Assembly: GCF_003150675.1 (NCBI RefSeq)
Contig: NZ_QGGB01000010.1
Span: 186,001 to 250,000, forward strand
Length of the DNA: 64,000 nt
Direction: 5' to 3'
DNA from: Rhodohalobacter mucosus
GTDB taxonomy: Bacteria > Bacteroidota > Rhodothermia > Balneolales > Balneolaceae
Positions 1-64,000 of this stretch are shown piece after piece. The number at the start of each line of letters is the position of its first letter. Position 1 is the stretch's first letter. Position numbers and translations under genes: made by a program. A model generated the notes under the pieces. That model was not told the DNA's origin. It worked only from the letters and a program-made list of their open reading frames with translations, and searched no databases.

Positions 1-158
1 GAGAGTTTGTCTACCTGAATATCTGCGCCGGTTGCTTCACGAATATCCGGAAGAACCATATCGCTCAATCTGTCGTCGGTGAAATAGATATTTAACCCGA
101 CTAATATGACTATTAACAGCCCTACGACGACTGCAGCTATCTTAAAAAACGTCTTCAT
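1..158 (-). CDS. AsmA-like membrane-anchored protein, N-terminal fragment
   Basis: Only the first 52 or so codons lie in the window; the gene runs off the left edge. The start ATG at 156-158 has a good AGGAG ribosome site 5 bases upstream. The protein opens with a short basic stretch and one hydrophobic segment (about residues 6-24), followed by a segment ending in IREATGADIQVDKL. That layout, one N-terminal transmembrane helix followed by a 'discovered-in-membrane, large periplasmic domain' style lead, resembles AsmA/DUF748-type proteins involved in outer-membrane or lipid-transport homeostasis. It lies 114 bp downstream of gltX on the same strand and may be co-transcribed with it. Family assignment is a guess from the N-terminus alone. 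Confidence 0.5.
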   Translation of the reverse strand, partial: MKTFFKIAAVVVGLLIVILVGLNIYFTDDRLSDMVLPDIREATGADIQVDKL

Positions 159-272
159 GTTTCTCCTGATTCAGATAATGATATCTACAAGTATAACGCA
201 AATCCGGCTGTCACCGATCAGGGCTCATTTCCCTGTCGGTTTTAGCTCAGGCCTTGTAAATTATTAATTTAA

Positions 273-1763
273 TTAGGAAAGCCGCTCCAGTGCGGTGTCA
301 ATCCTGCGAATCACCACATCCTTGCCAATCAGCTCCATGGATTGAAACAGATCGGGTCCAAATCCCTGTCCCGTCACAGCAATTCTCAAGGGCATCATCA
401 GCTTGCCAAAACCCACATCATTGGCCTCAATTACCTCTTCAAGGGTCTTTTTAAGCGTTCCGGCGGCGAAGTCGGATTCAGGCAATTTCTCAATCTTGCC
501 GCGATACTGTTTTACAAGATCACTGCTGCCGTCTTTCCATTTATTGAGTGCCTTGGGGTCGTACTCCTCCGGATCCCTGAAGAAAAAGAGTCCCATTTCA
601 ATCAGTTCGTCCAGTCTGGATACTCTCTCCTTAAGCAAACCTACAGCCTGTTCCAGATAATCGTGATCGGTTAATTCCACCCCATGTGCTTCGGCCAGCG
701 GCTTGAGCCGGTTGGCCAACATCTTGTCGGACTGGCTTCGCAGATAGTGTTCATTATACCACAAGAGCTTTTTGTGATTGAATACCGCCCCACCCTTGCT
801 CACACGATCGAGAGAGAACAAACGGCAGAGTTCTTCCAGTGAATGAATTTCGCTGTCATCACCGGGGCTCCATCCCAGGTAGGCCAGAAAATTTACAAGA
901 GCTTCCGGTTCGTAATGAAGGTCAATATAATCACGCGTATTTACCGGAATTCCCTCCTCTTCAGCTTTTCGCTTGGAGAGTTTCCCTCCGCTGGGCGACA
1001 TGATAAGCGGCAGGTGAGCCATTTTGGGCGGCTCCCAACCAAACGCCTTATACAGCAGCATATGTTTTGGCGTACTGCTGAGCCACTCCTCGCCACGTAT
1101 AACATGAGTGATTTTCATCAGGTGGTCGTCAACCACATTGGCCAGATGATATGTGGGCATTCCGTCCGACTTCAGCAGAACCTGGTCATCCAGGCCTTTC
1201 GATTCGAAGGATACATGTCCGCGAATCATATCCTCAAAGCGGATGCTCTCACGACGTGGAACCTTCAGCCTTACCACATACTCTTCGCCGGCACTGAGTC
1301 TCTTCTGAACCTCATCCTGCGGCAAGGTAAGGCTGTTTTTCATGGACTGGCGGGTAATATAATCGTATTTGGGCGATGGATTGCCCGATTTCTGCAGACG
1401 CTCGCGCATCTGTTCAATTTCGTCCGTGGTGTCGAATGCATAGTACGCTTCATCCTGCTCAATCAGTTTTTCCGCATACGCATTGTAGATCGATTTTCGC
1501 TCACTTTGACGGTAAGGTCCTGAATCCCCCCCAACCGCCGGTCCTTCATCCACACTCATTCCGCACCACTCCAGCGACCGTATGATGTCTTGTTCCGCCC
1601 CCTCTACATATCGGCTTTGATCGGTATCTTCAATACGGAGGATAAATTTCCCGCCTTCATGCGAGCGGGCAAACAGATAGTTGTAAAGTGCAGTGCGAAG
1701 CCCTCCAATATGCAGAAAACCGGTGGGTGAGGGTGCAAAACGTACGCGAACAGAACCTTCCAT
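273..1763 (-). CDS. gltX: Glutamate--tRNA ligase
   Basis: Class I aminoacyl-tRNA synthetase of 496 aa, the normal length for GltX. It charges tRNA-Glu with glutamate in the cytoplasm. The ATP-binding HIGH signature is present as HIGG at residues 18-21 within PSPTGFLHIGG, and the KMSKS loop as KLSKR at 261-265. The tRNA-recognition region YRQSERKSIYNAYAEKL (about 84-100) and the C-terminal anticodon-binding helical region are intact. The start is an ATG giving the canonical MxxxVRVRFAPSPTG lead. Whether the enzyme is discriminating or also mischarges tRNA-Gln cannot be told from this window, although a tRNA-Gln(UUG) gene lies at 10.2 kb. Confidence 0.97.
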   Translation of the reverse strand: MEGSVRVRFAPSPTGFLHIGGLRTALYNYLFARSHEGGKFILRIEDTDQSRYVEGAEQDIIRSLEWCGMSVDEGPAVGGDSGPYRQSERKSIYNAYAEKLIEQDEAYYAFDTTDEIEQMRERLQKSGNPSPKYDYITRQSMKNSLTLPQDEVQKRLSAGEEYVVRLKVPRRESIRFEDMIRGHVSFESKGLDDQVLLKSDGMPTYHLANVVDDHLMKITHVIRGEEWLSSTPKHMLLYKAFGWEPPKMAHLPLIMSPSGGKLSKRKAEEEGIPVNTRDYIDLHYEPEALVNFLAYLGWSPGDDSEIHSLEELCRLFSLDRVSKGGAVFNHKKLLWYNEHYLRSQSDKMLANRLKPLAEAHGVELTDHDYLEQAVGLLKERVSRLDELIEMGLFFFRDPEEYDPKALNKWKDGSSDLVKQYRGKIEKLPESDFAAGTLKKTLEEVIEANDVGFGKLMMPLRIAVTGQGFGPDLFQSMELIGKDVVIRRIDTALERLS

Positions 1764-2258
1764 AGATTGCTTTAGATTTAGAATTCATTACGATTCTAAA
1801 ATACAGGGAAATTGAAAGGAAGGCTAATGAAATTAGATCGGCAACGCACAGCGGTTATGATTCTTACATAACTTGCAGAACCCGTCTATTGCCCGATTTC
1901 TGCTTTTTGATTTGGTCACGTCCTGATTTTGATTGAATTACTTTTCCGTTTGGTTCTTCATTAAATCTCTCCGGGTTTCCGGGATCTGCTGGTCACCGGA
2001 TAATCTGCAGGCGGAGGGGGTGGATATGCGAGGTACGATCGGTAGTGAGCGATCTATGAAGTATTATCAATCCACTAACAAAGAGTGTCGCCTTTTGTCA
2101 AATCAGCAGCTTTTTGCCTATTACGTGTAGCTTGCAGCATGCGGCCTGTTGTCAGCAGCCTGACAGGTGACGAGGGATTGTCCTGAAATCGGGGAAGGCA
2201 TTAAATCAGATTTTCTTTTACTATACGGTATACCCTGAATTGAAAAATTATCTGATCC
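1764..2258. other. Intergenic region with no recognised gene
   Basis: This 495-bp gap separates the divergent gltX and DUF1499 genes, so it should hold both promoters. I see no tRNA, no strong hairpin terminator and no convincing coding frame. A 65-codon open frame at 1933-2130 has no ribosome site and no recognisable protein features. Confidence 0.5.
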
Positions 2259-2981
2259 ATGAAATTCTCAAGAATTTTATTTTACCTCTCGCTCATTACA
2301 GCTGCTGCATTCCTTCTTTCCGGTTATGGTTATCAATGGGATTTATGGGGTTTGGGAACAGGGTTTACAGTTCTCCGTTACAGCGCATACTCGGCCATTG
2401 CGCTAACAGCTGTTAGCGCCGGTACATATTGGTTTGTGAGAAATTCAGGGTTCCTCGCTAAAGCATTTACCATTATTGCTTTTCTGCTGATGGGTTCGGC
2501 GACTGCCACAGCGCTCTACTGGCAGCAGGAGGCCCGATCTGTTCCGCCCATTCATGATATTTCCACCGATCTTGACAATCCGCCAGCATTCTCTGCAATA
2601 GTCCGGCTGCGAACCGATGCCCCAAACCCGCCTGAATATGCAGGTGAGGAAACCGCACAGGCCCAGCGTGAAGCCTATCCCGGTATTCAGCCGATTATTC
2701 TACCGGATAGCGTACAGCCGGTGATGGACCATGCGGTAGATTTGATCCTGGACCGCGACTGGGAAATCGTTGCGATCAATCGGGATGCACTGCGCATAGA
2801 AGCCACGGAAAAGCTTGCATGGTTTGGCTTTAAAGATGATGTGGTTCTCCGGTTTACCGAGACCGATGAGGGCACACGTGTAGACATGCGTTCCAAATCC
2901 AGAATAGGCCGAAGCGATGTGGGAGTGAATGCAAAAAGAATTGACCGTTTTTTAACGGACCTGGAAAACAGGGTTGAATAG
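2259..2981 (+). CDS. DUF1499 family membrane protein
   Basis: Protein of 240 aa with three hydrophobic segments in the first 115 residues (about 5-22, 38-58 and 66-90) followed by a soluble domain. The soluble part, with IVRLRTDAPNPPEY (about 114-127), AYPGIQPI, and a closing VDMRSKSRIGRSDVGVNAKR, is characteristic of the DUF1499 family. In that family the soluble domain follows a short membrane region and the function is not established. It is followed 60 bp downstream by a VOC-family gene on the same strand and may share its transcript. The start ATG is supported by the good signal-like N-terminus. Confidence 0.85.
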   Translation: MKFSRILFYLSLITAAAFLLSGYGYQWDLWGLGTGFTVLRYSAYSAIALTAVSAGTYWFVRNSGFLAKAFTIIAFLLMGSATATALYWQQEARSVPPIHDISTDLDNPPAFSAIVRLRTDAPNPPEYAGEETAQAQREAYPGIQPIILPDSVQPVMDHAVDLILDRDWEIVAINRDALRIEATEKLAWFGFKDDVVLRFTETDEGTRVDMRSKSRIGRSDVGVNAKRIDRFLTDLENRVE

Positions 2982-3041
2982 ATTTCACTATTTTTCAGGA
3001 ATTAAAAGATTTCAATACACTAAACTTACACCATAGAATAC

Positions 3042-3461
3042 ATGTCTATACCACGCTTTCATCTCGCATTTCCCGTAAAGGAACTGGAAAAAACGCTTAT
3101 TTTTTATCGCGATCTCCTTGGCTGCAAAACCGGCCGAAGCTCCGAAAAGTGGATCGACTTTGATTTCTGGGGTCACCAGGTTGTGGCGCATGTAAGCCCT
3201 CAGGATGCAGGGAAGTCAGCTTCAAATGAGGTGGACGGCCACTCTGTTCCCGCAAAACATTTTGGCGTGATTCTGGAGTGGGATGAGTTTCATGAGCTGG
3301 CCGACAGGCTACAAGACAATGATGTGACCTTTGTTATAGAACCCTACATACGCTTTAAGGGTGAACCGGGAGAACAGGCTACCATGTTTCTGCTCGACCC
3401 AAGCGGCAATGCACTTGAATTCAAGTCATTCAGGGATGAAAGCCAGATCTTCGCGGTTTGA
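3042..3461 (+). CDS. VOC-family (glyoxalase/dioxygenase fold) protein
   Basis: 139-aa single-chain protein with the vicinal oxygen chelate layout. The first beta-alpha-beta-beta-beta module starts [23 protein letters not shown] (residues 5-27), and the second ends in [16 protein letters not shown] (about 117-132). In the family, the His of the first strand (H7) and the Glu of the final strand (E129, in ALEFK) are metal ligands. Members include glyoxalases, extradiol dioxygenases and fosfomycin-type resistance enzymes, and the substrate here cannot be predicted. It sits 60 bp after the DUF1499 gene and converges on the 128-aa gene to its right. Confidence 0.85.
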
Positions 3462-3485
3462 TTCTGCACGGCCAGGTGCATTTAA

Positions 3486-3872
3486 CTAGTCTGAATCGAG
3501 TTCATCCAGTTTATATTCTGACAGTCGAACCCTGGCTCTGCTCACTACATTTTCAGCAAGATCTCTGTCTTTGCGCCTGATTTTAAGCAGCACTCTGCCC
3601 TGATTTGCGCCCGGAACTTCCTCAAAAATCCTCATTGATTTGCCCAAAATCTCTATGGTTGTCCGAAACCATTTTCTATGTATCTGCAGTGAATCAACTT
3701 CGCTGAACGGAACTTCCACTGCTTTCACACCCGATTTAAGGATACCCACAAAACTGTCTTTTTGATCAAATTCCAGAACAAGCTTATCATTTTTGAAGTG
3801 CAGCAATCCCTTTACTTCCACAAAACCGTGGTTTACATCGGGTATTTCAAATGGAACTGAACGACTGGTCAT
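3486..3872 (-). CDS. Conserved hypothetical protein, small beta-rich domain
   Basis: 128-aa protein with no signal peptide or membrane segment. The sequence alternates short hydrophobic and charged segments, as in a PH-like or other small beta-barrel: strands GLLHFKNDKLVLEFD, VKAVEVPFSEVDSLQIHRK and WFRTTIEILGKS, then a C-terminal helix AENVVSRARVRLSEYKL. I do not recognise a named family. A lipid- or peptide-binding PH-like fold is possible, since the phrase 'EVPFSEVDSLQI..KWFRTTIEI' resembles bacterial PH-domain proteins. The ATG start lies 226 bp from the divergent lamin-tail gene, with two hairpins between them. Confidence 0.65.
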   Translation of the reverse strand: MTSRSVPFEIPDVNHGFVEVKGLLHFKNDKLVLEFDQKDSFVGILKSGVKAVEVPFSEVDSLQIHRKWFRTTIEILGKSMRIFEEVPGANQGRVLLKIRRKDRDLAENVVSRARVRLSEYKLDELDSD

Positions 3873-3992
3873 AATTTTCAGTGTTGTTTTCTATGCATTT
3901 ACCGGAAATTCCAAAAAAATTCAAAAAATTCTGTAAGGGAATCCGATTTTTTGGTTCATACATGTGAGAACACGATACACAAATGAGCAAAT

Positions 3993-4060
3993 TTGGGAAA
4001 TGAATGAGCACATTTCCCAATGTCCTAATGGGGAATGCGACTGATCTCGCATTCCCCATT
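3993..4060. repeat. Two adjacent perfect hairpins between divergent genes
   Basis: The first hairpin has 10-bp arms TTGGGAAATG (3993-4002) and CATTTCCCAA (4011-4020) around an 8-base loop. The second has 14-bp arms AATGGGGAATGCGA (4027-4040) and TCGCATTCCCCATT (4047-4060) around a 6-base loop. Both stems share a GGGAA(A)TG core. They lie upstream of both flanking genes, so ordinary rho-independent termination is not the obvious role. A protein-binding site or structured leader is more likely. Confidence 0.75.
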
Positions 4061-4098
4061 TCTTTAGGTTAATATAATGTAAGAATCGGGAGACTCAC

Positions 4099-5898
4099 AT
4101 GTTTTCTGTGTGCACCAGTTTTACGAGCTGCTTATCACTGCTCTTGTATCTTGCCTTCTTCTGGCCCCATGCAGCTTTTTCAAACAGCTCTTCAGACCCA
4201 TCAATTGTTGAATCAGAGTCACGCAATGTTAAGGAATCCCCGCCGATAAGAGTGGTCATTAACGAACTGCTCTATCGCAGGGAGGCTGCCGGTAAACCTG
4301 AATTTGTTGAGCTGTTCAATATGGGAGACGAACCGATCCGCCTCGAAGGATGGCTCCTGGAGGATTCCGAAACATCAAGCAGGCTGCCCGGCGAAGCTGT
4401 GATTCAGCCCGGCGGTTACCTGGTGTTCACGGACCAAAAATCTTTTGCAAATAAGTCTGAGCTTACGTTCTACCTTGGCTCCTGGCCGGGATTCAGCAAC
4501 GCCGGCGACGCAGTAGTGCTGAGAAATCCGACAGGGGTGACTGCCGACAGTGTCAGGTATTCACCGGAGTGGACCGAACCGCGTGCCGGGCCCGGAGTAT
4601 CTCTTGAAAGAAAAGATCCGTCTGCGCTATCGCACGACCCTTCCAACTGGGCAGTAAGCCTGCACCCCAATGGTTCCACGCCGGGCGAAATCAACACAGT
4701 TTTTGAGGTTGACCGAAGGGGTCCCACGGCTGTTTTTGCAAGGGTGCAGAATAACCGTATTGAAACAATATTCAGCGAATTTATCCTGATCACTCCGAAT
4801 ACTCGTTTCAGCGTGAACGGCCGGCCTGTTGTACTACATGAGTACCAACAGGCCGGCGCAGACCGTGTGGTTCTGTCTCATAATCCGGGGTCTGCCGATA
4901 CGGAACTGATTGTCCGGGCGGAAAATATCACAGATTTTCAGGGTAATCAGACGGTCTCAACAGAATTGCCGGTTGCACGAAAACCTGCTCCGGGCGACCT
5001 GGTGTTCGCTGAAATCATGTATCATGAACTGCCTGAGGATACGCTTACAGGCGCTGCACAGTCAGAGTACCTGGAAATCGCCAACAGCAGTAGCTTTTCC
5101 GTTTCCCTGGAAGGAATTTACATAAGAGAAAGCACCGACAGTGACGGCAATTACCGTTACATTCTACTCACCGATACCCGGCACAAATATCTCAGTCCGG
5201 GTGAACAAGCTGTTATCTACCCGGAAACCGGCAACATACCCTATCATCTGAGCAGAACAGGCCTCTATTTCGGGGCTTCTGAAACCCTTAACCGCCGATC
5301 GCTGAGGGCCGAACGCATGACACTGAGCCTGGTAAATACAGGCAAAGAGCTCTACCTTGCTGAGAGCAGCGGTTCGATACTCGATTTCATTCATTACGAC
5401 CCGGCCTGGCATAACCCGAACATAGTTGACACACGCGGGATTTCACTGGAAAGAATATCGCTGCATAATGACAGCAACCACGGCGATAACTGGACGTCCA
5501 GTTCTGCAGAACTCGGGGGTACCCCCGCAGAGGTAAACAGCGTAAACCAATCCAGGAAAATTGCGGATGCAGGTAGCGGTCGGATTACTTTGCAGCCCAA
5601 CCCTTTTTCACCTGACGCTGATGGTATCGACGACATTCTGAGCATCCGCTATGAACTTGATCAGCCGGATTACCTCCTGAAAGTCAGAATTTATGATCGC
5701 TATGGACGACTGATTCATAAGTTGGCAGACAGCTTCAGGGCCGGCTACTCAGGGGAGCTTCAGTGGGACGGATATACAGCAGCAGGCAACCAAAACCGTA
5801 TCGGCATCTACATCGTCTGGGTTGAAGCTTACCATTCCGCCAACGGTTCGAGGGAGGTATTAAAAGAGGCAGTGGTGCTGGCAAGAAGGCTCGACTGA
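4099..5898 (+). CDS. Secreted lamin-tail-domain protein with FlgD-like C-terminal domain
   Basis: 599-aa exported protein. Residues 1-29 form a signal peptide (hydrophobic core at about 9-25). Two lamin tail (LTD) domains are visible. The first, at about 50-165, contains VVINELLYRREAAGKPEFVELFN and ends ...GVSLERKDP. The second, at about 300-470, contains LVFAEIMYHELPED, SEYLEIANSSS and ISLERISLHND. The last 100 residues begin LQPNPFSPDADGIDDILSIRY and continue with KVRIYDRYGRLIHKL and W-D-G. This is a FlgD/gliding-motility-type Ig-like domain, common at the C-terminus of secreted proteins in this phylum. LTD proteins are often cell-surface or nuclease-associated; no enzyme domain is seen here. 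The start has GGGAG upstream. Confidence 0.85.
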   Translation: MFSVCTSFTSCLSLLLYLAFFWPHAAFSNSSSDPSIVESESRNVKESPPIRVVINELLYRREAAGKPEFVELFNMGDEPIRLEGWLLEDSETSSRLPGEAVIQPGGYLVFTDQKSFANKSELTFYLGSWPGFSNAGDAVVLRNPTGVTADSVRYSPEWTEPRAGPGVSLERKDPSALSHDPSNWAVSLHPNGSTPGEINTVFEVDRRGPTAVFARVQNNRIETIFSEFILITPNTRFSVNGRPVVLHEYQQAGADRVVLSHNPGSADTELIVRAENITDFQGNQTVSTELPVARKPAPGDLVFAEIMYHELPEDTLTGAAQSEYLEIANSSSFSVSLEGIYIRESTDSDGNYRYILLTDTRHKYLSPGEQAVIYPETGNIPYHLSRTGLYFGASETLNRRSLRAERMTLSLVNTGKELYLAESSGSILDFIHYDPAWHNPNIVDTRGISLERISLHNDSNHGDNWTSSSAELGGTPAEVNSVNQSRKIADAGSGRITLQPNPFSPDADGIDDILSIRYELDQPDYLLKVRIYDRYGRLIHKLADSFRAGYSGELQWDGYTAAGNQNRIGIYIVWVEAYHSANGSREVLKEAVVLARRLD

Positions 5899-5907
5899 CA
5901 AATAAAA

Positions 5908-7251
5908 TTACATTCCAAGCCTGTCAGCCAGTATATCGATGTAGGCTTCATGCTCTTCCTTCATAAAAACGCTTCGAAGCAGGACAACATCATGAGCGTC
6001 GGCATCATAATCGTGAAAAATCGTGCAAAAGTGAGCCGCCGGAACCCTGAACAGGCTAAGGTGATATCCGCTTTCAGGGTTTTCCATTCCTTCCCGGAAA
6101 ATCCTTTGGCTGCTTTCACTTACGGCAGAAGCTGTTTTTTGCCCCGGTATCTTAAAATAACCTGCGATATCCAGATCGGGTTCGGTATAAAGGTCAAACT
6201 CCTTACTCTCTTTCACTCTCTCTGTGAAACTGACCGAGGCATTTCTTGCTTTGCGAAGTACAGAGCCCAGTCCGTCCGGAGTGAGCGGAAGCAGCTCTAA
6301 AGTTGCCCAAAATGCAGCCGCCGAAGCTCCGGCACGTGAGCATTCCAGGCTTATTTCACCCAGGTGAAGCTGATCGGATGTGAAGTAGGTGTAGGGTGAA
6401 TCATGTTTGAAAAATCTTCCAACCGAGGCGTCTTTATACAGCACACTCCCGCAGCCATAGGGCTGAAGACCGTGTTTATGAGGATCAATTACGATACTAT
6501 CGGCTTCCGACAGAAGGTTCCAGTCCGCGTGTTTAGGCAGATCGGGGGCAATAAGCCTGAAAAATCCGCCGTAGGCAGCATCTGCATGAATTCTGAACCC
6601 ATGCTTTTTGGAAAGTGCCAGCATTTCACCAAGCGGTTCAACATATCCAAGTCCTGTGGTACCCATGGTTACAACAAGGGTTCCGATCTCCCGCCCATGC
6701 ATATCAATGAAATCAAGATCCGGAACCCCCCGGGCTGATACCGGAATTTCGAGAAAAGGCATATTCAGAACATGGCTCATCCTGGAATGCGTATAGTGTG
6801 CATTGGCCGTTGCAGCAACCTTCTTTCCCGGATGGATTTCCCTTGAAACGAAAAGAGCTTCCAGGTTGGCAATGGTGCCTGCAGAAGTGAGGTGACCCAG
6901 CCAGTTCTCCTCATAACCTACCATCCCGGCCAAATGAGCAACCGCCTCTTTTTCCATTTGTGATGTTGGCGGGCCGCCATCCAGGGCATGATTGTTGGGG
7001 TTGATGGTTGCGGTCAGGGCGTAAGCGAGCCATGCGACAGGATGCGGAGGTTTGAGCATCTGCCCCGCATACTGTGGATGGTGAAAAGGGTAGTTTCCTT
7101 CCAGCCGGGTTTCAAGATCACTCAGTATATTCCGTATTTCATCCGGATCGGCTTGTGCAATCCCGGCATGTTCCCCAAAGCGATTGCGCCACGCATCCAG
7201 CTTTTGCAGTGCTTCGCTCAGCAGCGGCAAATAGGGTTCAAAGTGATTCAA
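5908..7251 (-). CDS. Pyridoxal-phosphate-dependent decarboxylase (group II)
   Basis: 447-aa fold-type I PLP enzyme of the glutamate/tyrosine/aromatic-L-amino-acid decarboxylase group. The PLP Schiff-base lysine is K259 in DPHKHG, the ring-pairing Asp is D224 in HADAAYGG, and the substrate-loop segment LTSAGTIANLEAL (121-133) matches the family. Which amino acid is decarboxylated cannot be decided from sequence. The frame starts with TTG at 7249-7251; no in-frame ATG precedes it. It is the last of three same-strand genes (PRTase, DUF3078, decarboxylase) with only 11 bp between it and DUF3078, so an operon is likely. Confidence 0.85.
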   Translation of the reverse strand: MNHFEPYLPLLSEALQKLDAWRNRFGEHAGIAQADPDEIRNILSDLETRLEGNYPFHHPQYAGQMLKPPHPVAWLAYALTATINPNNHALDGGPPTSQMEKEAVAHLAGMVGYEENWLGHLTSAGTIANLEALFVSREIHPGKKVAATANAHYTHSRMSHVLNMPFLEIPVSARGVPDLDFIDMHGREIGTLVVTMGTTGLGYVEPLGEMLALSKKHGFRIHADAAYGGFFRLIAPDLPKHADWNLLSEADSIVIDPHKHGLQPYGCGSVLYKDASVGRFFKHDSPYTYFTSDQLHLGEISLECSRAGASAAAFWATLELLPLTPDGLGSVLRKARNASVSFTERVKESKEFDLYTEPDLDIAGYFKIPGQKTASAVSESSQRIFREGMENPESGYHLSLFRVPAAHFCTIFHDYDADAHDVVLLRSVFMKEEHEAYIDILADRLGM

Positions 7252-7262
7252 CGGGTTGTCTT

Positions 7263-8144
7263 CTAAATTAGAATGAATGACACGCCGAGCGAAAGTACCT
7301 GCGCAACCTGTATCTCATCTGAAAAGTCATCGTCGTATACAAGATCAAGCCGCAGCGATGCATTCATAAAGCTGTTAATCTTTCCTGTAAGCTCATTCAG
7401 GAAGAAAACATCCGTACTGCTTACTGCTTTATTAACATTGGTAAAGGTTTCGACAGACGAGCTCCAGCTAAGATTGTCAGCAAGGGTCATACTGTACGCC
7501 GCTGCCAGACTAATACCGGCTTCATTTCTGAACGTATCTCCCTCTGCCAGCCCATACTGGGTGGAGAGTGATTCATCATTAACAATTGTTTGAAGAAGTC
7601 CAAAGCCGGCTTCAGCCGAAAAGTTTGGAGTGGGCACATATGCTACCCCGGCATTTTGCACAAAATAGCCCGGTGCCATAAAATCCGATATCAGAACATC
7701 CTCATCATTGGGACCGGCTTCATAATCATAACCCTTTGCAAACTGAGTTCTGAAGTTGATGTTCGCAAACAATTTGAACTCCTCATGGTCTTCTGACAGG
7801 TCATAGAGAAACCGGTTACTTACTGCAAGGCGGTCATCCGTTTTCCTCACTCCCTGCCCGTCCGTCCGGGTCTGACCGAATCGTGTCTCAAACTGAAATA
7901 CGTAGGAAAACCGGTCTTTCTTATAGAGCGCCTGAAAGTTTGAATTCCCGGTGGCGGCAATGGTATTCACTCCACCCTGCGACCAGTTTGAGTAAGCAGC
8001 CTGTGAACCGTTGATCCCAAACGTCCAGCTGTAGTCCCAGCCGTCCAGGGAGTCGGGTACAGCGGGTGCATCCTGAGCCATGGCAGAATGGCTGATGAAG
8101 AGTATGAGTACGGTAAAAAGTATAGATACGTATCGTTTTTTCAT
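7263..8144 (-). CDS. DUF3078 family outer-membrane beta-barrel-like protein
   Basis: 293-aa exported protein. The signal peptide (about 1-23) ends in AMAQ-DAP. The mature part starts with WDYSWTFGINGSQAAYSNWSQGGVNTIAATG, the hallmark of DUF3078, which is widespread in Bacteroidota. It continues as alternating amphipathic strands (FSYVFQFETRFG, FKLFANINFRTQF, LRLDLVYDDDF) and ends in a hydrophobic strand with a terminal aromatic/aliphatic pattern, LGVSFILI. This fits an outer-membrane barrel. The function is not established. It lies between the PRTase (18 bp) and decarboxylase (11 bp) genes on the same strand. Confidence 0.85.
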   Translation of the reverse strand: MKKRYVSILFTVLILFISHSAMAQDAPAVPDSLDGWDYSWTFGINGSQAAYSNWSQGGVNTIAATGNSNFQALYKKDRFSYVFQFETRFGQTRTDGQGVRKTDDRLAVSNRFLYDLSEDHEEFKLFANINFRTQFAKGYDYEAGPNDEDVLISDFMAPGYFVQNAGVAYVPTPNFSAEAGFGLLQTIVNDESLSTQYGLAEGDTFRNEAGISLAAAYSMTLADNLSWSSSVETFTNVNKAVSSTDVFFLNELTGKINSFMNASLRLDLVYDDDFSDEIQVAQVLSLGVSFILI

Positions 8145-8162
8145 TGTTTATTATACTAGAAT

Positions 8163-8645
8163 TCAGAGTTGTTCAAGAATAACTTTCTCAGGTTTTGAGT
8201 TATCAAGCAAGAGGTTAACCTGCTCATTCAGCTTTGTTGGCACGTGAACTCCCACTATTTCAGCAAAAACAGGATACTTTCTGTGCCCCCTGTCAACAAG
8301 CACCGAAACACATATTTTGCGAAAATCATGGATGGCATGGATGCGGTCCATCGCTCGCTGAATCGTCTCTCCGCTAAAGATGACGTCATCAACGATAACA
8401 AGAAAACTATCCGGCAGAATCGGCTGTGAAAGTGAAAAACCGTTTTCTTCATCAACGTCCAGCCTGTCGGTCGGAACAGCGCTGCCCGTAACCTTTTCAA
8501 TTACATTTTTGATTGATGATGCGACAGAACTTCCGCGCTCGTTTAATGCCACAATATAAACGGGATACCCTTGTGCCATTTCTATGATTTGAAATGCCAT
8601 GCGTTTAAGGGTACGCTCAATTCTGGCTTCGTCGAGAAGTATCAT
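8163..8645 (-). CDS. PyrR-like phosphoribosyltransferase-family protein
   Basis: 160-aa type I phosphoribosyltransferase fold. The PRPP-binding signature VIVDDVIFSGET is at 83-94 (acid pair D86-D87). The later segment VSVLVDRGHRKYPVFAEIVG followed by VPT is strongly PyrR-like. In PyrR the corresponding region belongs to a bifunctional pyrimidine attenuator/uracil PRTase. No attenuator is visible nearby and the pyrimidine gene pyrF lies 8 kb away, so regulation of pyr genes is not supported by context. It is the first gene of the three-gene minus-strand operon. Confidence 0.8.
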   Translation of the reverse strand: MILLDEARIERTLKRMAFQIIEMAQGYPVYIVALNERGSSVASSIKNVIEKVTGSAVPTDRLDVDEENGFSLSQPILPDSFLVIVDDVIFSGETIQRAMDRIHAIHDFRKICVSVLVDRGHRKYPVFAEIVGVHVPTKLNEQVNLLLDNSKPEKVILEQL

Positions 8646-9025
8646 TTAATATGTATTAGATTTAACCTTCTGCAATCAAAAATTTATTCTTTTTGTGTTG
8701 TTTATAAAACAGAGAATAAAAAAAATCGTTCTGTATATAAGGTAATGATTAATCAGGATTTTGAAATGAAAAACAGTATCCATTTATTCTGGTTCTACTG
8801 GAGTGTCATTATCGATATGTCAGCCGGAACAGCGGCGGCAGGCAGAATTGAGGACTCAAAACGAGCTCATTTTTTGCAAAAGAACACGGCCGGAGCTTTC
8901 ATTATTGTCAGAGCAGAATCAAAAAAGTGAGATCACGGGCAAGATCAGAAGAAATTTGAGGCCCTTGCTACACGGCCTGTTTAAATCCACTGAAAACCTC
9001 CATATGGGGCAGCCTGAAAAATACA
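8646..9025. other. Intergenic region, divergent promoters expected
   Basis: This is 380 bp of AT-rich DNA (8690-8770 especially) between the PRTase operon and the DUF2851 gene. Short open frames occur but have no ribosome site and no protein-like character. No RNA gene or strong terminator was seen. Confidence 0.5.
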
Positions 9026-10195
9026 ATGACGGGTAACCGCAACATGAACTATCCTGAAAGCCTCCTTCAATGGATCTGGGAAAATTTACAGTTTCAGTTT
9101 ACATCGCTGAAAACCACCCTCGGAGAGGATATTGAAATCATATCACCCGGTACGCTGAATAAAGGTGCCGGCCCGGATTTCAAGAATGCTGCACTTTTTA
9201 TCCGGGGTGTACAATGGCACGGTAGTATTGAAATCCATCTTGACGGCGACGACTGGTATCAGCACGGGCACCAGCACGATCCGGCCTATTCCAGTGTTGT
9301 ACTCCATGTCGTGTTAACCGGTTCACATATTCCCGCAGAGACCGTTCATGGAAGAGTGCCCCATACGCTTCATATCGAGCCTTATCTTCAAACCTCCCTT
9401 GCCGGCCTTTTAAAAACACGTCAGTCATCTGCTCTGCCCTGCAGCGGGTCCGTCACCTACCTGAACCAGCAGGCATTTGAAAAGCAGATTGAAATGGCTC
9501 ATAAAGAGTATTTCGAATACAAGCTTCACGAGCTACTGAAACTATACGATGCCCGTCGCCTTCCCTCTGATGCATGGAAAAAGGCGTTTATCGGCCAGAT
9601 CTACCGTACGCTGGGTGTTCCCGGAAACAGTGACAATATGCTGGAACTGTACCATAAGGTATCGGGAAAAAGCAATGGATATTCTTCTCCGGAAGAGTGG
9701 GCAGAATATGTAACGGAAGAAGCATTTTCGGGAAATGCAGACAAGATCTGGACGAAAAGCGGAATGAGGCCTGCCGGCTGCCCTGAACGGCGGGTGGCAC
9801 AGGCTGCAGCTCTTCAATATGCGATAGATCGTTACCCGCAAGCGCAATTCCTTGGCAAAGGGCTTTCATCCTGGGGCAGTCTTATTCGTTCTGTTCCCGG
9901 CGGGCAGAGGCCGGGTCAAACTAGCCTCAGCATACTGGAGTATACCGTGTTTCTTCCGGCCCTTTATCTTCTGGGAAAGCTATTCCATGACCGCACCCTG
10001 ATGACCGGCTCATACGGGCAATGGAAATCGGGAGTGCCCCGGCTGCCGTCAGGGATTTCGAAGCCGTTTCTTGAGGCCGGGTTTCAAATTCCCCCATCCA
10101 GCCCTAAAACAGGGCTTGTACACCAATACAAGAGGTACTGTTCGGAGCGCCGCTGCCACCGCTGCGAGGTATTTAAAACTGCAATTCGTTCTTGA
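9026..10195 (+). CDS. DUF2851 family protein
   Basis: 389-aa cytoplasmic protein of the DUF2851 family, typical of Bacteroidota and relatives. The N-terminus carries ESLLQWIWENLQF and then the conserved block GTLNKGAGPDFKNAALFI...W-HGSIEIHLDGDDWYQHGH (about 51-90), with several His and Asp residues reminiscent of a metal or nuclease site. The C-terminus is YCSERRCHRCEVFK, a small Cys/His cluster. The biochemical role is unknown. The start could be 9026 or the ATG at 9044 (MNYPESL), and neither has a clear ribosome site; MNYPESLL matches the family's usual beginning better. Confidence 0.85.
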   Translation: MTGNRNMNYPESLLQWIWENLQFQFTSLKTTLGEDIEIISPGTLNKGAGPDFKNAALFIRGVQWHGSIEIHLDGDDWYQHGHQHDPAYSSVVLHVVLTGSHIPAETVHGRVPHTLHIEPYLQTSLAGLLKTRQSSALPCSGSVTYLNQQAFEKQIEMAHKEYFEYKLHELLKLYDARRLPSDAWKKAFIGQIYRTLGVPGNSDNMLELYHKVSGKSNGYSSPEEWAEYVTEEAFSGNADKIWTKSGMRPAGCPERRVAQAAALQYAIDRYPQAQFLGKGLSSWGSLIRSVPGGQRPGQTSLSILEYTVFLPALYLLGKLFHDRTLMTGSYGQWKSGVPRLPSGISKPFLEAGFQIPPSSPKTGLVHQYKRYCSERRCHRCEVFKTAIRS

Positions 10196-10222
10196 CTGCA
10201 TTTTCGTAAGTTTCTATCTTTG
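10192..10222 (+). promoter_or_regulatory. Bacteroidota-type promoter for tRNA-Gln
   Basis: TTG at 10192-10194 is followed after 20 bases by TATCTTTG at 10215-10222, an exact match to the TAnnTTTG -7 box used by the primary sigma factor of Bacteroidota. The expected start of transcription falls about 15 bp before the tRNA. The -33 box overlaps the DUF2851 stop region. Confidence 0.65.
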
Positions 10223-10243
10223 GGGTCTGTCAAATCGATGAAT

Positions 10244-10314
10244 TGCCCGGTCGTCTAATGGCAGGACAGCTGGTTTTGGTCCAGTCAGTGGGGGTTCGAA
10301 TCCTCCCCGGGCAA
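10244..10314 (+). tRNA. tRNA-Gln (anticodon UUG)
   Basis: A cloverleaf can be drawn by hand. The acceptor stem is TGCCCGG (10244-10250) with CCGGGCA (10307-10313) and discriminator A. The anticodon stem is CTGG/CCAG around loop TTTTGGT, giving anticodon TTG. The T-arm is GGGGG-TTCGAAT-CCTCC. The 3' CCA is not encoded. The length of 71 nt fits tRNA-Gln. It is followed by prs 72 bp downstream. Confidence 0.95.
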
Positions 10315-10386
10315 CATTCAGAAAAGGATGCCAAGCAGGTACTCCTTTTTCTTTTTTAAACAACCACCACGCAACCACTCAGATCG

Positions 10387-11319
10387 TTGGATACGCCTTT
10401 AGCAATATTTGCAGGGAGAAGCAACCTGGCACTTTCCAGGGCCATTGCTGAAAGCTACGGAACCGAACTCGGTGAAGTTACCATCAAATCATTTTCCGAC
10501 GGTGAGCTCTACGCAAAATATGAACAAAGCATCCGGGGTGAAGACATTTTTGTTATTCAGTCCACCCCGCCTCCGGGAGACAACATTATAGAGTTGTTGC
10601 TGCTGCTGGATGCCGCAAAAAGAGCCTCTGTGAAGCGTGTGACAGCCGTTATCCCCTATTTTGGATACGCGCGCCAGGACCGGAAGGATCAACCGCGTGT
10701 ATCGATCGCTTCCAAGCTGATGGCAAATATTCTGGTTGAAGCCGGGGCCGACCGCATTCTTACCATGGACCTGCATGCGTCCCAGATACAGGGGTTTTTT
10801 GATATACCCCTTGATCACCTTTACGCAAGCCGGATTTTTATTGAGTATTTTACCGAGAACCCGATAGAGAACCTTGTGGTGGTTGCTCCTGATGTGGGAA
10901 GTCTCAAAATGGCCCGTGCCTATTCAAAGAAACTGGGCGCCAGCCTTGCCTTCATTGACAAGCGCAGGCCCAAACAGAACGTTGCCGAGGTAATGAATAT
11001 CATCGGTGAGGTTGGAAATAAAAATGTACTGATCGTAGACGACCTGATTGATACTGCCGGTACCATTACCAACGCGGCGGTAGCCCTGAAAGAGAGAGGG
11101 GCACTGAATATCATGACCACATGTACACATCCCATCCTCTCCGGACCGGCCTATCAGCGAATAGAAGATTCGCCCATTGATCAGCTTTTGGTAACCGATA
11201 CGGTACCCCTGAGAAAACCTTCAGATAAGATAAAGGTTCTGAGTGTGGCAGGCATTTTTGCTGAAGCGATACAGCGAATCCACACCAACGACACAATTAG
11301 TGCACTTTTTGATGATTAA
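10387..11319 (+). CDS. prs: Ribose-phosphate pyrophosphokinase
   Basis: 310-aa PRPP synthase, which makes phosphoribosyl pyrophosphate from ribose 5-phosphate and ATP for nucleotide, His and Trp synthesis. The catalytic flexible loop YARQDRKDQPR is at 94-104, the metal/ATP-site HASQIQGFFD at 130-139, and the PRPP signature VDDLIDTAGT at 217-226. The N-terminal FAGRSNLALSRAIA is normal for the family. The only start consistent with family length is TTG at 10387; an in-frame stop lies at 10357-10359 and no Shine-Dalgarno sequence is visible. It heads the prs-rplY-pth cluster with an 17-bp gap to rplY, an arrangement common in bacteria. Confidence 0.96.
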   Translation: MDTPLAIFAGRSNLALSRAIAESYGTELGEVTIKSFSDGELYAKYEQSIRGEDIFVIQSTPPPGDNIIELLLLLDAAKRASVKRVTAVIPYFGYARQDRKDQPRVSIASKLMANILVEAGADRILTMDLHASQIQGFFDIPLDHLYASRIFIEYFTENPIENLVVVAPDVGSLKMARAYSKKLGASLAFIDKRRPKQNVAEVMNIIGEVGNKNVLIVDDLIDTAGTITNAAVALKERGALNIMTTCTHPILSGPAYQRIEDSPIDQLLVTDTVPLRKPSDKIKVLSVAGIFAEAIQRIHTNDTISALFDD

Positions 11320-11336
11320 TCGATAATTGAACAACA

Positions 11337-12041
11337 ATGAAAAAACCTGAAATTTTTAAACTGGAAGGTGAACCAAGGGAAGCGGGAAGCAAAACTGCAG
11401 ATCAGCTGCGTGAAGAACTCCGCATACCTGCTGTTCTCTATGGACCGAATGTAAAAGAGAACGTCCACTTCTCCATCCTGGAATCCGATCTCGAAAAAAT
11501 TCTTTCTGTCAGCCAAACCAAGCTGCAGGAGCTGTCGATCGACGGAACCACCTATAATACACTCTTAAAGAACGTAGAATTTGACCCGGTCTCAGACCGG
11601 GCGCTGCACGCCGACTTCTACGTTCTGGAACCAAAAGTTCGCGTAAAACTAAGAGTTCCAATTCGTCTTGTTGGCACACCGAAAGGTGTTACAGACGGTG
11701 GCGGCCGTATTTTTCAGACCCTTCGAATTGTTCGAATCAATGTACTTCCGGAGAAAATTCCGGCCGTATTTGAGCTGGATGTTTCAAATCTCGATATAGG
11801 CGATTCACTGCACGTAAGTGAACTTGACATGGAAGGCATTGACCCTCTGGACGATCCCAGAAGAACCATTGTTACCGTTGCACCACCGAAATCCGAGAAG
11901 CTCTTTGAATCATCAATCGTTTCCGAGGAAGAACTCGAAGAGGAACTGGTTGAGGGTGAAGAGGCAGAAGTAGCTGAAGGTGAAGAGGCTGCCGGTGAAG
12001 AAGGTGAAGGCGAGAGCGAGGCTGAAGAGTCCAAAGAATAA
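11337..12041 (+). CDS. rplY: 50S ribosomal protein L25, long (CTC/TL5) type
   Basis: 234-aa 5S-rRNA-binding protein. Residues 1-95 form the L25 domain (LEGEPREAGSKTADQLREE, then IPAVLYGP, and VEFDPVSDRALHADFY). Residues 96-185 form the TL5-type beta domain (VPIRLVGTPKGVTDGGG; LHVSELDMEGIDPLDDPRRTI). The last 40 residues are a very acidic Glu-rich tail, as is often seen in this phylum. It lies between prs and pth with 15-17 bp gaps. Confidence 0.95.
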   Translation: MKKPEIFKLEGEPREAGSKTADQLREELRIPAVLYGPNVKENVHFSILESDLEKILSVSQTKLQELSIDGTTYNTLLKNVEFDPVSDRALHADFYVLEPKVRVKLRVPIRLVGTPKGVTDGGGRIFQTLRIVRINVLPEKIPAVFELDVSNLDIGDSLHVSELDMEGIDPLDDPRRTIVTVAPPKSEKLFESSIVSEEELEEELVEGEEAEVAEGEEAAGEEGEGESEAEESKE

Positions 12042-12056
12042 TACGCGCACTTACAC

Positions 12057-12614
12057 ATGGCACTCATTGCAGGTCTGGGCAACCCGGGGGCGGAATACAG
12101 AGATACCCGTCACAATGTAGGGTTTGAACTCCTTGACCTGCTATCCGATAAGCTTTCTGCCACTTTTGAATCTGAAAGCGGGCTCTACGATCTGGGAAAA
12201 GCCCGTTTCAAAGGTCAAAATGTGTGGTTGGTTAAGCCAAAAACATTCATGAATCTGAGCGGTAAGGCAATCAGGAAAGTTCTGACCAAAACGAACCACG
12301 ATCCCCGGCAGTGCTTGGTCTGTTATGATGATGTTAATCTTGATGCAGGTACCATCAGGCTTCGTCCATCGGGGAGTGCAGGCGGACATAACGGCATTCA
12401 GAATATCATTGATGAACTCAAAACGAACCAGTTTCCAAGACTTCGAATTGGCATCGGAAACAATTACAGGCGGGGACAGCAGGCAAACTACGTTCTCTCT
12501 CCTTTTAGTGATGAGGAGAAACCGGTAATCGAAAAAACTCTTGAGTACGCATCTGAGGCTGTCATGACGTTTCTTCACAGCGGAATTGACAATGCAATGA
12601 ACCAATTTAACTAA
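12057..12614 (+). CDS. pth: Peptidyl-tRNA hydrolase
   Basis: 185-aa Pth, which recycles peptidyl-tRNA released from stalled ribosomes. The lead LIAGLGNPGAEYRDTRHNVGF carries N9 and catalytic H19. KPKTFMNLSG (60-69), YDDVNLDAGTIRLR (90-103; catalytic Asp in YDD) and GSAGGHNGIQNI (106-117; N112) are all intact. Third gene of the prs-rplY-pth run. Confidence 0.96.
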   Translation: MALIAGLGNPGAEYRDTRHNVGFELLDLLSDKLSATFESESGLYDLGKARFKGQNVWLVKPKTFMNLSGKAIRKVLTKTNHDPRQCLVCYDDVNLDAGTIRLRPSGSAGGHNGIQNIIDELKTNQFPRLRIGIGNNYRRGQQANYVLSPFSDEEKPVIEKTLEYASEAVMTFLHSGIDNAMNQFN

Positions 12615-12666
12615 AACTAATCTGCAAACCGGGATTATTCATTAACCCAAAAAACACTAAACTACT

Positions 12667-14850
12667 ATGGTAAATACAATTATCTACCTGATACCGGTAG
12701 CCGGCCTTCTGGCCCTGTTGTTTACGTATATCCGTACACAGTGGGTAAAGAAACAGGAAGTTGGTACTGAAAAAATGCAACGCATCAGCGACAATATTTC
12801 ACGCGGTGCCATGGCATTTCTCAAGGCTGAATACCGCGTTCTCAGCATTTTTGTTGTCATTGTTGCCGTTTTACTCGGCCTTCAGGGAGCAAGTGCTGAA
12901 AACTCTTCATGGCTGGTTGCCTTCTCATTTATCATGGGCGCTCTTTGTTCCGGTCTTGCCGGATTCATTGGCATGCGCGTTGCCACAAAGGCCAATGTCC
13001 GCACCACTAACGCGGCCAGAACAAGCCTTGCAAACGGTTTGAAAGTTGCATTCACGGGAGGATCCGTCATGGGTCTCGGCGTGGTTGGCCTGGGTGTTCT
13101 TGGGCTGGGTCTGCTCTTTATCCTCTATTATAATCAGTTCGACAATGTTGCCCAGATTCTTACCGTAATTACGAGTTTTTCATTTGGTGCGTCATCCATA
13201 GCCCTTTTTGCTCGTGTGGGCGGTGGTATTTATACCAAAGCTGCTGATGTTGGCGCCGACCTTGTGGGTAAAGTTGAAGCCGGTATCCCCGAAGATCATC
13301 CGCTGAACCCCGCAACGATTGCTGATAATGTGGGTGACAATGTAGGTGATGTTGCAGGTATGGGTGCCGACCTTTTTGAATCGTATGTAGGATCCATCAT
13401 AGGTACAATGGTACTGGGTGCTGCTTTCCTGGGAGTTACAGGTTTTGAATCCGGAAATGAGTTCGGCGGACTGAATGCCGTACTTCTGCCCCTGGTTCTT
13501 GCAGGCGTTGGGATTGTAACCTCTATTATCGGAACGTACTTTGTGCGCGTGAGAGAAGGCGGAAATCCGCAAAAAGCCCTGAACATCGGTGAATTTACAG
13601 CTGCAATTATTATGCTGGGTGCATCCTACCTCATTATCAACTGGATGCTGCCATCCACATGGGAGCTGAATGGATTTGAATATACTTCCATGGGTGTATT
13701 CTGGGCAACCATCTTCGGTCTTGCTGCCGGCCTTCTGATTGGCCTGATTACCGAACACTACACCGGCACCAATACCAAGCCGGTCTGGTCGATTGTGAAG
13801 CAGTCCGTTACCGGCTCAGCTACCAATATTATTGCAGGCGTGGGCGTGGGTATGATCTCCACCGCCATTCCGATTGTGATCATTGCAGTAGCTATTCTGG
13901 GAGCCTACCACTTTGCAGGACTTTACGGCATTGCGATTGCCGCCGTGGGTATGCTTTCCAACACGGGTATTCAGCTTGCTGTAGATGCTTACGGGCCTAT
14001 TTCAGACAATGCCGGCGGTATCGCCGAAATGTCTGAACTGCCCGGGGAAGTACGGGAGCGCACCGATAAGCTCGATGCTGTCGGAAACACTACCGCAGCC
14101 ATCGGAAAAGGATTCGCCATCGGTTCTGCCGCTCTCACGGCGCTTGCACTGTTTGCGGCCTATATCACCGCCTACAATGTTACGAATCCTGATTCCATCA
14201 TTTCTGCGATTGACATTACCGCGCCCAGTGTAATGGCTGCTCTCTTTGTGGGAGCCATGCTGCCCTACCTGTTCTCCGCTCTCTCCATGCAGGCTGTTGG
14301 CCGTGCAGCGATGAGCATGATCGAGGAAGTGCGTCGTCAGTTCCGCGATATCCCCGAACTCACCAAAGCCCTGGATGCCATGCGCCGGAACGAAGGCAAA
14401 AAGCTTGTTGAATGGAGCGACGAAGACCGGCACATTTTTGAGGCAGCCGATGGTAAGGCGGAATATGAGAAGTGCGTTGCCATTTCCACCCAGGCATCCA
14501 TTCGCGAGATGATCGCTCCCGGATTGCTTGCCGTTATCGTACCCGTTCTTTTTGGTTTCATTGGCGGACCGCTTATGCTTGGCGGACTCCTTGCCGGTGT
14601 TACCGCATCCGGTGTTCTTCTTGCACTGTTTCAGTCAAATTCAGGCGGTGCCTGGGACAATGCAAAGAAAATGATTGAAGAAGGCGTCGAAATTGACGGC
14701 AAAAATTATGGCAAGGGATCCGAGCCCCATAAAGCTGCCGTTGTGGGCGATACCGTGGGTGATCCCTTCAAAGATACTTCAGGGCCATCCCTGAACATTC
14801 TGATCAAGCTCATGTCGGTAGTTGCACTTGTGATTGCAACCATGATCTGA
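12667..14850 (+). CDS. hppA: Membrane-bound ion-pumping pyrophosphatase, K+-dependent type
   Basis: 727-aa integral membrane pyrophosphatase with about 16 hydrophobic segments, which couples PPi hydrolysis to H+ or Na+ export. The PPi/Mg site is intact: [20 protein letters not shown] at about 185-204, and [20 protein letters not shown] at 220-239. At residues 473-478 the sequence is GNTTAA, with Ala rather than Lys after TT. In this family that Ala marks the K+-stimulated subclass. Whether the pumped ion is Na+ or H+ cannot be read off with certainty by eye. The gene is monocistronic and ends in a strong terminator. Confidence 0.94.
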
Positions 14851-14879
14851 TCTGACCTGATCTTATTTCGACATTAAAA

Positions 14880-14913
14880 AAAAAGCCCCGGCGAGAAATT
14901 GCCGGGGCTTTTT
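14880..14913 (+). terminator. Rho-independent terminator after hppA
   Basis: Arms AAAAAGCCCCGGC (14880-14892) and GCCGGGGCTTTTT (14901-14913) surround loop GAGAAATT. The core is a perfect 8-bp GC-rich stem with flanking A/T tracts. Confidence 0.95.
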
Positions 14914-15044
14914 CTATGTTTGAAAATGAAAACCACTATTTTAAAGCGGGTTCGAAACAAGATTGACGGGCAACAAAGCCGCTATTCATTAAAGTAAATT
15001 CTTGCGCCGAACTCACGTTATCTTACATTCAGGATCAATACGCT

Positions 15045-15707
15045 ATGACCGATATTTTTAAACTGATATTCGAACACGATCTGCGGTTAGATGAACTGCG
15101 TGCACGCCATACTGACCGGTCTGTACAGGAAGTTTCAGAGAGCATTGAAGCATTTTTGAAACCGGATCCCACCTATTCAAAATTTTATCTCACAGGTACG
15201 GTATTGCCGGAAAGCAGATTCGGTCTTAGCGCCCTCCGGCACTATGACCGTGTGCTGCATGCGCTGGCCGGCGGACTGCAAGAGTACAGCCTCTTTCTGA
15301 ACGGAAAGGTGGTAACATTGGAGGAAGCGGCAGAAACAGCAGATGTCGGAGCTCCCATTATTCTAACCAGGGCCGAATCCCATTCGTGGCAAACGGATCG
15401 TCTTACGATTCATGACGGGAACAATATCGGGCACATCAAACCCGCAATTGCCGATGTACTGTCGTCGGATGATCTGCTTCTATATAAAGAGAAAGCCCAT
15501 CACGGTTTCGACCTGCATCTGCTCTCAAAAAAGAATATCTACCGTGATCTTTTTGCACAGTTTCAGCCATTGGTTTCTGAGGCATTCCGTTTTTTCAGCA
15601 TCAACGGAAAGAAGATGCGCTCCGAAAAAATGTTTTACTTCGAAACCTGGACCCTGAATCGTCCACCGCATGGCGCAGAAGAGGTATTTCCAGAAACCGT
15701 GCTCTGA
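15045..15707 (+). CDS. Conserved hypothetical protein
   Basis: 220-aa soluble protein without signal peptide, membrane segment or recognised motif. It begins MTDIFKLIFEHDLRLDELRA and has a helical first third, a mixed middle (ILTRAESHSWQTDRLTIHDG) and a C-terminal part with FRFFSINGKKMRSEKMFYFE. Codon use and composition match the neighbours, and it converges on the methyltransferase with 5 bp between the stops. I do not recognise the family. Confidence 0.6.
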   Translation: MTDIFKLIFEHDLRLDELRARHTDRSVQEVSESIEAFLKPDPTYSKFYLTGTVLPESRFGLSALRHYDRVLHALAGGLQEYSLFLNGKVVTLEEAAETADVGAPIILTRAESHSWQTDRLTIHDGNNIGHIKPAIADVLSSDDLLLYKEKAHHGFDLHLLSKKNIYRDLFAQFQPLVSEAFRFFSINGKKMRSEKMFYFETWTLNRPPHGAEEVFPETVL

Positions 15708-15712
15708 AAAAG

Positions 15713-16450
15713 TTACTTTGATGCAATCATTATCAGGCGCGGGTTTTCAGAGCCGCCGTATGCATTTCCATCGTAATCGCCATACGTTTTAAGAAGCGTA
15801 AAGCCTTTCTCCCTAAATGCCCTTTTAAACCAACCGAGCCCATAGAGTTTCACTCTTTCCATATAGTCAACCGGCTCGGTTAGTGAACCCCCTTCAAAAC
15901 GGATTGTTTTATAGACCATCCCGTCCTTAATCTCTCTGCTGATTTTATAATTCATCTCATCGTATGAGCCGCTCTCTTCGGGTACCAGGTGACTCTTTAC
16001 ATAGTCTGCATTCAAAAAATCTATCAGAAACATCCCTCCCGGCCTCAGCATGGTTCCCGCACTTTCTATCACCCTGAGATTTTCTTCATCCTCAAGAAAA
16101 TATCCAAAGGTGGTAAACAGATTAACGACAGCATCGAATGAAGTATTCAGCGGTGTTCGCATATCTCCCGTGCGAAATGACACATTTTGCAGGTTTTTTT
16201 GTGTTGCTTTTTGCCTGGCCTTGCGAACAGCTTCACCGGATAGGTCGAGCCCGGTAACACGGTACCCCATTTCGGCCAGGGCGATGGAGTGACGGCCTCT
16301 TCCGCATCCCAGATCCAGTATTTCAGGATACTCTTTCACAGGAACTTCCTTCCCTATGAGCGCAGCCATTTTTGAGGCTTCCTCTTCGTTGCGGTTGGCG
16401 TACAGTACTTCGTAAAGCGGGGTATCGAACCAATCCTCAAACCAGCTCAT
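15713..16450 (-). CDS. Class I SAM-dependent methyltransferase
   Basis: 245-aa methyltransferase. The SAM-binding motif I is ILDLGCGRGRHSIALAEMGY (about 44-63), followed by the acidic end of strand 2 in VTGLDLSGEAVRKAR. Motif II is SFDAVVNLFTTFGYF. The lead WFEDWFDTPLYEVLYANRNEEEA is typical of a subgroup of bacterial Methyltransf_11/25-like enzymes with unknown substrates. Small-molecule methylation is more likely than RNA methylation, but this is not proven. Confidence 0.85.
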   Translation of the reverse strand: MSWFEDWFDTPLYEVLYANRNEEEASKMAALIGKEVPVKEYPEILDLGCGRGRHSIALAEMGYRVTGLDLSGEAVRKARQKATQKNLQNVSFRTGDMRTPLNTSFDAVVNLFTTFGYFLEDEENLRVIESAGTMLRPGGMFLIDFLNADYVKSHLVPEESGSYDEMNYKISREIKDGMVYKTIRFEGGSLTEPVDYMERVKLYGLGWFKRAFREKGFTLLKTYGDYDGNAYGGSENPRLIMIASK

Positions 16451-16549
16451 AAGTCTCCGTTGCGCAGCAGATGTTTACACGTTAAATAGAACGCCCAATT
16501 TTAGGCTTTTAATCATTATCTTCCAAAATCTCAGTAAAAACAGAACATC

Positions 16550-17401
16550 ATGACATTTACAGATAAGCTGACCCGTGCCGTGCAATCATCCGGTTCGGTT
16601 TTATGCGCAGGCCTGGATCCTGATCCGGATAGAATTCCAAAACCGCTTCGTGACCAGATACCGGATGAGGGTCGCCTGATTTTTGAGTTCTGCCGACGCG
16701 TAATTGAAGCCGTGAAACCTCACGTTTGTGCTTTTAAACCCAACCTTGCATTTTTTGAAGCTCTGGGCGCTCCCGGATGGAATGCACTGGAGCAGGTGAT
16801 CGACTCCATCCCCTCCAACAGAGTTGTAATAGCGGATGCAAAACGGGGCGATATCGGAAATACAGCCGGAAAATACAGAGAAGCATTTTTTGACCGTTTA
16901 GGAGCAGATGCCATCACCCTGAACCCGCTTATGGGTATGGATACCATTCAACCCTTTACTCATTACCCTGATAAAGCCGTATTTGTTCTTACATTAACCT
17001 CAAACGAAGGTGCTGCAGACTTTTTCAAACAACGGATCGAAGGCGGATCCAGTCTCAGCCAATACATTGCCGGTGAGCTCTCCAGATATCAGGTACAGTC
17101 AGCCGCCCATCTGGGCATGGTTCTTGGGGCCACTCAAACGACGAACCTTCAGCCGCTACTCAAGGCGCACCCGAACGCACATCTGCTCATACCCGGTGTG
17201 GGTACTCAGGGCGGAAGTATACCGGATCTTGAAAAGGTTTTGGAAAACCATAAGGGAGTTCCCATCATTAACTCTTCTCGCTCTATCCTGTATGCGGGCA
17301 GGGACAATGAAGACTGGATTCGTTATGTAACGGATCAGGCTGTACAACTGAAAGAATCACTCCATACAATCAGTTCCCGTTATGCCAAAAAAGCTTCCTG
17401 A
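16550..17401 (+). CDS. pyrF: Orotidine 5'-phosphate decarboxylase, type 2
   Basis: 283-aa OMP decarboxylase of the longer type-2 subfamily, the last step to UMP. Catalytic DAKRGDIGNT is at 96-105 (K98 and the Asp pair). The early VLCAGLDPDPDRIPKPL block and late LLIPGVGTQGG and NSSRSILYA blocks match. The 3' end overlaps rnhA by 20 bp in another frame, which suggests translational coupling. Confidence 0.95.
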   Translation: MTFTDKLTRAVQSSGSVLCAGLDPDPDRIPKPLRDQIPDEGRLIFEFCRRVIEAVKPHVCAFKPNLAFFEALGAPGWNALEQVIDSIPSNRVVIADAKRGDIGNTAGKYREAFFDRLGADAITLNPLMGMDTIQPFTHYPDKAVFVLTLTSNEGAADFFKQRIEGGSSLSQYIAGELSRYQVQSAAHLGMVLGATQTTNLQPLLKAHPNAHLLIPGVGTQGGSIPDLEKVLENHKGVPIINSSRSILYAGRDNEDWIRYVTDQAVQLKESLHTISSRYAKKAS

Positions 17402-17828
17402 AGTAATCCTCTACACAGATGGTGCATGCCGCGGAAATCCGGGGCCCGGAGGCTGGGGAGCCCTGCTCATCTGGAACGGAAAGGAGAAAGAGATTGCAGG
17501 GGGCAATCCGCAAACCACCAATAACCGCATGGAGATGAAGGCCATTATAGAAGGGCTGAAAACCCTGAAGCGGCCTTGCCATGTTAAAATTCACAGCGAC
17601 AGTGCCCTCATCGTGAATACATTTACGAAGGGATGGATTGATAACTGGATTAAAAGAGGATGGAAAAAATCGGATAAAAAACCGGTGGAAAACCGTGATC
17701 TGTGGGAGGAGATGCTTCGTGCGGCCCAACCTCATAAACTGAGCTGGTTTAAGGTAAAAGGACACTCCGATGATGAACTGAACAACCGTGTGGATGCACT
17801 GGCCGTTGCAGAATCCAAAAAGTTTTGA
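17382..17828 (+). CDS. rnhA: Ribonuclease HI
   Basis: 148-aa RNase HI, which removes RNA from RNA:DNA hybrids. All four catalytic acids are present: D13 (YTDGACRGNPG), E51 (NNRMEMKA), D73 (HSDSAL) and D138 (NNRVDALA), plus H128 in KGHSDDE. The basic protrusion is present as WIKRGWKKSDKKPV. The start ATG lies inside the end of pyrF. Confidence 0.96.
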   Translation: MPKKLPEVILYTDGACRGNPGPGGWGALLIWNGKEKEIAGGNPQTTNNRMEMKAIIEGLKTLKRPCHVKIHSDSALIVNTFTKGWIDNWIKRGWKKSDKKPVENRDLWEEMLRAAQPHKLSWFKVKGHSDDELNNRVDALAVAESKKF

Positions 17829-17926
17829 TTTAAAACATTAAAATCAGATCATCATTTCTCTGTGTGCCGGATCAATCCTGCAGTGCCATACCACAAACCC
17901 ACTGAACCACTAACCTTCACCAGCTG

Positions 17927-19282
17927 ATGCTCAGAACAAGAAAAGAGACACCCCGGGCTTCCAAAAAGGAAATATTCGGGTGGGCCATGTTTGATTTCGC
18001 CAATCAGTCGTATACGCTGCTGATCATCACGGTCATTTTTCCTGTTTTGTTTACAACGGTTATTGTAGGTGATGCCCAGGATGATTACCGTCTGGGAAAC
18101 CTGTTGTGGAGCGTAGCCCTTGCCGTTAGTTACTTCATTGTGGTGCTGAGCGGACCTGTTTTCGGTGCCATCATGGACTTTTCGGCCATGAAGAAGAGGT
18201 TTCTTTTTTACAGCTATGCGTTGACTGTGGTAAGCACAGCACTTCTCTATTTTGTAGAACCCGGACTGGTTGTGCTTGGCGTGATTCTGATTATCATCTC
18301 CAATTTTGCCTATGCCATCGGCGAAAATTTCATTGCAGCCTTTCTGCCCAGTCTGGGCCCTCCTGCCGACATGGGCAAGATCTCCGGATTCGGATGGGCG
18401 CTCGGCTATGTAGGCGGTCTCTTTTCTGCCGGTTTTGTGATCCTCTACCTGGGTGAACCCACCGGCGATAATTTTGACACTATTCGCTGGGTGGGTCCAT
18501 GGGCGGCCCTTTTCTTTCTGGTAGCAGCCATACCCACATTTGCATGGGTGCGGGAGCCGGGCCTGCGCCAGGAACTTCCGGCGGGGGAAACGTTCGTTTC
18601 AATGGGTTTCAAGCGGCTTGGAGAGACATTGCGGGAGCTTCCGCGCTTCCGGGACCTCGGCATATTTCTTATCTCGGTCTTTTTCGCAATGGCTGCAATC
18701 TACATTGTGGTCAGTTTCGCATTTATTTACGGTGATCAGGTGGTACAGTGGGATGAGTCGGTGCGCGTTCTTATGTTTGTGGTTGTCCAGGTAACCGCGG
18801 CTGCAGGCGCTTTTCTGTTTGGCGTAATTCAGGACCGTATTGGTGCGCGTCTTACCTACAACCTCACTCTGGGACTCTGGTTTCTGGGAGTGCTCGGAAT
18901 CTGGGCCGTCACCGATATTACCGTCTGGCTCAATTCACAGCTCGGCACCTCTTTCGAGGATCAGTACGTTTTCCTTTGGATTGGTGTGGTTGCGGGCCTG
19001 AGCCTGGGGTCCAGCCAGTCGGCAAGCCGGGCTATGGTGGGCCTTTTTTCCCCGGAACAGAAAGCCGCCGAATTTTTTGGTTTCTGGGGCCTTTCGAATA
19101 AGGTTGCCGGTGTATTTGGCATTATCGGGCTGGGCCTGTTGCAGGCGGAATTCGGGCTTCAGCAATCCGTACTGTTCTGTGCATTTCTATTTCTGGTCGC
19201 AATTGTTATCTGTCTGTTTGTTAACCAGGAACGGGGTGAAATGGCTGCTGATGATTATCACGAACAAAATTATATCGGCTAG
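17927..19282 (+). CDS. MFS transporter, UMF1 family
   Basis: 451-aa membrane protein with about 12 hydrophobic helices. The opening KKEIFGWAMFDFANQSYTLLI is the signature of the UMF1 (Atg22-like, vacuole-effluxer-like) MFS family. Cytoplasmic loop motifs include GPVFGAIMDFSAMKKRFL between TM2 and TM3. Bacterial members are of unknown substrate; Atg22 exports amino acids from the yeast vacuole. It has an ATG start and 98 bp separates it from rnhA. Confidence 0.88.
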   Translation: MLRTRKETPRASKKEIFGWAMFDFANQSYTLLIITVIFPVLFTTVIVGDAQDDYRLGNLLWSVALAVSYFIVVLSGPVFGAIMDFSAMKKRFLFYSYALTVVSTALLYFVEPGLVVLGVILIIISNFAYAIGENFIAAFLPSLGPPADMGKISGFGWALGYVGGLFSAGFVILYLGEPTGDNFDTIRWVGPWAALFFLVAAIPTFAWVREPGLRQELPAGETFVSMGFKRLGETLRELPRFRDLGIFLISVFFAMAAIYIVVSFAFIYGDQVVQWDESVRVLMFVVVQVTAAAGAFLFGVIQDRIGARLTYNLTLGLWFLGVLGIWAVTDITVWLNSQLGTSFEDQYVFLWIGVVAGLSLGSSQSASRAMVGLFSPEQKAAEFFGFWGLSNKVAGVFGIIGLGLLQAEFGLQQSVLFCAFLFLVAIVICLFVNQERGEMAADDYHEQNYIG

Positions 19283-19602
19283 ATCTGTTTTTTTGCTTAC
19301 CGGGCGGTTGTTCATTCCCCCATCTGCACCTGACAATCAGCCCAAGCCCGTACCGGTAACATATATTGATTGTTGCAAGCCATTAATTTTCAATTGTATG
19401 TCTTCTTAGCTATTGATATCAGTATACCCATTTCGGTTTACTGTGACGGGTGATTTGTGAAGGGTAAAAAAAATCATAAATCACCATGCATTTTCCGCGT
19501 ATTGTGTTAAATTAAGCCAGTTTTATTGTACAGGGATGTATAATACTCTATGCATAAAAACAGATTGATGAATTTCTCATCAAGGTAACTGAAATATTTA
19601 AT
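19283..19602. other. AT-rich leader region upstream of the H1-like gene
   Basis: This 320-bp region contains no gene. It holds a TATAAT-like hexamer near 19540 and must carry the promoter of the abundant small H1-like gene, but I cannot place boxes with confidence. An octamer-like pair, GGTGATTTGTGAAG and AATCATAAATCACC near 19450-19485, forms a weak inverted repeat (GGTGATTT/AAATCACC). Confidence 0.4.
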
Positions 19603-19614
19603 TTGGAGATTTAT

Positions 19615-19791
19615 ATGAGCAGAATTGACGAAGTAAAAAACCTGACATCTGAACTTGAAGGGGACCTCGACAAGTTTTACAACAAAGGAAATAAGGCAGC
19701 CGGTACACGTGCCCGAAAATCACTCCAGGAACTCAAGAAACTGGCTCAGGAAATCCGTCTTGAAATCCAGGACATGAAGAACAACGCCTAA
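19615..19791 (+). CDS. Histone H1-like (Hc1-type) small DNA-binding protein
   Basis: 58-aa very basic helical protein starting MSRIDEVKNLTSELEGDLDK. Its Lys/Arg-rich middle, KGNKAAGTRARKSLQELKK, is what the small Hc1-like proteins of Bacteroidota look like. These are abundant nucleoid proteins thought to bind DNA or RNA. The ATG at 19615 is preferred to an upstream TTG because GGAG lies 8 bases before it. A strong terminator follows, so the gene is monocistronic. Confidence 0.8.
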   Translation: MSRIDEVKNLTSELEGDLDKFYNKGNKAAGTRARKSLQELKKLAQEIRLEIQDMKNNA

Positions 19792-19819
19792 GATTTAGCA
19801 TATCTTTGCAATTATTTCG

Positions 19820-19852
19820 AGCCGCCGCGGTATAACCCGGCGGCTTTTTTTA
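19820..19852 (+). terminator. Rho-independent terminator after the H1-like gene
   Basis: GCCGCCG (19821-19827) pairs with CGGCGGC (19838-19844), and the hairpin is followed by a run of seven T. Confidence 0.9.
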
Positions 19853-19888
19853 TGCTTTTTTTTGTTAGAGGCTGCTGAATCTGCTTCT

Positions 19889-20935
19889 ATCGTCCAGGTG
19901 CTGTGCTGAGAGATCCCTCCGCTTCGGCCTCTGGCCTGCGGTCGGGATGACAACGACACCCCGTTTTAAAGCGGCGCATCTGTTTCCAAACTAAACCAAT
20001 GACCTTCCAGCGCCTGATTGGCAGAGTCCCCCATTCCGGCGAAGGTGAAGATATGTGATGGACGATGGGTGATGAGCGATGGACGAAGTTTCCTGCAGCA
20101 TGAACCTTGTGCCTTGCACCATGTAACATGATGCCTGTATCCGCCCTTTTTATCGTCCAGGTGCGATGATGGGAGATCCCTCCACTTCGGCCTCTGGCCT
20201 GCGGTCGGGATGACAACGACACCCCGTTTTAAAGCGACGCATCTGTATCCAAACTATACCAATGACCTTCCCGCGCCGCCAGGGCGGGACCGGATTCCCA
20301 ACACCGGAGGTGTTGAATATCAATAGCCCCGGGTGCAACCCGGGGTGGGAGTGCGCCGTAATCACAACCCCGAGGACGAATGTTAATCAACGCCCGGGTC
20401 CTGCCGAGGGGTTCGAGGGAATGGTTGACCGGGCGAGACCCGCGGGAAGATATGTGATGGACGATGGGTGATGAGCGATGGACGAAGTTTCCTGCAGCAT
20501 GAACCTTGTGCCTTGCACCCTGAAGCCTGATGCCTGTATCCGCCCTTTTTATCGTCCATGTGCGATGATGGGAGATCCCTCCACTTCGGCCTCTGGCCTG
20601 CGGTCGGGATGACAACGACACCCCGTTTTAAAGCGACGCATCTGTATCCCAACTAAACCAATGACCTTCCCGCGCCGCCAGGGCGGGACCGGATTCCTAA
20701 CACCGGAGGTGTTGAACATCAATAGCCCCGTGCGAAGCGCGGGGTGGGAGTGCGCCGCAACCACAACCCCGAGGACGGATGTTAATCAACGCCCGGGTCC
20801 TGCCGAGGGGTTCGTGGGAATGGTTGACCGGGTGAGACCCGCGGGAAGATATGTGATGGACGAAGGATGATGAGCGATGGACGAAGTTTCCTGCAGCATG
20901 AACCTTGTGCCTTGCACCCTGTAGCCTGTAGCTTT
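19889..20935. repeat. Three tandem copies of a composite intergenic repeat
   Basis: Copies begin at the shared ATCGTCC at 19889, 20152 and 20551, giving spacings of 263 and 399 bp. Each copy has a GGGATGAC-type segment (GAGATCCCTCC...CGGTCGGGATGAC), then heptamers of the GATGGAC type (for example 20057-20084), then a second heptamer series of the CCTTGTG/CCTTGCA/GCCTGAT type. Copies 2 and 3 also hold a GC-rich block of about 175 bp with hairpins; copy 1 has a 40-bp replacement there. Several open frames cross the area on both strands, but they follow the repeat units and are not genes. Confidence 0.9.
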
Positions 20936-21006
20936 TTGCATTCTACTAAATTCACATTTCAAAACTCTCTCTTAAGAGTTACTTTTAGCACTCACAGACT
21001 GCAGTC

Positions 21007-21486
21007 ATGAAAAACACTCCATTTCATAAACTTACACCGCGCGCTATCAGAGTCTGGCAGCTTGGCAGTGCATTTGGCAACTTGTTCCTTTTTGCCATTC
21101 CGGCCGTCTATGCCGCCATATTCGGGTACCAGCGCTTCCATTTCTGGATTTTACTGTCGGTTATCGTCCTACTGCTGACCTACTATATTCTGTCCATAGC
21201 GCTTATCCCTTATCTCTCATGGAAGAAGTGGCGCTATGCCATAGATGAGAATGAGATAGACCTGAAACGAGGCGTCATTATCCATCGGCGGACACTGATT
21301 CCGCTCAGCCGCGTGCAGCACGTAGATACCCGGCAGGGTCCTCTGCTTCGATGGTATAATCTGGCCTCCGTAACTATCTCCACGGCCGCCACCACGCACG
21401 AAATTCCCGCATTGGATGAAGTGATTGCCGACCGGGTTCGTCATAAAATTTCAACCTATGCAAGGCTGGCCGAAGATGATGTCTGA
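21007..21486 (+). CDS. PH-domain membrane protein, YdbS-like (bPH2)
   Basis: 159-aa protein with two hydrophobic hairpin helices (about 22-42 and 46-66) followed by one bacterial PH (bPH2) domain: WRYAIDENEIDLKRGVIIHRRTLIPLSRVQHVDTRQGPLLRWYNL (about 75-119), then VTISTAATTHEIPAL. YdbS/YdbT pairs of this kind are found in many bacteria, and the B. subtilis pair has been linked to resistance against certain bacteriocins. The stop overlaps the start of the next gene. Confidence 0.88.
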   Translation: MKNTPFHKLTPRAIRVWQLGSAFGNLFLFAIPAVYAAIFGYQRFHFWILLSVIVLLLTYYILSIALIPYLSWKKWRYAIDENEIDLKRGVIIHRRTLIPLSRVQHVDTRQGPLLRWYNLASVTISTAATTHEIPALDEVIADRVRHKISTYARLAEDDV

Positions 21487-23008
21487 ATTTCAGCGACAGC
21501 ACCCTGCATCGGCCATCAGTGGCGCCTTTGCCCTGATCCGCGAGAACTTTGTCACCATTCTCATCTTTCTGTTTCTGGGTGTGAGCAACGAAAACCTGGA
21601 TTTTCTCTGGTGGATTTCGGGAGGTTTTATCGTTCTGCTGCTGCTCGGTTTCGGCAGCTGGTGGCGATTTGAGTACAAAATTGAAAACGGAGAGCTGCAT
21701 ATTCGCCGCGGGCTTTTTGTCCGGAAAAATCTTTATCTCACCAAAGACCGTATCCAGGTGATCGATATCACAGCGGGATTGGTCCAGCGGCTATTCGGCC
21801 TTGTGAAAGTGGATATACAGACGGCCGGCTCCAGCTCCAGGGAAGCATCGATCGAAGCCGTTAGCCTTCAGCGCGCCAAAGAGATTAACCGGCTGCTTCG
21901 CGGTGAAACGGATTCAAGCGATGCGGGAGAGTCCGAAGAAATTTCAGAGACAATCGACAAACCTCAAAAGATATTCACACTTCCGGGCAAGGAGCTGCTG
22001 ATCGCGGCCTCAACCTCAGGCAGTTTTGGTATAGCCTTCTCCATTCTGGCCACGGTATTTTCACAGGCAGAACCGCTGCTCGATGAGTCCGAAATGTACG
22101 ATATCATCATCGGCCTGCTGCCCGCCCAGAATGACCTTTTCACCATCATCGTCATGGTTGTGATTTTTGCGGCTGCAGCCTGGCTGCTCTCCTTCATCTC
22201 TACGCTTCTCAGCTATGGTGACTTCAAACTGGAGGTGAAACCGGATGAAATGGTGATCTCACGCGGCATCTTCGAAAAAAAGCGCCTCACCATTCCCTAT
22301 AACCGGATTCAGGCTGTTCATATCTCAGAAGGAATTATCCGTCAGCCGCTCGGATACGCTTCCGTACACATCGAAAGCGCCGGATACGGGGATGACAAGG
22401 GAACCGGATCCATTGTACTTTTTCCGTTAATGAAACGGGATGAGCTGCTTCTGTTTCTGAACGACATCCTGCCCGACTACCAGAAGCTGCATGAAGGCGT
22501 GCGTCCGCCGGCCAGGGCGGCGCGGAGATACATGATCCGTGCTTCGGTTGTGATTACGGCCATCACTGCAGCACTCTATTGGTTGTTAAGCCTCAATAAC
22601 TGGGTTTGGATTATCCCAGCGCTATCGGTTTACTGGGGATGGCTGCGCTACAGGGATGCCGCCGCTGCCTTAAGTGAGGACGTGCTGGTGATTCGCAGCC
22701 GGCAGCTCGCCAAAAATACCGCCTATATCAAGAGAAAACGCATTCAGGACGCCACCATCAGCCAAAGCTGGATCCAGTGTTTCAGGAATCTTTGTACGGT
22801 TACCGTACATGTGGCATCCGGCGACCAGGGCAAATCGTTTTCGGTTACCGATCTGGAAGCTGCCGAAGGGCGATTTCTGCTGAAAGAGCTGAAAGGGCAT
22901 GGAATGTCATACGGTGATTTGCAGGATATCCCGGCACCGGAATTTACCGTCAAACTGCCGGGGTGGCCGCATTCATTGATCGGCAGCGATCAGGCGGCAG
23001 CAAACTGA
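21476..23008 (+). CDS. PH-domain membrane protein, YdbT-like (multiple bPH2)
   Basis: 510-aa partner of the preceding gene. The start is the tandem ATGATG at 21476/21479, overlapping the upstream TGA by about 10 bp. Three repeated modules of two membrane helices plus a bPH2 domain can be seen. The first has WWRFEYKIENGELHIRRGLFVRKNLYLTKDRIQVIDI; the second FKLEVKPDEMVISRGIFEKKRLTIPYNRIQAVHI; the third, weaker, EDVLVIRSRQLAKNTAYIKRKRIQDATI. This is the standard YdbT arrangement. The 3' end overlaps the opposite-strand response regulator by 19 bp. Confidence 0.88.
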   Translation: MMSEFQRQHPASAISGAFALIRENFVTILIFLFLGVSNENLDFLWWISGGFIVLLLLGFGSWWRFEYKIENGELHIRRGLFVRKNLYLTKDRIQVIDITAGLVQRLFGLVKVDIQTAGSSSREASIEAVSLQRAKEINRLLRGETDSSDAGESEEISETIDKPQKIFTLPGKELLIAASTSGSFGIAFSILATVFSQAEPLLDESEMYDIIIGLLPAQNDLFTIIVMVVIFAAAAWLLSFISTLLSYGDFKLEVKPDEMVISRGIFEKKRLTIPYNRIQAVHISEGIIRQPLGYASVHIESAGYGDDKGTGSIVLFPLMKRDELLLFLNDILPDYQKLHEGVRPPARAARRYMIRASVVITAITAALYWLLSLNNWVWIIPALSVYWGWLRYRDAAAALSEDVLVIRSRQLAKNTAYIKRKRIQDATISQSWIQCFRNLCTVTVHVASGDQGKSFSVTDLEAAEGRFLLKELKGHGMSYGDLQDIPAPEFTVKLPGWPHSLIGSDQAAAN

Positions 23009-23364
23009 ACGTTGACGAGCGCGGATTTCAGTTCGTGGATATTGACCGGCTTCATCAGATAGAATGAGTTCGTCACTTCCATCGCCGTTCGCCTGGTGTC
23101 CGCGTCCGTTTGTGCGGAGATGTAGATAACCGGCACATCGGAGTGCTGCCTGATTTTCTGCATGGCCTCCACGCCGGTTACGCTGTCGGCAAGCATGATG
23201 TCCATCATGATCAGGTCGGGCCGGTGCTTTTCCACCATCCGGATGGCGTCTTCGCCGCCATGGGCAACGCTAACCACTTCAAAATTCATTGATTTGGCCA
23301 TTTTTCTGAGTACAATGGCCAGCAACCGGTCGTCTTCTACGATGACTACTTTTTTCTTTTCCAT
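22990..23364 (-). CDS. Stand-alone response regulator receiver protein
   Basis: 124-aa CheY-like single-domain receiver. The acid pair is D11-D12 in VIVEDD, the phospho-acceptor is D55 in LIMMDIML, the switch Ser is S83 in VIYISAQ and the conserved Lys is K105 in YLMKPV. There is no output domain, so it works by protein contact or as a phosphorelay intermediate. No histidine kinase lies in this window. The ATG at 23362-23364 is preferred over an upstream TTG at 23370. Its 3' end is antisense to the YdbT-like gene for 19 bp. Confidence 0.92.
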   Translation of the reverse strand: MEKKKVVIVEDDRLLAIVLRKMAKSMNFEVVSVAHGGEDAIRMVEKHRPDLIMMDIMLADSVTGVEAMQKIRQHSDVPVIYISAQTDADTRRTAMEVTNSFYLMKPVNIHELKSALVNVQFAAA

Positions 23365-23602
23365 GAGCAAATGTTTTATTCAGGAAACAATATATAGACC
23401 GCTTTCCGCCTAAACCATTAATGTTCTCTAAGGGAGAAAAGGGCCCGGAACCTTTCAAATAAACAGTTCAACCATGGCTTCCCAGTGCCCAGCTAAAAAA
23501 TATTCCATAAGTTGCTAATATTTAATGTTTTTTTTTATTCTATTTATCAGTTTATACAAGTTCAGACCTATCTGCTGTCTTAATAACAATGGCTCAGTAA
23601 AA

Positions 23603-24736
23603 ATGAAAAAGAGTATTGCTTTCTGCTTAGTGTTTTTTCTTTTTCTGGGTTGTAGTGAGCGTGAAGAGAATGCAGTTCAGAACTCCTCTAACCCAATCGT
23701 TCATCCCACTGAACATGCTTTTTTACCTGATTCAGTTATCGGCTCCGTCATTAACACGTCAGAAATATTTGATACCCCTCTCTACTCCGAAAATGAATTA
23801 TTGGTAAGAATCGGGAAGAATGAAGGTCAGATGGAAGAGATTCTGGGATCGTTGACAGGGGCCGGAGTGGTGGGAGATGATCTGCTGATTATTGCAGATG
23901 ATCAGCAAAATATGATTCGTGTTTACGACTTGAAGACAGGCGGACACCTTTTCCCCCTGGCACGAAGTGGGCGTGGACCGGGTGAGTTGTTTGAGATTGC
24001 AGCTTTAGAAACCAACGGCCGAATCGTTGCCGCGGCTGACCGGATTCAAAAGATCGAATTATTTGAGTGGAAAGATGGAGATCAGTTTGAAAACCGTTTG
24101 ATCGACATCGATTTTACGCCTCATTTCCTCTGCCTGCTCGGCGATCGTCTTTTTGTTTCCGGATTTCACTATGTGAACAAAAACACGATTCATGTTTATG
24201 ATGTACAGGACGGTCAGCACATCAAATCTTTTCATGATGCCTATCCTTCCGAGAGTTTTATGACTCAGATGATGTTGTCAAACAACAGGGTCGCTTGCAA
24301 CAACTCAACGGGAACCGTGGCCGTTATGAATCCCTATTTACCCTATGTGTACGGGTACAATTCAGAAGGAGAACGGCTTTGGACATCAAAATTAGAGGAC
24401 TTTGCACCGGTTGAGGCAACCGAGTTTATGAGTGAGAACGGAAGGCCCGGGGTTACCAAGAGTATCAGGCCTGACGGTATCACAGATATTTATTCTCAAT
24501 TCATCTCATTCGAAGATTCCGATTTTTTCCTGCTGCAAATGAACAGAATGGAGAAAAAAGATGGCGAGACGATACATGGTCAATTATTAACCATGAAAAT
24601 TGAAGCTGCTACAGGAATTGGGCAAGTCGTCAACTCTGAGCATCCAATTATTGAGGACCTGCCCCGGAATTATACCATCTCGAAAACCAACCGCCCTTAC
24701 CCACAGATATCGGTATATGAAAGAAACGAACCTTAG
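23603..24736 (+). CDS. 6-bladed beta-propeller lipoprotein
   Basis: 377-aa lipoprotein from the ATG at 23603; an earlier in-frame start at 23525 would bury the signal. The lipobox is LFLGC, within MKKSIAFCLVFFLFLGC. The mature part has propeller-type repeats, including the diagnostic GRGPGEL motif (SGRGPGELFEIAALE) that marks the 6-bladed beta-propeller family of Bacteroidota. These are periplasmic or surface lipoproteins of unknown ligand, often next to NVEALA-type peptides. The gene overlaps the next one by 20 bp and is paralogous to the gene at 26167. Confidence 0.85.
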   Translation: MKKSIAFCLVFFLFLGCSEREENAVQNSSNPIVHPTEHAFLPDSVIGSVINTSEIFDTPLYSENELLVRIGKNEGQMEEILGSLTGAGVVGDDLLIIADDQQNMIRVYDLKTGGHLFPLARSGRGPGELFEIAALETNGRIVAAADRIQKIELFEWKDGDQFENRLIDIDFTPHFLCLLGDRLFVSGFHYVNKNTIHVYDVQDGQHIKSFHDAYPSESFMTQMMLSNNRVACNNSTGTVAVMNPYLPYVYGYNSEGERLWTSKLEDFAPVEATEFMSENGRPGVTKSIRPDGITDIYSQFISFEDSDFFLLQMNRMEKKDGETIHGQLLTMKIEAATGIGQVVNSEHPIIEDLPRNYTISKTNRPYPQISVYERNEP

Positions 24737-25355
24737 AATTACCCACATTATTGGATTGATTTGGATCATGATCGCTGGTTTTGCATGCAACGATTCTGAA
24801 CCTGAATTAGACGGTTCAAATAGCGCTGAAACATCCGTTGAAGGCACTTCACCTGTCGAAACTGACGAGTCAGACTACTACTTAACCCATAAAGAAGAGC
24901 TGGTATTTATATTTGCATCCTCGCGCTCAACGTGCCCCGCTTGTGAGGACGCTGAGCTTTCAGAATTGATCAATGACATCAAAACAAAAATTCAAGACAG
25001 GTCCCGGGAACTTGGAATCGGCTTTACATCCATAGGGATTGCGGTTGACTGGAGCCCGGAAACCGGAATTGATCATTTGCGGAATATCAGTATATTCGAT
25101 GAGATGATCGTTGGCAGAAACTGGTACAATACGGGAATGATTAAATATACATTCTCTGAATTCCCAGGAAGAAGAGGATTGCCGCAAATTATTATCACCA
25201 AAAGAGTTTATTCGGGCGAAATGAATCCGGATCGAGGGGTCATCAGCGGCTATAATGGTATTGAAAGTGATGTGGAACTGCACAGGGTTTTTGGCCCGCC
25301 TGCTTTTGCACGGTGGAACCGGGATGGGCTTCCTTTCTCAAGAGAAATCGATTAG
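24717..25355 (+). CDS. Thioredoxin-like lipoprotein with CPAC motif
   Basis: 212-aa predicted lipoprotein. The start ATG at 24717 lies inside the end of the propeller gene. The signal ends in lipobox AGFAC. The mature part has a strand-loop ELVFIFASSRSTCPACEDAELSELI in which CPAC takes the place of the thioredoxin CxxC. Later comes RRGLPQIIITK with the family's cis-Pro-like LPQ. This looks like a periplasm-facing thiol oxidoreductase or redox-active sensor. The tight overlap with the propeller gene implies a joint function. Confidence 0.72.
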   Translation: MKETNLRITHIIGLIWIMIAGFACNDSEPELDGSNSAETSVEGTSPVETDESDYYLTHKEELVFIFASSRSTCPACEDAELSELINDIKTKIQDRSRELGIGFTSIGIAVDWSPETGIDHLRNISIFDEMIVGRNWYNTGMIKYTFSEFPGRRGLPQIIITKRVYSGEMNPDRGVISGYNGIESDVELHRVFGPPAFARWNRDGLPFSREID

Positions 25356-25441
25356 TTGCGGATAGTCAGACAACGTTCGCAATTGAAATGACCTCTGTTT
25401 TTTTGAAGTACCCAATATACAAATCAAATACAGAGGCTTCA

Positions 25442-25628
<187 letters not shown>

Positions 25629-25818
25629 GCAGATTAATAAACATAAGATTTGCTATTGATTTTTTTTTTCAACATTCAGAAAAAATCTTAGTCATATATT
25701 AAATATTATCTGTGATATAAGATCTTAAGTATTGTATGCATATAGCAAGAGAATAGATATAAAAACGAAAAAGAACCTGTGGGTAACAGGATAAACATCA
25801 ATTAAATGGAGAATCGAC

Positions 25819-26109
25819 ATGAATTACAGCAATAAATCATATCTTAGAATCTTTACTGCCCTAATGGCATGTTTCTTATTAGCTATCACCTTTCAGTTTG
25901 ATTTAAATAATACAGATCAAATAGATAGTCAATCAATTAAGATTTCATTGAATGACGCCGAAGCAAGATCAGATGATGATGAATACTATATGACAACTAC
26001 CTATTGTTGGGAAACAGGTGAACCAATCTGGATATGTAAAGTGGGCGAAGGTAACTGCTGTGTTTCATGCCAGGGTACATGCAGTTCTTCAGATCCTGGT
26101 GAAGGGTAA
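25819..26109 (+). CDS. NVEALA-like leader peptide with six-cysteine mature region
   Basis: 96-aa small exported peptide. Residues 10-27 form one hydrophobic segment. Then comes a linker ending ISLNDAEARS (42-51), which resembles the LxNVEALA motif of the NVEALA peptide family of Bacteroidota. The region after the motif is rich in Asp/Tyr and contains exactly six cysteines (C63, C73, C80, C81, C84, C88), enough for three disulfides. A good GGAG ribosome site lies 8 bases before the ATG. It is followed 57 bp later by a beta-propeller lipoprotein, the usual neighbour of NVEALA genes. The biological role of the family is not known to me. Family membership is from motif and context only. Confidence 0.7.
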   Translation: MNYSNKSYLRIFTALMACFLLAITFQFDLNNTDQIDSQSIKISLNDAEARSDDDEYYMTTTYCWETGEPIWICKVGEGNCCVSCQGTCSSSDPGEG

Positions 26110-26166
26110 TATCTAACTAAATCTTTAAAACCCTCATGAATAAAATGAGGGTTTAAATTTCCAAAT

Positions 26167-27372
26167 ATGAGATACCTAATTCCACTTATCGCACTTTTTC
26201 TCACCTCTTGCAATAGCAATGAGCGTGAAATTCAAGATCACAATGATCTTGAGCAGATAAGCATTGACGTAAGTAAATCAGAAGAAATTATGATGTCAGA
26301 TTTCTTTGATAGTATTGATTACGTCACTTTGAAAACACCTGATAGTGATGTAATTGGGAGAATACGCAAGATCGTTATACAAGATGATTACATGGCATTT
26401 CTCGATCAGGCGAAAAACAGTATTTGGATACACACAGCCGAAGGTGAATACGTGAATGAAGTTGCCATACCCGTCGGCAGAGGACCCGGTGAACTTGAAC
26501 AAATTGAGGACATCGTTTTTACCGGTAATAATGAAATTCACGCTCTCGGTGCATTTAAGATCGTAGTTTATAAAATGGATGGTGAGTACCAGCGAGAGGT
26601 CCCTTTTCGATTTTTTATTTACCGTTTTACTTATGACGAAGATTCAGAACTATACATCGGCTATGCAGCCAACTCTCTTAACGACATACTTGACAATACC
26701 CATAGCGGGAAAAACTTAATCGTATTTAACAATAAAGGAGAGATTGTCGACAGTTTCTTACCTATTCCTGAAGGACGGCAAGAGCTGGGCTACCTGGTTC
26801 CGAACAAATTTCCAACATACAATGGTGAAACATTATTTTTTCCCCACCTTGTAGATACAGTTTATACGATTACATCTAGTGGAGCTTCTCCAAAATATGC
26901 CCTGGATTATGATGATTATTCGGTTACGGATGAAGTATTTGCAAGAAGATCCATTTACGATAATTCTGAACATTCGGCTTTTGAATTCACAGAAAATGAA
27001 CTTTGGGCCAATGACTATGTAAGCAACATGACATTTTTTAATGAAACGGATGCTTACATATTTTTCAGAATCGGGGTTGGCCGCACACAGTACAATGTCA
27101 TTTATGACAAAAACAAGAAAGAATCAAAAGTGGGGCCCATGAAATTTGTAAACGACATGGATTTTGGCTTTGTGCCAAACATCTATGCAAGCTATGATAC
27201 CGCCCTTTATTCCATCATAGAGGCCGGCGATTTGATCCGGCAGTTGAACGACCTGTACGAAAACGAGCCGGAGAAGTATGCCCAGCCGAATACGCAGAAC
27301 CTGGTAAGGCTGGCCCGGTCTGTTTCGGAAAACAACAATCCCATTCTTCAGATTGCTACGTTTAAGGAGTAA
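26167..27372 (+). CDS. 6-bladed beta-propeller lipoprotein (second copy)
   Basis: 401-aa lipoprotein with lipobox FLTSC at about residues 11-15. It carries the same GRGPGEL motif (VGRGPGELEQIEDIVF) and the same strand spacing as the gene at 23603, so the two are diverged paralogues. DNA here is more AT-rich than the surrounding housekeeping genes, suggesting acquisition. It is co-directional with the NVEALA-like peptide and converges on gcvP. Confidence 0.85.
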   Translation: MRYLIPLIALFLTSCNSNEREIQDHNDLEQISIDVSKSEEIMMSDFFDSIDYVTLKTPDSDVIGRIRKIVIQDDYMAFLDQAKNSIWIHTAEGEYVNEVAIPVGRGPGELEQIEDIVFTGNNEIHALGAFKIVVYKMDGEYQREVPFRFFIYRFTYDEDSELYIGYAANSLNDILDNTHSGKNLIVFNNKGEIVDSFLPIPEGRQELGYLVPNKFPTYNGETLFFPHLVDTVYTITSSGASPKYALDYDDYSVTDEVFARRSIYDNSEHSAFEFTENELWANDYVSNMTFFNETDAYIFFRIGVGRTQYNVIYDKNKKESKVGPMKFVNDMDFGFVPNIYASYDTALYSIIEAGDLIRQLNDLYENEPEKYAQPNTQNLVRLARSVSENNNPILQIATFKE

Positions 27373-27411
27373 TTAACGGGCGCTTTCAAAGCTTCTTAAA
27401 CCAATCCCCGG

Positions 27412-27437
27412 CCCCTTCCGCCAGCCGGCGGATGGGG
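27412..27437. terminator. Hairpin between convergent propeller gene and gcvP
   Basis: Arms CCCCTTCCGCC (27412-27422) and GGCGGATGGGG (27427-27437) pair at 10 of 11 positions. There is no long T run, so it may be a two-way transcription barrier or a degenerate intergenic palindrome. Confidence 0.5.
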
Positions 27438-27468
27438 AATCCTTCCACTTTTCAGTATTTATTAATCT

Positions 27469-30387
27469 CTATTCTACGGTCGCAGGCTCCTGACCGTCTG
27501 CATATGCCTCGAGCGGCATGCAGGTGCAAACCAGGTTACGGTCGCCGTAGGCATCGTCGACGCGGCTCACGGCAGGCCAGAACTTGTTGAAACGCAGGTG
27601 CGCCAGCGGGAAGGCTGCCTCTTCTCGTGAGTATGGGCGGTTCCACTCATCGCTCATCACCACGCGCATGGTGTGCGGGGCGTGCTTCAGCACGTTGCTC
27701 TCTGCATCGGCCCGTCCCTCTTCAATCGCGCGGATCTCGTTGCGGATGCCAATCATTGCATCGCAAAACCGGTCCAGCTCCTCTTTCGATTCGCTCTCGG
27801 TCGGCTCGATCATCAGCGTACCGGGAACGGGGAATGACATTGTCGGGGCGTGAAAGCCGTAATCCATCAATCTCTTGGCCACATCGGGGGCGTCAATGCC
27901 CGCGCTCTGCTTGAAGCCGCGTATATCAATGATAAACTCGTGGGCGGTGCGTCCGCCGCGGCCTGTATAAAGAATCGGGAAATGATCCTTCAGCCGGTCT
28001 TTCAGGTAGTTGGAGTTCAGGATGGCCACTTCCGTCGCTTCCTTCAGTCCCTCAGCACCCATCATGCGGATGTAGGCGTGCGAGATGGTGAGAATGCTGG
28101 CACTGCCCCAGGGTGCGGCCGCAACGGGAGCAATACCCTGATCGCCGCCGGTTTTCACCACCGGGTGACCCGGCAGAAACGGAACCAGCTTCTCCACTAC
28201 GCCGATCGGGCCCATTCCGGGTCCGCCGCCGCCGTGCGGAATACAAAACGTCTTGTGCAGATTCAGGTGGCACACGTCCGCCCCGATCTGTGCCGGAGAG
28301 GTAAGGCCAACCTGGGCATTCATATTGGCGCCGTCCATATAGACCAGTCCGCCATGCTCGTGTATCAGCTCGCAGATTTCACGGATGTCCTCTTCAAACA
28401 CACCATGAGTTGACGGATAGGTGACCATGAGCGAAGAGAGATTTTCGCTGTGCTTCTCCACTTTCTCCCGCAGGTCGTCCAGGTCGATGTTGCCGTTCTC
28501 GTCGCATTTGGTAACAACCACCTGCATGCCGGCCATCACGGCGCTGGCAGGGTTGGTTCCATGCGCCGATGACGGAACGATGGTCACATTCCGGTTCGTT
28601 TCGCCTTTGGCATGGTGGTAGGCGCGGATGGTCATCAGGCCCGTATACTCGCCCTGCGCGCCGGAATTGGGCTGCAGTGAAACGGCCCTAAACCCGGTGA
28701 TTTCTGATAGCCACCTCTCCAGTTCATCAAAAAGCTTGTGATAACCGGCAGCCTGATCCTCCGGAACAAACGGATGGATTTTTCCGAATTCGGGCCAGGT
28801 GAGCGGAATCATCTCCGCCGTGGCGTTCAGCTTCATGGTGCACGACCCCAGCGAGATCATGGAGTGTGTAAGATCCAGATCGCGATTTTCCAGCTGCTTG
28901 AGGTATCGAAGCATCTCATGCTCGGAGTGATACTGGTTGAATACCGGATGATCCATAAACGGCGTGGTGCGCGTCAGTTCCTCTGGGTAGCTGACCGTCA
29001 CCGCTTCGGAAGCCTTATTTACATCGAAAGAGCTGCCTTTTCCTGCCGCTTCAGCGAATACATGGAGTACGTCGTCCAGGTCGCTCAGGTGCTTGGTTTC
29101 GTCGAAAGAAATGCCCACGCGGCCTTCGGATTCGGAATAGCGGAAATTGATATGGCGCCTGAAGGCTTCCGAACGAATTTTTTCAATGGTGCCAACATCC
29201 AATCCGCCTACGGTGATTGTATCAAAAAAGGTTTCCGTCTCAATTGTGTAGCCCAGCTCTCTGAGCCCTGAGGCGGCCAGTTTTGTAAGACCGTGAATTT
29301 TGGACGCAATCCTCTTCAGGCCCTGCGGACCGTGATAGACACCGTAAAAACCGGAGATCACAGCCAGCAGTACCTGTGCGGTACAGATGTTGGAGGTTGC
29401 TTTTTCACGGCGAATATGCTGCTCGCGGGTTTGAAGGGCCATTCGGTTGGCTGCGTTCCCCTCTGCATCCTGGCTTACACCGATGATGCGTCCCGGAATT
29501 TGACGTTTGAAATCTTCGCGTGTGGCAAAATAGGCGGCATGCGGACCTCCGTAGCCCATTGGGACTCCGAACCGCTGCGTGGAACCAACCACTACGTCTG
29601 CCCCCATTTCTCCGGGAGGCGTAAGCAGCGTGAGCGACATCAGGTCGGCCGCGACGGCCACGTAGACACTGTTCTCGTGTGCTGCTGATATTAGAGAGGT
29701 GAGATCGCGAACATTTCCATGAGTATCGGGATACTGCAGCAACAGACCGAAAAGTTCCGGATGGGTAACATCCAGCTGCTCGGGATTACCCACCATAAGG
29801 TCAATTCCGATCGGCTCCATACGGCTTTTCAGAACGGCAATCGTCTGCGGATGGCAGCCTTCAGATATAAAAAATGTGTTAGCTGTTTTTCTTTTCTTTC
29901 CTTTTCGCTGACTGTGAAGCATTGATACCGCTTCGGCGGCAGCTGTTCCCTCATCGAGAAGAGAGGCATTGGCCAGCTCCATGCCGGTGAGGTCTGTCAC
30001 CATTGTCTGGAAGTTAATCAGTGCCTCCAGCCGTCCCTGCGCGATCTCCGCCTGGTAGGGCGTGTAGGCCGTGTACCAACCCGGATTTTCCAGTACATTC
30101 CGCAGAATCACGTTTGGAGTAACGGTATCGTAGTAGCCCATTCCTATAAAGGAGCGGAATATTTTATTCTTGGTGGCAATACTGCGGATATTTTCAAGAT
30201 AATCCTGTTCGCTAAGTGCTTCGGGCAGGTCGAGGGGTTTGTCCAGCCTGATCTTTGAGGGGATGGTCTCCTGTATAAGATGATCCAGGGATGATGCCCC
30301 AACGGTTTCGAGCATGTCATTTATCTGATCTTCGCCCGGACCAATATGACGCGATGAAAAGGACTCTTTTCCAAACTGAATATGCAT
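27469..30387 (-). CDS. gcvP: Glycine dehydrogenase (aminomethyl-transferring), P protein
   Basis: 972-aa full-length homodimer-type P protein of the glycine cleavage system, which decarboxylates glycine and loads the aminomethyl group onto lipoyl-GcvH. The N-terminal half starts with [17 protein letters not shown], a family hallmark. The PLP lysine is K712 in [18 protein letters not shown], followed by [12 protein letters not shown]-type contacts upstream. The C-terminus [20 protein letters not shown] is intact. A diverged copy of the last 30 codons remains at 25.5 kb. It provides the outlet for glycine made by kbl/tdh at 61-64 kb. Confidence 0.97.
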
Positions 30388-30577
30388 ATAAAAAGAAATT
30401 TAATGGTAGAAAATCATTCGGTGCAACAACACAAATAGGGATAGAACGGTTCACGCAAACTGTACTTTTTTCACGTATTGAAACCGTGTCAAAAAGATAC
30501 AATATTTTCTTAAGTAAGGCATCCCGGGTGTGCCATGATTCACGCAAAAATTACAGTGAAAAATGTTCATGTTAATT

Positions 30578-30597
30578 TTTTTAGTCATGGCTAAAAA
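30578..30597 (+). promoter_or_regulatory. Candidate metal-regulator operator before the ZIP transporter
   Basis: TTTTTAG (30578-30584) and CTAAAAA (30591-30597) form a perfect inverted repeat around TCATGG, ending 37 bp before the ATG. The TTTAG-N6-CTAAA form is like DtxR/MntR-family sites, which fits control of a divalent-metal transporter. The regulator is not in the window. Confidence 0.5.
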
Positions 30598-30634
30598 TTG
30601 TAAGTTTACAAAAACGAACTAACAGATCATTTTT

Positions 30635-31474
30635 ATGGAAGAATTGTCGATTTCGCAATGGTTTCTGGGGCTGCACCCTGTCTGGCAGGCTTTTATAGGC
30701 GGCAGTTTTTGCTGGTTAACAACATCCATCGGTGCTTCCGTCGTATTTATCCGACGGGAGGTAAGCAGAAAATTTCTTGACACTTCACTTGGATTTGCTG
30801 CGGGAGTGATGATTGCGGCCTCTATCTGGTCGCTCATTGAGCCCTCAATGGCTATGGCGGAGTCGCTGGGTTACAGTTTTGAGTGGGTACCGGCCACATC
30901 CGGATTTCTGCTCGGTGCACTTGTGATACGGCTTGGGGATGCATATCTGCCGCATCTGCATCTGGGTTTACCCCAAGATATGGCTGAAGGAATTAAGACC
31001 AAATGGCGACGGGCTACGCTTCTGGTGATGGCCATTACGCTTCACAATATCCCGGAAGGACTGGCGATTGGGGTTCTTTTCGGTGCTGCAGCATCCGGTA
31101 TTGATCCCACCGGCACCGCAACCGTAGCCGCCGCCATTGTACTTGCACTGGGAATTGCGATGCAGGATTTGCCGGAGGGAATGGCCGTTTCCATGCCGCT
31201 TCGGGGTGAGGGCGTATCAGCTGCGCGAAGCTTCAACTATGGCCAGCTTTCCGGTATGGTTACCGCACCCTCGGCCGCATTGGGAGCCATGGCCGTGATT
31301 GCCATTCAGCCTATACTGCCATACGCGCTTGGCTTTGCAGCCGGCGCAATGATTTTCGTGGTTGTGGAAGAGCTCATTCCCACATCCCAGCGCGAAGGAA
31401 ATACGGACATTGCCACACTCGGAACAATCATTGGCTTCTGCGTCATGATGGTGCTGGATGTTTCGCTGGGCTGA
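30635..31474 (+). CDS. ZIP family divalent metal transporter
   Basis: 279-aa membrane protein with about 8 helices. The metal-binding helices carry HNIPEGLAIGV (about 145-155) and DLPEGMAVSMPL (about 184-195), the paired motifs of the ZupT/GufA-type ZIP family, and a Glu in VVVEELIPTS of the later helix. A short His-containing loop (YLPHLHLGLPQD) lies between helices 3 and 4. Imported metal is probably Zn, Fe or Mn. The upstream inverted repeat suggests metal-dependent repression. Confidence 0.92.
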   Translation: MEELSISQWFLGLHPVWQAFIGGSFCWLTTSIGASVVFIRREVSRKFLDTSLGFAAGVMIAASIWSLIEPSMAMAESLGYSFEWVPATSGFLLGALVIRLGDAYLPHLHLGLPQDMAEGIKTKWRRATLLVMAITLHNIPEGLAIGVLFGAAASGIDPTGTATVAAAIVLALGIAMQDLPEGMAVSMPLRGEGVSAARSFNYGQLSGMVTAPSAALGAMAVIAIQPILPYALGFAAGAMIFVVVEELIPTSQREGNTDIATLGTIIGFCVMMVLDVSLG

Positions 31475-31483
31475 AAAACCGCT

Positions 31484-32178
31484 CAATATTCAACCGAACA
31501 ACCGTGCAATGATCAAGTCTATTCTATATTTTGGGATTGATCATAGCTACTTTCAGTGATTAAACGTATTACGTTTCTGCCAACCAAGAACCACGATCAA
31601 TTGCATTTTCTGGCAGTCTGTATACTAGCCTGAAATATTTTGATCAACTCAATACACTCTTCTATTGCAGATTGAACTTGAGTGGGTGATTTGTGCAATT
31701 TGGCTTTGTGTATCATCTTCAGGTTTGCTCTGGACTCATTCAGCTCTTTAAGAACAAGCTTCATTTTGTGAATAAAATCACGCCGTGATTCTGCACTTTG
31801 AGCCTCACCATAATGCAATCCTGGTGAAGTGCCCGAGCGTATCAGCTGTCCGGCCAAATGCATTCCCCCGTAAGATTTGCTATTCATCCCACTGGAAAGA
31901 TGAATAATCAGTACCCCAAAATCGACCAATCGGTTCTCAAGATCATACTTTATTTGTTTCACTATGGCTGTATCCTCCTCCCTTTTACAGTATGAACCGA
32001 AAAAATCAAACTCCTTACAAAATCCAATAAAAAAGATTGAGTGAATGTGTGATACTAAGGAAAACGTATGCGTAAGCAGCCTTCTTGACTTGGAATACAC
32101 CGCTCAATCAGGCAATAAACGTGATACGTCTAAACATTGAACATTGATCATTGCCATGTTGAGCAGTTGAGCGGTTGG
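31484..32178. repeat. Inverted repeats flanking the first four-helix-bundle gene
   Basis: The left arm (about 31485-31581) contains AACCGCTCAA, GCAATGATCAA and TAAACGTATTACGTTTCTGCC in order. The right arm (about 32111-32178), read on the other strand, contains AACCGCTCAA, GGCAATGATCAA and GACGTATCACGTTTATTGCC in the same order, with small indels. Parts of both arms show degenerate 7-8-bp periodicity (TTGAACA-TTGATCA-TTGCCAT). The gene at 31597-31962 is the only gene between the arms. Confidence 0.8.
31597..31962 (-). CDS. Four-helix-bundle protein (S23/IVS-encoded protein family)
   Basis: 121 aa from the GTG at 31960-31962, which has a strong GAGGAGG site 11 bases upstream. Upstream frame to 32100 is open but unlike the family. 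The sequence YDLENRLVDFGV...LAGQLIRSGTSPGLHYGEAQSAESRRDFIHKMKLVLKEL is the four-helix bundle family known from intervening sequences in 23S rRNA genes and related to the Avd proteins of diversity-generating retroelements. The function is not established. It is paralogous to the gene at 60565 and sits in inverted repeats. Confidence 0.88.
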   Translation of the reverse strand: MKQIKYDLENRLVDFGVLIIHLSSGMNSKSYGGMHLAGQLIRSGTSPGLHYGEAQSAESRRDFIHKMKLVLKELNESRANLKMIHKAKLHKSPTQVQSAIEECIELIKIFQASIQTARKCN

Positions 32179-32844
32179 TCATTTCCTTATAACTTCCCCG
32201 TCTTTCGATGCCTGCTTAATAACATTGCCCGATGTAAAGGCATAGAAAGGCGTAATCGGGTAGCCCGTCTGGCGGAGTGCGCGGGCGGTCCACGTATTCG
32301 ACGTCTTTGGCAGGTGGTAACGGCCCGTGGCTTCAAAAAAGGTGCTGTTGCGATAGAGTCCGTCAGCTGCCATAATCACTTCACCATCCGCATTCCGCCG
32401 GAACCTTTGTTGAATAAATTTCCCCAGTTTGTCCATCCCCTCTTCGGTTACCTGTATTTTCACAACCCTGCTTCTGCTGAAATATCTCACCGGCGGAACG
32501 TCCATCCCAACAACCTGAATCACGCTTTTTGTCGGCCAGAGCGCGGCGCGGACCAGCAGCCAGAATCCGGGATCTTCATGCGGAAAATAGCGTCCGTCGC
32601 CCCATTCAAACATCAGGTATTTCGCACCGGGCATCTCCGTGTGTTCCGGAATGAAAGACTCAATATTGCTGCTCTCCGTTACAATACCCGCGTGCCAGCC
32701 ATGGCTTACAATATAGACGGTGACCGGACGCATTGACTCATCATCGGGGTAGAGATCCTTCACGGGTCCCAGGCAGCCGGAAATTATCATTGTTGCTGAT
32801 AGCAACAGAAGCGCAAAGCCGGCATGTCTGATAGAAATGATCAT
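32179..32844 (-). CDS. DUF2459 / TIGR02117 family lipoprotein
   Basis: 221-aa protein with signal and lipobox (MIISGC, Cys about 23). The mature part has VTVYIVSHGWHAGIV near the start and AKYLMFEWGDGRYF, both characteristic of DUF2459, and ends with a conserved SNTWTARALRQTGYPITPFYAFTSGNV. In this family the His/Cys/Asn-like arrangement (SHGWH; SNTWTA) suggests a peptidase- or acyltransferase-like fold, but activity is unproven. It is 9 bp upstream-adjacent to the hydroxyacid dehydrogenase on the same strand, so an operon is likely. Confidence 0.82.
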   Translation of the reverse strand: MIISIRHAGFALLLLSATMIISGCLGPVKDLYPDDESMRPVTVYIVSHGWHAGIVTESSNIESFIPEHTEMPGAKYLMFEWGDGRYFPHEDPGFWLLVRAALWPTKSVIQVVGMDVPPVRYFSRSRVVKIQVTEEGMDKLGKFIQQRFRRNADGEVIMAADGLYRNSTFFEATGRYHLPKTSNTWTARALRQTGYPITPFYAFTSGNVIKQASKDGEVIRK

Positions 32845-32853
32845 AACTACAGC

Positions 32854-33780
32854 TCAATACCCCGATGCCCGGTCTGTCTCATACAGCAGGTCCATGCCGG
32901 ACAAAAGGCGTTTGTAATTTTCAGCGATTACGGCCGCAGCCTCTGCGGGGTCGGTAACAGATGCAACGTGCGGTGTGATTGTAATGGTTTTCCGGTTCCA
33001 GAACGGATGATTTTCCGGCAAGGGTTCTTTCTCAAATACATCCAAAACGGCGTGCGATATCTGCCCCGTGTCGAGGGCATAAATCAGATCTTCCTCTATC
33101 AGGTGCTGTCCCCTGGCCACATTGATCAAGAATGACGGTTTCTTCAATTTTTTGAACAGCTCGAGATTGAGAATACCGTTCGTTTCGGGAGTAAGGGGCA
33201 GCAGGCAGACCAGAATATTTGTTTGATTCAGGAAATCTTCCAGCTGATTTTGGGTGTATGTGCGGACACCGTCCAGTTCTTTTGGGCTTCTCGCCCAGCC
33301 TGTAACCCGAAACCCGTTATCCCTCAAACGGCTGGCGGCGTGAACACCCAATTTACCCAGACCCATTATACCGATCGTGATCTCCGTTTTTGAGAGCGAG
33401 CGCTGCGGCGACCATTCCGAATTCCGATGCATTCTGAAATAATACTCTGAGTGGCGCATCAGATTGAGAACGGAAGTCAGAATGTAGTCGCTCATCTGAT
33501 CAGACAGCGACGGGGCCACGATCCTTGTTATACGAACTGACTCCGGAAGAGTCGCATCGGAGAGGATGTGATCGACACCCGCTCCCAGTGAGGAGACCGC
33601 CTTCAGGTTGGGAAACTGATCCAGAACTCCCTCCGGGTGATTCCATGCAACCGCAAACTGAACCCTTTGAGGCTGCGATACGGCGGGCCAGATTTCGACC
33701 TCTGCATTCGCATCCTGCTTCAGGATTTCCTCCCTGAACGGTTCCATGTTTCTGTTGCGGGCAACAAGTACGATCGACAT
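32854..33780 (-). CDS. D-2-hydroxyacid dehydrogenase (NAD-dependent)
   Basis: 308 aa from the ATG at 33778-33780; the frame is open 21 codons further but that lead is not family-like. The NAD-binding GIMGLGKLGVHAASRL follows a substrate-binding N-terminal lobe. The catalytic set is Arg in LINVARGQHL, Glu in DVFEKEPLPENHPFW and His in ITPHVAS. It is of the glyoxylate/hydroxypyruvate-reductase GhrA-like subgroup. The likely job is reduction of 2-oxoacids such as glyoxylate; the exact substrate is unknown. Confidence 0.9.
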   Translation of the reverse strand: MSIVLVARNRNMEPFREEILKQDANAEVEIWPAVSQPQRVQFAVAWNHPEGVLDQFPNLKAVSSLGAGVDHILSDATLPESVRITRIVAPSLSDQMSDYILTSVLNLMRHSEYYFRMHRNSEWSPQRSLSKTEITIGIMGLGKLGVHAASRLRDNGFRVTGWARSPKELDGVRTYTQNQLEDFLNQTNILVCLLPLTPETNGILNLELFKKLKKPSFLINVARGQHLIEEDLIYALDTGQISHAVLDVFEKEPLPENHPFWNRKTITITPHVASVTDPAEAAAVIAENYKRLLSGMDLLYETDRASGY

Positions 33781-33947
33781 GCTTAAAAGATTTTGTGACA
33801 GCGGCGTGATAACCGGAACTGAAAATCTTAAATCAAACCGCAAAAGCCAACTACTGACAACTCCATTTCAAATTCCTGAACAACCTTCTTGTCTTGCACA
33901 CATATATTTTACATATTCTGTTCCGGAAACATTTCAAGAAATTCATT

Positions 33948-34361
33948 ATGCAAACTGCAATACCCTATACAGACAACGAAAAAGCTGCCGGGCCGAACAG
34001 GCCGATAGAAACAGGTTTCCCCTCGCCCGCCACCGATCACATAGAGAGCCCGCTGAACCTTCAGGAATATGTGGTCCGGCACCCGGCTTCCACCTATTTT
34101 GCGCGGATCGGTGAGGAGGGACATCCGGAACTGGGACTCTACAGCGGAGACATCGTGGTGGTGGACCGGTCGCTTGCACCGCGCCCGAACAGCCTGGTTA
34201 TCGCTGAGCTTCACGGTGAGCACAAAATCTGCAGGCTTCACAGTAAAAACGGTACGTGGCTTCTTGAAGACGGTGCAGGCATAATTCATGAAGTGTCGTT
34301 TCGTGATCCGTTCGATACACCGGTATGGGGGCGCATTACCCACGTCATTCACCAGGTTTGA
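33948..34361 (+). CDS. umuD: UmuD-like protein lacking the Ser-Lys dyad
   Basis: 137 aa from the ATG at 33948, directly before umuC. The overall match to UmuD is clear: GFPSPATDHIESPLNLQEYVVRHPASTYFARI (23-54), YSGDIVVVDRSLAP (65-78) and VWGRITHVIHQV at the end. In UmuD the nucleophile lies in GDSM and the general base Lys in TVKRL. Here the aligned residues are E-E-G58-H59 and K-I-C95-R-L, so both catalytic positions are replaced. The cleavage pair, normally C/A-G before FPSPA, is T22-G23. A palindromic TGTTCCGGAAACA at 33919-33931 upstream could be a damage-regulator site, but I cannot confirm it. Confidence 0.82.
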   Translation: MQTAIPYTDNEKAAGPNRPIETGFPSPATDHIESPLNLQEYVVRHPASTYFARIGEEGHPELGLYSGDIVVVDRSLAPRPNSLVIAELHGEHKICRLHSKNGTWLLEDGAGIIHEVSFRDPFDTPVWGRITHVIHQV

Positions 34362-34394
34362 TGAAATCAATAAGAAATCGCATTGACGTCAGCC

Positions 34395-35669
34395 ATGTTT
34401 TCAGCATTTGCCCTCATCGATTGCAATAACTTTTATGCTTCGTGTGAGCGCGTTTTCGATCCTTCGCTTCGCAATCGACCCATTGTAATACTCTCCAACA
34501 ATGACGGCTGTGTGATCGCGCGATCCTCAGAAGCCAAGGAGTTGGATATTGCCATGGGGACTCCGGAATTCAAGGTGAGGAGATTACTCAACAAACATCG
34601 CGTAGCTGTGCGCTCATCGAACTATGCGCTCTATGGGGATATGAGCCGCCGGGTATTTGATACCATTGAGTCTGTTACCGCCGACCTGGAGCTTTACAGC
34701 ATCGATGAAGCCTTTGCACGACTATGCGCACCCACCGAAACCGACCTTGCGTCATTGGGTCGAACCATCCGTAATCGTGTTTGCAGGCATACGGGCATTC
34801 CGGTATCCGTTGGTATTGCGCCCACCAAAACACTCGCCAAACTGGCCAACGAACGAGCCAAGAAAGATCCCTCCTATGGTGGTGTATGCTCTATGATGCA
34901 GCCGCGCATAATCCGGGATACGCTTAAACAGTGCCCCGTATCCGGCATTTGGGGAATTGGAAAAAAGTTGTCCCATCATCTGAATCGTCACGGCGTGAAA
35001 ACTGCTGCACAGCTCTGCACCATGCCCGACAAATGGATTCGTTCCAATATGAAAGTAACAGGGCTTCGCACCGTGATAGAGTTGAGAGGTACGCCCTGCC
35101 TGGAGATTGAAGAGAGCCTCGACGCCAAAAAGGGAATCATGAGTTCACGGTCGTTCGGCAAGCCCGTTTCCGATTCCGAACAACTAATGGAGGCGGTATC
35201 CACATTTACTGCACGGGCAGCAGAAAAGCTCAGAAGCCAGGGCTGCGTGGCCGGTTCGCTTACGGTCACGATCTCAACCGATAAATACAGGGATCCCAAC
35301 CGGCCATACAAATTCAGCCGTACCCAAACACTAAAAAATCCCACTGCCTCAACCCCTGTTCTTACGGCTGCCGCCGGACGCATCACCGGCTATCTGTTCA
35401 AAAACGGCATGGTCTACAAAAAGGCCTCCGCCATGCTCACCGGGCTCATTCCGCAAACCGAGATTCAGGCAGACCTGTTCAGCGATGACCGATATTCCGG
35501 AAAAGACCACAGCCTGATGGAGAGTATGGATCGAATCAATTCGAGATTTGGAAAGAAGACGGTTGTAAGTGCATCTTCAGGCATGGACCCTGAGTGGAAA
35601 ATGAAGCAACAGCACCTGAGCGGCCGCTACACCACTCAGTGGGGTGAGCTGATGGTAGTAAACCGCTGA
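34395..35669 (+). CDS. umuC: DNA polymerase V catalytic subunit, UmuC
   Basis: 424-aa Y-family polymerase from the ATG at 34395 (a TTG at 34383 is also in frame). Motifs are [19 protein letters not shown] (D9, first metal ligand), YSIDEAF (D104/E105) and [21 protein letters not shown]. The helix-hairpin-helix [22 protein letters not shown] (about 185-206) and little-finger region with a UmuC-type C-terminal extension ([13 protein letters not shown]...) follow. It carries out error-prone bypass of DNA lesions. It lies 33 bp after the UmuD-like gene. Confidence 0.93.
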
Positions 35670-35770
35670 CGCCTTTCCCTGCGCACGATTTTCCTTTGCC
35701 CTATTTTCATATCGGATTGCTACATTACATGGATGTGATCCATTTTTCAACAAAACGAACCGCTATACCT

Positions 35771-38530
35771 ATGCTTTCCATCAAAAAAACGGCATTCTGC
35801 CTTGTTTTGGCTCTGTTATTTATCCCCGGCCAAGCCATTTCACAGGACCAGTTCACCTTCGAAGACGTGATGAAATTTGAAGATATCAAGACGCCCGTCA
35901 TATCAGCGGACGGGCGCTGGGTAGCATACGGTGTCTGGCCTGAAATTGGTGATGGTGAGGTACGAATTCGGTATGTGGACGACAGCCGCACGCATACAAT
36001 TGACAGGGGTGAACGGCCGCAGCTTACTCATGACGGCAGCTGGGCCGGGGCTCTGATTCAGCCCCCCGCCGTGCCCCTTCCTGATACACAGAGTGATGAC
36101 ACGCATCCCTCGCTGGTGCTCTTGAGTACGGCGACGGGTGATACAATACAGTTTGCCGATGTGCGGTCATTCTCCTTCACAGAAAATGGCGAGTGGACCC
36201 TCATCCGTCATTACAGGCCGGATGATCTTGATGACGCTGCGAAAAAAAACAGCCGGCTTGGGTATCCGGTTACGCTTCACCATCTTTCCAGCGGCACCAG
36301 CCGAATGATCCCGTTTGTTCATGAGTCGGCGGCCGACAGCTCCTCTTCCCTGTTTGCGTATTCAACCGTGGACACAAGCGGTACTATAAACAGTCTTCGT
36401 GTTATTGGCCTTTCCGGACCGGATGAAGATGAATTAAGGCTTGCCGGCGGCGATAATATGCTCTATTCCAACCTGACCTGGGATCACGACCTTATGAGGT
36501 TCGCCTACACCTCCGCGCACATGGACACCTCCCGTAACTTTACGCCGGGCGATGCAGAAATATATATGGTCGATGCCTCAACCGGAGACCTCACCCTGTT
36601 AGTTGAACCCGATGACATTGCGGCCGGATACCGGCTGCGCGAACCCAACAGGCTTACCTGGACTCATGATGGAAACCGCCTCTTTTTTGGCGTTCAGGAT
36701 GCGGTGATGGTTCAGATTGACGAAACGGATACACCCGAAGACTCTCTAACTATTGATAATCTCTATAGCGTTGAGCGTATTTTACGTGAAATAGAAGGAG
36801 ACGTATGGCACTGGGACGATCCACAGATAAAGACTCATGAAAAGCAGACATGGAATCAGCGAAAAAATCATCTCTATACAGCCGTTTATCATATCGACAG
36901 GGATGAAATCGTGCAGCTTGCAACCCAGACGGTCCCTGACGTGCAGGTTGTACATCACAACGGCAAAACAATGGGGTATTCAGACCTTCCCTATCAAAAA
37001 CTGCGCACGTGGGATGCCGCATACCGCGATGTCTATCTTATTGATATCCAGAGCGGGGTTCATGAACCCCTGCTGAAGAAACACAGATTCAGAGCCCAGC
37101 TTTCTGATGGCGGACATTTCACGGCATGGTTTGACGGAACCGACTGGTATCTGCAAAACAACCAGAATGGAATTCAGAAAAACCTGACCGCATCTATTCC
37201 CACTCCCTTTGCAGACGAGGACAATGACCGGCCGCGGCCTTCAGGATCCTATGGAATTGCGGGATGGACAGACAATGACCGGTCCGTATTGATTTACGAC
37301 AAATACGATATCTGGCAGTTTGACACCGAAACGGGAGAAGCCGATATCGTAACAGCGGGCACCGGAAGAGATCGGCAGATGATATTCAGAATTTATGATA
37401 CGGATCCTGAAAAAGAGACCTTCAGCCGCAATGAACGTCTTCTGCTGACGATGTATCACGACCGGGACAAACACTATGGATTTTATGAAGCGCGTGTCGG
37501 AAATGAAGGGGTATCGGCTCTACTGGAGAATCAAAAACGGTACCGCATCATTGAAAAAGCATCCGGCAGCAATGCGATTCTTTTTACACAGGAGAGCTAT
37601 ACGGAGTATCCCAATCTTTGGGTTAGCGGCAACCTGATGTTCAGGAATCCCCGGCAGGTAACCGATCTGCACAGTGATCTGACCGAACGTTTTGCGTGGG
37701 GCAGGGCTGAACTTGTGGAGTGGCTCAACATGGATGGCAGGCCGGTTCAGGGTGTGCTGATTTATCCGGGGTACTACGAAGAGGGCAAAAGATATCCTGT
37801 ATTTATCTACTATTACGAGCGGTTTTCCCAGAGGTTGTATGAGTTCAACAAGCCCGTAACCAATCACCGCCCCAATTTTGCGCAATATACCAGTGACGGA
37901 TATGCGGTATTTCTGCCTGATATCTGGTTTGATGTTCCCATTCCGGGATATTCGGCTACCAAAAACCTGGTTCCGGGTGTGCACAAACTTGTAGAAATGG
38001 GTGTAGCCGACCCGGACGCCATTGGTTTGCATGGACACTCCTGGAGCGGTTACCTAACCGCGCAGGTGATTACACAAACGGACATCTTTGCGGCAGCCGT
38101 AGCCGGGGCGCCGGTCGGTAATATGACCAGCGCCTACAGCGGCATCCGGTGGGGAAGCGGACTGGCCCGGCAGTTTCAGTATGAGCAGACACAAAGCCGC
38201 CTGGGCGTGAGCATGTGGGAGAACCTGAGTCCATATATTGAAAATTCACCGGTTTTCTTTGCCGATCGAATTAACACACCGATCATGATACAGCATGGAG
38301 ATGCGGATGAAGCGGTGCCGTGGTATCAGTCCATTGAGCTCTACCTGGCCCTGCGAAGACTGGGCAAAGAGTCCGTTTTTCTGCAGTATCATGATGAGCC
38401 TCATCACCTGCGCAAGATGGCCAACCGGCTGGATTATGCAATCAAGATGAAAGAGTATATGGACCACTACCTGAAAGGTGACCCCGCTCCGGCCTGGATA
38501 CGCGAAGGTGTACCCTACCGGGGGGAATAA
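35771..38530 (+). CDS. Exported S9-family prolyl oligopeptidase-like peptidase
   Basis: 919 aa from the ATG at 35771, which gives a proper signal peptide ending in GQAISQ; an earlier ATG at 35696 would not. Residues about 25-600 are propeller-like WD/PD40 repeats. The C-terminal alpha/beta hydrolase has nucleophile S757 in GHSWSGY, Asp in QHGDADEAVPW and His in DEPHHLRK. This is a periplasmic or surface DPP-IV/POP-like exopeptidase used for peptide utilisation. The nucleophile elbow reads G-H-S-W-S-G where most relatives have G-x-S-Y-G-G. Confidence 0.92.
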   Translation: MLSIKKTAFCLVLALLFIPGQAISQDQFTFEDVMKFEDIKTPVISADGRWVAYGVWPEIGDGEVRIRYVDDSRTHTIDRGERPQLTHDGSWAGALIQPPAVPLPDTQSDDTHPSLVLLSTATGDTIQFADVRSFSFTENGEWTLIRHYRPDDLDDAAKKNSRLGYPVTLHHLSSGTSRMIPFVHESAADSSSSLFAYSTVDTSGTINSLRVIGLSGPDEDELRLAGGDNMLYSNLTWDHDLMRFAYTSAHMDTSRNFTPGDAEIYMVDASTGDLTLLVEPDDIAAGYRLREPNRLTWTHDGNRLFFGVQDAVMVQIDETDTPEDSLTIDNLYSVERILREIEGDVWHWDDPQIKTHEKQTWNQRKNHLYTAVYHIDRDEIVQLATQTVPDVQVVHHNGKTMGYSDLPYQKLRTWDAAYRDVYLIDIQSGVHEPLLKKHRFRAQLSDGGHFTAWFDGTDWYLQNNQNGIQKNLTASIPTPFADEDNDRPRPSGSYGIAGWTDNDRSVLIYDKYDIWQFDTETGEADIVTAGTGRDRQMIFRIYDTDPEKETFSRNERLLLTMYHDRDKHYGFYEARVGNEGVSALLENQKRYRIIEKASGSNAILFTQESYTEYPNLWVSGNLMFRNPRQVTDLHSDLTERFAWGRAELVEWLNMDGRPVQGVLIYPGYYEEGKRYPVFIYYYERFSQRLYEFNKPVTNHRPNFAQYTSDGYAVFLPDIWFDVPIPGYSATKNLVPGVHKLVEMGVADPDAIGLHGHSWSGYLTAQVITQTDIFAAAVAGAPVGNMTSAYSGIRWGSGLARQFQYEQTQSRLGVSMWENLSPYIENSPVFFADRINTPIMIQHGDADEAVPWYQSIELYLALRRLGKESVFLQYHDEPHHLRKMANRLDYAIKMKEYMDHYLKGDPAPAWIREGVPYRGE

Positions 38531-38597
38531 GTCGTTATGAAATGCCCCGGGGAATTCTATTGTTTATCTAAATGAATGCAAACATAACTACAGCGAC

Positions 38598-39044
38598 ATG
38601 ACCTGGACCGTTTATTTATCCGGAGAAATTCATTCGAACTGGCGAAACGACATAATAACGGAGGCCGGCGGGAAGAATCTGCCGGTCGAATTCACTGCAC
38701 CCGTTACCGACCACGCAGCTTCCGACAATGCAGGAACCGATATACTTGGCAGCGAGGAGAGTTCATTCTGGAAAGATCACAAGGGAGCGTCCATCAACGC
38801 GATACGCACCCGTACCCTGATTGAGAAATCGGATATTGTGGTGGTTAAATTTGGTGAGAAGTACAGGCAGTGGAATGCTGCATTTGATGCCGGTTATGCG
38901 GCCGCATTGGGTAAAAAACTGATTGTAATGCACCCTGAAGAGCACACACACGCCCTAAAGGAGGTTGACTCTGCAGCTCTGGCTGTTGCAAAGACTCCCG
39001 CACAGGTAGCCGAGATCCTTGAATACGTTACCGTGAAGGAGTAG
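38598..39044 (+). CDS. ytoQ: YtoQ family protein
   Basis: 148-aa soluble protein that begins TWTVYLSGEIHSNWRNDI, has FTAPVTDHAASDNAG, and continues with RTRTLIEKSDIVVVKFGEKYRQWNAAFDAGYAAALGK. This is the YtoQ family, a nucleoside 2-deoxyribosyltransferase-like fold of unknown function in Firmicutes and Bacteroidota. The Asp/Glu positions usually found in that fold (SDIVVVKF, AFDAGYAAALG) are present. It converges on the DinB gene 3 bp away. Confidence 0.85.
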   Translation: MTWTVYLSGEIHSNWRNDIITEAGGKNLPVEFTAPVTDHAASDNAGTDILGSEESSFWKDHKGASINAIRTRTLIEKSDIVVVKFGEKYRQWNAAFDAGYAAALGKKLIVMHPEEHTHALKEVDSAALAVAKTPAQVAEILEYVTVKE

Positions 39045-39047
39045 CTC

Positions 39048-39638
39048 TTACCCTGCAGGCTCGTATGTATTTCCTGAGAGACGCAGAAGCGTTTGCTCCA
39101 GCTGCCAGATATGTCGTCGCTGATGGGCGTCTATGAGCACCAAAAAGTCAGTCACTGACATGGGCAGGAATTTTATGATTGGATTTTTGTGCATCGACCG
39201 GCTCAAATCCAGTTTCTTTTCGCTGAATTGCTGAACCAGTTCCGACACCTTCCGTTCCGAGTCAAGCAGCAGCTCAATAACAGATTCCTTTTCAAGCTCC
39301 ACTTTTGCAGGATAGAACGGCTGCAGTGTCTTAAGTTTTAAGCTGTATGGCGGCTCCAGTGCAGATGCGTAGAGGCCGTAAAAGAATCCCGGGCGGAAAG
39401 TTTTCTCCGGGTTCTCCGCGTAAACGGGCTCTAAACTGGCAGCTTTCTGTATGCTTCCGATATAGATACGGTTGAACTTTGCAATATGGCTGCAAATTTC
39501 TGCCGCACTCCAGCTTTTCCTGTCCGGTTTTAGCGTGAACAGGTCGTCCGGAATATCATCAAATGCCCGAACCCGATCCCGTGCCTTGTCAAATATGCTG
39601 ATAAAATCGGAGTATGAGTATCGTTTGTTTCTGTTCAT
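39048..39638 (-). CDS. DinB-family (DinB_2) putative metal-dependent protein
   Basis: 196 aa from ATG at 39636-39638. Four-helix DinB/YfiT fold: SYSDFISIFDKARDRV; WSAAEICSHIAKFNRIYIGSI with the first His; and LIDAHQRRHIWQLEQTL near the C-terminus with the paired His ligands of the HxxxH type. Family members bind Ni/Zn and include thiol-dependent transferases. It is divergent from the ArsR gene, with a long inverted repeat between them. Confidence 0.85.
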   Translation of the reverse strand: MNRNKRYSYSDFISIFDKARDRVRAFDDIPDDLFTLKPDRKSWSAAEICSHIAKFNRIYIGSIQKAASLEPVYAENPEKTFRPGFFYGLYASALEPPYSLKLKTLQPFYPAKVELEKESVIELLLDSERKVSELVQQFSEKKLDLSRSMHKNPIIKFLPMSVTDFLVLIDAHQRRHIWQLEQTLLRLSGNTYEPAG

Positions 39639-39663
39639 TATGACCAAAGATTTTGCCTAAACC

Positions 39664-39749
39664 AACGTGAGTTTCCCGAGGGGAAAGGGGCCTTTTTCGG
39701 TTCATTTCCTTATCCCGCCCCATAGGGATTCACTCGGGAAACCGACGTT
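39664..39749. repeat. Long imperfect inverted repeat between DinB and ArsR genes
   Basis: Arms AACGTGAGTTTCCCGAG (39664-39680) and CTCGGGAAACCGACGTT (39733-39749) match at 15 of 17 pairs around a 52-base, partly GC-rich centre. It lies upstream of both divergent genes. Confidence 0.7.
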
Positions 39750-39808
39750 AAACCAAGATATACATTGACCGGGTAAAAAAAGCAATTTTCAGGGAAGATC
39801 ATATTTCG

Positions 39809-39839
39809 ATATATTGTATATCGTAAATATACAATATAT
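39809..39839 (+). promoter_or_regulatory. Perfect 12-bp inverted repeat operator overlapping the arsR-type start
   Basis: ATATATTGTATA (39809-39820) and TATACAATATAT (39828-39839) are exact inverted complements around TCGTAAA. The right arm covers the first two bases of the ATG at 39838. An autoregulatory site for the ArsR-family repressor is the obvious reading, since AT-rich 12-2-12-type palindromes are their usual targets. Confidence 0.75.
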
Positions 39840-40158
39840 GATCTCCTCATCAGAGCAATTTGAACCTGTTTCTCTTGCGTATGCACGCTATGCTGATGCA
39901 CTGTCGCATCCTGCAAGACTCACCGTGCTGGAAAAACTGGCTGAATTGGGTGTGGCAACCTGCGGAGAACTAACCGGAATGCTGCCGCTGGCGCAGCCTA
40001 CCGTATCACAGCATCTAAAAAAGCTGGTTGACTCGGGATTGGTTCAGCGCAGGAAATCGGGCTTGAAGTCCCTTTATTCCCTCAATGAAGAGGCGGTTCA
40101 GGAGTACAGAAGCCTCTCCTTCGGGCTACTTAACAAACTTTCAAATCCACTGAATTAA
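39838..40158 (+). CDS. ArsR-family winged-helix transcriptional regulator
   Basis: 106 aa from ATG 39838. The winged helix is ALSHPARLTVLEKLAELGVATCGELTGMLPLAQPTVSQHLKKLVDSGLVQRRKSGLKSLYSL; the recognition helix is AQPTVSQHLKKLVDSG. The metal motif ELCVCDL of ArsR/SmtB is absent; the equivalent is VATCGEL with one Cys, so the signal may not be a metal. The operator overlaps its own start, and no Shine-Dalgarno is visible. Confidence 0.9.
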   Translation: MISSSEQFEPVSLAYARYADALSHPARLTVLEKLAELGVATCGELTGMLPLAQPTVSQHLKKLVDSGLVQRRKSGLKSLYSLNEEAVQEYRSLSFGLLNKLSNPLN

Positions 40159-40210
40159 AAATACGTTTGTTTGCCCATTGTCAATTCGTTGTAACAGCAA
40201 GGCACATTAC

Positions 40211-41347
40211 TTATTCAATAAGGCCCAGTTCCCGCTTTTGGTTCATGATCCTGTTGTAGGATTCAGCAATTCTCTCTTCCGTGAGAGTTCCCTCTTCTAC
40301 CAGGGAAACGATAATATCAATCACTTTTGGAACAACATCGGGGTCATAAACCGAATTATTTGCAAACACCACAACATCCACGCCGGCCTGTACTGCCCGT
40401 GCGATGGATTCACGAAGTCCATAAAATGACCGGATGGCCTCCATCTGCATATCGTCCGAAAAGAGTACTCCGTCATAACCGAACCGCTCCCTGAGTATGC
40501 CCGTCTGGATCTCTTCAGAGAGTGTTGCCGGCCAGTCCGGATCGAGCCGGCTGTTAAACACGTGGGCTGTCATCACGGCAAAGTCAAGATTCGAATCGGT
40601 TAACCCGGCGTAGGGCTCCAGCTCTGATTCTCTCCAGGTATCCGTCACATCCGCCATACCCAGGTGAGAGTCGTTCCAGGCGCTGCCGTGTCCGGGAAAA
40701 TGTTTCAGCACACCGAGCACGCCTTCACTGTTAAACTCTTCCAGAAAGATGGATGCCTGTTGAACCACCACCTCGGGACTGTCTGAAAAACTCCGGCCAA
40801 TTTTTCCTATTACAGGATTCTCCGGATTCAGGTTGATATCAACTACGGGCGCAAAATTCACGTTGAATCCCAGGTCAGAAAGAGTTCCCGCCATATCTGA
40901 AGCATAGTGTCTTGTTGAATCCGGATTATTCAGTCCGCCCAGGTATTCAGCTGACCTGTGTTCCGGAAAACCCCGTGCAGGTTTCAGCCTGGCCACTCTC
41001 CCCCCCTCCTGGTCTACTGCAATAAAGAGGGGAATTTCTGAAAGTCCCTGAAGATCAGCGATCAGTTTACGAAGCTGCGGAGGAGAGTCAATATTGCGGT
41101 TGGGCGACGACCCCGGCACGTGGTAGTCGAAAAGAATAACACCACCCGCGTGATACTGTGTAATGTCGCGGGTAACGTGAGAGGTGTCCGATATCTCAAA
41201 ACCGTTGAACCCAACCATTACCATCTGACCCGCCATCGTTTGAAGATCAGGGAGTGCGTCTGGCCTGTCCTGGCCCTCACTGCAGCTGCACCATAGCAGC
41301 ACAACGGATATGAAGCCTGCCAGACGATTAAGGTATTTCATGTTCAT
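40211..41347 (-). CDS. Glycoside hydrolase family 3 lipoprotein, NagZ-like
   Basis: 378-aa lipoprotein with signal ending LLWCSC (start ATG 41347, or the second Met at 41341). The GH3 N-terminal domain has AVDQEGGRVARLKP, the diagnostic KHFPGHGSAWNDSHLGM loop that carries the His/Asp acid-base pair of NagZ-type enzymes, and the nucleophile Asp in VLFSDDMQMEAI. It probably removes N-acetylglucosamine from cell-wall fragments or related glycans. Unlike cytosolic NagZ, this one is exported and lipid-anchored. Confidence 0.92.
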   Translation of the reverse strand: MNMKYLNRLAGFISVVLLWCSCSEGQDRPDALPDLQTMAGQMVMVGFNGFEISDTSHVTRDITQYHAGGVILFDYHVPGSSPNRNIDSPPQLRKLIADLQGLSEIPLFIAVDQEGGRVARLKPARGFPEHRSAEYLGGLNNPDSTRHYASDMAGTLSDLGFNVNFAPVVDINLNPENPVIGKIGRSFSDSPEVVVQQASIFLEEFNSEGVLGVLKHFPGHGSAWNDSHLGMADVTDTWRESELEPYAGLTDSNLDFAVMTAHVFNSRLDPDWPATLSEEIQTGILRERFGYDGVLFSDDMQMEAIRSFYGLRESIARAVQAGVDVVVFANNSVYDPDVVPKVIDIIVSLVEEGTLTEERIAESYNRIMNQKRELGLIE

Positions 41348-41628
41348 AAAATAATTTCTTTTATTATGACAACAATTAGAGAGAAAACAAAGGGATAGAA
41401 AATCCCGGTATTTGCATCCAGAGAGATAAACATTAGATTTTTTTAACTATTTACTTTGTAACAACGGGAGACCCCGAAGGTCTTTTATATAACGAAAAAA
41501 GAAAAAGCCTTCGACAAAATAGATCATCACAATAATAAGAGTCTGAAGCCTTCATATATAATGGTTTCTGACGGATTACTACGACAACTTACGATTAAGC
41601 AATCAAAACACTATTAAGGGTCTGAATT

Positions 41629-42360
41629 ATGATTGAGAGCATAACAAAAAAAGATCTGGAAAATAAGATCGATGAGTATCTGGAGGGAAATCTAACTCCT
41701 GATCAGATCGATGAACTCTGGGTTGAACTCATCCAGGATGAGTACTATATGGATTATCTGAAAACGGCAGCCAGCCTTAAGGGACTTGCCGATAAGAAAA
41801 ACTCCCCTGCTACCCTCTTTACCCTCACCGGTATGAAGCAGGTATATCTGACAGCAGCTGTACTGATCATGTCAGCCGTATTGGTTCTTTACACACTGTA
41901 TGATCAGGGCACGCCGGCTAGTGTGGAACCCCTGGCCACTATTGAGCTCGACTACTACCGCTCGGCAGATGGCACGGTAACCGAAAACAATCTTTCCGAT
42001 ATATTGATGTCTGTTATTTCCGCTGCAAACTCAGGGGATACCGATGCAGCCATCAGCATAATTAACAGCGAACTGGAGTCCACAAGCGACCCCGCTGTTC
42101 AGCATGAACTGATGATTACCGCAGGATCCATCCTGTACAATATCGGTCAGTATGACCAGGCTTTGGCGTGGTTTGAAAATGCATCGGTGATTGACACGCC
42201 CGACATGCAGATGAAAGAGAGAAATTATTGGTATCTCGGTAACACGTATTTTCAGCTGAATATGATAACTGAAGCCAAATACGCACTCGAAAATGCCTAC
42301 GAACTTAACGGAGCCTACAGCAGAATTGCAGAAAGTTATCTGAGAGCACTATCCGATTAA
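41629..42360 (+). CDS. Single-pass membrane TPR protein with anti-sigma-like layout
   Basis: 243-aa protein. Residues 1-69 are an acidic helical N-terminal part (LENKIDEYLEGNLTPDQIDELWVELIQDEYYMDYL) that resembles the N-terminus of Bacteroidota anti-sigma proteins, in which a short helical domain precedes the membrane. One transmembrane helix is at about 72-91. Residues 100-243 hold TPR-like repeats (LMITAGSILYNIGQYDQALAWFENA; YWYLGNTYFQLNMITEAKYALENAYEL). Predicted topology is sigma-binding part inside, TPR part outside. No zinc motif is seen. It sits 4.5 kb from the ECF sigma gene, beyond the CHAT gene, and ends in a terminator. Confidence 0.7.
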   Translation: MIESITKKDLENKIDEYLEGNLTPDQIDELWVELIQDEYYMDYLKTAASLKGLADKKNSPATLFTLTGMKQVYLTAAVLIMSAVLVLYTLYDQGTPASVEPLATIELDYYRSADGTVTENNLSDILMSVISAANSGDTDAAISIINSELESTSDPAVQHELMITAGSILYNIGQYDQALAWFENASVIDTPDMQMKERNYWYLGNTYFQLNMITEAKYALENAYELNGAYSRIAESYLRALSD

Positions 42361-42397
42361 TTTTCTTCCCTGCAGTATCCGTTTACAAATTTCCACT

Positions 42398-42430
42398 TAC
42401 CCCGGCTTCTTAAAACACCGGGGTTTTTTT
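42398..42430 (+). terminator. Rho-independent terminator after the membrane TPR gene
   Basis: ACCCCGG (42399-42405) pairs with CCGGGGT (42418-42424), followed by a T run. Confidence 0.9.
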
Positions 42431-42602
42431 ATGCCCACTGATACCCTGATTCCACCACACCCGGCGAATCTGTGCGTACACTGCTTCAGATGAAGGATAC
42501 GCTGAGAGCTTTGCCAAAGCTATTCGTAAATCAACCGAACCCGTAAATCATTGGGCGTGCGATCGCAACAGGCTTCAGCAATTCATAAAAAAGAGGTGCC
42601 GG

Positions 42603-45600
42603 TTAAACCCATTCACGCTTTCGCCCAATCACAACCGATATGGACAGTAGGAACAGTACCGCAAGAAGTGTGTTCGACGTTGTTTCAGCCTCTCGCGCAA
42701 GTAACGGCCGGTTATCCCCGTTCAGAATGTAGGGACCCCAAAAGTGCGGATTAGCGTTTTTTGTTTTAATGAAATCCATTTTGGCTTTCTGCAGGGACTC
42801 TGATTTGGAGAGGCCTTCATTCAAATATTCGTAAAAGAGATTTGCAAATTCCGCCGCATAGTGGTCATTGACAGACCACGCGTTCAGTACCAGGCTTCTG
42901 ACGCCCGCATAGCGCAGGGCACGATTGATTCCCATAATACCCGTTCCCTGCAGATAACGGTCGCCTCCCGATTCGCATGAATTCAGCATCACAAGTTCAT
43001 TCCGGAGATTCAGGTCGAACAGTTCATACGCAAACAGCTGTCCCTTCACTGTTTCTCCATCTTGCGTATCACCGTCTGCGTAGAAATGCAGTGTTGAAAA
43101 GAGCGGATCGCTATCTGATACTTCACTGTGCGTTGCCATATGCAGTACGCGGGTTTTGCCCGCAATCTCCCTGAAATCAGCACTTGTGGCTTCCTGATTG
43201 GTAAATGAACGGCTTTTATCAAAACGCTGAAGTCCATCGGCCACGCTCCGTACTTCTTCGGGCGCCCGCGGCAGAGACACCAGACTCCTTCCGGTTTCTT
43301 CGTTTTTAAAATCGGCTACACCGAATCCTGCAAAATCGTAATCGTACGAAATGTTTTCTTCTTTTTTGGTCAAATCTTTCAAACTGTTCAGCATGTAGAA
43401 ATCCGCCCTTTCGATCAGGTATTCCGTGGAACCGTAGCTAAAAGGGGTATCGGGCAAACGAACGGGCATTACGGCGAGGGGCAGCTGATACAGGTAACCG
43501 TCTGGTACAATGATAAACGAGCTATAATCCTCATAGAGTGAATTCAAGCCAAGAAAACGGCCAATTTCATAAAATTTCATCAGGTCAGTCTCACCCGTGA
43601 AAATTGATTCAAGAGCACTCTCAAAAAGATTCCGCGTCGCCTCTGTCACTTCCAGCTTTCTGATTTCTGTTTTATCGCGGTCGATAAACGCGGTGTAATA
43701 GTGCGAATTGATTTCGGTGATATGGACCATTACCTGTTGGGGACGGAGGTTTCTTTTGAGGGACCATAGCTTAACCTCCTCATAATCGGGTGTTCCTGAA
43801 TATTGCCGCAGCAATGCCCTTCGCTGTGCGGAGAGCTGTTCCAGATCACTTTTTATCTGAAGCCTCTCCTGGCCCGAAGTCGACACAAGCTGGCGTCTGA
43901 GCCGATCCATCTCATCCCGAAGATTTTTCTCTTCAAGAAGCTGCTCATCATTCAGGCGGCTGGCCTGCACAAGCGGACTGTCGGTTAGAGATGCATCATT
44001 AATGGTTCTGACGCGGTCGAGCAGATTGATTACCTCGTCAATCCTGTTTTGGCTTATCAGAAAATCGGCATAGGTCTCGAAGAGGTAGGTGTACTCTTTT
44101 TCCAGGTTCCAGTAGCCGGATTCGACGTCCGAACTGTTTCTCGCACGTTCAAATACTACCTCTATGAGGTCTGCGAATTCCGTACCGGCCTGTCGCACAT
44201 CCCCGCGAAGTGACTGGATATGTGATGAGACGGTGTTGGCATACACCAATACTCTGAAAGGCAGTACGGATGTATCGTATGTCCTGAATTCGTTTATATT
44301 CTCCGCAGCCTCACTTAAACGTCCCGTTTCAGCCCGTATCTGGGCCAGATTTACCAGGGTCTGAAGATAGTTTGCCGTATTGCTGTTTGACGCAGAGGAC
44401 TCCAGTATACGGTTAAGAAGGCGCTCACTTTCCACCCAGTTTTGCTGTTCCAGGTAAATATCGGCTTTTGTTTTAAGAACCCTGTCCCTTAATCTGTAAT
44501 CCGTATCCTGATCAATTAATTTCTCGGTCATATCCAAAACACGCAATGCCTGTTCGGTGTTGTTTAGATACTCCTTTTCAAAAAGCGCCCTGGATATATT
44601 TATAGCGATCAGGCCACTTCTATTATCATTTTGCTCCGCAAGTTCTTCTGCAAGGTCCAAATAGTCCTCTGCAAGATCCCAGTTTCGAAACTTTCTGTAA
44701 AAAACATGCAGATTCCGATAAATTTCGTCCTGATAATCTGTATTTCCGGTAGCACGCGCAAGATCAAGGGCTCTGAGCTGTGTCTCAACATAGGCATCCG
44801 TCTCACCGGTATTGAAGTAAACAAGGCTTAGGTTGTTATAAACAATTACCTTTCCCCTGTCGGAGATCGAGTCTATATTGTCTACAAGTTGCCTGAAAAC
44901 CTCTCTGGCTCTCTGAAAATTTCCCAATTCTATTAAATACGCGCCCTGACTTACCAAAATAGAAAGCCTTCCGTTGCTGTCTCCAACATAGGCGCTCAAC
45001 GGCAGTGTATAATCTCTCTGAACTGCCAGGCTTTTGTCCAGACGCCCCTGGCTGTAAAATGCAAAGTCGATACCCCAAAAGAGATTTCTCTTTAGTGTCG
45101 ACGGTGGTATGTGGGGAAGCTCCAAGTTATCCTCAAAAATGCTGTACATCACGCTATAGCGGTCCACTTCAAACGCTGCTTTGGAGAGTGTGGCTCTGAA
45201 CAGGTCGTCAATAAACGGCCCGAACTCCACCAGGTCAAACCGTTGCTCCCAATGCTCTACAAAAGAATCGAATAGTAGTTCATCGGCCAGTCTATTGTTT
45301 CTCAGGTAGTAGAAAATCAAAAATTGATGGAAGTGAAACTGGGTAACATCGATGTCACCTTCTGTAAGCAACCGGCCATCCCTGGCGGCTTCATTGACTG
45401 CTGCCAATTCACCCGGTAATTGCGGACCCTCTGAGTAAAATGAATTGTAGAGTGTACTTCGAACCTCTCCATCCGGCTCCAGCAGCAGGTTAAACAGCAG
45501 AAGCGATTCATCACGAAGAGTGCGATTAATAGCCAGAATAGCTCCCTCAGCCGATTCGCTCTCACGAATTCCGGAACGCACAATATCCGACTGTATAGCC

Positions 45601-45767
45601 TGCAGAAGCTGCGGCCTTATTTCGTCCGGACTTGAGTAGTAAAGTGTGACCTGCGCCCAGACCGAGTGGGGAGAATTCCCCTCCCGGTTGTATCGTTCTG
45701 CATACTCAGTGGGATCTACCTGGATCTGAGCAGCCAGCAGGGCAGATAGAAATAGTAACGTGTGCAT
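42603..45767 (-). CDS. Exported TPR-CHAT domain protein (caspase-like)
   Basis: 1054-aa protein. Residues 1-15 look like a short signal peptide (LLFLSALLAAQIQ). Residues about 150-560 are TPR repeats (YNNLSLVYFNTGETDAYVETQ; NLHVFYRKFRNWDLAEDYLDLAEEL; TLVNLAQIRAETGRLSEAAENI), followed by a coiled-coil (about 600-650, EEKNLRDEMDRLRRQL). The C-terminal CHAT domain has H880 in LHMATHSEV and C931 in MLNSCESG, the His-Cys pair of clan CD peptidases, then GINRALRYAGVRSLVLNAWSV. A last hydrophobic helix and KREWV tail (about 1030-1054) anchor it. It lies downstream of three small lipoprotein genes in the same direction (76 bp gap). Confidence 0.9.
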   Translation of the reverse strand: MHTLLFLSALLAAQIQVDPTEYAERYNREGNSPHSVWAQVTLYYSSPDEIRPQLLQAIQSDIVRSGIRESESAEGAILAINRTLRDESLLLFNLLLEPDGEVRSTLYNSFYSEGPQLPGELAAVNEAARDGRLLTEGDIDVTQFHFHQFLIFYYLRNNRLADELLFDSFVEHWEQRFDLVEFGPFIDDLFRATLSKAAFEVDRYSVMYSIFEDNLELPHIPPSTLKRNLFWGIDFAFYSQGRLDKSLAVQRDYTLPLSAYVGDSNGRLSILVSQGAYLIELGNFQRAREVFRQLVDNIDSISDRGKVIVYNNLSLVYFNTGETDAYVETQLRALDLARATGNTDYQDEIYRNLHVFYRKFRNWDLAEDYLDLAEELAEQNDNRSGLIAINISRALFEKEYLNNTEQALRVLDMTEKLIDQDTDYRLRDRVLKTKADIYLEQQNWVESERLLNRILESSASNSNTANYLQTLVNLAQIRAETGRLSEAAENINEFRTYDTSVLPFRVLVYANTVSSHIQSLRGDVRQAGTEFADLIEVVFERARNSSDVESGYWNLEKEYTYLFETYADFLISQNRIDEVINLLDRVRTINDASLTDSPLVQASRLNDEQLLEEKNLRDEMDRLRRQLVSTSGQERLQIKSDLEQLSAQRRALLRQYSGTPDYEEVKLWSLKRNLRPQQVMVHITEINSHYYTAFIDRDKTEIRKLEVTEATRNLFESALESIFTGETDLMKFYEIGRFLGLNSLYEDYSSFIIVPDGYLYQLPLAVMPVRLPDTPFSYGSTEYLIERADFYMLNSLKDLTKKEENISYDYDFAGFGVADFKNEETGRSLVSLPRAPEEVRSVADGLQRFDKSRSFTNQEATSADFREIAGKTRVLHMATHSEVSDSDPLFSTLHFYADGDTQDGETVKGQLFAYELFDLNLRNELVMLNSCESGGDRYLQGTGIMGINRALRYAGVRSLVLNAWSVNDHYAAEFANLFYEYLNEGLSKSESLQKAKMDFIKTKNANPHFWGPYILNGDNRPLLAREAETTSNTLLAVLFLLSISVVIGRKREWV

Positions 45768-45843
45768 AGGATACCGATCTGTATAAGATTACCGTCCGAT
45801 CTGACAGATTAAGGCCTTTGCAGATCAATATCCAACCACAAAA

Positions 45844-46041
45844 TCAGAGGCCCATATCTGGCTTTTCAACGATAGGATCCATCTTGTCGTCGGTGGTGTT
45901 GTCCCACGTTCCGTCGACGCGTTCAATGGTAATTCCCTTGGTTTCTTCCTCATTGAGATCTGAGTTGGCATCGGTTACGGTTGCGCAGCCGGCAAAAAGA
46001 ATGAGCAGGGTTACAGAGAGTATAGATTTGAGAGCTTTCAT
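45844..46041 (-). CDS. Small lipoprotein A (tandem triplet)
   Basis: 65-aa predicted lipoprotein: signal with lipobox LFAGC (C19), then a 46-residue acidic mature part ending TTDDKMDPIVEKPDMGL. It is identical in protein sequence to the next copy, and the unit including the spacer repeats with a 262-bp period. There is no recognised domain. It is the last of three lipoprotein genes before the CHAT gene. Confidence 0.8.
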   Translation of the reverse strand: MKALKSILSVTLLILFAGCATVTDANSDLNEEETKGITIERVDGTWDNTTDDKMDPIVEKPDMGL

Positions 46042-46105
46042 TTGTCGTTACGTTTGATTGTTGAGTTACTGAGAGTGAGTTATTAAATAGACAGTTTTGG
46101 ATCGA

Positions 46106-46303
46106 TTAGAGGCCCATATCTGGCTTTTCAACGATAGGATCCATCTTGTCGTCGGTGGTGTTGTCCCACGTTCCGTCGACGCGTTCAATGGTAATTCCCT
46201 TGGTTTCTTCCTCATTGAGATCTGAGTTGGCATCGGTTACGGTTGCGCAGCCGGCAAAAAGAATGAGCAGGGTTACAGAGAGTATAGATTTGAGAGCTTT
46301 CAT
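46106..46303 (-). CDS. Small lipoprotein B (identical to A)
   Basis: 65-aa lipoprotein, residue for residue the same as the copy at 45844. The DNA of the coding part looks identical; only a handful of bases in the spacer differ (for example around 46080 versus 46350). This is a recent tandem duplication, or one kept identical by gene conversion. See copy A for features. Confidence 0.8.
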   Translation of the reverse strand: MKALKSILSVTLLILFAGCATVTDANSDLNEEETKGITIERVDGTWDNTTDDKMDPIVEKPDMGL

Positions 46304-46367
46304 TGGTCGTTACGTTTGATTGTTGAGTTACTGAGAGTGAGTTATTAAAGAGACTGTTTCGGATCGA

Positions 46368-46580
46368 TTAGAGGCCCATATCTGGCTTTTCAACGATCGG
46401 ATCCATCTTGTCATCGGTGGTGTTATCCAGTGTTCCATCGATGCGTTCAATGGAGATACCTTTGCTTTCATCTTCGTGAAGATCCGCATTTGCGTCTGTA
46501 ACGGTTGCGCAGCCTGCGGCAAAAAGAATTGCGAAGGAAACTGCTGAAAGTTTATAAAGTATTGTTTTGAAGCGTTTCAT
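46368..46580 (-). CDS. Small lipoprotein C (diverged paralogue)
   Basis: 70 aa from the ATG at 46578-46580; an upstream in-frame start at 46592 is less likely. The signal (MKRFKTILYKLSAVSFAILF) ends in lipobox AAGC (C24). The mature part is homologous to A and B but substituted at several sites (for example HEDESKG for NEEETKG, and GTLDN for GTWDN). The last 17 residues, TTDDKMDPIVEKPDMGL, are unchanged, marking the C-terminus as the conserved functional part. First gene of the presumed lipoprotein-CHAT transcript. Confidence 0.8.
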   Translation of the reverse strand: MKRFKTILYKLSAVSFAILFAAGCATVTDANADLHEDESKGISIERIDGTLDNTTDDKMDPIVEKPDMGL

Positions 46581-46592
46581 TGTATTACCCAC

Positions 46593-46864
46593 AGTTTAGT
46601 TAGTGATTTTTTGAACATTATAGAGGTTAATGACAAGAGAATTTTCCAGTCAGAACGTTACAAAAAAAATCATAAGTGAAATATTCTTAAGAAGCTACGA
46701 TAAGATTAAATTTTTAATATTTGATGGAAAATCGCATGTTATTTGTGAGCAGGATTTGTATGCTCAGGGAGCCTGACTTCGGTTGGTATTCCCATCAGGC
46801 TTTCAAGGCAGAACCGTTTTGAATATTATAACAACAGACTAATCCACAACCAGCCCCCCAATAC
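46593..46864. other. Divergent control region between lipoprotein C and the sigma gene
   Basis: 272 bp of AT-rich DNA without a gene. A hairpin with arms AGCCTGA (46770-46776) and TCAGGCT (46795-46801) lies 64 bp before the sigma start. This region must hold the promoters of both transcripts and would be the first place to look for sigma-dependent boxes. I cannot define a -35/-10 pair with confidence. Confidence 0.5.
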
Positions 46865-47419
46865 GTGCGTATTGATTATTCCGAATTGGTTACAGCCCTC
46901 AGGAACGGCGATGAAATGACGGCCAATCAGCTTCTCAGTGAAGTGATGCCCAGGCTGGTGGAATATCTGCGCGTTGTAATGAAGGCAGAAGAGAATGTAG
47001 CTCACGAATGCGCTCAACAGGCATTTACGGACGTTTTTGAGCGGATTCAAAAAGGTAAAATCAAAGAGAAGAAATATATTTTCAGCTATCTGCTTACGGC
47101 TACCAGAAATGAGTTCCTTCGCTATTCAAAACATCAGCATCGCTTTGATACCGACTCAAACGCTGCCTATGAACAGTCGGAACCTGCTGAACAGATCAAA
47201 GCATTGATGGACAAAGAGCGGATGCTTCTTTTGGAGGAGTGCCTTTATGAGCTTGACAGTGAAAGCAGGGTTTTTATCCGATACCTGATCGAAAATCCAG
47301 GCAAATCAAGTAAAGAGTATGGCAAGAAATTTGACATGAGTGAGGTTAATGTGCGCACCAAAAAATCACGTATCGTGAGCCAGCTGCATTTTTGCTATAA
47401 ACGCAAATCCTCTGAGTAA
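46865..47419 (+). CDS. ECF-type RNA polymerase sigma factor
   Basis: 184-aa sigma-70 family protein of ECF size, starting at GTG 46865 (VRIDYSEL). Region 2 spans about 40-90 (ENVAHECAQQAFTDVFERI, then YIFSYLLTATRNEFLRYSKHQHR). Region 4 spans about 120-180 (LYELDSESRVFIRYLIENPGKSSKEYGKKFDMSEVNVRTKKSRIVSQL), including the helix-turn-helix. It is divergent from the lipoprotein-CHAT operon, with 284 bp between them. It probably directs genes in this locus. The anti-sigma candidate is at 41629. Confidence 0.9.
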   Translation: MRIDYSELVTALRNGDEMTANQLLSEVMPRLVEYLRVVMKAEENVAHECAQQAFTDVFERIQKGKIKEKKYIFSYLLTATRNEFLRYSKHQHRFDTDSNAAYEQSEPAEQIKALMDKERMLLLEECLYELDSESRVFIRYLIENPGKSSKEYGKKFDMSEVNVRTKKSRIVSQLHFCYKRKSSE

Positions 47420-47428
47420 ATCCCCTTC

Positions 47429-48031
47429 CTAAAACGGAATTTGCACTGTCATTGCCGTTCCGCTGAAGTGAATATTATCTAAAATCCCGATCAGTTTTTC
47501 GCTTTGTGTCCGGTTCAGCAGGTAGAGAACTACATCAAATGAAAACAGGAATCCACCCTGTAGTATCAACGACTGACCGTAACCGGTTAACCGTTCGCTC
47601 TCTTTGCGAAGGCCGCGCTCCCACAGGAAGGCTCCCAGCGCCATGTATCCCACATCCAGGCCTGCATTAAAGAGCAATATCTTCTCAAAGGTGTGATATT
47701 CACTGATGGTCTCTGCCAATGTCAGATCCAGACTCTGATTTTTTAATCCGTAGTATCCAAATCCGGCAATTGCAAGGTTCACCGTATTCCATGCGGCATT
47801 CATCTGGTGAAAATAGCGTACGGATCCGCCGGTCCGGGTCATGCCAACCGTACCGATCAGCAAATTACTGACAGCCCACCCGCCCAGCACGGCCATGCCT
47901 CCCGTATTGAGCCCCACGCGCTCCCGATTGATCTCCACCAGATCCGGAGCAGATGACTCCTGAGCCGTCGCCCATCCCATGAATAACAGATTTATCAAAA
48001 GAAAGAGAGTAAGCCGTTTGTAATGAGTCAT
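47429..48031 (-). CDS. Membrane protein, possibly DUF6992 family
   Basis: 200-aa protein with a signal peptide (to about 23, ending ATAQ) and four hydrophobic segments. The sequence VEINRERVGLNTGGMAVLGGWAVSNLLIG is typical of a Bacteroidota membrane family that I recall as DUF6992, though I am not certain of the number. Function is unknown. It converges on the sigma gene (9 bp between stops) and is followed on the same strand by 9 bp and pdeM upstream. Confidence 0.6.
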   Translation of the reverse strand: MTHYKRLTLFLLINLLFMGWATAQESSAPDLVEINRERVGLNTGGMAVLGGWAVSNLLIGTVGMTRTGGSVRYFHQMNAAWNTVNLAIAGFGYYGLKNQSLDLTLAETISEYHTFEKILLFNAGLDVGYMALGAFLWERGLRKESERLTGYGQSLILQGGFLFSFDVVLYLLNRTQSEKLIGILDNIHFSGTAMTVQIPF

Positions 48032-48040
48032 AGTCTTATG

Positions 48041-48706
48041 CTACGTTTTTATTTGTATCACCTGTTCTTCAACCACAGCGAAGACACGATCCGTTTCATC
48101 CGGATGAATTCGCTTCAACCCCGTGAACTCACCGAATGCGGGAAGGACTATTTTTTTGCCCTCAGAAAACAGAAAACACGGCAGCCGAACGGCCTGCCTG
48201 CCCTTTCCTTTTAATGAGATCCCCGGATGAATGTGCCCTGAAACCGTGATCTGTCCATTCCCTGTATGTTCGGCGGCATTCACCTCGTCATGAATAAAAT
48301 AAAACGGACCGCTCCACCACTCCGGCGTGGTTTCAATACCTGCCGATTCATAAAACGAGCTGTGCAGGCTGTCATGATTTCCCGTTACAAGCAGCCAGCG
48401 GGTATCGGGCACGGTTGCAAGCCACTCCTCAAACTCCAGCCAGTCGCGATTGGCCGTGCTGTGAAACAGGTCTCCAAGAATCAATATCCGTTCCGGTTTA
48501 TATTCGCGCAGTAACCCGGCCATACGATTCAGGTTTTTACTGTTGAGTATTCCGGGAGCAGCTATTCCCGACTTCCTGAAATGGCCCGACTTCCCGAGGT
48601 GTATGTCCGTTAGTATCAACGTACGCTCTTCGTTCCAGAAGACGCATTTTTCAGGATGAAGTATCCAGGTTTGTCCGGCAATACTGATTGTTTCTGTTTT
48701 TGACAT
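48041..48706 (-). CDS. pdeM: Ligase-associated DNA damage response endonuclease PdeM
   Basis: 221 aa from the ATG at 48704-48706. This is a calcineurin-like metallophosphoesterase with all motifs: LTDIHLGKSGHF (D-x-H), LILGDLFHS (GD), LVTGNHDS (GNHD) and VSGHIHPGI (GHxH). The IHLGKSGHFRKSGIAAP stretch is specific to PdeM, the nuclease encoded with an ATP-dependent DNA ligase, an exonuclease and an Lhr-like helicase in a DNA-repair set. Here the helicase is the upstream neighbour; the ligase and exonuclease are not in the window. Confidence 0.9.
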   Translation of the reverse strand: MSKTETISIAGQTWILHPEKCVFWNEERTLILTDIHLGKSGHFRKSGIAAPGILNSKNLNRMAGLLREYKPERILILGDLFHSTANRDWLEFEEWLATVPDTRWLLVTGNHDSLHSSFYESAGIETTPEWWSGPFYFIHDEVNAAEHTGNGQITVSGHIHPGISLKGKGRQAVRLPCFLFSEGKKIVLPAFGEFTGLKRIHPDETDRVFAVVEEQVIQIKT

Positions 48707-48857
48707 GATTGGAAAATAGACTCCTGAAATAACGCATTTCACATGATCGTAATCCGGAATTGAGCCCAAAATTTCTTACAAGGAACCGAAGTATTCGAAG
48801 GGATGCAATATTCCTTTCAGCATCCATTGGAAACGCGCACTCATACTTTGACTATTT

Positions 48858-51800
48858 CTACTCCGCTTCAAGCTGTTTCTGCATTTTCATCACGCGATCG
48901 ATCAGTTTTTCCGACGACATTCGCTCCCGGAGCCTGTCTACAAAAATCGGAAACGCGAAGGGCGAAAAACGATCCACTTCCCTGAACACCACCTCCTGGT
49001 GCCGGATTCGCTGCAGCGCACTGCGGATTCGCGCCTCGTCCAGCTGCACCTGCAGAACTTCATCAAAAGCCTGTTCAATCAGCAAATTATCGGGTTCATG
49101 CTCCAGAAAAACATCAAAAAATAACCCTGACGACATCTGAAGGTGTTTGCCTGCTTTCTGATTTCCCGGAAAGCCCGGAAATACCAGTCCTGCAATCTGA
49201 CTGATATCCCTGAACCGGCGCTTTGCCAGCTCCGCATCGTTCAGGGTACTCATGATATCACTGACAAGATTCTTCTCTGAAAAAAGATCTTTTTCGAGCG
49301 CCTCTTCCAGAGGGATATCCTGATCGGACAACAGTTCAAATCCATAGTCATTCATTGCAATGGAAAAGGTGATGGGCTTGATTTTCGAGAGGCGGTGAGC
49401 CACCAGCGCAGACATCCCCTCGTGAACATAGCGTCCCTCGAACGGGAAAAAGAAACAGTGGCATCCCTCCTTCGACCATGATTTCTCAATCAGAAACTGG
49501 TGGTCTCCGGGCAGTACAGATCTCTCCTTCTGTATAGACAAAATCGGCTCAATCGCCTGCAGTTCGGGCCCCTGCGCCTCCCCCACTCCGGATATCGCCT
49601 CCTGCAGTTTATTCCGCAGAAGCTCCGACATGTTTGACGACAGCGACATGCGTCCGCCCATGTAACTGGGCACTTTGCTGCTCGACCCTTTGGTTTTTCG
49701 CACATATGCGGTCATATCCCTGATTCGCACCAGTTCCAGGTTTCGTCCCGCAAACCAGAACGTATCACCCGTATTCAACTGTGAAAGAAACCATTCTTCG
49801 ATTCGTCCCAGCGTACCGCCTTTCAGGTATTTAACCCGGAGCATACTATCGCTGGCAATGGTTCCGATCGTCATGCGATGACGTCGCGCTATTTTTCGGT
49901 CGAACACTCTCCAGAGTCCGTCTGCATCTGCCTCCACCTTCCTGAACTCATCATAACGGGTCAGTGCTTTTCCGCCGCTTTGAATAAATTTCAGAATCCA
50001 GTTCCATTCATCATCCCGGAGAGTCTGGTAGGCAAATGTACCTGACACCTCCTCACGCACCTGTTCCGGCTTAAATCCCTCCGAAACGGCCAGCGTTACC
50101 AGGTACTGAATCAGTACATCGTAGGGCTTGAGAACGGGTATACGGCTTTCCACATTTGTGGCTTCAAGTGCATTTTTAAGGGCTGATGCCTCTATAAGCT
50201 CCAGTGCGTGTGTAGGCACAAACCAGATGGTGCTCTCTGCATCGGGCCGGTGCCCGCTTCTTCCTGCGCGCTGCAGGAAACGGGCCACCCCTTTCGGGCT
50301 TCCTATCTGGATCACCTTGTCGACCGGTGCGAAGTCGACACCCAGGTCGAGGCTGGAGGTGCAAACAACCGTTTGAAGCAGGCCGCTATGCAGTGATTCC
50401 TCCACCCAGCTGCGGATATTACGGTCGAGTGATCCGTGATGGATAGCGATGGTACCGGCCAGATCCGGCCTGGCTTCCAGAATTTCACGGAACCAGATCT
50501 CTGACTGTGCACGGGTATTTGTAAAGATGAGCGTGGACCCTTCCTGTTCAAGGATCGGCAGAATTTGCGGAAGCAGTTTGATGCCTAGATGGCCCGACCA
50601 CGGAAAATTCTCCATGCTATCCGGTATCACGGTTTTCATCGTGATTTTTTTGTGGATATCAGATCGAATGATCACACTTTTTTCCGGTTTCCTCATCCCC
50701 AGAAGTACATCAAATGCCTCTTCCAGGTTACCGATGGTGGCCGATATCCCCCACACCTGCAGATCCGGCTTCATGCCCCGCAGCCGGCTTAAACCAAGTT
50801 CGGTCTGCGTACCGCGCTTGGAGCCGATCAGCTCGTGCCATTCGTCCACCACCACGGTCTGTAAATTTTTAAATCGGGCCGGATATCCTTTCTGTGCAAG
50901 CAGTACATGAAGGCTTTCGGGGGTACTGATCAGAACCTCCGGCATCTGCTTTTTCTGGCGCTGCTTCACCGACTGCGACATGCGTCCGCCCATGTAACTG
51001 GGCACTTTGCTGCTCGACCCTTTGGTTTTTCGCACATATGCGGTCATATCCCTGATTCGCACCAGTTCCAGGTTTCGTCCCGCAAACCAGAACGTATCAC
51101 CCGTATTCAACTGTGAAAGAAACCATTCTTCGATTCGTCCCAGCGTACCGCCTTTCAGGTATTTAACCCGGAGCATACTATCGCTGGCAATGGTTCCGAT
51201 CGTCATGCGATGACGTCGCGCTATTTTTCGGTCGAACACTCTCCAGAGTCCGTCTGCATCTGCCTCCACCTTCCTGAACTCATCATAACGGGTCAGTGCT
51301 TTTCCGCCGCTTTGAATAAATTTCAGAATCCAGTTCCATTCATCATCCCGGAGAGTCTGGTAGGCAAATGTACCTGACACCTCCTCACGCACCTGTTCCG
51401 GCTTAAATCCCTCCGAAACGGCCAGCGTTACCAGGTACTGAATCAGTACATCGTAGGGCTTGAGAACGGGTATACGGCTTTCCACATTTGTGGCTTCAAG
51501 TGCATTTTTAAGGGCTGATGCCTCTATAAGCTCCAGTGCGTGTGTAGGCACAAACCAGATGGTGCTCTCTGCATCGGGCCGGTGCCCGCTTCTTCCTGCG
51601 CGCTGCAGGAAACGGGCCACCCCTTTCGGGCTTCCTATCTGGATCACCTTGTCGACCGGTGCGAAGTCGACACCCAGGTCGAGGCTGGAGGTGCAAACAA
51701 CCGTTTGAAGCAGGCCGCTATGCAGTGATTCCTCCACCCAGCTGCGGATATTACGGTCGAGTGATCCGTGATGGATAGCGATGGTACCGGCCAGATCCGG

Positions 51801-52649
51801 CCTGGCTTCCAGAATTTCACGGAACCAGATCTCTGACTGTGCACGGGTATTTGTAAAGATGAGCGTGGACCCTTCCTGTTCAAGGATCGGCAGAATTTGC
51901 GGAAGCAGTTTGATGCCTAGATGGCCCGACCACGGAAAATTCTCCATGCTATCCGGTATCACGGTTTTCATCGTGATTTTTTTGTGGATATCAGATCGAA
52001 TGATCACACTTTTTTCCGGTTTCCTCATCCCCAGAAGTACATCAAATGCCTCTTCCAGGTTACCGATGGTGGCCGATATCCCCCACACCTGCAGATCCGG
52101 CTTCATGCCCCGCAGCCGGCTTAAACCAAGTTCGGTCTGCGTACCGCGCTTGGAGCCGATCAGCTCGTGCCATTCGTCCACCACCACGGTCTGTAAATTT
52201 TTAAATCGGGCCGGATATCCTTTCTGTGCAAGCAGTACATGAAGGCTTTCGGGGGTACTGATCAGAACCTCCGGCATCTGCTTTTTCTGGCGCTGCTTCA
52301 CCGACTGCGACACATCACCCGTCCGGCGCTCCACACGCCACGGTATGCCCAAATCATGTACAACCTGCTGCATGGCCGATTCAAGGTCGCGTGCCAGTGC
52401 ACGCAGCGGGGTTATCCAGAGAAGCCTCAAGCCGTTGTTTTCCTTTGACTGGTAATCATCCGGGTTTTCCCGGATCCATTTCATCAGTTCTGGCATGAAG
52501 AGGGCAAACGTCTTGCCGCTGCCTGTGGGAGCGTTGAGCAGACCGAATTTTCCATCCAGTGAAGCTTTCCAGACATTCTGCTGCCATTCGAACGGCGACC
52601 AGCCCTTTGAATCAAACCAGTTTTCAACTATCAATTGTGCATCGGGCAT
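48858..52649 (-). CDS. Ligase-associated DEXH-box (Lhr-like) helicase with internal duplication
   Basis: 1263-aa frame. Residues 1-113 hold the Q-motif-like WSPFEWQQNVWKA and Walker A APTGSGKTF (40-48). Residues 114-557 and 558-1001 are two identical 444-aa copies, each with the Walker B box VVVDEWHEL, SAT motif (WGISATIG), motif V/VI (STLIFTNTRAQSEIWF; QRAGRSGHRPD) and the Lhr winged-helix region. Residues 1002-1263 are the normal C-terminal part. Removing one copy gives 819 aa, the usual length of the ligase-associated helicase. Copy 2 has no Walker A of its own. The duplication keeps the frame. It is upstream of pdeM. Confidence 0.88.
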   Translation of the reverse strand: MPDAQLIVENWFDSKGWSPFEWQQNVWKASLDGKFGLLNAPTGSGKTFALFMPELMKWIRENPDDYQSKENNGLRLLWITPLRALARDLESAMQQVVHDLGIPWRVERRTGDVSQSVKQRQKKQMPEVLISTPESLHVLLAQKGYPARFKNLQTVVVDEWHELIGSKRGTQTELGLSRLRGMKPDLQVWGISATIGNLEEAFDVLLGMRKPEKSVIIRSDIHKKITMKTVIPDSMENFPWSGHLGIKLLPQILPILEQEGSTLIFTNTRAQSEIWFREILEARPDLAGTIAIHHGSLDRNIRSWVEESLHSGLLQTVVCTSSLDLGVDFAPVDKVIQIGSPKGVARFLQRAGRSGHRPDAESTIWFVPTHALELIEASALKNALEATNVESRIPVLKPYDVLIQYLVTLAVSEGFKPEQVREEVSGTFAYQTLRDDEWNWILKFIQSGGKALTRYDEFRKVEADADGLWRVFDRKIARRHRMTIGTIASDSMLRVKYLKGGTLGRIEEWFLSQLNTGDTFWFAGRNLELVRIRDMTAYVRKTKGSSSKVPSYMGGRMSQSVKQRQKKQMPEVLISTPESLHVLLAQKGYPARFKNLQTVVVDEWHELIGSKRGTQTELGLSRLRGMKPDLQVWGISATIGNLEEAFDVLLGMRKPEKSVIIRSDIHKKITMKTVIPDSMENFPWSGHLGIKLLPQILPILEQEGSTLIFTNTRAQSEIWFREILEARPDLAGTIAIHHGSLDRNIRSWVEESLHSGLLQTVVCTSSLDLGVDFAPVDKVIQIGSPKGVARFLQRAGRSGHRPDAESTIWFVPTHALELIEASALKNALEATNVESRIPVLKPYDVLIQYLVTLAVSEGFKPEQVREEVSGTFAYQTLRDDEWNWILKFIQSGGKALTRYDEFRKVEADADGLWRVFDRKIARRHRMTIGTIASDSMLRVKYLKGGTLGRIEEWFLSQLNTGDTFWFAGRNLELVRIRDMTAYVRKTKGSSSKVPSYMGGRMSLSSNMSELLRNKLQEAISGVGEAQGPELQAIEPILSIQKERSVLPGDHQFLIEKSWSKEGCHCFFFPFEGRYVHEGMSALVAHRLSKIKPITFSIAMNDYGFELLSDQDIPLEEALEKDLFSEKNLVSDIMSTLNDAELAKRRFRDISQIAGLVFPGFPGNQKAGKHLQMSSGLFFDVFLEHEPDNLLIEQAFDEVLQVQLDEARIRSALQRIRHQEVVFREVDRFSPFAFPIFVDRLRERMSSEKLIDRVMKMQKQLEAE
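49643..52306. repeat. 1332-bp tandem duplication inside the helicase gene
   Basis: Unit A is 49643-50974 and unit B is 50975-52306. All translated frames of the two units agree, so the DNA appears identical. GCGACA occurs at 49643, 50975 and 52307, so the junction has 6 bp of microhomology, as expected for slippage or microhomology-mediated duplication. 1332 is divisible by three. Confidence 0.93.
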
Positions 52650-52666
52650 TAAAGAACGGAGTTATG

Positions 52667-52795
52667 GATGGACGATGGACGATGGACGATGGACGATGGA
52701 CGATGGACGATGGACGATGGACGATGGACGATGGACGATGGACGATGGACGATGGACGATGGACGATGGACGATGGACGATGGACGATGGACGAT
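52667..52795. repeat. Heptamer array GATGGAC x 18
   Basis: 129 bp of perfect GATGGAC units begins 18 bp upstream of the helicase ATG (minus strand). All frames across it read as a seven-residue peptide repeat (DDGRWTM), but there is no gene. A perfect array of this length should vary in copy number between isolates. Confidence 0.97.
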
Positions 52796-52995
52796 TAAAG
52801 GTGATGTTTCCTGTTTGTTAAAAGCAATCCGATTTTTAGATAAAATGGATTTTTTTTCATCACGGTTCCGGTGCAGGTGATAGAGTGTTCATCTTATTCC
52901 GACCGGTTTTTTATGCTCCGCGCTTGAAAGTTGCCATAAAAAACCTCAACATAGGAGCCAAAATATCCTAACAACATCATTAAACAGGCTCAACC

Positions 52996-54894
52996 ATGTG
53001 GCTGAATATCAAATCATTCGAAGAGTACCGCGAAATTTATAAACAGAGCGAGCAGGACAGGCTGAAATTCTGGGAGCATGAGGCCGGCACGTTTTATTGG
53101 CGAAAGAGCTGGGAAAAGGTGCATTCCGGAGGGTTTGAAAAGGGAGATATCAAGTGGTTTGAAGGCGGTAAGCTGAACATTACGGAAAATGCACTCGATC
53201 GTCATCTGAATACGATCGGCAATAAGACTGCCTTTATTTTCGAGCCAAATCACCCCGATAGTTTTCGCCGCACCATCACCTATCGTCAGCTTCATGAGGA
53301 TGTATGCCGGTTTGCGAATGTGCTTCAGGAGAAAGGAATTGAAAAAGGTGACCGTGTCTGTATCTATATGGCCATGACGCCTGAGCTGATTATATCCGCG
53401 CTGGCCTGTGCCCGAATCGGTGCCGTTCATTCGATAGTATTTGCAGGGTTTTCAGCCCAATCGCTGGCTGAACGCATCCAGGACTGTGATGCCAAAATGC
53501 TGATTACCAACGACGGACTGCGCAGAGGCGACAAGCACGTGCCCCTGAAAGACATTTCCGATGAAGCCCTGGAAAGCTGCCCTACCGTCAAAAATGTAAT
53601 TGTATGTCAGCGAACCAATCGTGACATCGACTGGAAGGAGGGCCGCGATGAGTGGTGGCACAATTTAATCAGGAATGCCTCCCGAAATCATAAGGCAGTG
53701 GAGATGGATGCTGAGGATCCGTTGTTCATTCTTTACACATCCGGCTCCACAGGCAAACCGAAGGGCGTACTGCATACATGCGGAGGCTATATGGTCTATA
53801 CCAGCTACACATTCCGCAACGTATTCCAGGTTCAGGAGGAGGATGTGTACTGGTGTACGGCGGATGCGGGCTGGATTACAGGCCACTCCTACATTATCTA
53901 CGGACCCCTTTTTAACGGGGCTACGGGCATCATTTTTGAAGGAACACCGACCTACCCCGATCCGGGCCGTCTTTGGGAAGTGGTTGAGAAGTACAAAGTG
54001 ACTCATTTTTACACTGCCCCGACCGCTATACGCGCCCTGATGAGCTACGATTTAAAATATGTTCAAAAATACGACCTGAGCTCACTCAAAGTGCTTGGAA
54101 GCGTGGGTGAACCGATTAATGAAGAGGCGTGGCACTGGTACGATGATCACGTAGGCGGGGGAACGTGTCCCATTGTGGATACATGGTGGCAGACCGAAAC
54201 GGGAGGTATCATGATATCTCCGCTCGCGGGCGTAACACCGACCAAGCCGGGATTCGCAACCCTCCCGCTGCCGGGCATTTTCCCGACTCTAATGGACGAA
54301 AACGGAAAAGAGATTGAAGGCAATGGCGTAAGCGGCAATCTTTGTATTAAGCATCCGTGGCCGGGTATCGCACGTACGGTTTGGGGTGATCACGAACGCT
54401 ATCTGAAAACCTACATGAGTGCCTATAAAGGATATTACTTCACCGGGGACGGCTGCCGCCGTGACCCTGACGGGTACTACCGCATTACCGGACGCGTGGA
54501 TGACGTGCTGAATGTGTCGGGACACAGGCTGGGAACCGCAGAGATTGAAAATGCACTGGATGAGCATCCGAATGTTGTGGAAACGGCCATTGTGGGATAT
54601 CCGCACGATATTAAGGGTCAGGGCATCTATGCGTTCATGATTTGCGAAAAAACTCCGGAAGACCCTAAAGCGTTCAAGAAAGAGCTGCACGACCTTGTTA
54701 CCAAAATTATCGGACCCATTGCAAAACCCGATAAAATCCAGATTACCCCGGGGCTGCCGAAAACTCGGTCAGGAAAAATTATGCGCCGCATCCTGAGAAA
54801 AGTTGCAGCGGATGATCTGGAGAATGTGGGTGATACGTCGACCCTGCTTGATCCCTCCGTGGTGGATGACATTTTGAAGGGAGAAGCGTATTGA
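52996..54894 (+). CDS. acs: Acetyl-CoA synthetase
   Basis: 632-aa AMP-forming acetate--CoA ligase. The adenylation core is YTSGSTGKPKGVLHTCGGYM (about 248-267), then WCTADAGWITGHSYIIYGPL, the WWQTETGG A5 motif, and GRVDDVLNVSGHRLGTAEIE. The C-terminal catalytic lysine lies in TRSGKIMRRILRK (about 596-608) and can be acetylated as a control in relatives. It converts acetate to acetyl-CoA. The stop codon merges with a heptamer array. Confidence 0.97.
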   Translation: MWLNIKSFEEYREIYKQSEQDRLKFWEHEAGTFYWRKSWEKVHSGGFEKGDIKWFEGGKLNITENALDRHLNTIGNKTAFIFEPNHPDSFRRTITYRQLHEDVCRFANVLQEKGIEKGDRVCIYMAMTPELIISALACARIGAVHSIVFAGFSAQSLAERIQDCDAKMLITNDGLRRGDKHVPLKDISDEALESCPTVKNVIVCQRTNRDIDWKEGRDEWWHNLIRNASRNHKAVEMDAEDPLFILYTSGSTGKPKGVLHTCGGYMVYTSYTFRNVFQVQEEDVYWCTADAGWITGHSYIIYGPLFNGATGIIFEGTPTYPDPGRLWEVVEKYKVTHFYTAPTAIRALMSYDLKYVQKYDLSSLKVLGSVGEPINEEAWHWYDDHVGGGTCPIVDTWWQTETGGIMISPLAGVTPTKPGFATLPLPGIFPTLMDENGKEIEGNGVSGNLCIKHPWPGIARTVWGDHERYLKTYMSAYKGYYFTGDGCRRDPDGYYRITGRVDDVLNVSGHRLGTAEIENALDEHPNVVETAIVGYPHDIKGQGIYAFMICEKTPEDPKAFKKELHDLVTKIIGPIAKPDKIQITPGLPKTRSGKIMRRILRKVAADDLENVGDTSTLLDPSVVDDILKGEAY

Positions 54895-55237
54895 TTGGCG
54901 ACTAGCGACTGGCGATTGGTGACTGGTGATTGGAAGTTTGCTGGTTGTTAGTGGTCCGTAGTTAGTTGTTTGTCGTTGGTAGATGGGAAAGGATTGGCTG
55001 TCGCAGTTGCAGTCTGTGCCAATTTTTCTGGAACAACAGCCAGTTTCTCAAATGACGGCAATGAATGACTACTTTTACGGATGAACCGCAGTGATCGCAG
55101 CGGTCAACTACGCTATCTACTGCGCTATCTACTACGCTTAAGCTTCGAAGATCAGGAAAGCTGTGCAGACCAAGGGCTTCAGGCTTTTGCCTTTTGCCTT
55201 CTGCCTTTTCCCCTTTGCCTTTTCACTTCTGCAGCGC
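54893..55237. repeat. Heptamer arrays between acs and the next gene
   Basis: Six units of the GAYTGGY type (GATTGGC, GACTAGC, GACTGGC, GATTGGT, GACTGGT, GATTGGA) at 54893-54934 begin inside the acs stop codon. A second array of GCCTTTT type, six units, is at 55182-55223. Between them is unassigned DNA with a short 12-bp repeat CGCTATCTACTR near 55110-55135. No gene is seen. Confidence 0.85.
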
Positions 55238-55606
55238 CTATGCCAGCAGATACCCAACCACCAGAATCACAAGGCTTGAAGAAAACAGGATCAGCCGGAA
55301 GCGCGTGCTGATGATAATGGGGTGAAACAACAGGCCGTAGGTAAATGGAAAGCCCTGGAGCCAGCTGTAGTAGTGATGGCGGTGAACGGCGCCCAGCGCC
55401 ATGGTTACGTGCCCGTGCAGGATGGTAAACATGAAAGGAAGCGCAAAGGTGATGGATCCTGCGAACATTGCAACTCTGTTGATACCGAGCTCATGGCAAA
55501 AAAAGTAGTATGGCCAGGAAAAAATAAGCAGCAGCGGCACCGACATCATCCAGTTGATGAAGCAGATGCGCTTGTAATTTCTTTCGCTAAGCTCGGAGGT
55601 GGACAA
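55238..55606 (-). CDS. Hypothetical small membrane protein
   Basis: 122 aa with four hydrophobic segments (about 17-35, 43-60, 77-95 and 103-121) and a short charged N-terminus. The start is uncertain: TTG at 55606, or ATG at 55549 (MMSVPLLLIF), which would lose 19 residues. I do not recognise a family. A His-rich loop HGHVTMALGAVHRHHYYSW lies between segments 2 and 3, which could bind metal or heme. It is bracketed on both sides by heptamer arrays. Confidence 0.6.
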   Translation of the reverse strand: MSTSELSERNYKRICFINWMMSVPLLLIFSWPYYFFCHELGINRVAMFAGSITFALPFMFTILHGHVTMALGAVHRHHYYSWLQGFPFTYGLLFHPIIISTRFRLILFSSSLVILVVGYLLA

Positions 55607-55624
55607 GGAGGATTTGGGATTTTT

Positions 55625-55925
55625 GATTGATGATTGATGATTTTTGATTGGGTTCAGGGTTCAGGGTTCAAGGTTCAGGGTTCAGGGTTCAGGGTTCAAG
55701 GTTCAAGGTTCAAGGTTCAAGGTTCAAGGTTCAAGGTTCAAGGTTCAGAAAAAATACTACAAAAGAGATCGATTATCGCAAACCTCTAATTTAACATACT
55801 TCTGCCATCTGACTTCTCCCTTTTCACCCATCGGCTTAGCTCAGGGCATGCTTTTGCCTTTTGCCTTTTGCCTTTTCACTCAATACTCAATACTCAATAC
55901 TCAATACTCAATACTCAATACTCAA
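55625..55925. repeat. Cluster of four heptamer arrays
   Basis: In order: GATTGAT-type (55625-55652), GGTTCAR-type (about 55652-55748, 13-14 units mixing GGTTCAG and GGTTCAA), GCCTTTT (55850-55876, three full units) and TACTCAA (55877-55925, seven units). They end 26 bp before the ald stop codon. Frames crossing them read as heptapeptide-like repeats, but no gene is present. Confidence 0.92.
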
Positions 55926-55951
55926 AAAAGAAGATACTTCAGAGATCACCA

Positions 55952-57166
55952 TCAGATCTGACTGGCAATCAGCATTTCAATATTTCTGAACGGCATTTCG
56001 AACTGTTCGGCCAGGCCTTTTTTGGTCAGATGCTTTTTATAGATATAGGCTCCATTTCGCAGGGCGGTATTTTTCCACAGGCAATCTTCGATTCCGGCGG
56101 TATCCCCCAGTTCAACCAGATAGGGCACAATTACGTTATTGAGTGCATAGGTTGCGGTACGGGCTACGTTGCTTGGGATATTCGGCACACAGTAGTGAAC
56201 CACATCGTGTTTTCTGAACACGGGGTTGGAGTGGGTGGTGGGCACGCTGGTTGAAACGCATCCACCCTGGTCGATCACCGTATCCACGATAACGCTTCCC
56301 GGCTTCATCGCTTCCACCATCGGTTCGGTTACCCAGCAGGGAGCCCGTTCGCCCTCGGTCATCGCTGCACCGATCACCACATCGGCAAATTCAAGAGCAG
56401 TTGAGAGATACTGATGGTTGGCAGTGGCTGTGATGATCCGCCTGTCGAGAGCATTTTCAAGCCGCCGCAGCAGCGTGAGGTTATTGTCCATTACAAATAC
56501 CTGGGAACCGTATCCAAGTGCAGTACGGGCTGCATATTCGCCCGTGATTCCCGCTCCAAGAATTGCAACCGTTGCCGGTGGTATCCCCGAAATCCCTCCC
56601 AGCATAATTCCCTGCCCATCGCTGCTGTTTTCCAGGTAGTGGGCCGCAATCTGCACAGCCATGGAACCGGTAATCTCATGCATCATCCGTACAATCGGAA
56701 ACTCACTGTCTTCACTTTTGATATATTCATACCCGATTGCGCATACGCCTTTATCGATCAGCGTTTTTAAAAAATCGTGCGAAGTATGCCCCAGATGAAG
56801 GGCTGACAGCAGGATCTGTCCGGGCTGCATCCATCCCAGTTCGGTTTTTGTGGGGGGAGCCACTTTTACAATCATTTCCGATTTGCTGAACAGTTCTTCA
56901 GCACTGTACGCGATTTCCGCACCGGCTTCAGCATACTCACTATCGGAGAAGTGGGCGTCTATTCCCGCATTTTTTTCCACAATCACCTCATGGCCATTTG
57001 CTGCCAGAATGGAGACACCACCGGGCGTGAGCGAGATTCTGCGCTCATCATTCGAGGTTTCCTTAGGCAAACCAATTTTTATAGAACGGGCAGAACGTGT
57101 TTTCATCAGGCTCTTCTCAAGCGTTTTGATGCCAATCTGTTCTGTATCAAATGGATTCAGTTCCAT
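55952..57166 (-). CDS. ald: Alanine dehydrogenase
   Basis: 404-aa NAD-dependent alanine dehydrogenase, which interconverts alanine and pyruvate plus ammonia. The start ATG at 57166 gives 404 aa; the in-frame ATG at 57106 (MKTRSARSIKIGLPKE) gives a more usual N-terminus. The substrate region IGLPKETSNDERRISLTP, the catalytic His in ALHLGHTSHD, the NAD fold VAILGAGITGEYAARTALGYG and VDTVIDQGG are present. It is transcribed toward the heptamer cluster. Confidence 0.93.
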   Translation of the reverse strand: MELNPFDTEQIGIKTLEKSLMKTRSARSIKIGLPKETSNDERRISLTPGGVSILAANGHEVIVEKNAGIDAHFSDSEYAEAGAEIAYSAEELFSKSEMIVKVAPPTKTELGWMQPGQILLSALHLGHTSHDFLKTLIDKGVCAIGYEYIKSEDSEFPIVRMMHEITGSMAVQIAAHYLENSSDGQGIMLGGISGIPPATVAILGAGITGEYAARTALGYGSQVFVMDNNLTLLRRLENALDRRIITATANHQYLSTALEFADVVIGAAMTEGERAPCWVTEPMVEAMKPGSVIVDTVIDQGGCVSTSVPTTHSNPVFRKHDVVHYCVPNIPSNVARTATYALNNVIVPYLVELGDTAGIEDCLWKNTALRNGAYIYKKHLTKKGLAEQFEMPFRNIEMLIASQI

Positions 57167-57346
57167 ATCAAATCAATGTGGATCAGTGGTAATTTATTGG
57201 AGACGAACAATCCGCTGCCAAAACAGCCCCGCGGGATTCAATAAAATTCTGTGTATGTTTTCAGGGGCTTACAACAGCAAACAGCATTTTTGATGCTTAA
57301 ATCTAATCAAATCCTGACAGAACTCTATCCATAAATTGCCATTCAA

Positions 57347-58129
57347 ATGACATCGAGGCCCAAAACAAAAAAGAGCCTGGGGCAGCATTTTCTCAGAGAC
57401 GGTAACATGATTCAAAAAATCGTGCATGCCATTTCTGCAGACCGCACCGACCGCATTGTTGAAATTGGCCCCGGCGACGGCGCCCTTACCGGAGAACTGC
57501 TGAATGCTTACAGTGATGTGATTGCCATTGAAATTGATCAGAGGATGGCGGAACACCTTCGTGAGCTCTATCCGCGGCTGGAGCTCATCGAGGAGGATAT
57601 ATTGAAGTGCGACTGGAGCAGGTTTCTGAATACCGAAAAACCTGTTCACGTGATCGGAAATTTGCCTTACTATATTACGAGTCAGATCCTTTTTGCCATT
57701 TTCGATCACCGCGAAAACCTCACGTCTGCACTGCTTATGATGCAGAAAGAGGTGGCTCAGCGTATCGTGGCCGAACCTCATTCAAAGGAGTACGGTATCC
57801 TGAGTGTACAGTCGCAGCTTATGAGTACTCCAGAAATTCTATTTGACGTGCCTCCTTCCGTCTTTTCGCCGCCCCCGAAAGTGGACAGCAGCGTGATACG
57901 ATTTATCTTCGACAAGGGGAAACTGGCGTGCAGTGACAAGCACCTTAAAACGGTAGTGCGCATGGCTTTTAATCAGAGGCGAAAAAAACTGAGCAACGCA
58001 CTGAAGCGGCTGAATACTGACCTTCCCGCCAAAGAGTTCGACTTTTCACTCCGGGCAGAAGCCCTGTCGCCGGTGATGTATGAAAAACTGACAGCACGGC
58101 TTGAACAACTTGGCACATTTGACGGGTAA
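57347..58129 (+). CDS. rsmA: 16S rRNA dimethyladenosine transferase
   Basis: 260-aa KsgA/RsmA, which dimethylates two adjacent adenines near the 3' end of 16S rRNA. SAM motif I is IVEIGPGDGALTGELL (about 37-52); the N6-adenine catalytic NLPYYITSQ is at 104-112. The lead KTKKSLGQHFLRDGNMI is the family's opening. Complete. Confidence 0.96.
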   Translation: MTSRPKTKKSLGQHFLRDGNMIQKIVHAISADRTDRIVEIGPGDGALTGELLNAYSDVIAIEIDQRMAEHLRELYPRLELIEEDILKCDWSRFLNTEKPVHVIGNLPYYITSQILFAIFDHRENLTSALLMMQKEVAQRIVAEPHSKEYGILSVQSQLMSTPEILFDVPPSVFSPPPKVDSSVIRFIFDKGKLACSDKHLKTVVRMAFNQRRKKLSNALKRLNTDLPAKEFDFSLRAEALSPVMYEKLTARLEQLGTFDG

Positions 58130-58305
58130 AAGCCCTGCTTTGCAAACCATTCCAAACAATACGGCCATTCTTAAGGAATGTTTTGGCAATGATTGAAATT
58201 TGGTACGGAAGTTGCTATTGGTACTAACAGAAAACGTCGTCCGACTGCGGGCGTACATGAATTTTTAAACAGCAAACAAAAACCTAACAGATAAGGAGTC
58301 ATTCT

Positions 58306-58593
58306 ATGGCTAGCATTAAACCTTTAAGCGATCGTGTCCTGGTACGGCCGGTTGAAGCTGAAGAAAAAACAAGTTCAGGTATCATTATTCCTGATACAGC
58401 AAAAGAGAAACCACAGCGCGGTACTGTTGTTGAAGCAGGCCCCGGCAAAGTGGAAAACGGGACTAAAATTGATATGTCCGTTAAAAAAGGTGATGAAATC
58501 CTTTACGGTAAATACTCCGGAACTGAAGTTACTCTCGATGGCGAGGAGTATTTGATTATGAGAGAATCCGACATCCTCGGAATCGTATCATAA
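58306..58593 (+). CDS. groES: Co-chaperonin GroES
   Basis: 95-aa GroES. The mobile loop is [19 protein letters not shown] (18-36) and the core [14 protein letters not shown] is intact. The ATG has AAGGAG 8 bases upstream. It caps GroEL, encoded 68 bp downstream, in one operon. No CIRCE element is seen upstream, so HrcA control is not supported. Confidence 0.97.
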
Positions 58594-58646
58594 TTTTTAC
58601 TGCACTTCTGAAAGTTTTGAATACGACCATTTTAAATACTAACTAA

Positions 58647-60326
<1,680 letters not shown>

Positions 60327-60361
60327 GATTGCCCGATTGCTGAACATTCAGTACAATTTAG

Positions 60362-60398
60362 AAGCCTCGTTTCCTGAAAAGGGAACGGGGCTTTTTTA
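60362..60398 (+). terminator. Rho-independent terminator after groEL
   Basis: AAGCCTCGTTTCC (60362-60374) pairs with GGGAACGGGGCTT with two wobble or mismatched pairs, followed by a T run to 60397. Confidence 0.9.
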
Positions 60399-60415
60399 TT
60401 AAACAGAGAAACGGA

Positions 60416-61250
60416 TGAACGGAGAGAGTTGAGTAAACCGACGAACAGATGAACCGATAAATGTCCAACCGAGAAAGGGGGGTAAACCGAAGAACAGTAG
60501 AACCGACGAATGTCCAACCGAGAAAGTGTTTACTAATCCGGGATTCTCTGCCAATCCCAAATCCCTACTTTTTCGGTTTCTCGGTTGATCGGTTGTTCTG
60601 TTTTTCTGTTTCTGTCTTTCGTCCATTCCGCTCTGCAGTTTGAATGCTTTTGACAAAAATTGCGATTAACTCACTGCATTCTTCAATTCCTTCACTTGTA
60701 CTTTCTGGATTAAGACATAGATTGGCTTTTGCAGACATTTTTAAATTACCCCTCGTTTCCCTGAGTTCTTTGAGTATGAGCTTCATTTTGTGGATGAAAT
60801 CCTTTCTTGACTCAGCAGCCTGAGCTTCGCCGTAGTGAATACCAGGTGATGTGCCTGATCGAACCAATTGGCTCGACAGATGACGGCTTGCTTCTCTCCG
60901 CTTGTCAATTGACTCTGACAGTTTAATCATATGCACTCCGAAATCGATCAATCGATCCTCCAGATCAAACTTGCTATTCTTCATCCAAGCCTCTCTTCGT
61001 AATTCATTTATTATATCTATTTGTATGAACCGAAATACCAGAATGCCTTACAGATCTTTTTAAACAGATAAACCGACGAACAGATGAACCGAGAAATGTC
61101 CAACCGAGAAAGGGCGGTAAACCGACGAACAGATGAACCGATAAATGTCCAACCGAGAAAGTGTTTACTAATCCGGGATTCTCTGCCAATCCCAAATCCC
61201 TACTTTTTCGGTTTCTCTGTTGATCGGTTGTTCTGTTTCTCTTGTTTCTC
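60416..61250. repeat. Octamer-repeat elements on both sides of the second four-helix-bundle gene
   Basis: Each element, about 60434-60612 and 61066-61245, has forward octamers (TAAACCGA, CGAACAGA, TGAACCGA ...), a shared middle GTGTTTACTAATCCGGGATT...AATCCCTAC, and reverse octamers (TTTCGGTT, TCTCGGTT, GATCGGTT, GTTCTGTT). The two copies are direct repeats, nearly identical over about 120 bp. The right end runs into a nine-base TTTCTCTTG series (61240-61265). Confidence 0.87.
60565..60984 (-). CDS. Four-helix-bundle protein (S23/IVS-encoded protein family), second copy
   Basis: 139 aa from ATG 60984: MKNSKFDLEDRLIDFGVHMI, then LSSQLVRSGTSPGIHYGEAQAAESRKDFIHKMKLILKELRETRGNLKM, the same family as the gene at 31597. 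The last 19 residues (GRKTETEKQNNRSTEKPKK) are encoded by the octamer repeat itself and are hydrophilic and atypical, so the 3' end seems to have been replaced or extended by repeat DNA. A matching tail without a gene body occurs in the right element (61200). Confidence 0.85.
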   Translation of the reverse strand: MKNSKFDLEDRLIDFGVHMIKLSESIDKRREASRHLSSQLVRSGTSPGIHYGEAQAAESRKDFIHKMKLILKELRETRGNLKMSAKANLCLNPESTSEGIEECSELIAIFVKSIQTAERNGRKTETEKQNNRSTEKPKK

Positions 61251-61340
61251 TTGTTTCTCTTGTTCCTTTACAATTCCATGTCGAAATTTTCGTATTTTCC
61301 GCACTGAAAAAATGACAATTCGCATCAAAAAACCGCTACC

Positions 61341-62531
<1,191 letters not shown>

Positions 62532-62548
62532 AAGCTATGCTATGGAGT

Positions 62549-62583
62549 TCCCCGCCTGGGTAAGGAGGGGACAGGGGTGGTAG
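62549..62583. repeat. Palindromic repeat on the left of the DUF559 gene (inverted)
   Basis: CCCCGCCTGGGTAAGGAGGGG followed by ACAGGGGTGGTAG. On the other strand this reads ACCACCCCTGTCCCCTCCTTA, an inverted copy of the repeat on the right side at 63019. Confidence 0.8.
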
Positions 62584-62625
62584 CTGTCAGGAATCGACAC
62601 CCATAAACAACTGATTCAAAGTTTG

Positions 62626-63018
62626 ATGTTGAATCCAAAAAAAACAAAAAATCAAAGCAAGTACCTTCGAAATAATATGACCCGATGGGAAATCAGGTTA
62701 TGGGAAGATTTGAAGTGCAAAAAGATGTTTGGTTTTAAAGTTCGACGACAGCATGGAATCGAGAATTTTATTCTAGATTTTTATTGTCCCAAACTCAAAT
62801 TGGCAATTGAAATCGATGGTGACGTGCATAGTTTTCCCGATAAAATGAAAGCAGATATTTTAAAGGAGAAGGCATTGAAAGAATTTGAAATTCATTTAGT
62901 TCGCCTATCCAATACTGACATTGATGAGGACTATGAGAGCGTGGTCACCCATCTTGAGGATGTTTTTAAAGATCGGGCTCTTTCAATGAAGATCGATTAT
63001 GAATTAAAACCTGACTGA
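62626..63018 (+). CDS. DUF559 domain protein, Vsr-like endonuclease fold
   Basis: 130 aa from ATG 62626. The core TRWEIRLWEDLKCKKMFGFKVRRQ, then FILDFYCPKLKLAIEIDGDVH, is the DUF559 signature. D and E-x-D residues (LDFYCP, EIDGD) are arranged as in a PD-(D/E)xK nuclease. Codon use is more AT-rich (many AAA and TTT) than kbl and tdh. It is flanked by inverted palindromic repeats and separates two genes that normally form an operon, so it looks inserted. Confidence 0.9.
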   Translation: MLNPKKTKNQSKYLRNNMTRWEIRLWEDLKCKKMFGFKVRRQHGIENFILDFYCPKLKLAIEIDGDVHSFPDKMKADILKEKALKEFEIHLVRLSNTDIDEDYESVVTHLEDVFKDRALSMKIDYELKPD

Positions 63019-63053
63019 ACCACCCCTTAATCCCCTCCTTGAGAAGGAGGGGA
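63019..63053. repeat. Palindromic repeat on the right of the DUF559 gene
   Basis: ACCACCCCTTAATCCCCTCC, then TTGAGAAGGAGGGGAC. Arms CCCCTCCTT (63032-63040) and AAGGAGGGG (63044-63052) surround GAG. The same unit is at 25455-25487. Confidence 0.9.
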
Positions 63054-63098
63054 CATATCGTGCAAACATTTTCCACAATTGAATAGGTTTAACAACAT

Positions 63099-64000
63099 AT
63101 GGCAAAAATACTGATCACCGGCGCCTGCGGGCAGCTGGGGAGTGAACTGACGGCAGAACTCCGGCGAAAGCATGGTGCAGAAAATGTGGTGGCCTCCGAC
63201 ATTCGTGAACCGAACCCGCAGCTTGGGGAGGGTCCGTTTGAGAATCTGGATGTGATGGATAAAGCAGCGCTGGAAAGCGTGATCGACCGTCACCAGGTCA
63301 ATGTAATCTATCACCTGGCCGCGCTTCTTTCTGCCAATGCAGAGAAAAATCTGGACCTCGCCTGGAAACTGAACATGGATGGCCTGCTAAATGTGCTGAA
63401 GCTGGCCCGCGACAAGAACGTGGAACGCGTATTCTGGCCCAGCTCCATCGCTGTATTCGGTCCGGACGCCCGGAAAGAGGGCACTCCGCAAAACAGCCCC
63501 ACCAATCCGGCAACCGTTTACGGTATCACCAAAGTGGCAGGTGAACAGTGGTGCTCCTACTTTTACAACAAATTCGGCGTGGACGTGCGCAGTCTCCGCT
63601 ATCCGGGCCTTATCGGATATAAGTCTCTTCCGGGAGGCGGAACCACCGATTACGCAGTGGATATCTACCACAAAGCGCTGGCGGGCGAGCCTTTCTCCTG
63701 TTTTCTGGAGCGCGACAGCGCACTGCCGATGATGTATATGTCAGACGCCGTAAAAGCCACCATCGATCTGATGGAGGCTCCGGAAGAGCACATACACGTA
63801 CGAACCAGCTACAATGTAGCGGCCATCAGCTTTACGCCAGCCGATATTGCGGAATCCATCAAAAAAGTACTTCCCCATTTTGAAATCCGGTATGAGCCCG
63901 ACTACAGGCAGCAGATTGCGGCCTCCTGGCCCGACAGCATTGACGACTCGGCAGCCCGCTCCGACTGGGGATGGTCGCATCGCTTCAGCCTGGACGCCAT
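63099..64000 (+). CDS. tdh: L-threonine 3-dehydrogenase, SDR/epimerase type (incomplete)
   Basis: ATG 63099 opens an uninterrupted frame through the right edge (300 codons seen). The N-terminus AKILITGACGQLGSELTAEL is a NAD-binding Rossmann start. Then come VNVIYHLAALLSANAEKN, the catalytic VFWPSSIAVFGP, YGITKVAGEQW with Tyr and Lys of the YxxxK pair, and LRYPGLIGY. It is the epimerase-like TDH family found with kbl, and makes 2-amino-3-ketobutyrate from threonine. The gene is cut by the window; the usual length is about 315-320 aa. Confidence 0.92.
   Translation, partial: MAKILITGACGQLGSELTAELRRKHGAENVVASDIREPNPQLGEGPFENLDVMDKAALESVIDRHQVNVIYHLAALLSANAEKNLDLAWKLNMDGLLNVLKLARDKNVERVFWPSSIAVFGPDARKEGTPQNSPTNPATVYGITKVAGEQWCSYFYNKFGVDVRSLRYPGLIGYKSLPGGGTTDYAVDIYHKALAGEPFSCFLERDSALPMMYMSDAVKATIDLMEAPEEHIHVRTSYNVAAISFTPADIAESIKKVLPHFEIRYEPDYRQQIAASWPDSIDDSAARSDWGWSHRFSLDA

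Follow-up and report, generated by a model that had tools for sequence, protein, structure and literature searches.

A conserved cassette links an ECF sigma factor to a predicted exported TPR-CHAT protein, a candidate site-1 protease of its predicted transmembrane anti-sigma factor

CHAT proteases are common in bacteria and, to our knowledge, few have a known substrate. FecR-type anti-sigma factors (DUF4880) have a TonB-dependent receptor as their partner. In Craspase, the type III-E CRISPR system that comprises the TPR-CHAT protease Csx29, Csx30, and CASP-sigma, a sigma-inhibiting protein is cut; the trigger is RNA, acting via Cas7-11, and the substrate is Csx30 (PMC10028731). Myxococcus xanthus has the ECF sigma factor DdvS and the transmembrane anti-sigma factor DdvA (PDB 8rot, 8rw5), and DdvS controls a CBASS-CRISPR island (PMC12288465). 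In the sigma-E pathway DegS-RseA-RseP, a transmembrane anti-sigma factor is first cut at site 1, and further proteases then act on it (PMC10028731). For the ECF54 group, neighboring CHAT genes have been reported and proteolytic control has been proposed; the group is described as acting without an anti-sigma factor (PMC8999054). Among eukaryotic proteins, separase is the nearest relative of the CHAT fold; it cleaves after ExxR, and one of its Asp residues is credited with P1-Arg binding (PMC9729208).

The locus described here lies in a window of 64,000 nucleotides from Rhodohalobacter mucosus. Its gene order is an ECF sigma factor (SIG1), a divergent run of tandem lipoproteins (one to six per cassette) followed by a predicted exported TPR-CHAT protein, and, convergent with the latter, a single-pass TPR protein that we call TMTPR. 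We found no description of such a SIG / FecR-like-TPR / CHAT cassette in the open-access literature, subscription papers being mostly outside the scope of the search. The initial annotation of the window had placed the sigma gene at 46865, divergent from lipoproteins C-B-A and CHAT, and the genes do lie in this way:

41457..41484, + strand: ECF-type promoter 5' of TMTPR, as at the lipoprotein-CHAT operon, with 1 mismatch
41629..42360, + strand: TMTPR, predicted transmembrane anti-sigma factor (243 aa; FecR-like N-domain, TM helix 69-91, linker, extracytoplasmic TPR 121-242)
41629..41799, + strand: cytoplasmic anti-sigma-like three-helix domain of TMTPR, residues 1-57 (predicted helices 2-18, 24-36, and 38-57)
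41950..41964, + strand: proposed cleavage site D108-Y-Y-R111/S112
42603..45767, - strand: predicted exported TPR-CHAT protease (1054 aa; TPRs and a CHAT domain by Pfam, E 7e-46)
42975..42977, - strand: codon of catalytic C931
43128..43130, - strand: codon of catalytic H880
43254..43256, - strand: codon of E838, proposed S1 (P1-Arg-binding) residue
45844..46041, - strand: lipoprotein A (262-bp tandem unit)
46106..46303, - strand: lipoprotein B (262-bp tandem unit)
46368..46580, - strand: lipoprotein C (lipobox FAAGC, tail DPIVEKPDMGL)
46635..46662, - strand: ECF-type promoter of the lipoprotein-CHAT operon (TGTAAC-N17-CTCTT, exact)
46865..47419, + strand: ECF sigma factor SIG1 (184 aa; TIGR02937 sigma70-ECF, 47 bits, over the cut-off)

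The five-gene set is genuine, and its gene order is more than chance. We examined 32 cassettes, that of the window and 31 others picked via CHAT matches. TMTPR is convergent to CHAT in all 32, a lipoprotein gene stands 5' of CHAT in 30/30 cassettes whose contig is long enough (24 of these lipoproteins assigned by similarity and 6 by reading), and the sigma gene lies beyond the lipoproteins in 26 of the 29 cassettes where this stretch is visible; L068, L069, and L090 are the three testable cassettes that lack an adjacent sigma gene. The initial annotation had named conserved co-occurrence of the five gene families as a check, and the set does recur throughout the order (Balneolaceae and relatives). 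Of the order's 128 genomes, 101 have CHAT and 108 have TMTPR; both occur in 98, neither in 17, CHAT only in 3, and TMTPR only in 10; these counts were tallied by hand, 7 CHAT-negative genomes were assigned by elimination, and the CHAT matches include a paralogue.

Beyond the order, the sigma-TMTPR-CHAT association is phylum-wide. At 60 out-of-order loci picked from TMTPR matches, a sigma gene lies within 200 bp in 53 and CHAT within 8 kb in 47, and 8 of the 46 Arg-type loci outside the order are without CHAT within 8 kb. With an E cut-off of 1e-12, a second anti-sigma profile has matches in 97 of 394 genomes, a few of them being TPR-only. In the window cassette, about 4.5 kb separates the sigma gene from TMTPR, with CHAT in between; in paralogous sets the two are adjacent and codirectional, which is the usual sigma/anti-sigma layout. 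No anti-sigma gene lies next to a third sigma paralogue, L317, which was set aside. At another locus, L134, CHAT is present.

The N-terminus of TMTPR is predicted to be a FecR-type anti-sigma domain. The initial annotation had called this region anti-sigma-like and the protein single-pass; one TM helix is predicted, and hhalign comparison with six FecR-type N-termini gives a probability of 93.9 for 46 in-order rows and 95.3 for nine distant rows, against at most 0.92 for 20 column shuffles compared with the in-order profile. The FecR set was what remained after 7 of 13 candidates had been dropped (ORF in the wrong frame or not FecR-like); just two of its six rows (L306 and L307) exceed the DUF4880 cut-off, and L131 was chosen by eye. 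Pfam does not list DUF4880 for TMTPR at E 1, PADLOC assigns it no family, and Foldseek and VIA searches with the TMTPR model match the TPR half only.

The CHAT protein comprises an N-terminal hydrophobic signal or anchor, a TPR superhelix, the CHAT domain (750-1018), and a predicted C-terminal TM helix (1030-1053). The N-terminal hydrophobic segment is present in 31/32 cassette CHATs and the C-terminal TM helix in 32/32, topology here being read from hydrophobicity and the model only. H880 and C931, noted as intact by the initial annotation, are invariant in all 32 aligned cassette CHATs. The structural model is middling (pLDDT 73, falling to 28-35 over the stretch 931-970 that contains C931 and D968). 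Its best PDB matches are the anti-sigma factor DdvA, the Craspase TPR-CHAT, and human separase; VIA results were filled by TPR proteins, and a phmmer search with the CHAT domain from a single distant protein was uninformative.

The logic of the cassette resembles that of Craspase and DdvA, with a split architecture. With Craspase it shares a TPR-CHAT protein with a His/Cys dyad, an ECF sigma factor, and an inhibitor whose cleavage is proposed here, and the CHAT-domain profile matches a Craspase CHAT chain at E 7e-5. However, export is predicted for the cassette CHAT, the proposed inhibitor is transmembrane and FecR-like, the proposed P1 residue is Arg, lipoproteins are present, and the position of E838 is His in the aligned Craspase CHAT. 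No Cas7-11 (gRAMP) was found among the 8 flanking ORFs searched with PADLOC and Pfam or in the ORF list from 38 to 52 kb. A soluble substrate like Csx30 is not seen either, TMTPR having a predicted TM helix and a FecR-like N-domain. DdvS/DdvA likewise pairs an ECF sigma factor with a transmembrane anti-sigma factor, and the aligned DdvA sequence shows ATHG and AAC motifs of the CHAT type; DdvA is nevertheless one polypeptide, whereas the cassette has two separate genes in 32/32 cases. From DegS-RseA-RseP the cassette differs in its protease, a CHAT protein (clan CD) rather than DegS, and in its predicted anti-sigma factor, which combines a FecR-like domain with TPRs. With FecR-type anti-sigma factors TMTPR shares the N-terminal domain by profile homology, but its extracytoplasmic part is TPR and a CHAT gene stands alongside. 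ECF54 is set apart on gene content by the anti-sigma-like gene of the cassette. The system suggests a wider CHAT/anti-sigma theme that also takes in Craspase and DdvA.

We propose that this is a regulated-proteolysis ECF sigma cassette in which CHAT is probably the site-1 protease of the anti-sigma factor TMTPR. At rest, as profile homology and gene neighborhood suggest, the FecR-like cytoplasmic domain of TMTPR would hold SIG1 at the inner membrane. The TPR-CHAT protein, by its predicted topology, would be exported and stay anchored through its C-terminal TM helix, which would place the H880/C931 dyad in the same compartment as the TMTPR linker and TPR domain. Once switched on, CHAT would cut TMTPR after R111, just outside the membrane, with E838 forming the P1-Arg-binding part of its pocket. 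Further trimming, probably by a site-2 protease, might then free SIG1, which would fire TTGTAACA-N16-CTCTT promoters and so raise lipoprotein-CHAT (a positive loop), TMTPR (a negative loop), and a small regulon. The initial annotation had inferred that an exported CHAT protein could cut TMTPR outside the membrane, or the lipoproteins, and so free the sigma factor. The TMTPR part of that idea gains sequence support from co-location, the FecR-type N-terminus, the sigma-tied promoter, the invariant Arg, and its co-variation with E838; the place of the cut, which had been put in the TPR part, is more likely the juxtamembrane linker at R111.

R111 is invariant in 26/26 diverse aligned TMTPRs and is the sole invariant residue between 77 and 140. 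It lies beside the membrane, outside any predicted helix; by reading, Arg occupies the matching place in 46/46 TMTPRs of the order. An acidic P4 residue, as in separase, occurs in 22/32 cassette TMTPRs; given just this number, an acidic P4 was rejected as a general rule. A separase-type P1 pocket at W+8 was also rejected: this position, to which the P1-Arg-binding Asp of separase aligns, is S, A, Y, L, or F in 32/32 cassette CHATs, and the pocket therefore differs from that of separase. The column that does follow the partner site is CHAT 838, acidic in 74/75 proteins with an Arg partner and in 0/10 with a Met/Lys-type or Arg-less partner. This difference of 0.99 compares with 0.60 for the next-best of 364 columns, column 838 having been chosen after the fact. 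The 85-row test left out in-order paralogous CHATs, L140, and a 250-aa piece at L333; labels for Lys, Met-like, and no-site partners, together with two of those for Arg, were assigned by eye, and L128 was a later addition. The one exception, L352, has Arg without an acid at 838. In a separate alignment that includes paralogues, 838 is acidic in 17/18 rows, the exception being L128. On the best CHAT tree, the co-variation amounts to about three changes of site type; well-supported branches hold two independent pairs (sign test p 0.5). At the level of sequence, the E838/R111 pattern looks like P1/S1 co-variation.

Alternatively, SIG1 and TMTPR could form a genuine sigma/anti-sigma pair in which CHAT leaves TMTPR uncut. 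CHAT would then serve as a sensor or scaffold without proteolysis, and R111 would dock the linker on CHAT or on TMTPR's own TPRs. Binding would likewise give E838-Arg co-variation, and the single DdvA chain unites a TPR-CHAT-like region with an anti-sigma domain. The linker block before R111 (101-110) is modeled with fair confidence (pLDDT 84) and may therefore pack on something. Against this, the catalytic His and Cys never vary in the 32 cassette CHATs, the Arg is followed by S, G, N, D, or T in 32/32 cassette TMTPRs, and loss of E838 is mostly accompanied by Met or Lys in place of Arg. We consider docking without cleavage unlikely. If CHAT does cleave at site 1, the known site-1 proteases in envelope stress would gain a caspase/separase-type member. 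A substrate, a cut residue, and a specificity pocket can all be proposed by name for a CHAT protease spread over much of a phylum.

Sensing or gating would most likely fall to the lipoproteins, whose genes open the CHAT operon. The repeat units of A and B differ at 5 positions, and the unit of C is 62% identical. The initial annotation had described an invariant C-terminal tail; within the window genome this holds, A, B, and C ending alike in DDKMDPIVEKPDMGL, while across cassettes only a [KR]P-like motif is left (27/31). We would guess that the conserved tail binds CHAT, at its TPRs or its active site, and reports envelope state. A broader and more tentative reading, possible rather than probable, is that such cassettes are phylum-wide envelope alarms in which separase-like CHAT proteins act as site-1 proteases of ECF anti-sigma factors, with E838 and R111 co-evolving, and in which the order's version adds tandem lipoproteins that act as securin-like pseudosubstrates, their ...x[KR]P tail being non-cleavable. 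Securin is itself a pseudosubstrate, and a Pro right after Lys or Arg usually blocks cleavage. Lipoproteins sorted properly to the outer membrane would keep CHAT shut, and disturbed lipoprotein traffic would make them release CHAT or fail to bind it.

That the lipoproteins are instead the substrates of CHAT, its link with TMTPR being indirect, appears improbable. Their tandem near-identical copies, their [KR]P tails, and their place at the head of the operon would fit such a role, but that same Pro should hinder cleavage, and E838 co-varies with TMTPR. Nor was any such lipoprotein noticed at the distant SIG-TMTPR-CHAT loci outside the order, where small ORFs were covered in part (at least 55 aa, partially, or at least 100 aa).

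Most improbable of all is a Craspase-like phage or cell-death defense module with CHAT acting on a trigger: Craspase and DdvA do tie TPR-CHAT folds and ECF sigma factors to defense (PMC10028731, PMC12288465), and PADLOC models match an Lhr-type helicase at 48858-52649 (SngC, BrxHI, DpdJ) and, at 39814-40158, a regulator of the ArsR type (Csa3, E 1e-14), but Pfam gives an Lhr-type helicase, an ordinary ArsR HTH, and ordinary families for the other scanned neighbors, CHAT and TMTPR co-occur in 98/128 genomes of the order, more core-like than a mobile defense set, and promoter-linked genes mostly concern the envelope and signaling. A defense island as the main reading was rejected, the window neighbors being ordinary by Pfam despite the two PADLOC matches.

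The ECF-type promoter of the cassette tracks SIG1. In 16/32 cassettes the motif TTGTAACA-N16-CTCTT lies 5' of TMTPR as well as of the lipoprotein-CHAT operon, and in 22/32 it lies 5' of at least one of the two; neither promoter was found in eight of the more distant cassettes (L079-L082, L090, L091, L101, and L102). Exact matches number 343 in 92 family genomes, compared with 8 for the reversed control, and the promoter occurs in 55/56 genomes with a close SIG1 relative versus 10/36 without. Genes downstream of it include a MacB-type permease with an HlyD adaptor, a pilin-like protein, a DUF5939 adenylate cyclase, two-component parts, and others. The motif offers a ready reporter and a first regulon. 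Two genomes (G011 and G017) have kept lipoprotein-CHAT-TMTPR and lost SIG1, and they have 0 promoter sites. In a third (G013), SIG1 has diverged and the -10 elements of both cassette promoters are altered alike.

The window carries a sigma factor gene set beside a CHAT protein. The genes named in the initial annotation (sigma factor, lipoproteins C-B-A, CHAT protein and TPR protein) are confirmed by open reading frames and family scans, and the CHAT catalytic dyad, H880 and C931, is intact:

46865-47419, + strand: ECF sigma factor SIG1, sigma70-ECF by family scan
42603-45767, - strand: 1054-aa TPR-CHAT protein (CHAT and TPR by family scan), in one run with lipoproteins C, B and A, divergent from the sigma gene
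41629-42360, + strand: TMTPR, a single-pass protein of 243 aa, convergent with the CHAT gene

TPR families are the sole family matches of TMTPR, and the scan gave no match above cut-off for the window lipoproteins. The gene immediately following SIG1, on the opposite strand, encodes a DUF6992 protein (47429-48031).

The cassette is conserved within the order Balneolales. Of 128 genomes, 101 have CHAT and 108 have TMTPR (both 98, neither 17, CHAT only 3, TMTPR only 10), in hand-counted tallies where seven unlisted genomes are assigned by elimination and CHAT matches include a second paralogue. Genomes with neither are mostly small or incomplete; CHAT loci in named taxa include Rhodohalobacter halophilus, Fodinibius, Gracilimonas and Balneola. 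In all 32 cassettes taken apart (the window and 31 others), the TMTPR and CHAT genes converge. Upstream of CHAT there are one to six lipoprotein genes in tandem in 30 of the 30 whose contig extends far enough (24 called by similarity, six by reading). Beyond them, a sigma gene is present in 26 of the 29 cassettes in which it would be visible, the exceptions being L068, L069 and L090. Many genomes also hold a second set, with sigma and TMTPR genes adjacent and codirectional and one or two CHATs close by or in another part of the genome; in R. mucosus the pair is on contig C2 (L135) and the second CHAT on C8 (L085). A third SIG paralogue, seen in two genomes of the genus (L317, G000:C5:432594-433136, and L318), stands alone beside a gene that by eye is polyprenyl-synthetase-like, with no TMTPR-type anti-sigma or CHAT within the 14 kb read. 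Two more CHAT proteins of a different type (904 and 1226 aa) occur at L084 (G000:C7), in a region with several genes of unknown type and an ORF that looks kinase-like by eye; the locus may be an unrelated one serving conflict or signalling.

Similar loci occur across the phylum. A TMTPR profile search found full-length relatives in other classes, and most of nine distant loci taken apart have SIG and CHAT alongside. A second profile, made from these nine, has matches with E no higher than 1e-12 in 97 of 394 phylum genomes, of which a few are TPR-only. At 60 loci outside the order, drawn from its hits and not random (the first 20 about one per genus, the next 40 chosen for odd cut sites or from many-copy families), TMTPR has a sigma gene no more than 200 bp away in 53 cases and a CHAT gene no more than 8 kb away in 47.

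SIG1 and TMTPR are very probably a sigma/anti-sigma pair, judging from their sequences. In pairwise profile comparison with FecR-type N-termini (six rows retained from 13 candidates: two above the Pfam cut-off, three slightly below and one, L131, chosen by eye), the N-termini of 46 in-order TMTPRs matched at probability 93.9 (E 1.5e-7) and those of nine distant TMTPRs at 95.3 (E 2.3e-8), against at most 0.92 for 20 column-shuffled controls compared with the in-order profile. This supports the earlier view that the TMTPR N-terminus is anti-sigma-like. Pfam DUF4880 is not matched by the window TMTPR itself. In its model (mean pLDDT 87), an N-terminal domain of three helices (2-57) is followed by a disordered segment, a transmembrane helix (69-91), a linker and then TPR helices from 121.

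The initial annotation also proposed that CHAT cuts TMTPR to release the sigma factor. Several sequence lines favor this, and R111 is the likely cut site (P1). R111 is the sole invariant position within residues 77-140 among 26 diverse TMTPRs. By reading, all 46 order members examined have an Arg at the matching place, about 10-35 residues outside the transmembrane helix. The next residue is S, G, N, D or T in 32/32 cassette TMTPRs, and P4 is acidic in 22/32; the site script mis-registered L140 and L143, as found by reading, neither being in this main set. Outside the order, the Arg is present in eight of the first nine TMTPRs (absent in L128), and 60 further loci carry Arg (46), Lys (4), Met (4), a Met-like site (2) or nothing clear (4). 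CHAT is absent within 8 kb at all four loci with no clear site, and also at 8 of the 46 Arg and one of the four Lys loci. Three TMTPR relatives from one genus (L353, L354 and L355), with neither a clear juxtamembrane Arg nor a CHAT within 8 kb, have a DPG-like linker resembling Met-type proteins.

CHAT residue 838 co-varies with the cut site. Across 85 aligned CHAT domains (32 from cassettes, 53 from outside the order), labeled by the partner's site, column 838 carries an acidic residue in 74 of the 75 with an Arg partner and in none of the ten without (L128, L330, L338, L339, L342, L345, L356, L358, L360 and L370). The difference is 0.99, and the runner-up among 364 columns reaches 0.60. The one CHAT with an Arg partner and no acid, L352, is short and long-branched. 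Since the column was picked out by inspection and the labels were set partly by eye, the co-variation is a strong pointer to E838 as the P1-Arg-binding (S1) residue but does not prove it. On a quick CHAT tree that leaves out column 838, site type changes three times and acidity four; there are three independent pairs on all branches and two on well-supported ones, numbers too small to reach significance (sign test p 0.5). Over 200 random pairings, an average of 1.9 of the two well-supported pairs agreed in the direction of acidity and none went against it. At the D968 position, the ten non-Arg CHATs have E (8), N (1) or D (1). E838 lies at the start of the helix following strand 810-816 (CHAT model, modest confidence), the place where caspase-1 carries an S1 arginine. 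A separase-type P1 pocket was rejected: the P1-Arg-binding Asp of separase, whose equivalent in Craspase CHAT is Lys according to excerpts of PMC9729208, aligns to W+8, which is non-acidic in cassette CHATs.

A recurring promoter accompanies SIG1. Reading the DNA upstream of the lipoproteins revealed TGTAACA...ACTCTTG. All fetched loci were then scanned for TGTAAC-N17-CTCTT with up to one mismatch (exact ones with spacing 16-18); by reading, it precedes both the lipoprotein-CHAT operon and TMTPR in 16/32 cassettes, and at least one in 22/32. Exact matches in cassette loci all lie at most 665 bp upstream of these genes, and the scan found none at eight more distant cassettes or at two that lost SIG1. 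Across 92 family genomes, exact matches to TTGTAACA-N16-CTCTT number 343, versus 8 for the reversed control. The motif occurs in 55 of 56 genomes with a best SIG match at or below about 1e-38 (326 sites, control 3) and in 10 of the remaining 36 (17 sites, control 5); these are raw genome counts ignoring kinship, split by best E-value at a threshold we set, and in a few of the 56 the best match may therefore be the third SIG paralogue. G011 and G017, which kept lipoprotein, CHAT and TMTPR and lost SIG1, have 0 sites. The one exception having SIG1 is G013, both of whose cassette promoters changed alike to ...ATCCTGT.

Genes downstream were read for 43 sites, 40 in six genomes and three in R. mucosus. 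One site precedes the cassette lipoprotein itself (L282), and several have no convincing gene downstream. Types found in at least two genomes, assigned by reading with one example of each scanned against Pfam, are MacB/FtsX permease, HlyD adaptor, response regulators, Hpt and HU-DUF4469; a DUF5939 adenylate cyclase also recurs (four genomes), while a T2SSE ATPase and an S8 peptidase occur once each. A pilin-like protein starting MGQQQLLLVILVTIIVGIATVVAIN (MGQQQLLL type) follows the promoter in five genomes (L205, L271, L286, L294 and L301), with no Pfam family in the one scanned (L271). The three exact R. mucosus sites lie ahead of a permease (L204), a pilin-like protein (L205) and a cyclase (L206), each of a recurrent type.

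The lipoproteins have in common a lipobox whose Cys is immediately followed by conserved residues (often CAxxTDA) and, at the C-terminus, a ...[KR]P motif (27/31 cassettes; Pro in 31/31). The four cassettes without K/R include L068 and L069, both known to have lost SIG1. In the window, the genes lie in exact-length 262-bp tandem units (45843-46628); the units of A and B differ at 5 positions, and that of C has 62% identity. Copies are near-identical within a genome and different between genomes, also at L066, L070, L074-L076, L097 and L098, as if homogenised. Copy number and this near-identity suggest a dosage or structural role. A tail acting as putative pseudosubstrate or bound by TPRs is an attractive reading. 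Any one particular role, taken singly, is rather doubtful.

The best PDB matches of the CHAT model are DdvA, Craspase TPR-CHAT and human separase, and the CHAT-domain profile weakly matches Craspase CHAT and DdvA. As excerpts of the sources describe, activated Craspase TPR-CHAT cleaves Csx30, inhibitor of an ECF sigma (PMC10028731), and DdvS, which governs a defence island, is paired with the transmembrane anti-sigma DdvA (PMC12288465, PMC4374960 and structure titles). The cassette shares this logic but differs in having anti-sigma and CHAT as two genes, a CHAT exported by prediction, and added lipoproteins. ECF54 has CHAT neighbours, yet is said in the excerpted source to work without an anti-sigma (PMC8999054). 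A targeted open-access literature search found no description of a cassette of this kind.

Two other window genes were noted. An ArsR-type HTH regulator (39814-40158) matches PADLOC CRISPR-associated regulator models (Csa3, E 1e-14), probably due to the common HTH fold. An Lhr-type helicase gene (48858-52649) contains an in-frame exact tandem duplication (period 1332 bp, identity over 1338 bp), so that part of the helicase is encoded twice within a single ORF; an assembly artefact or a very recent duplication could account for this.
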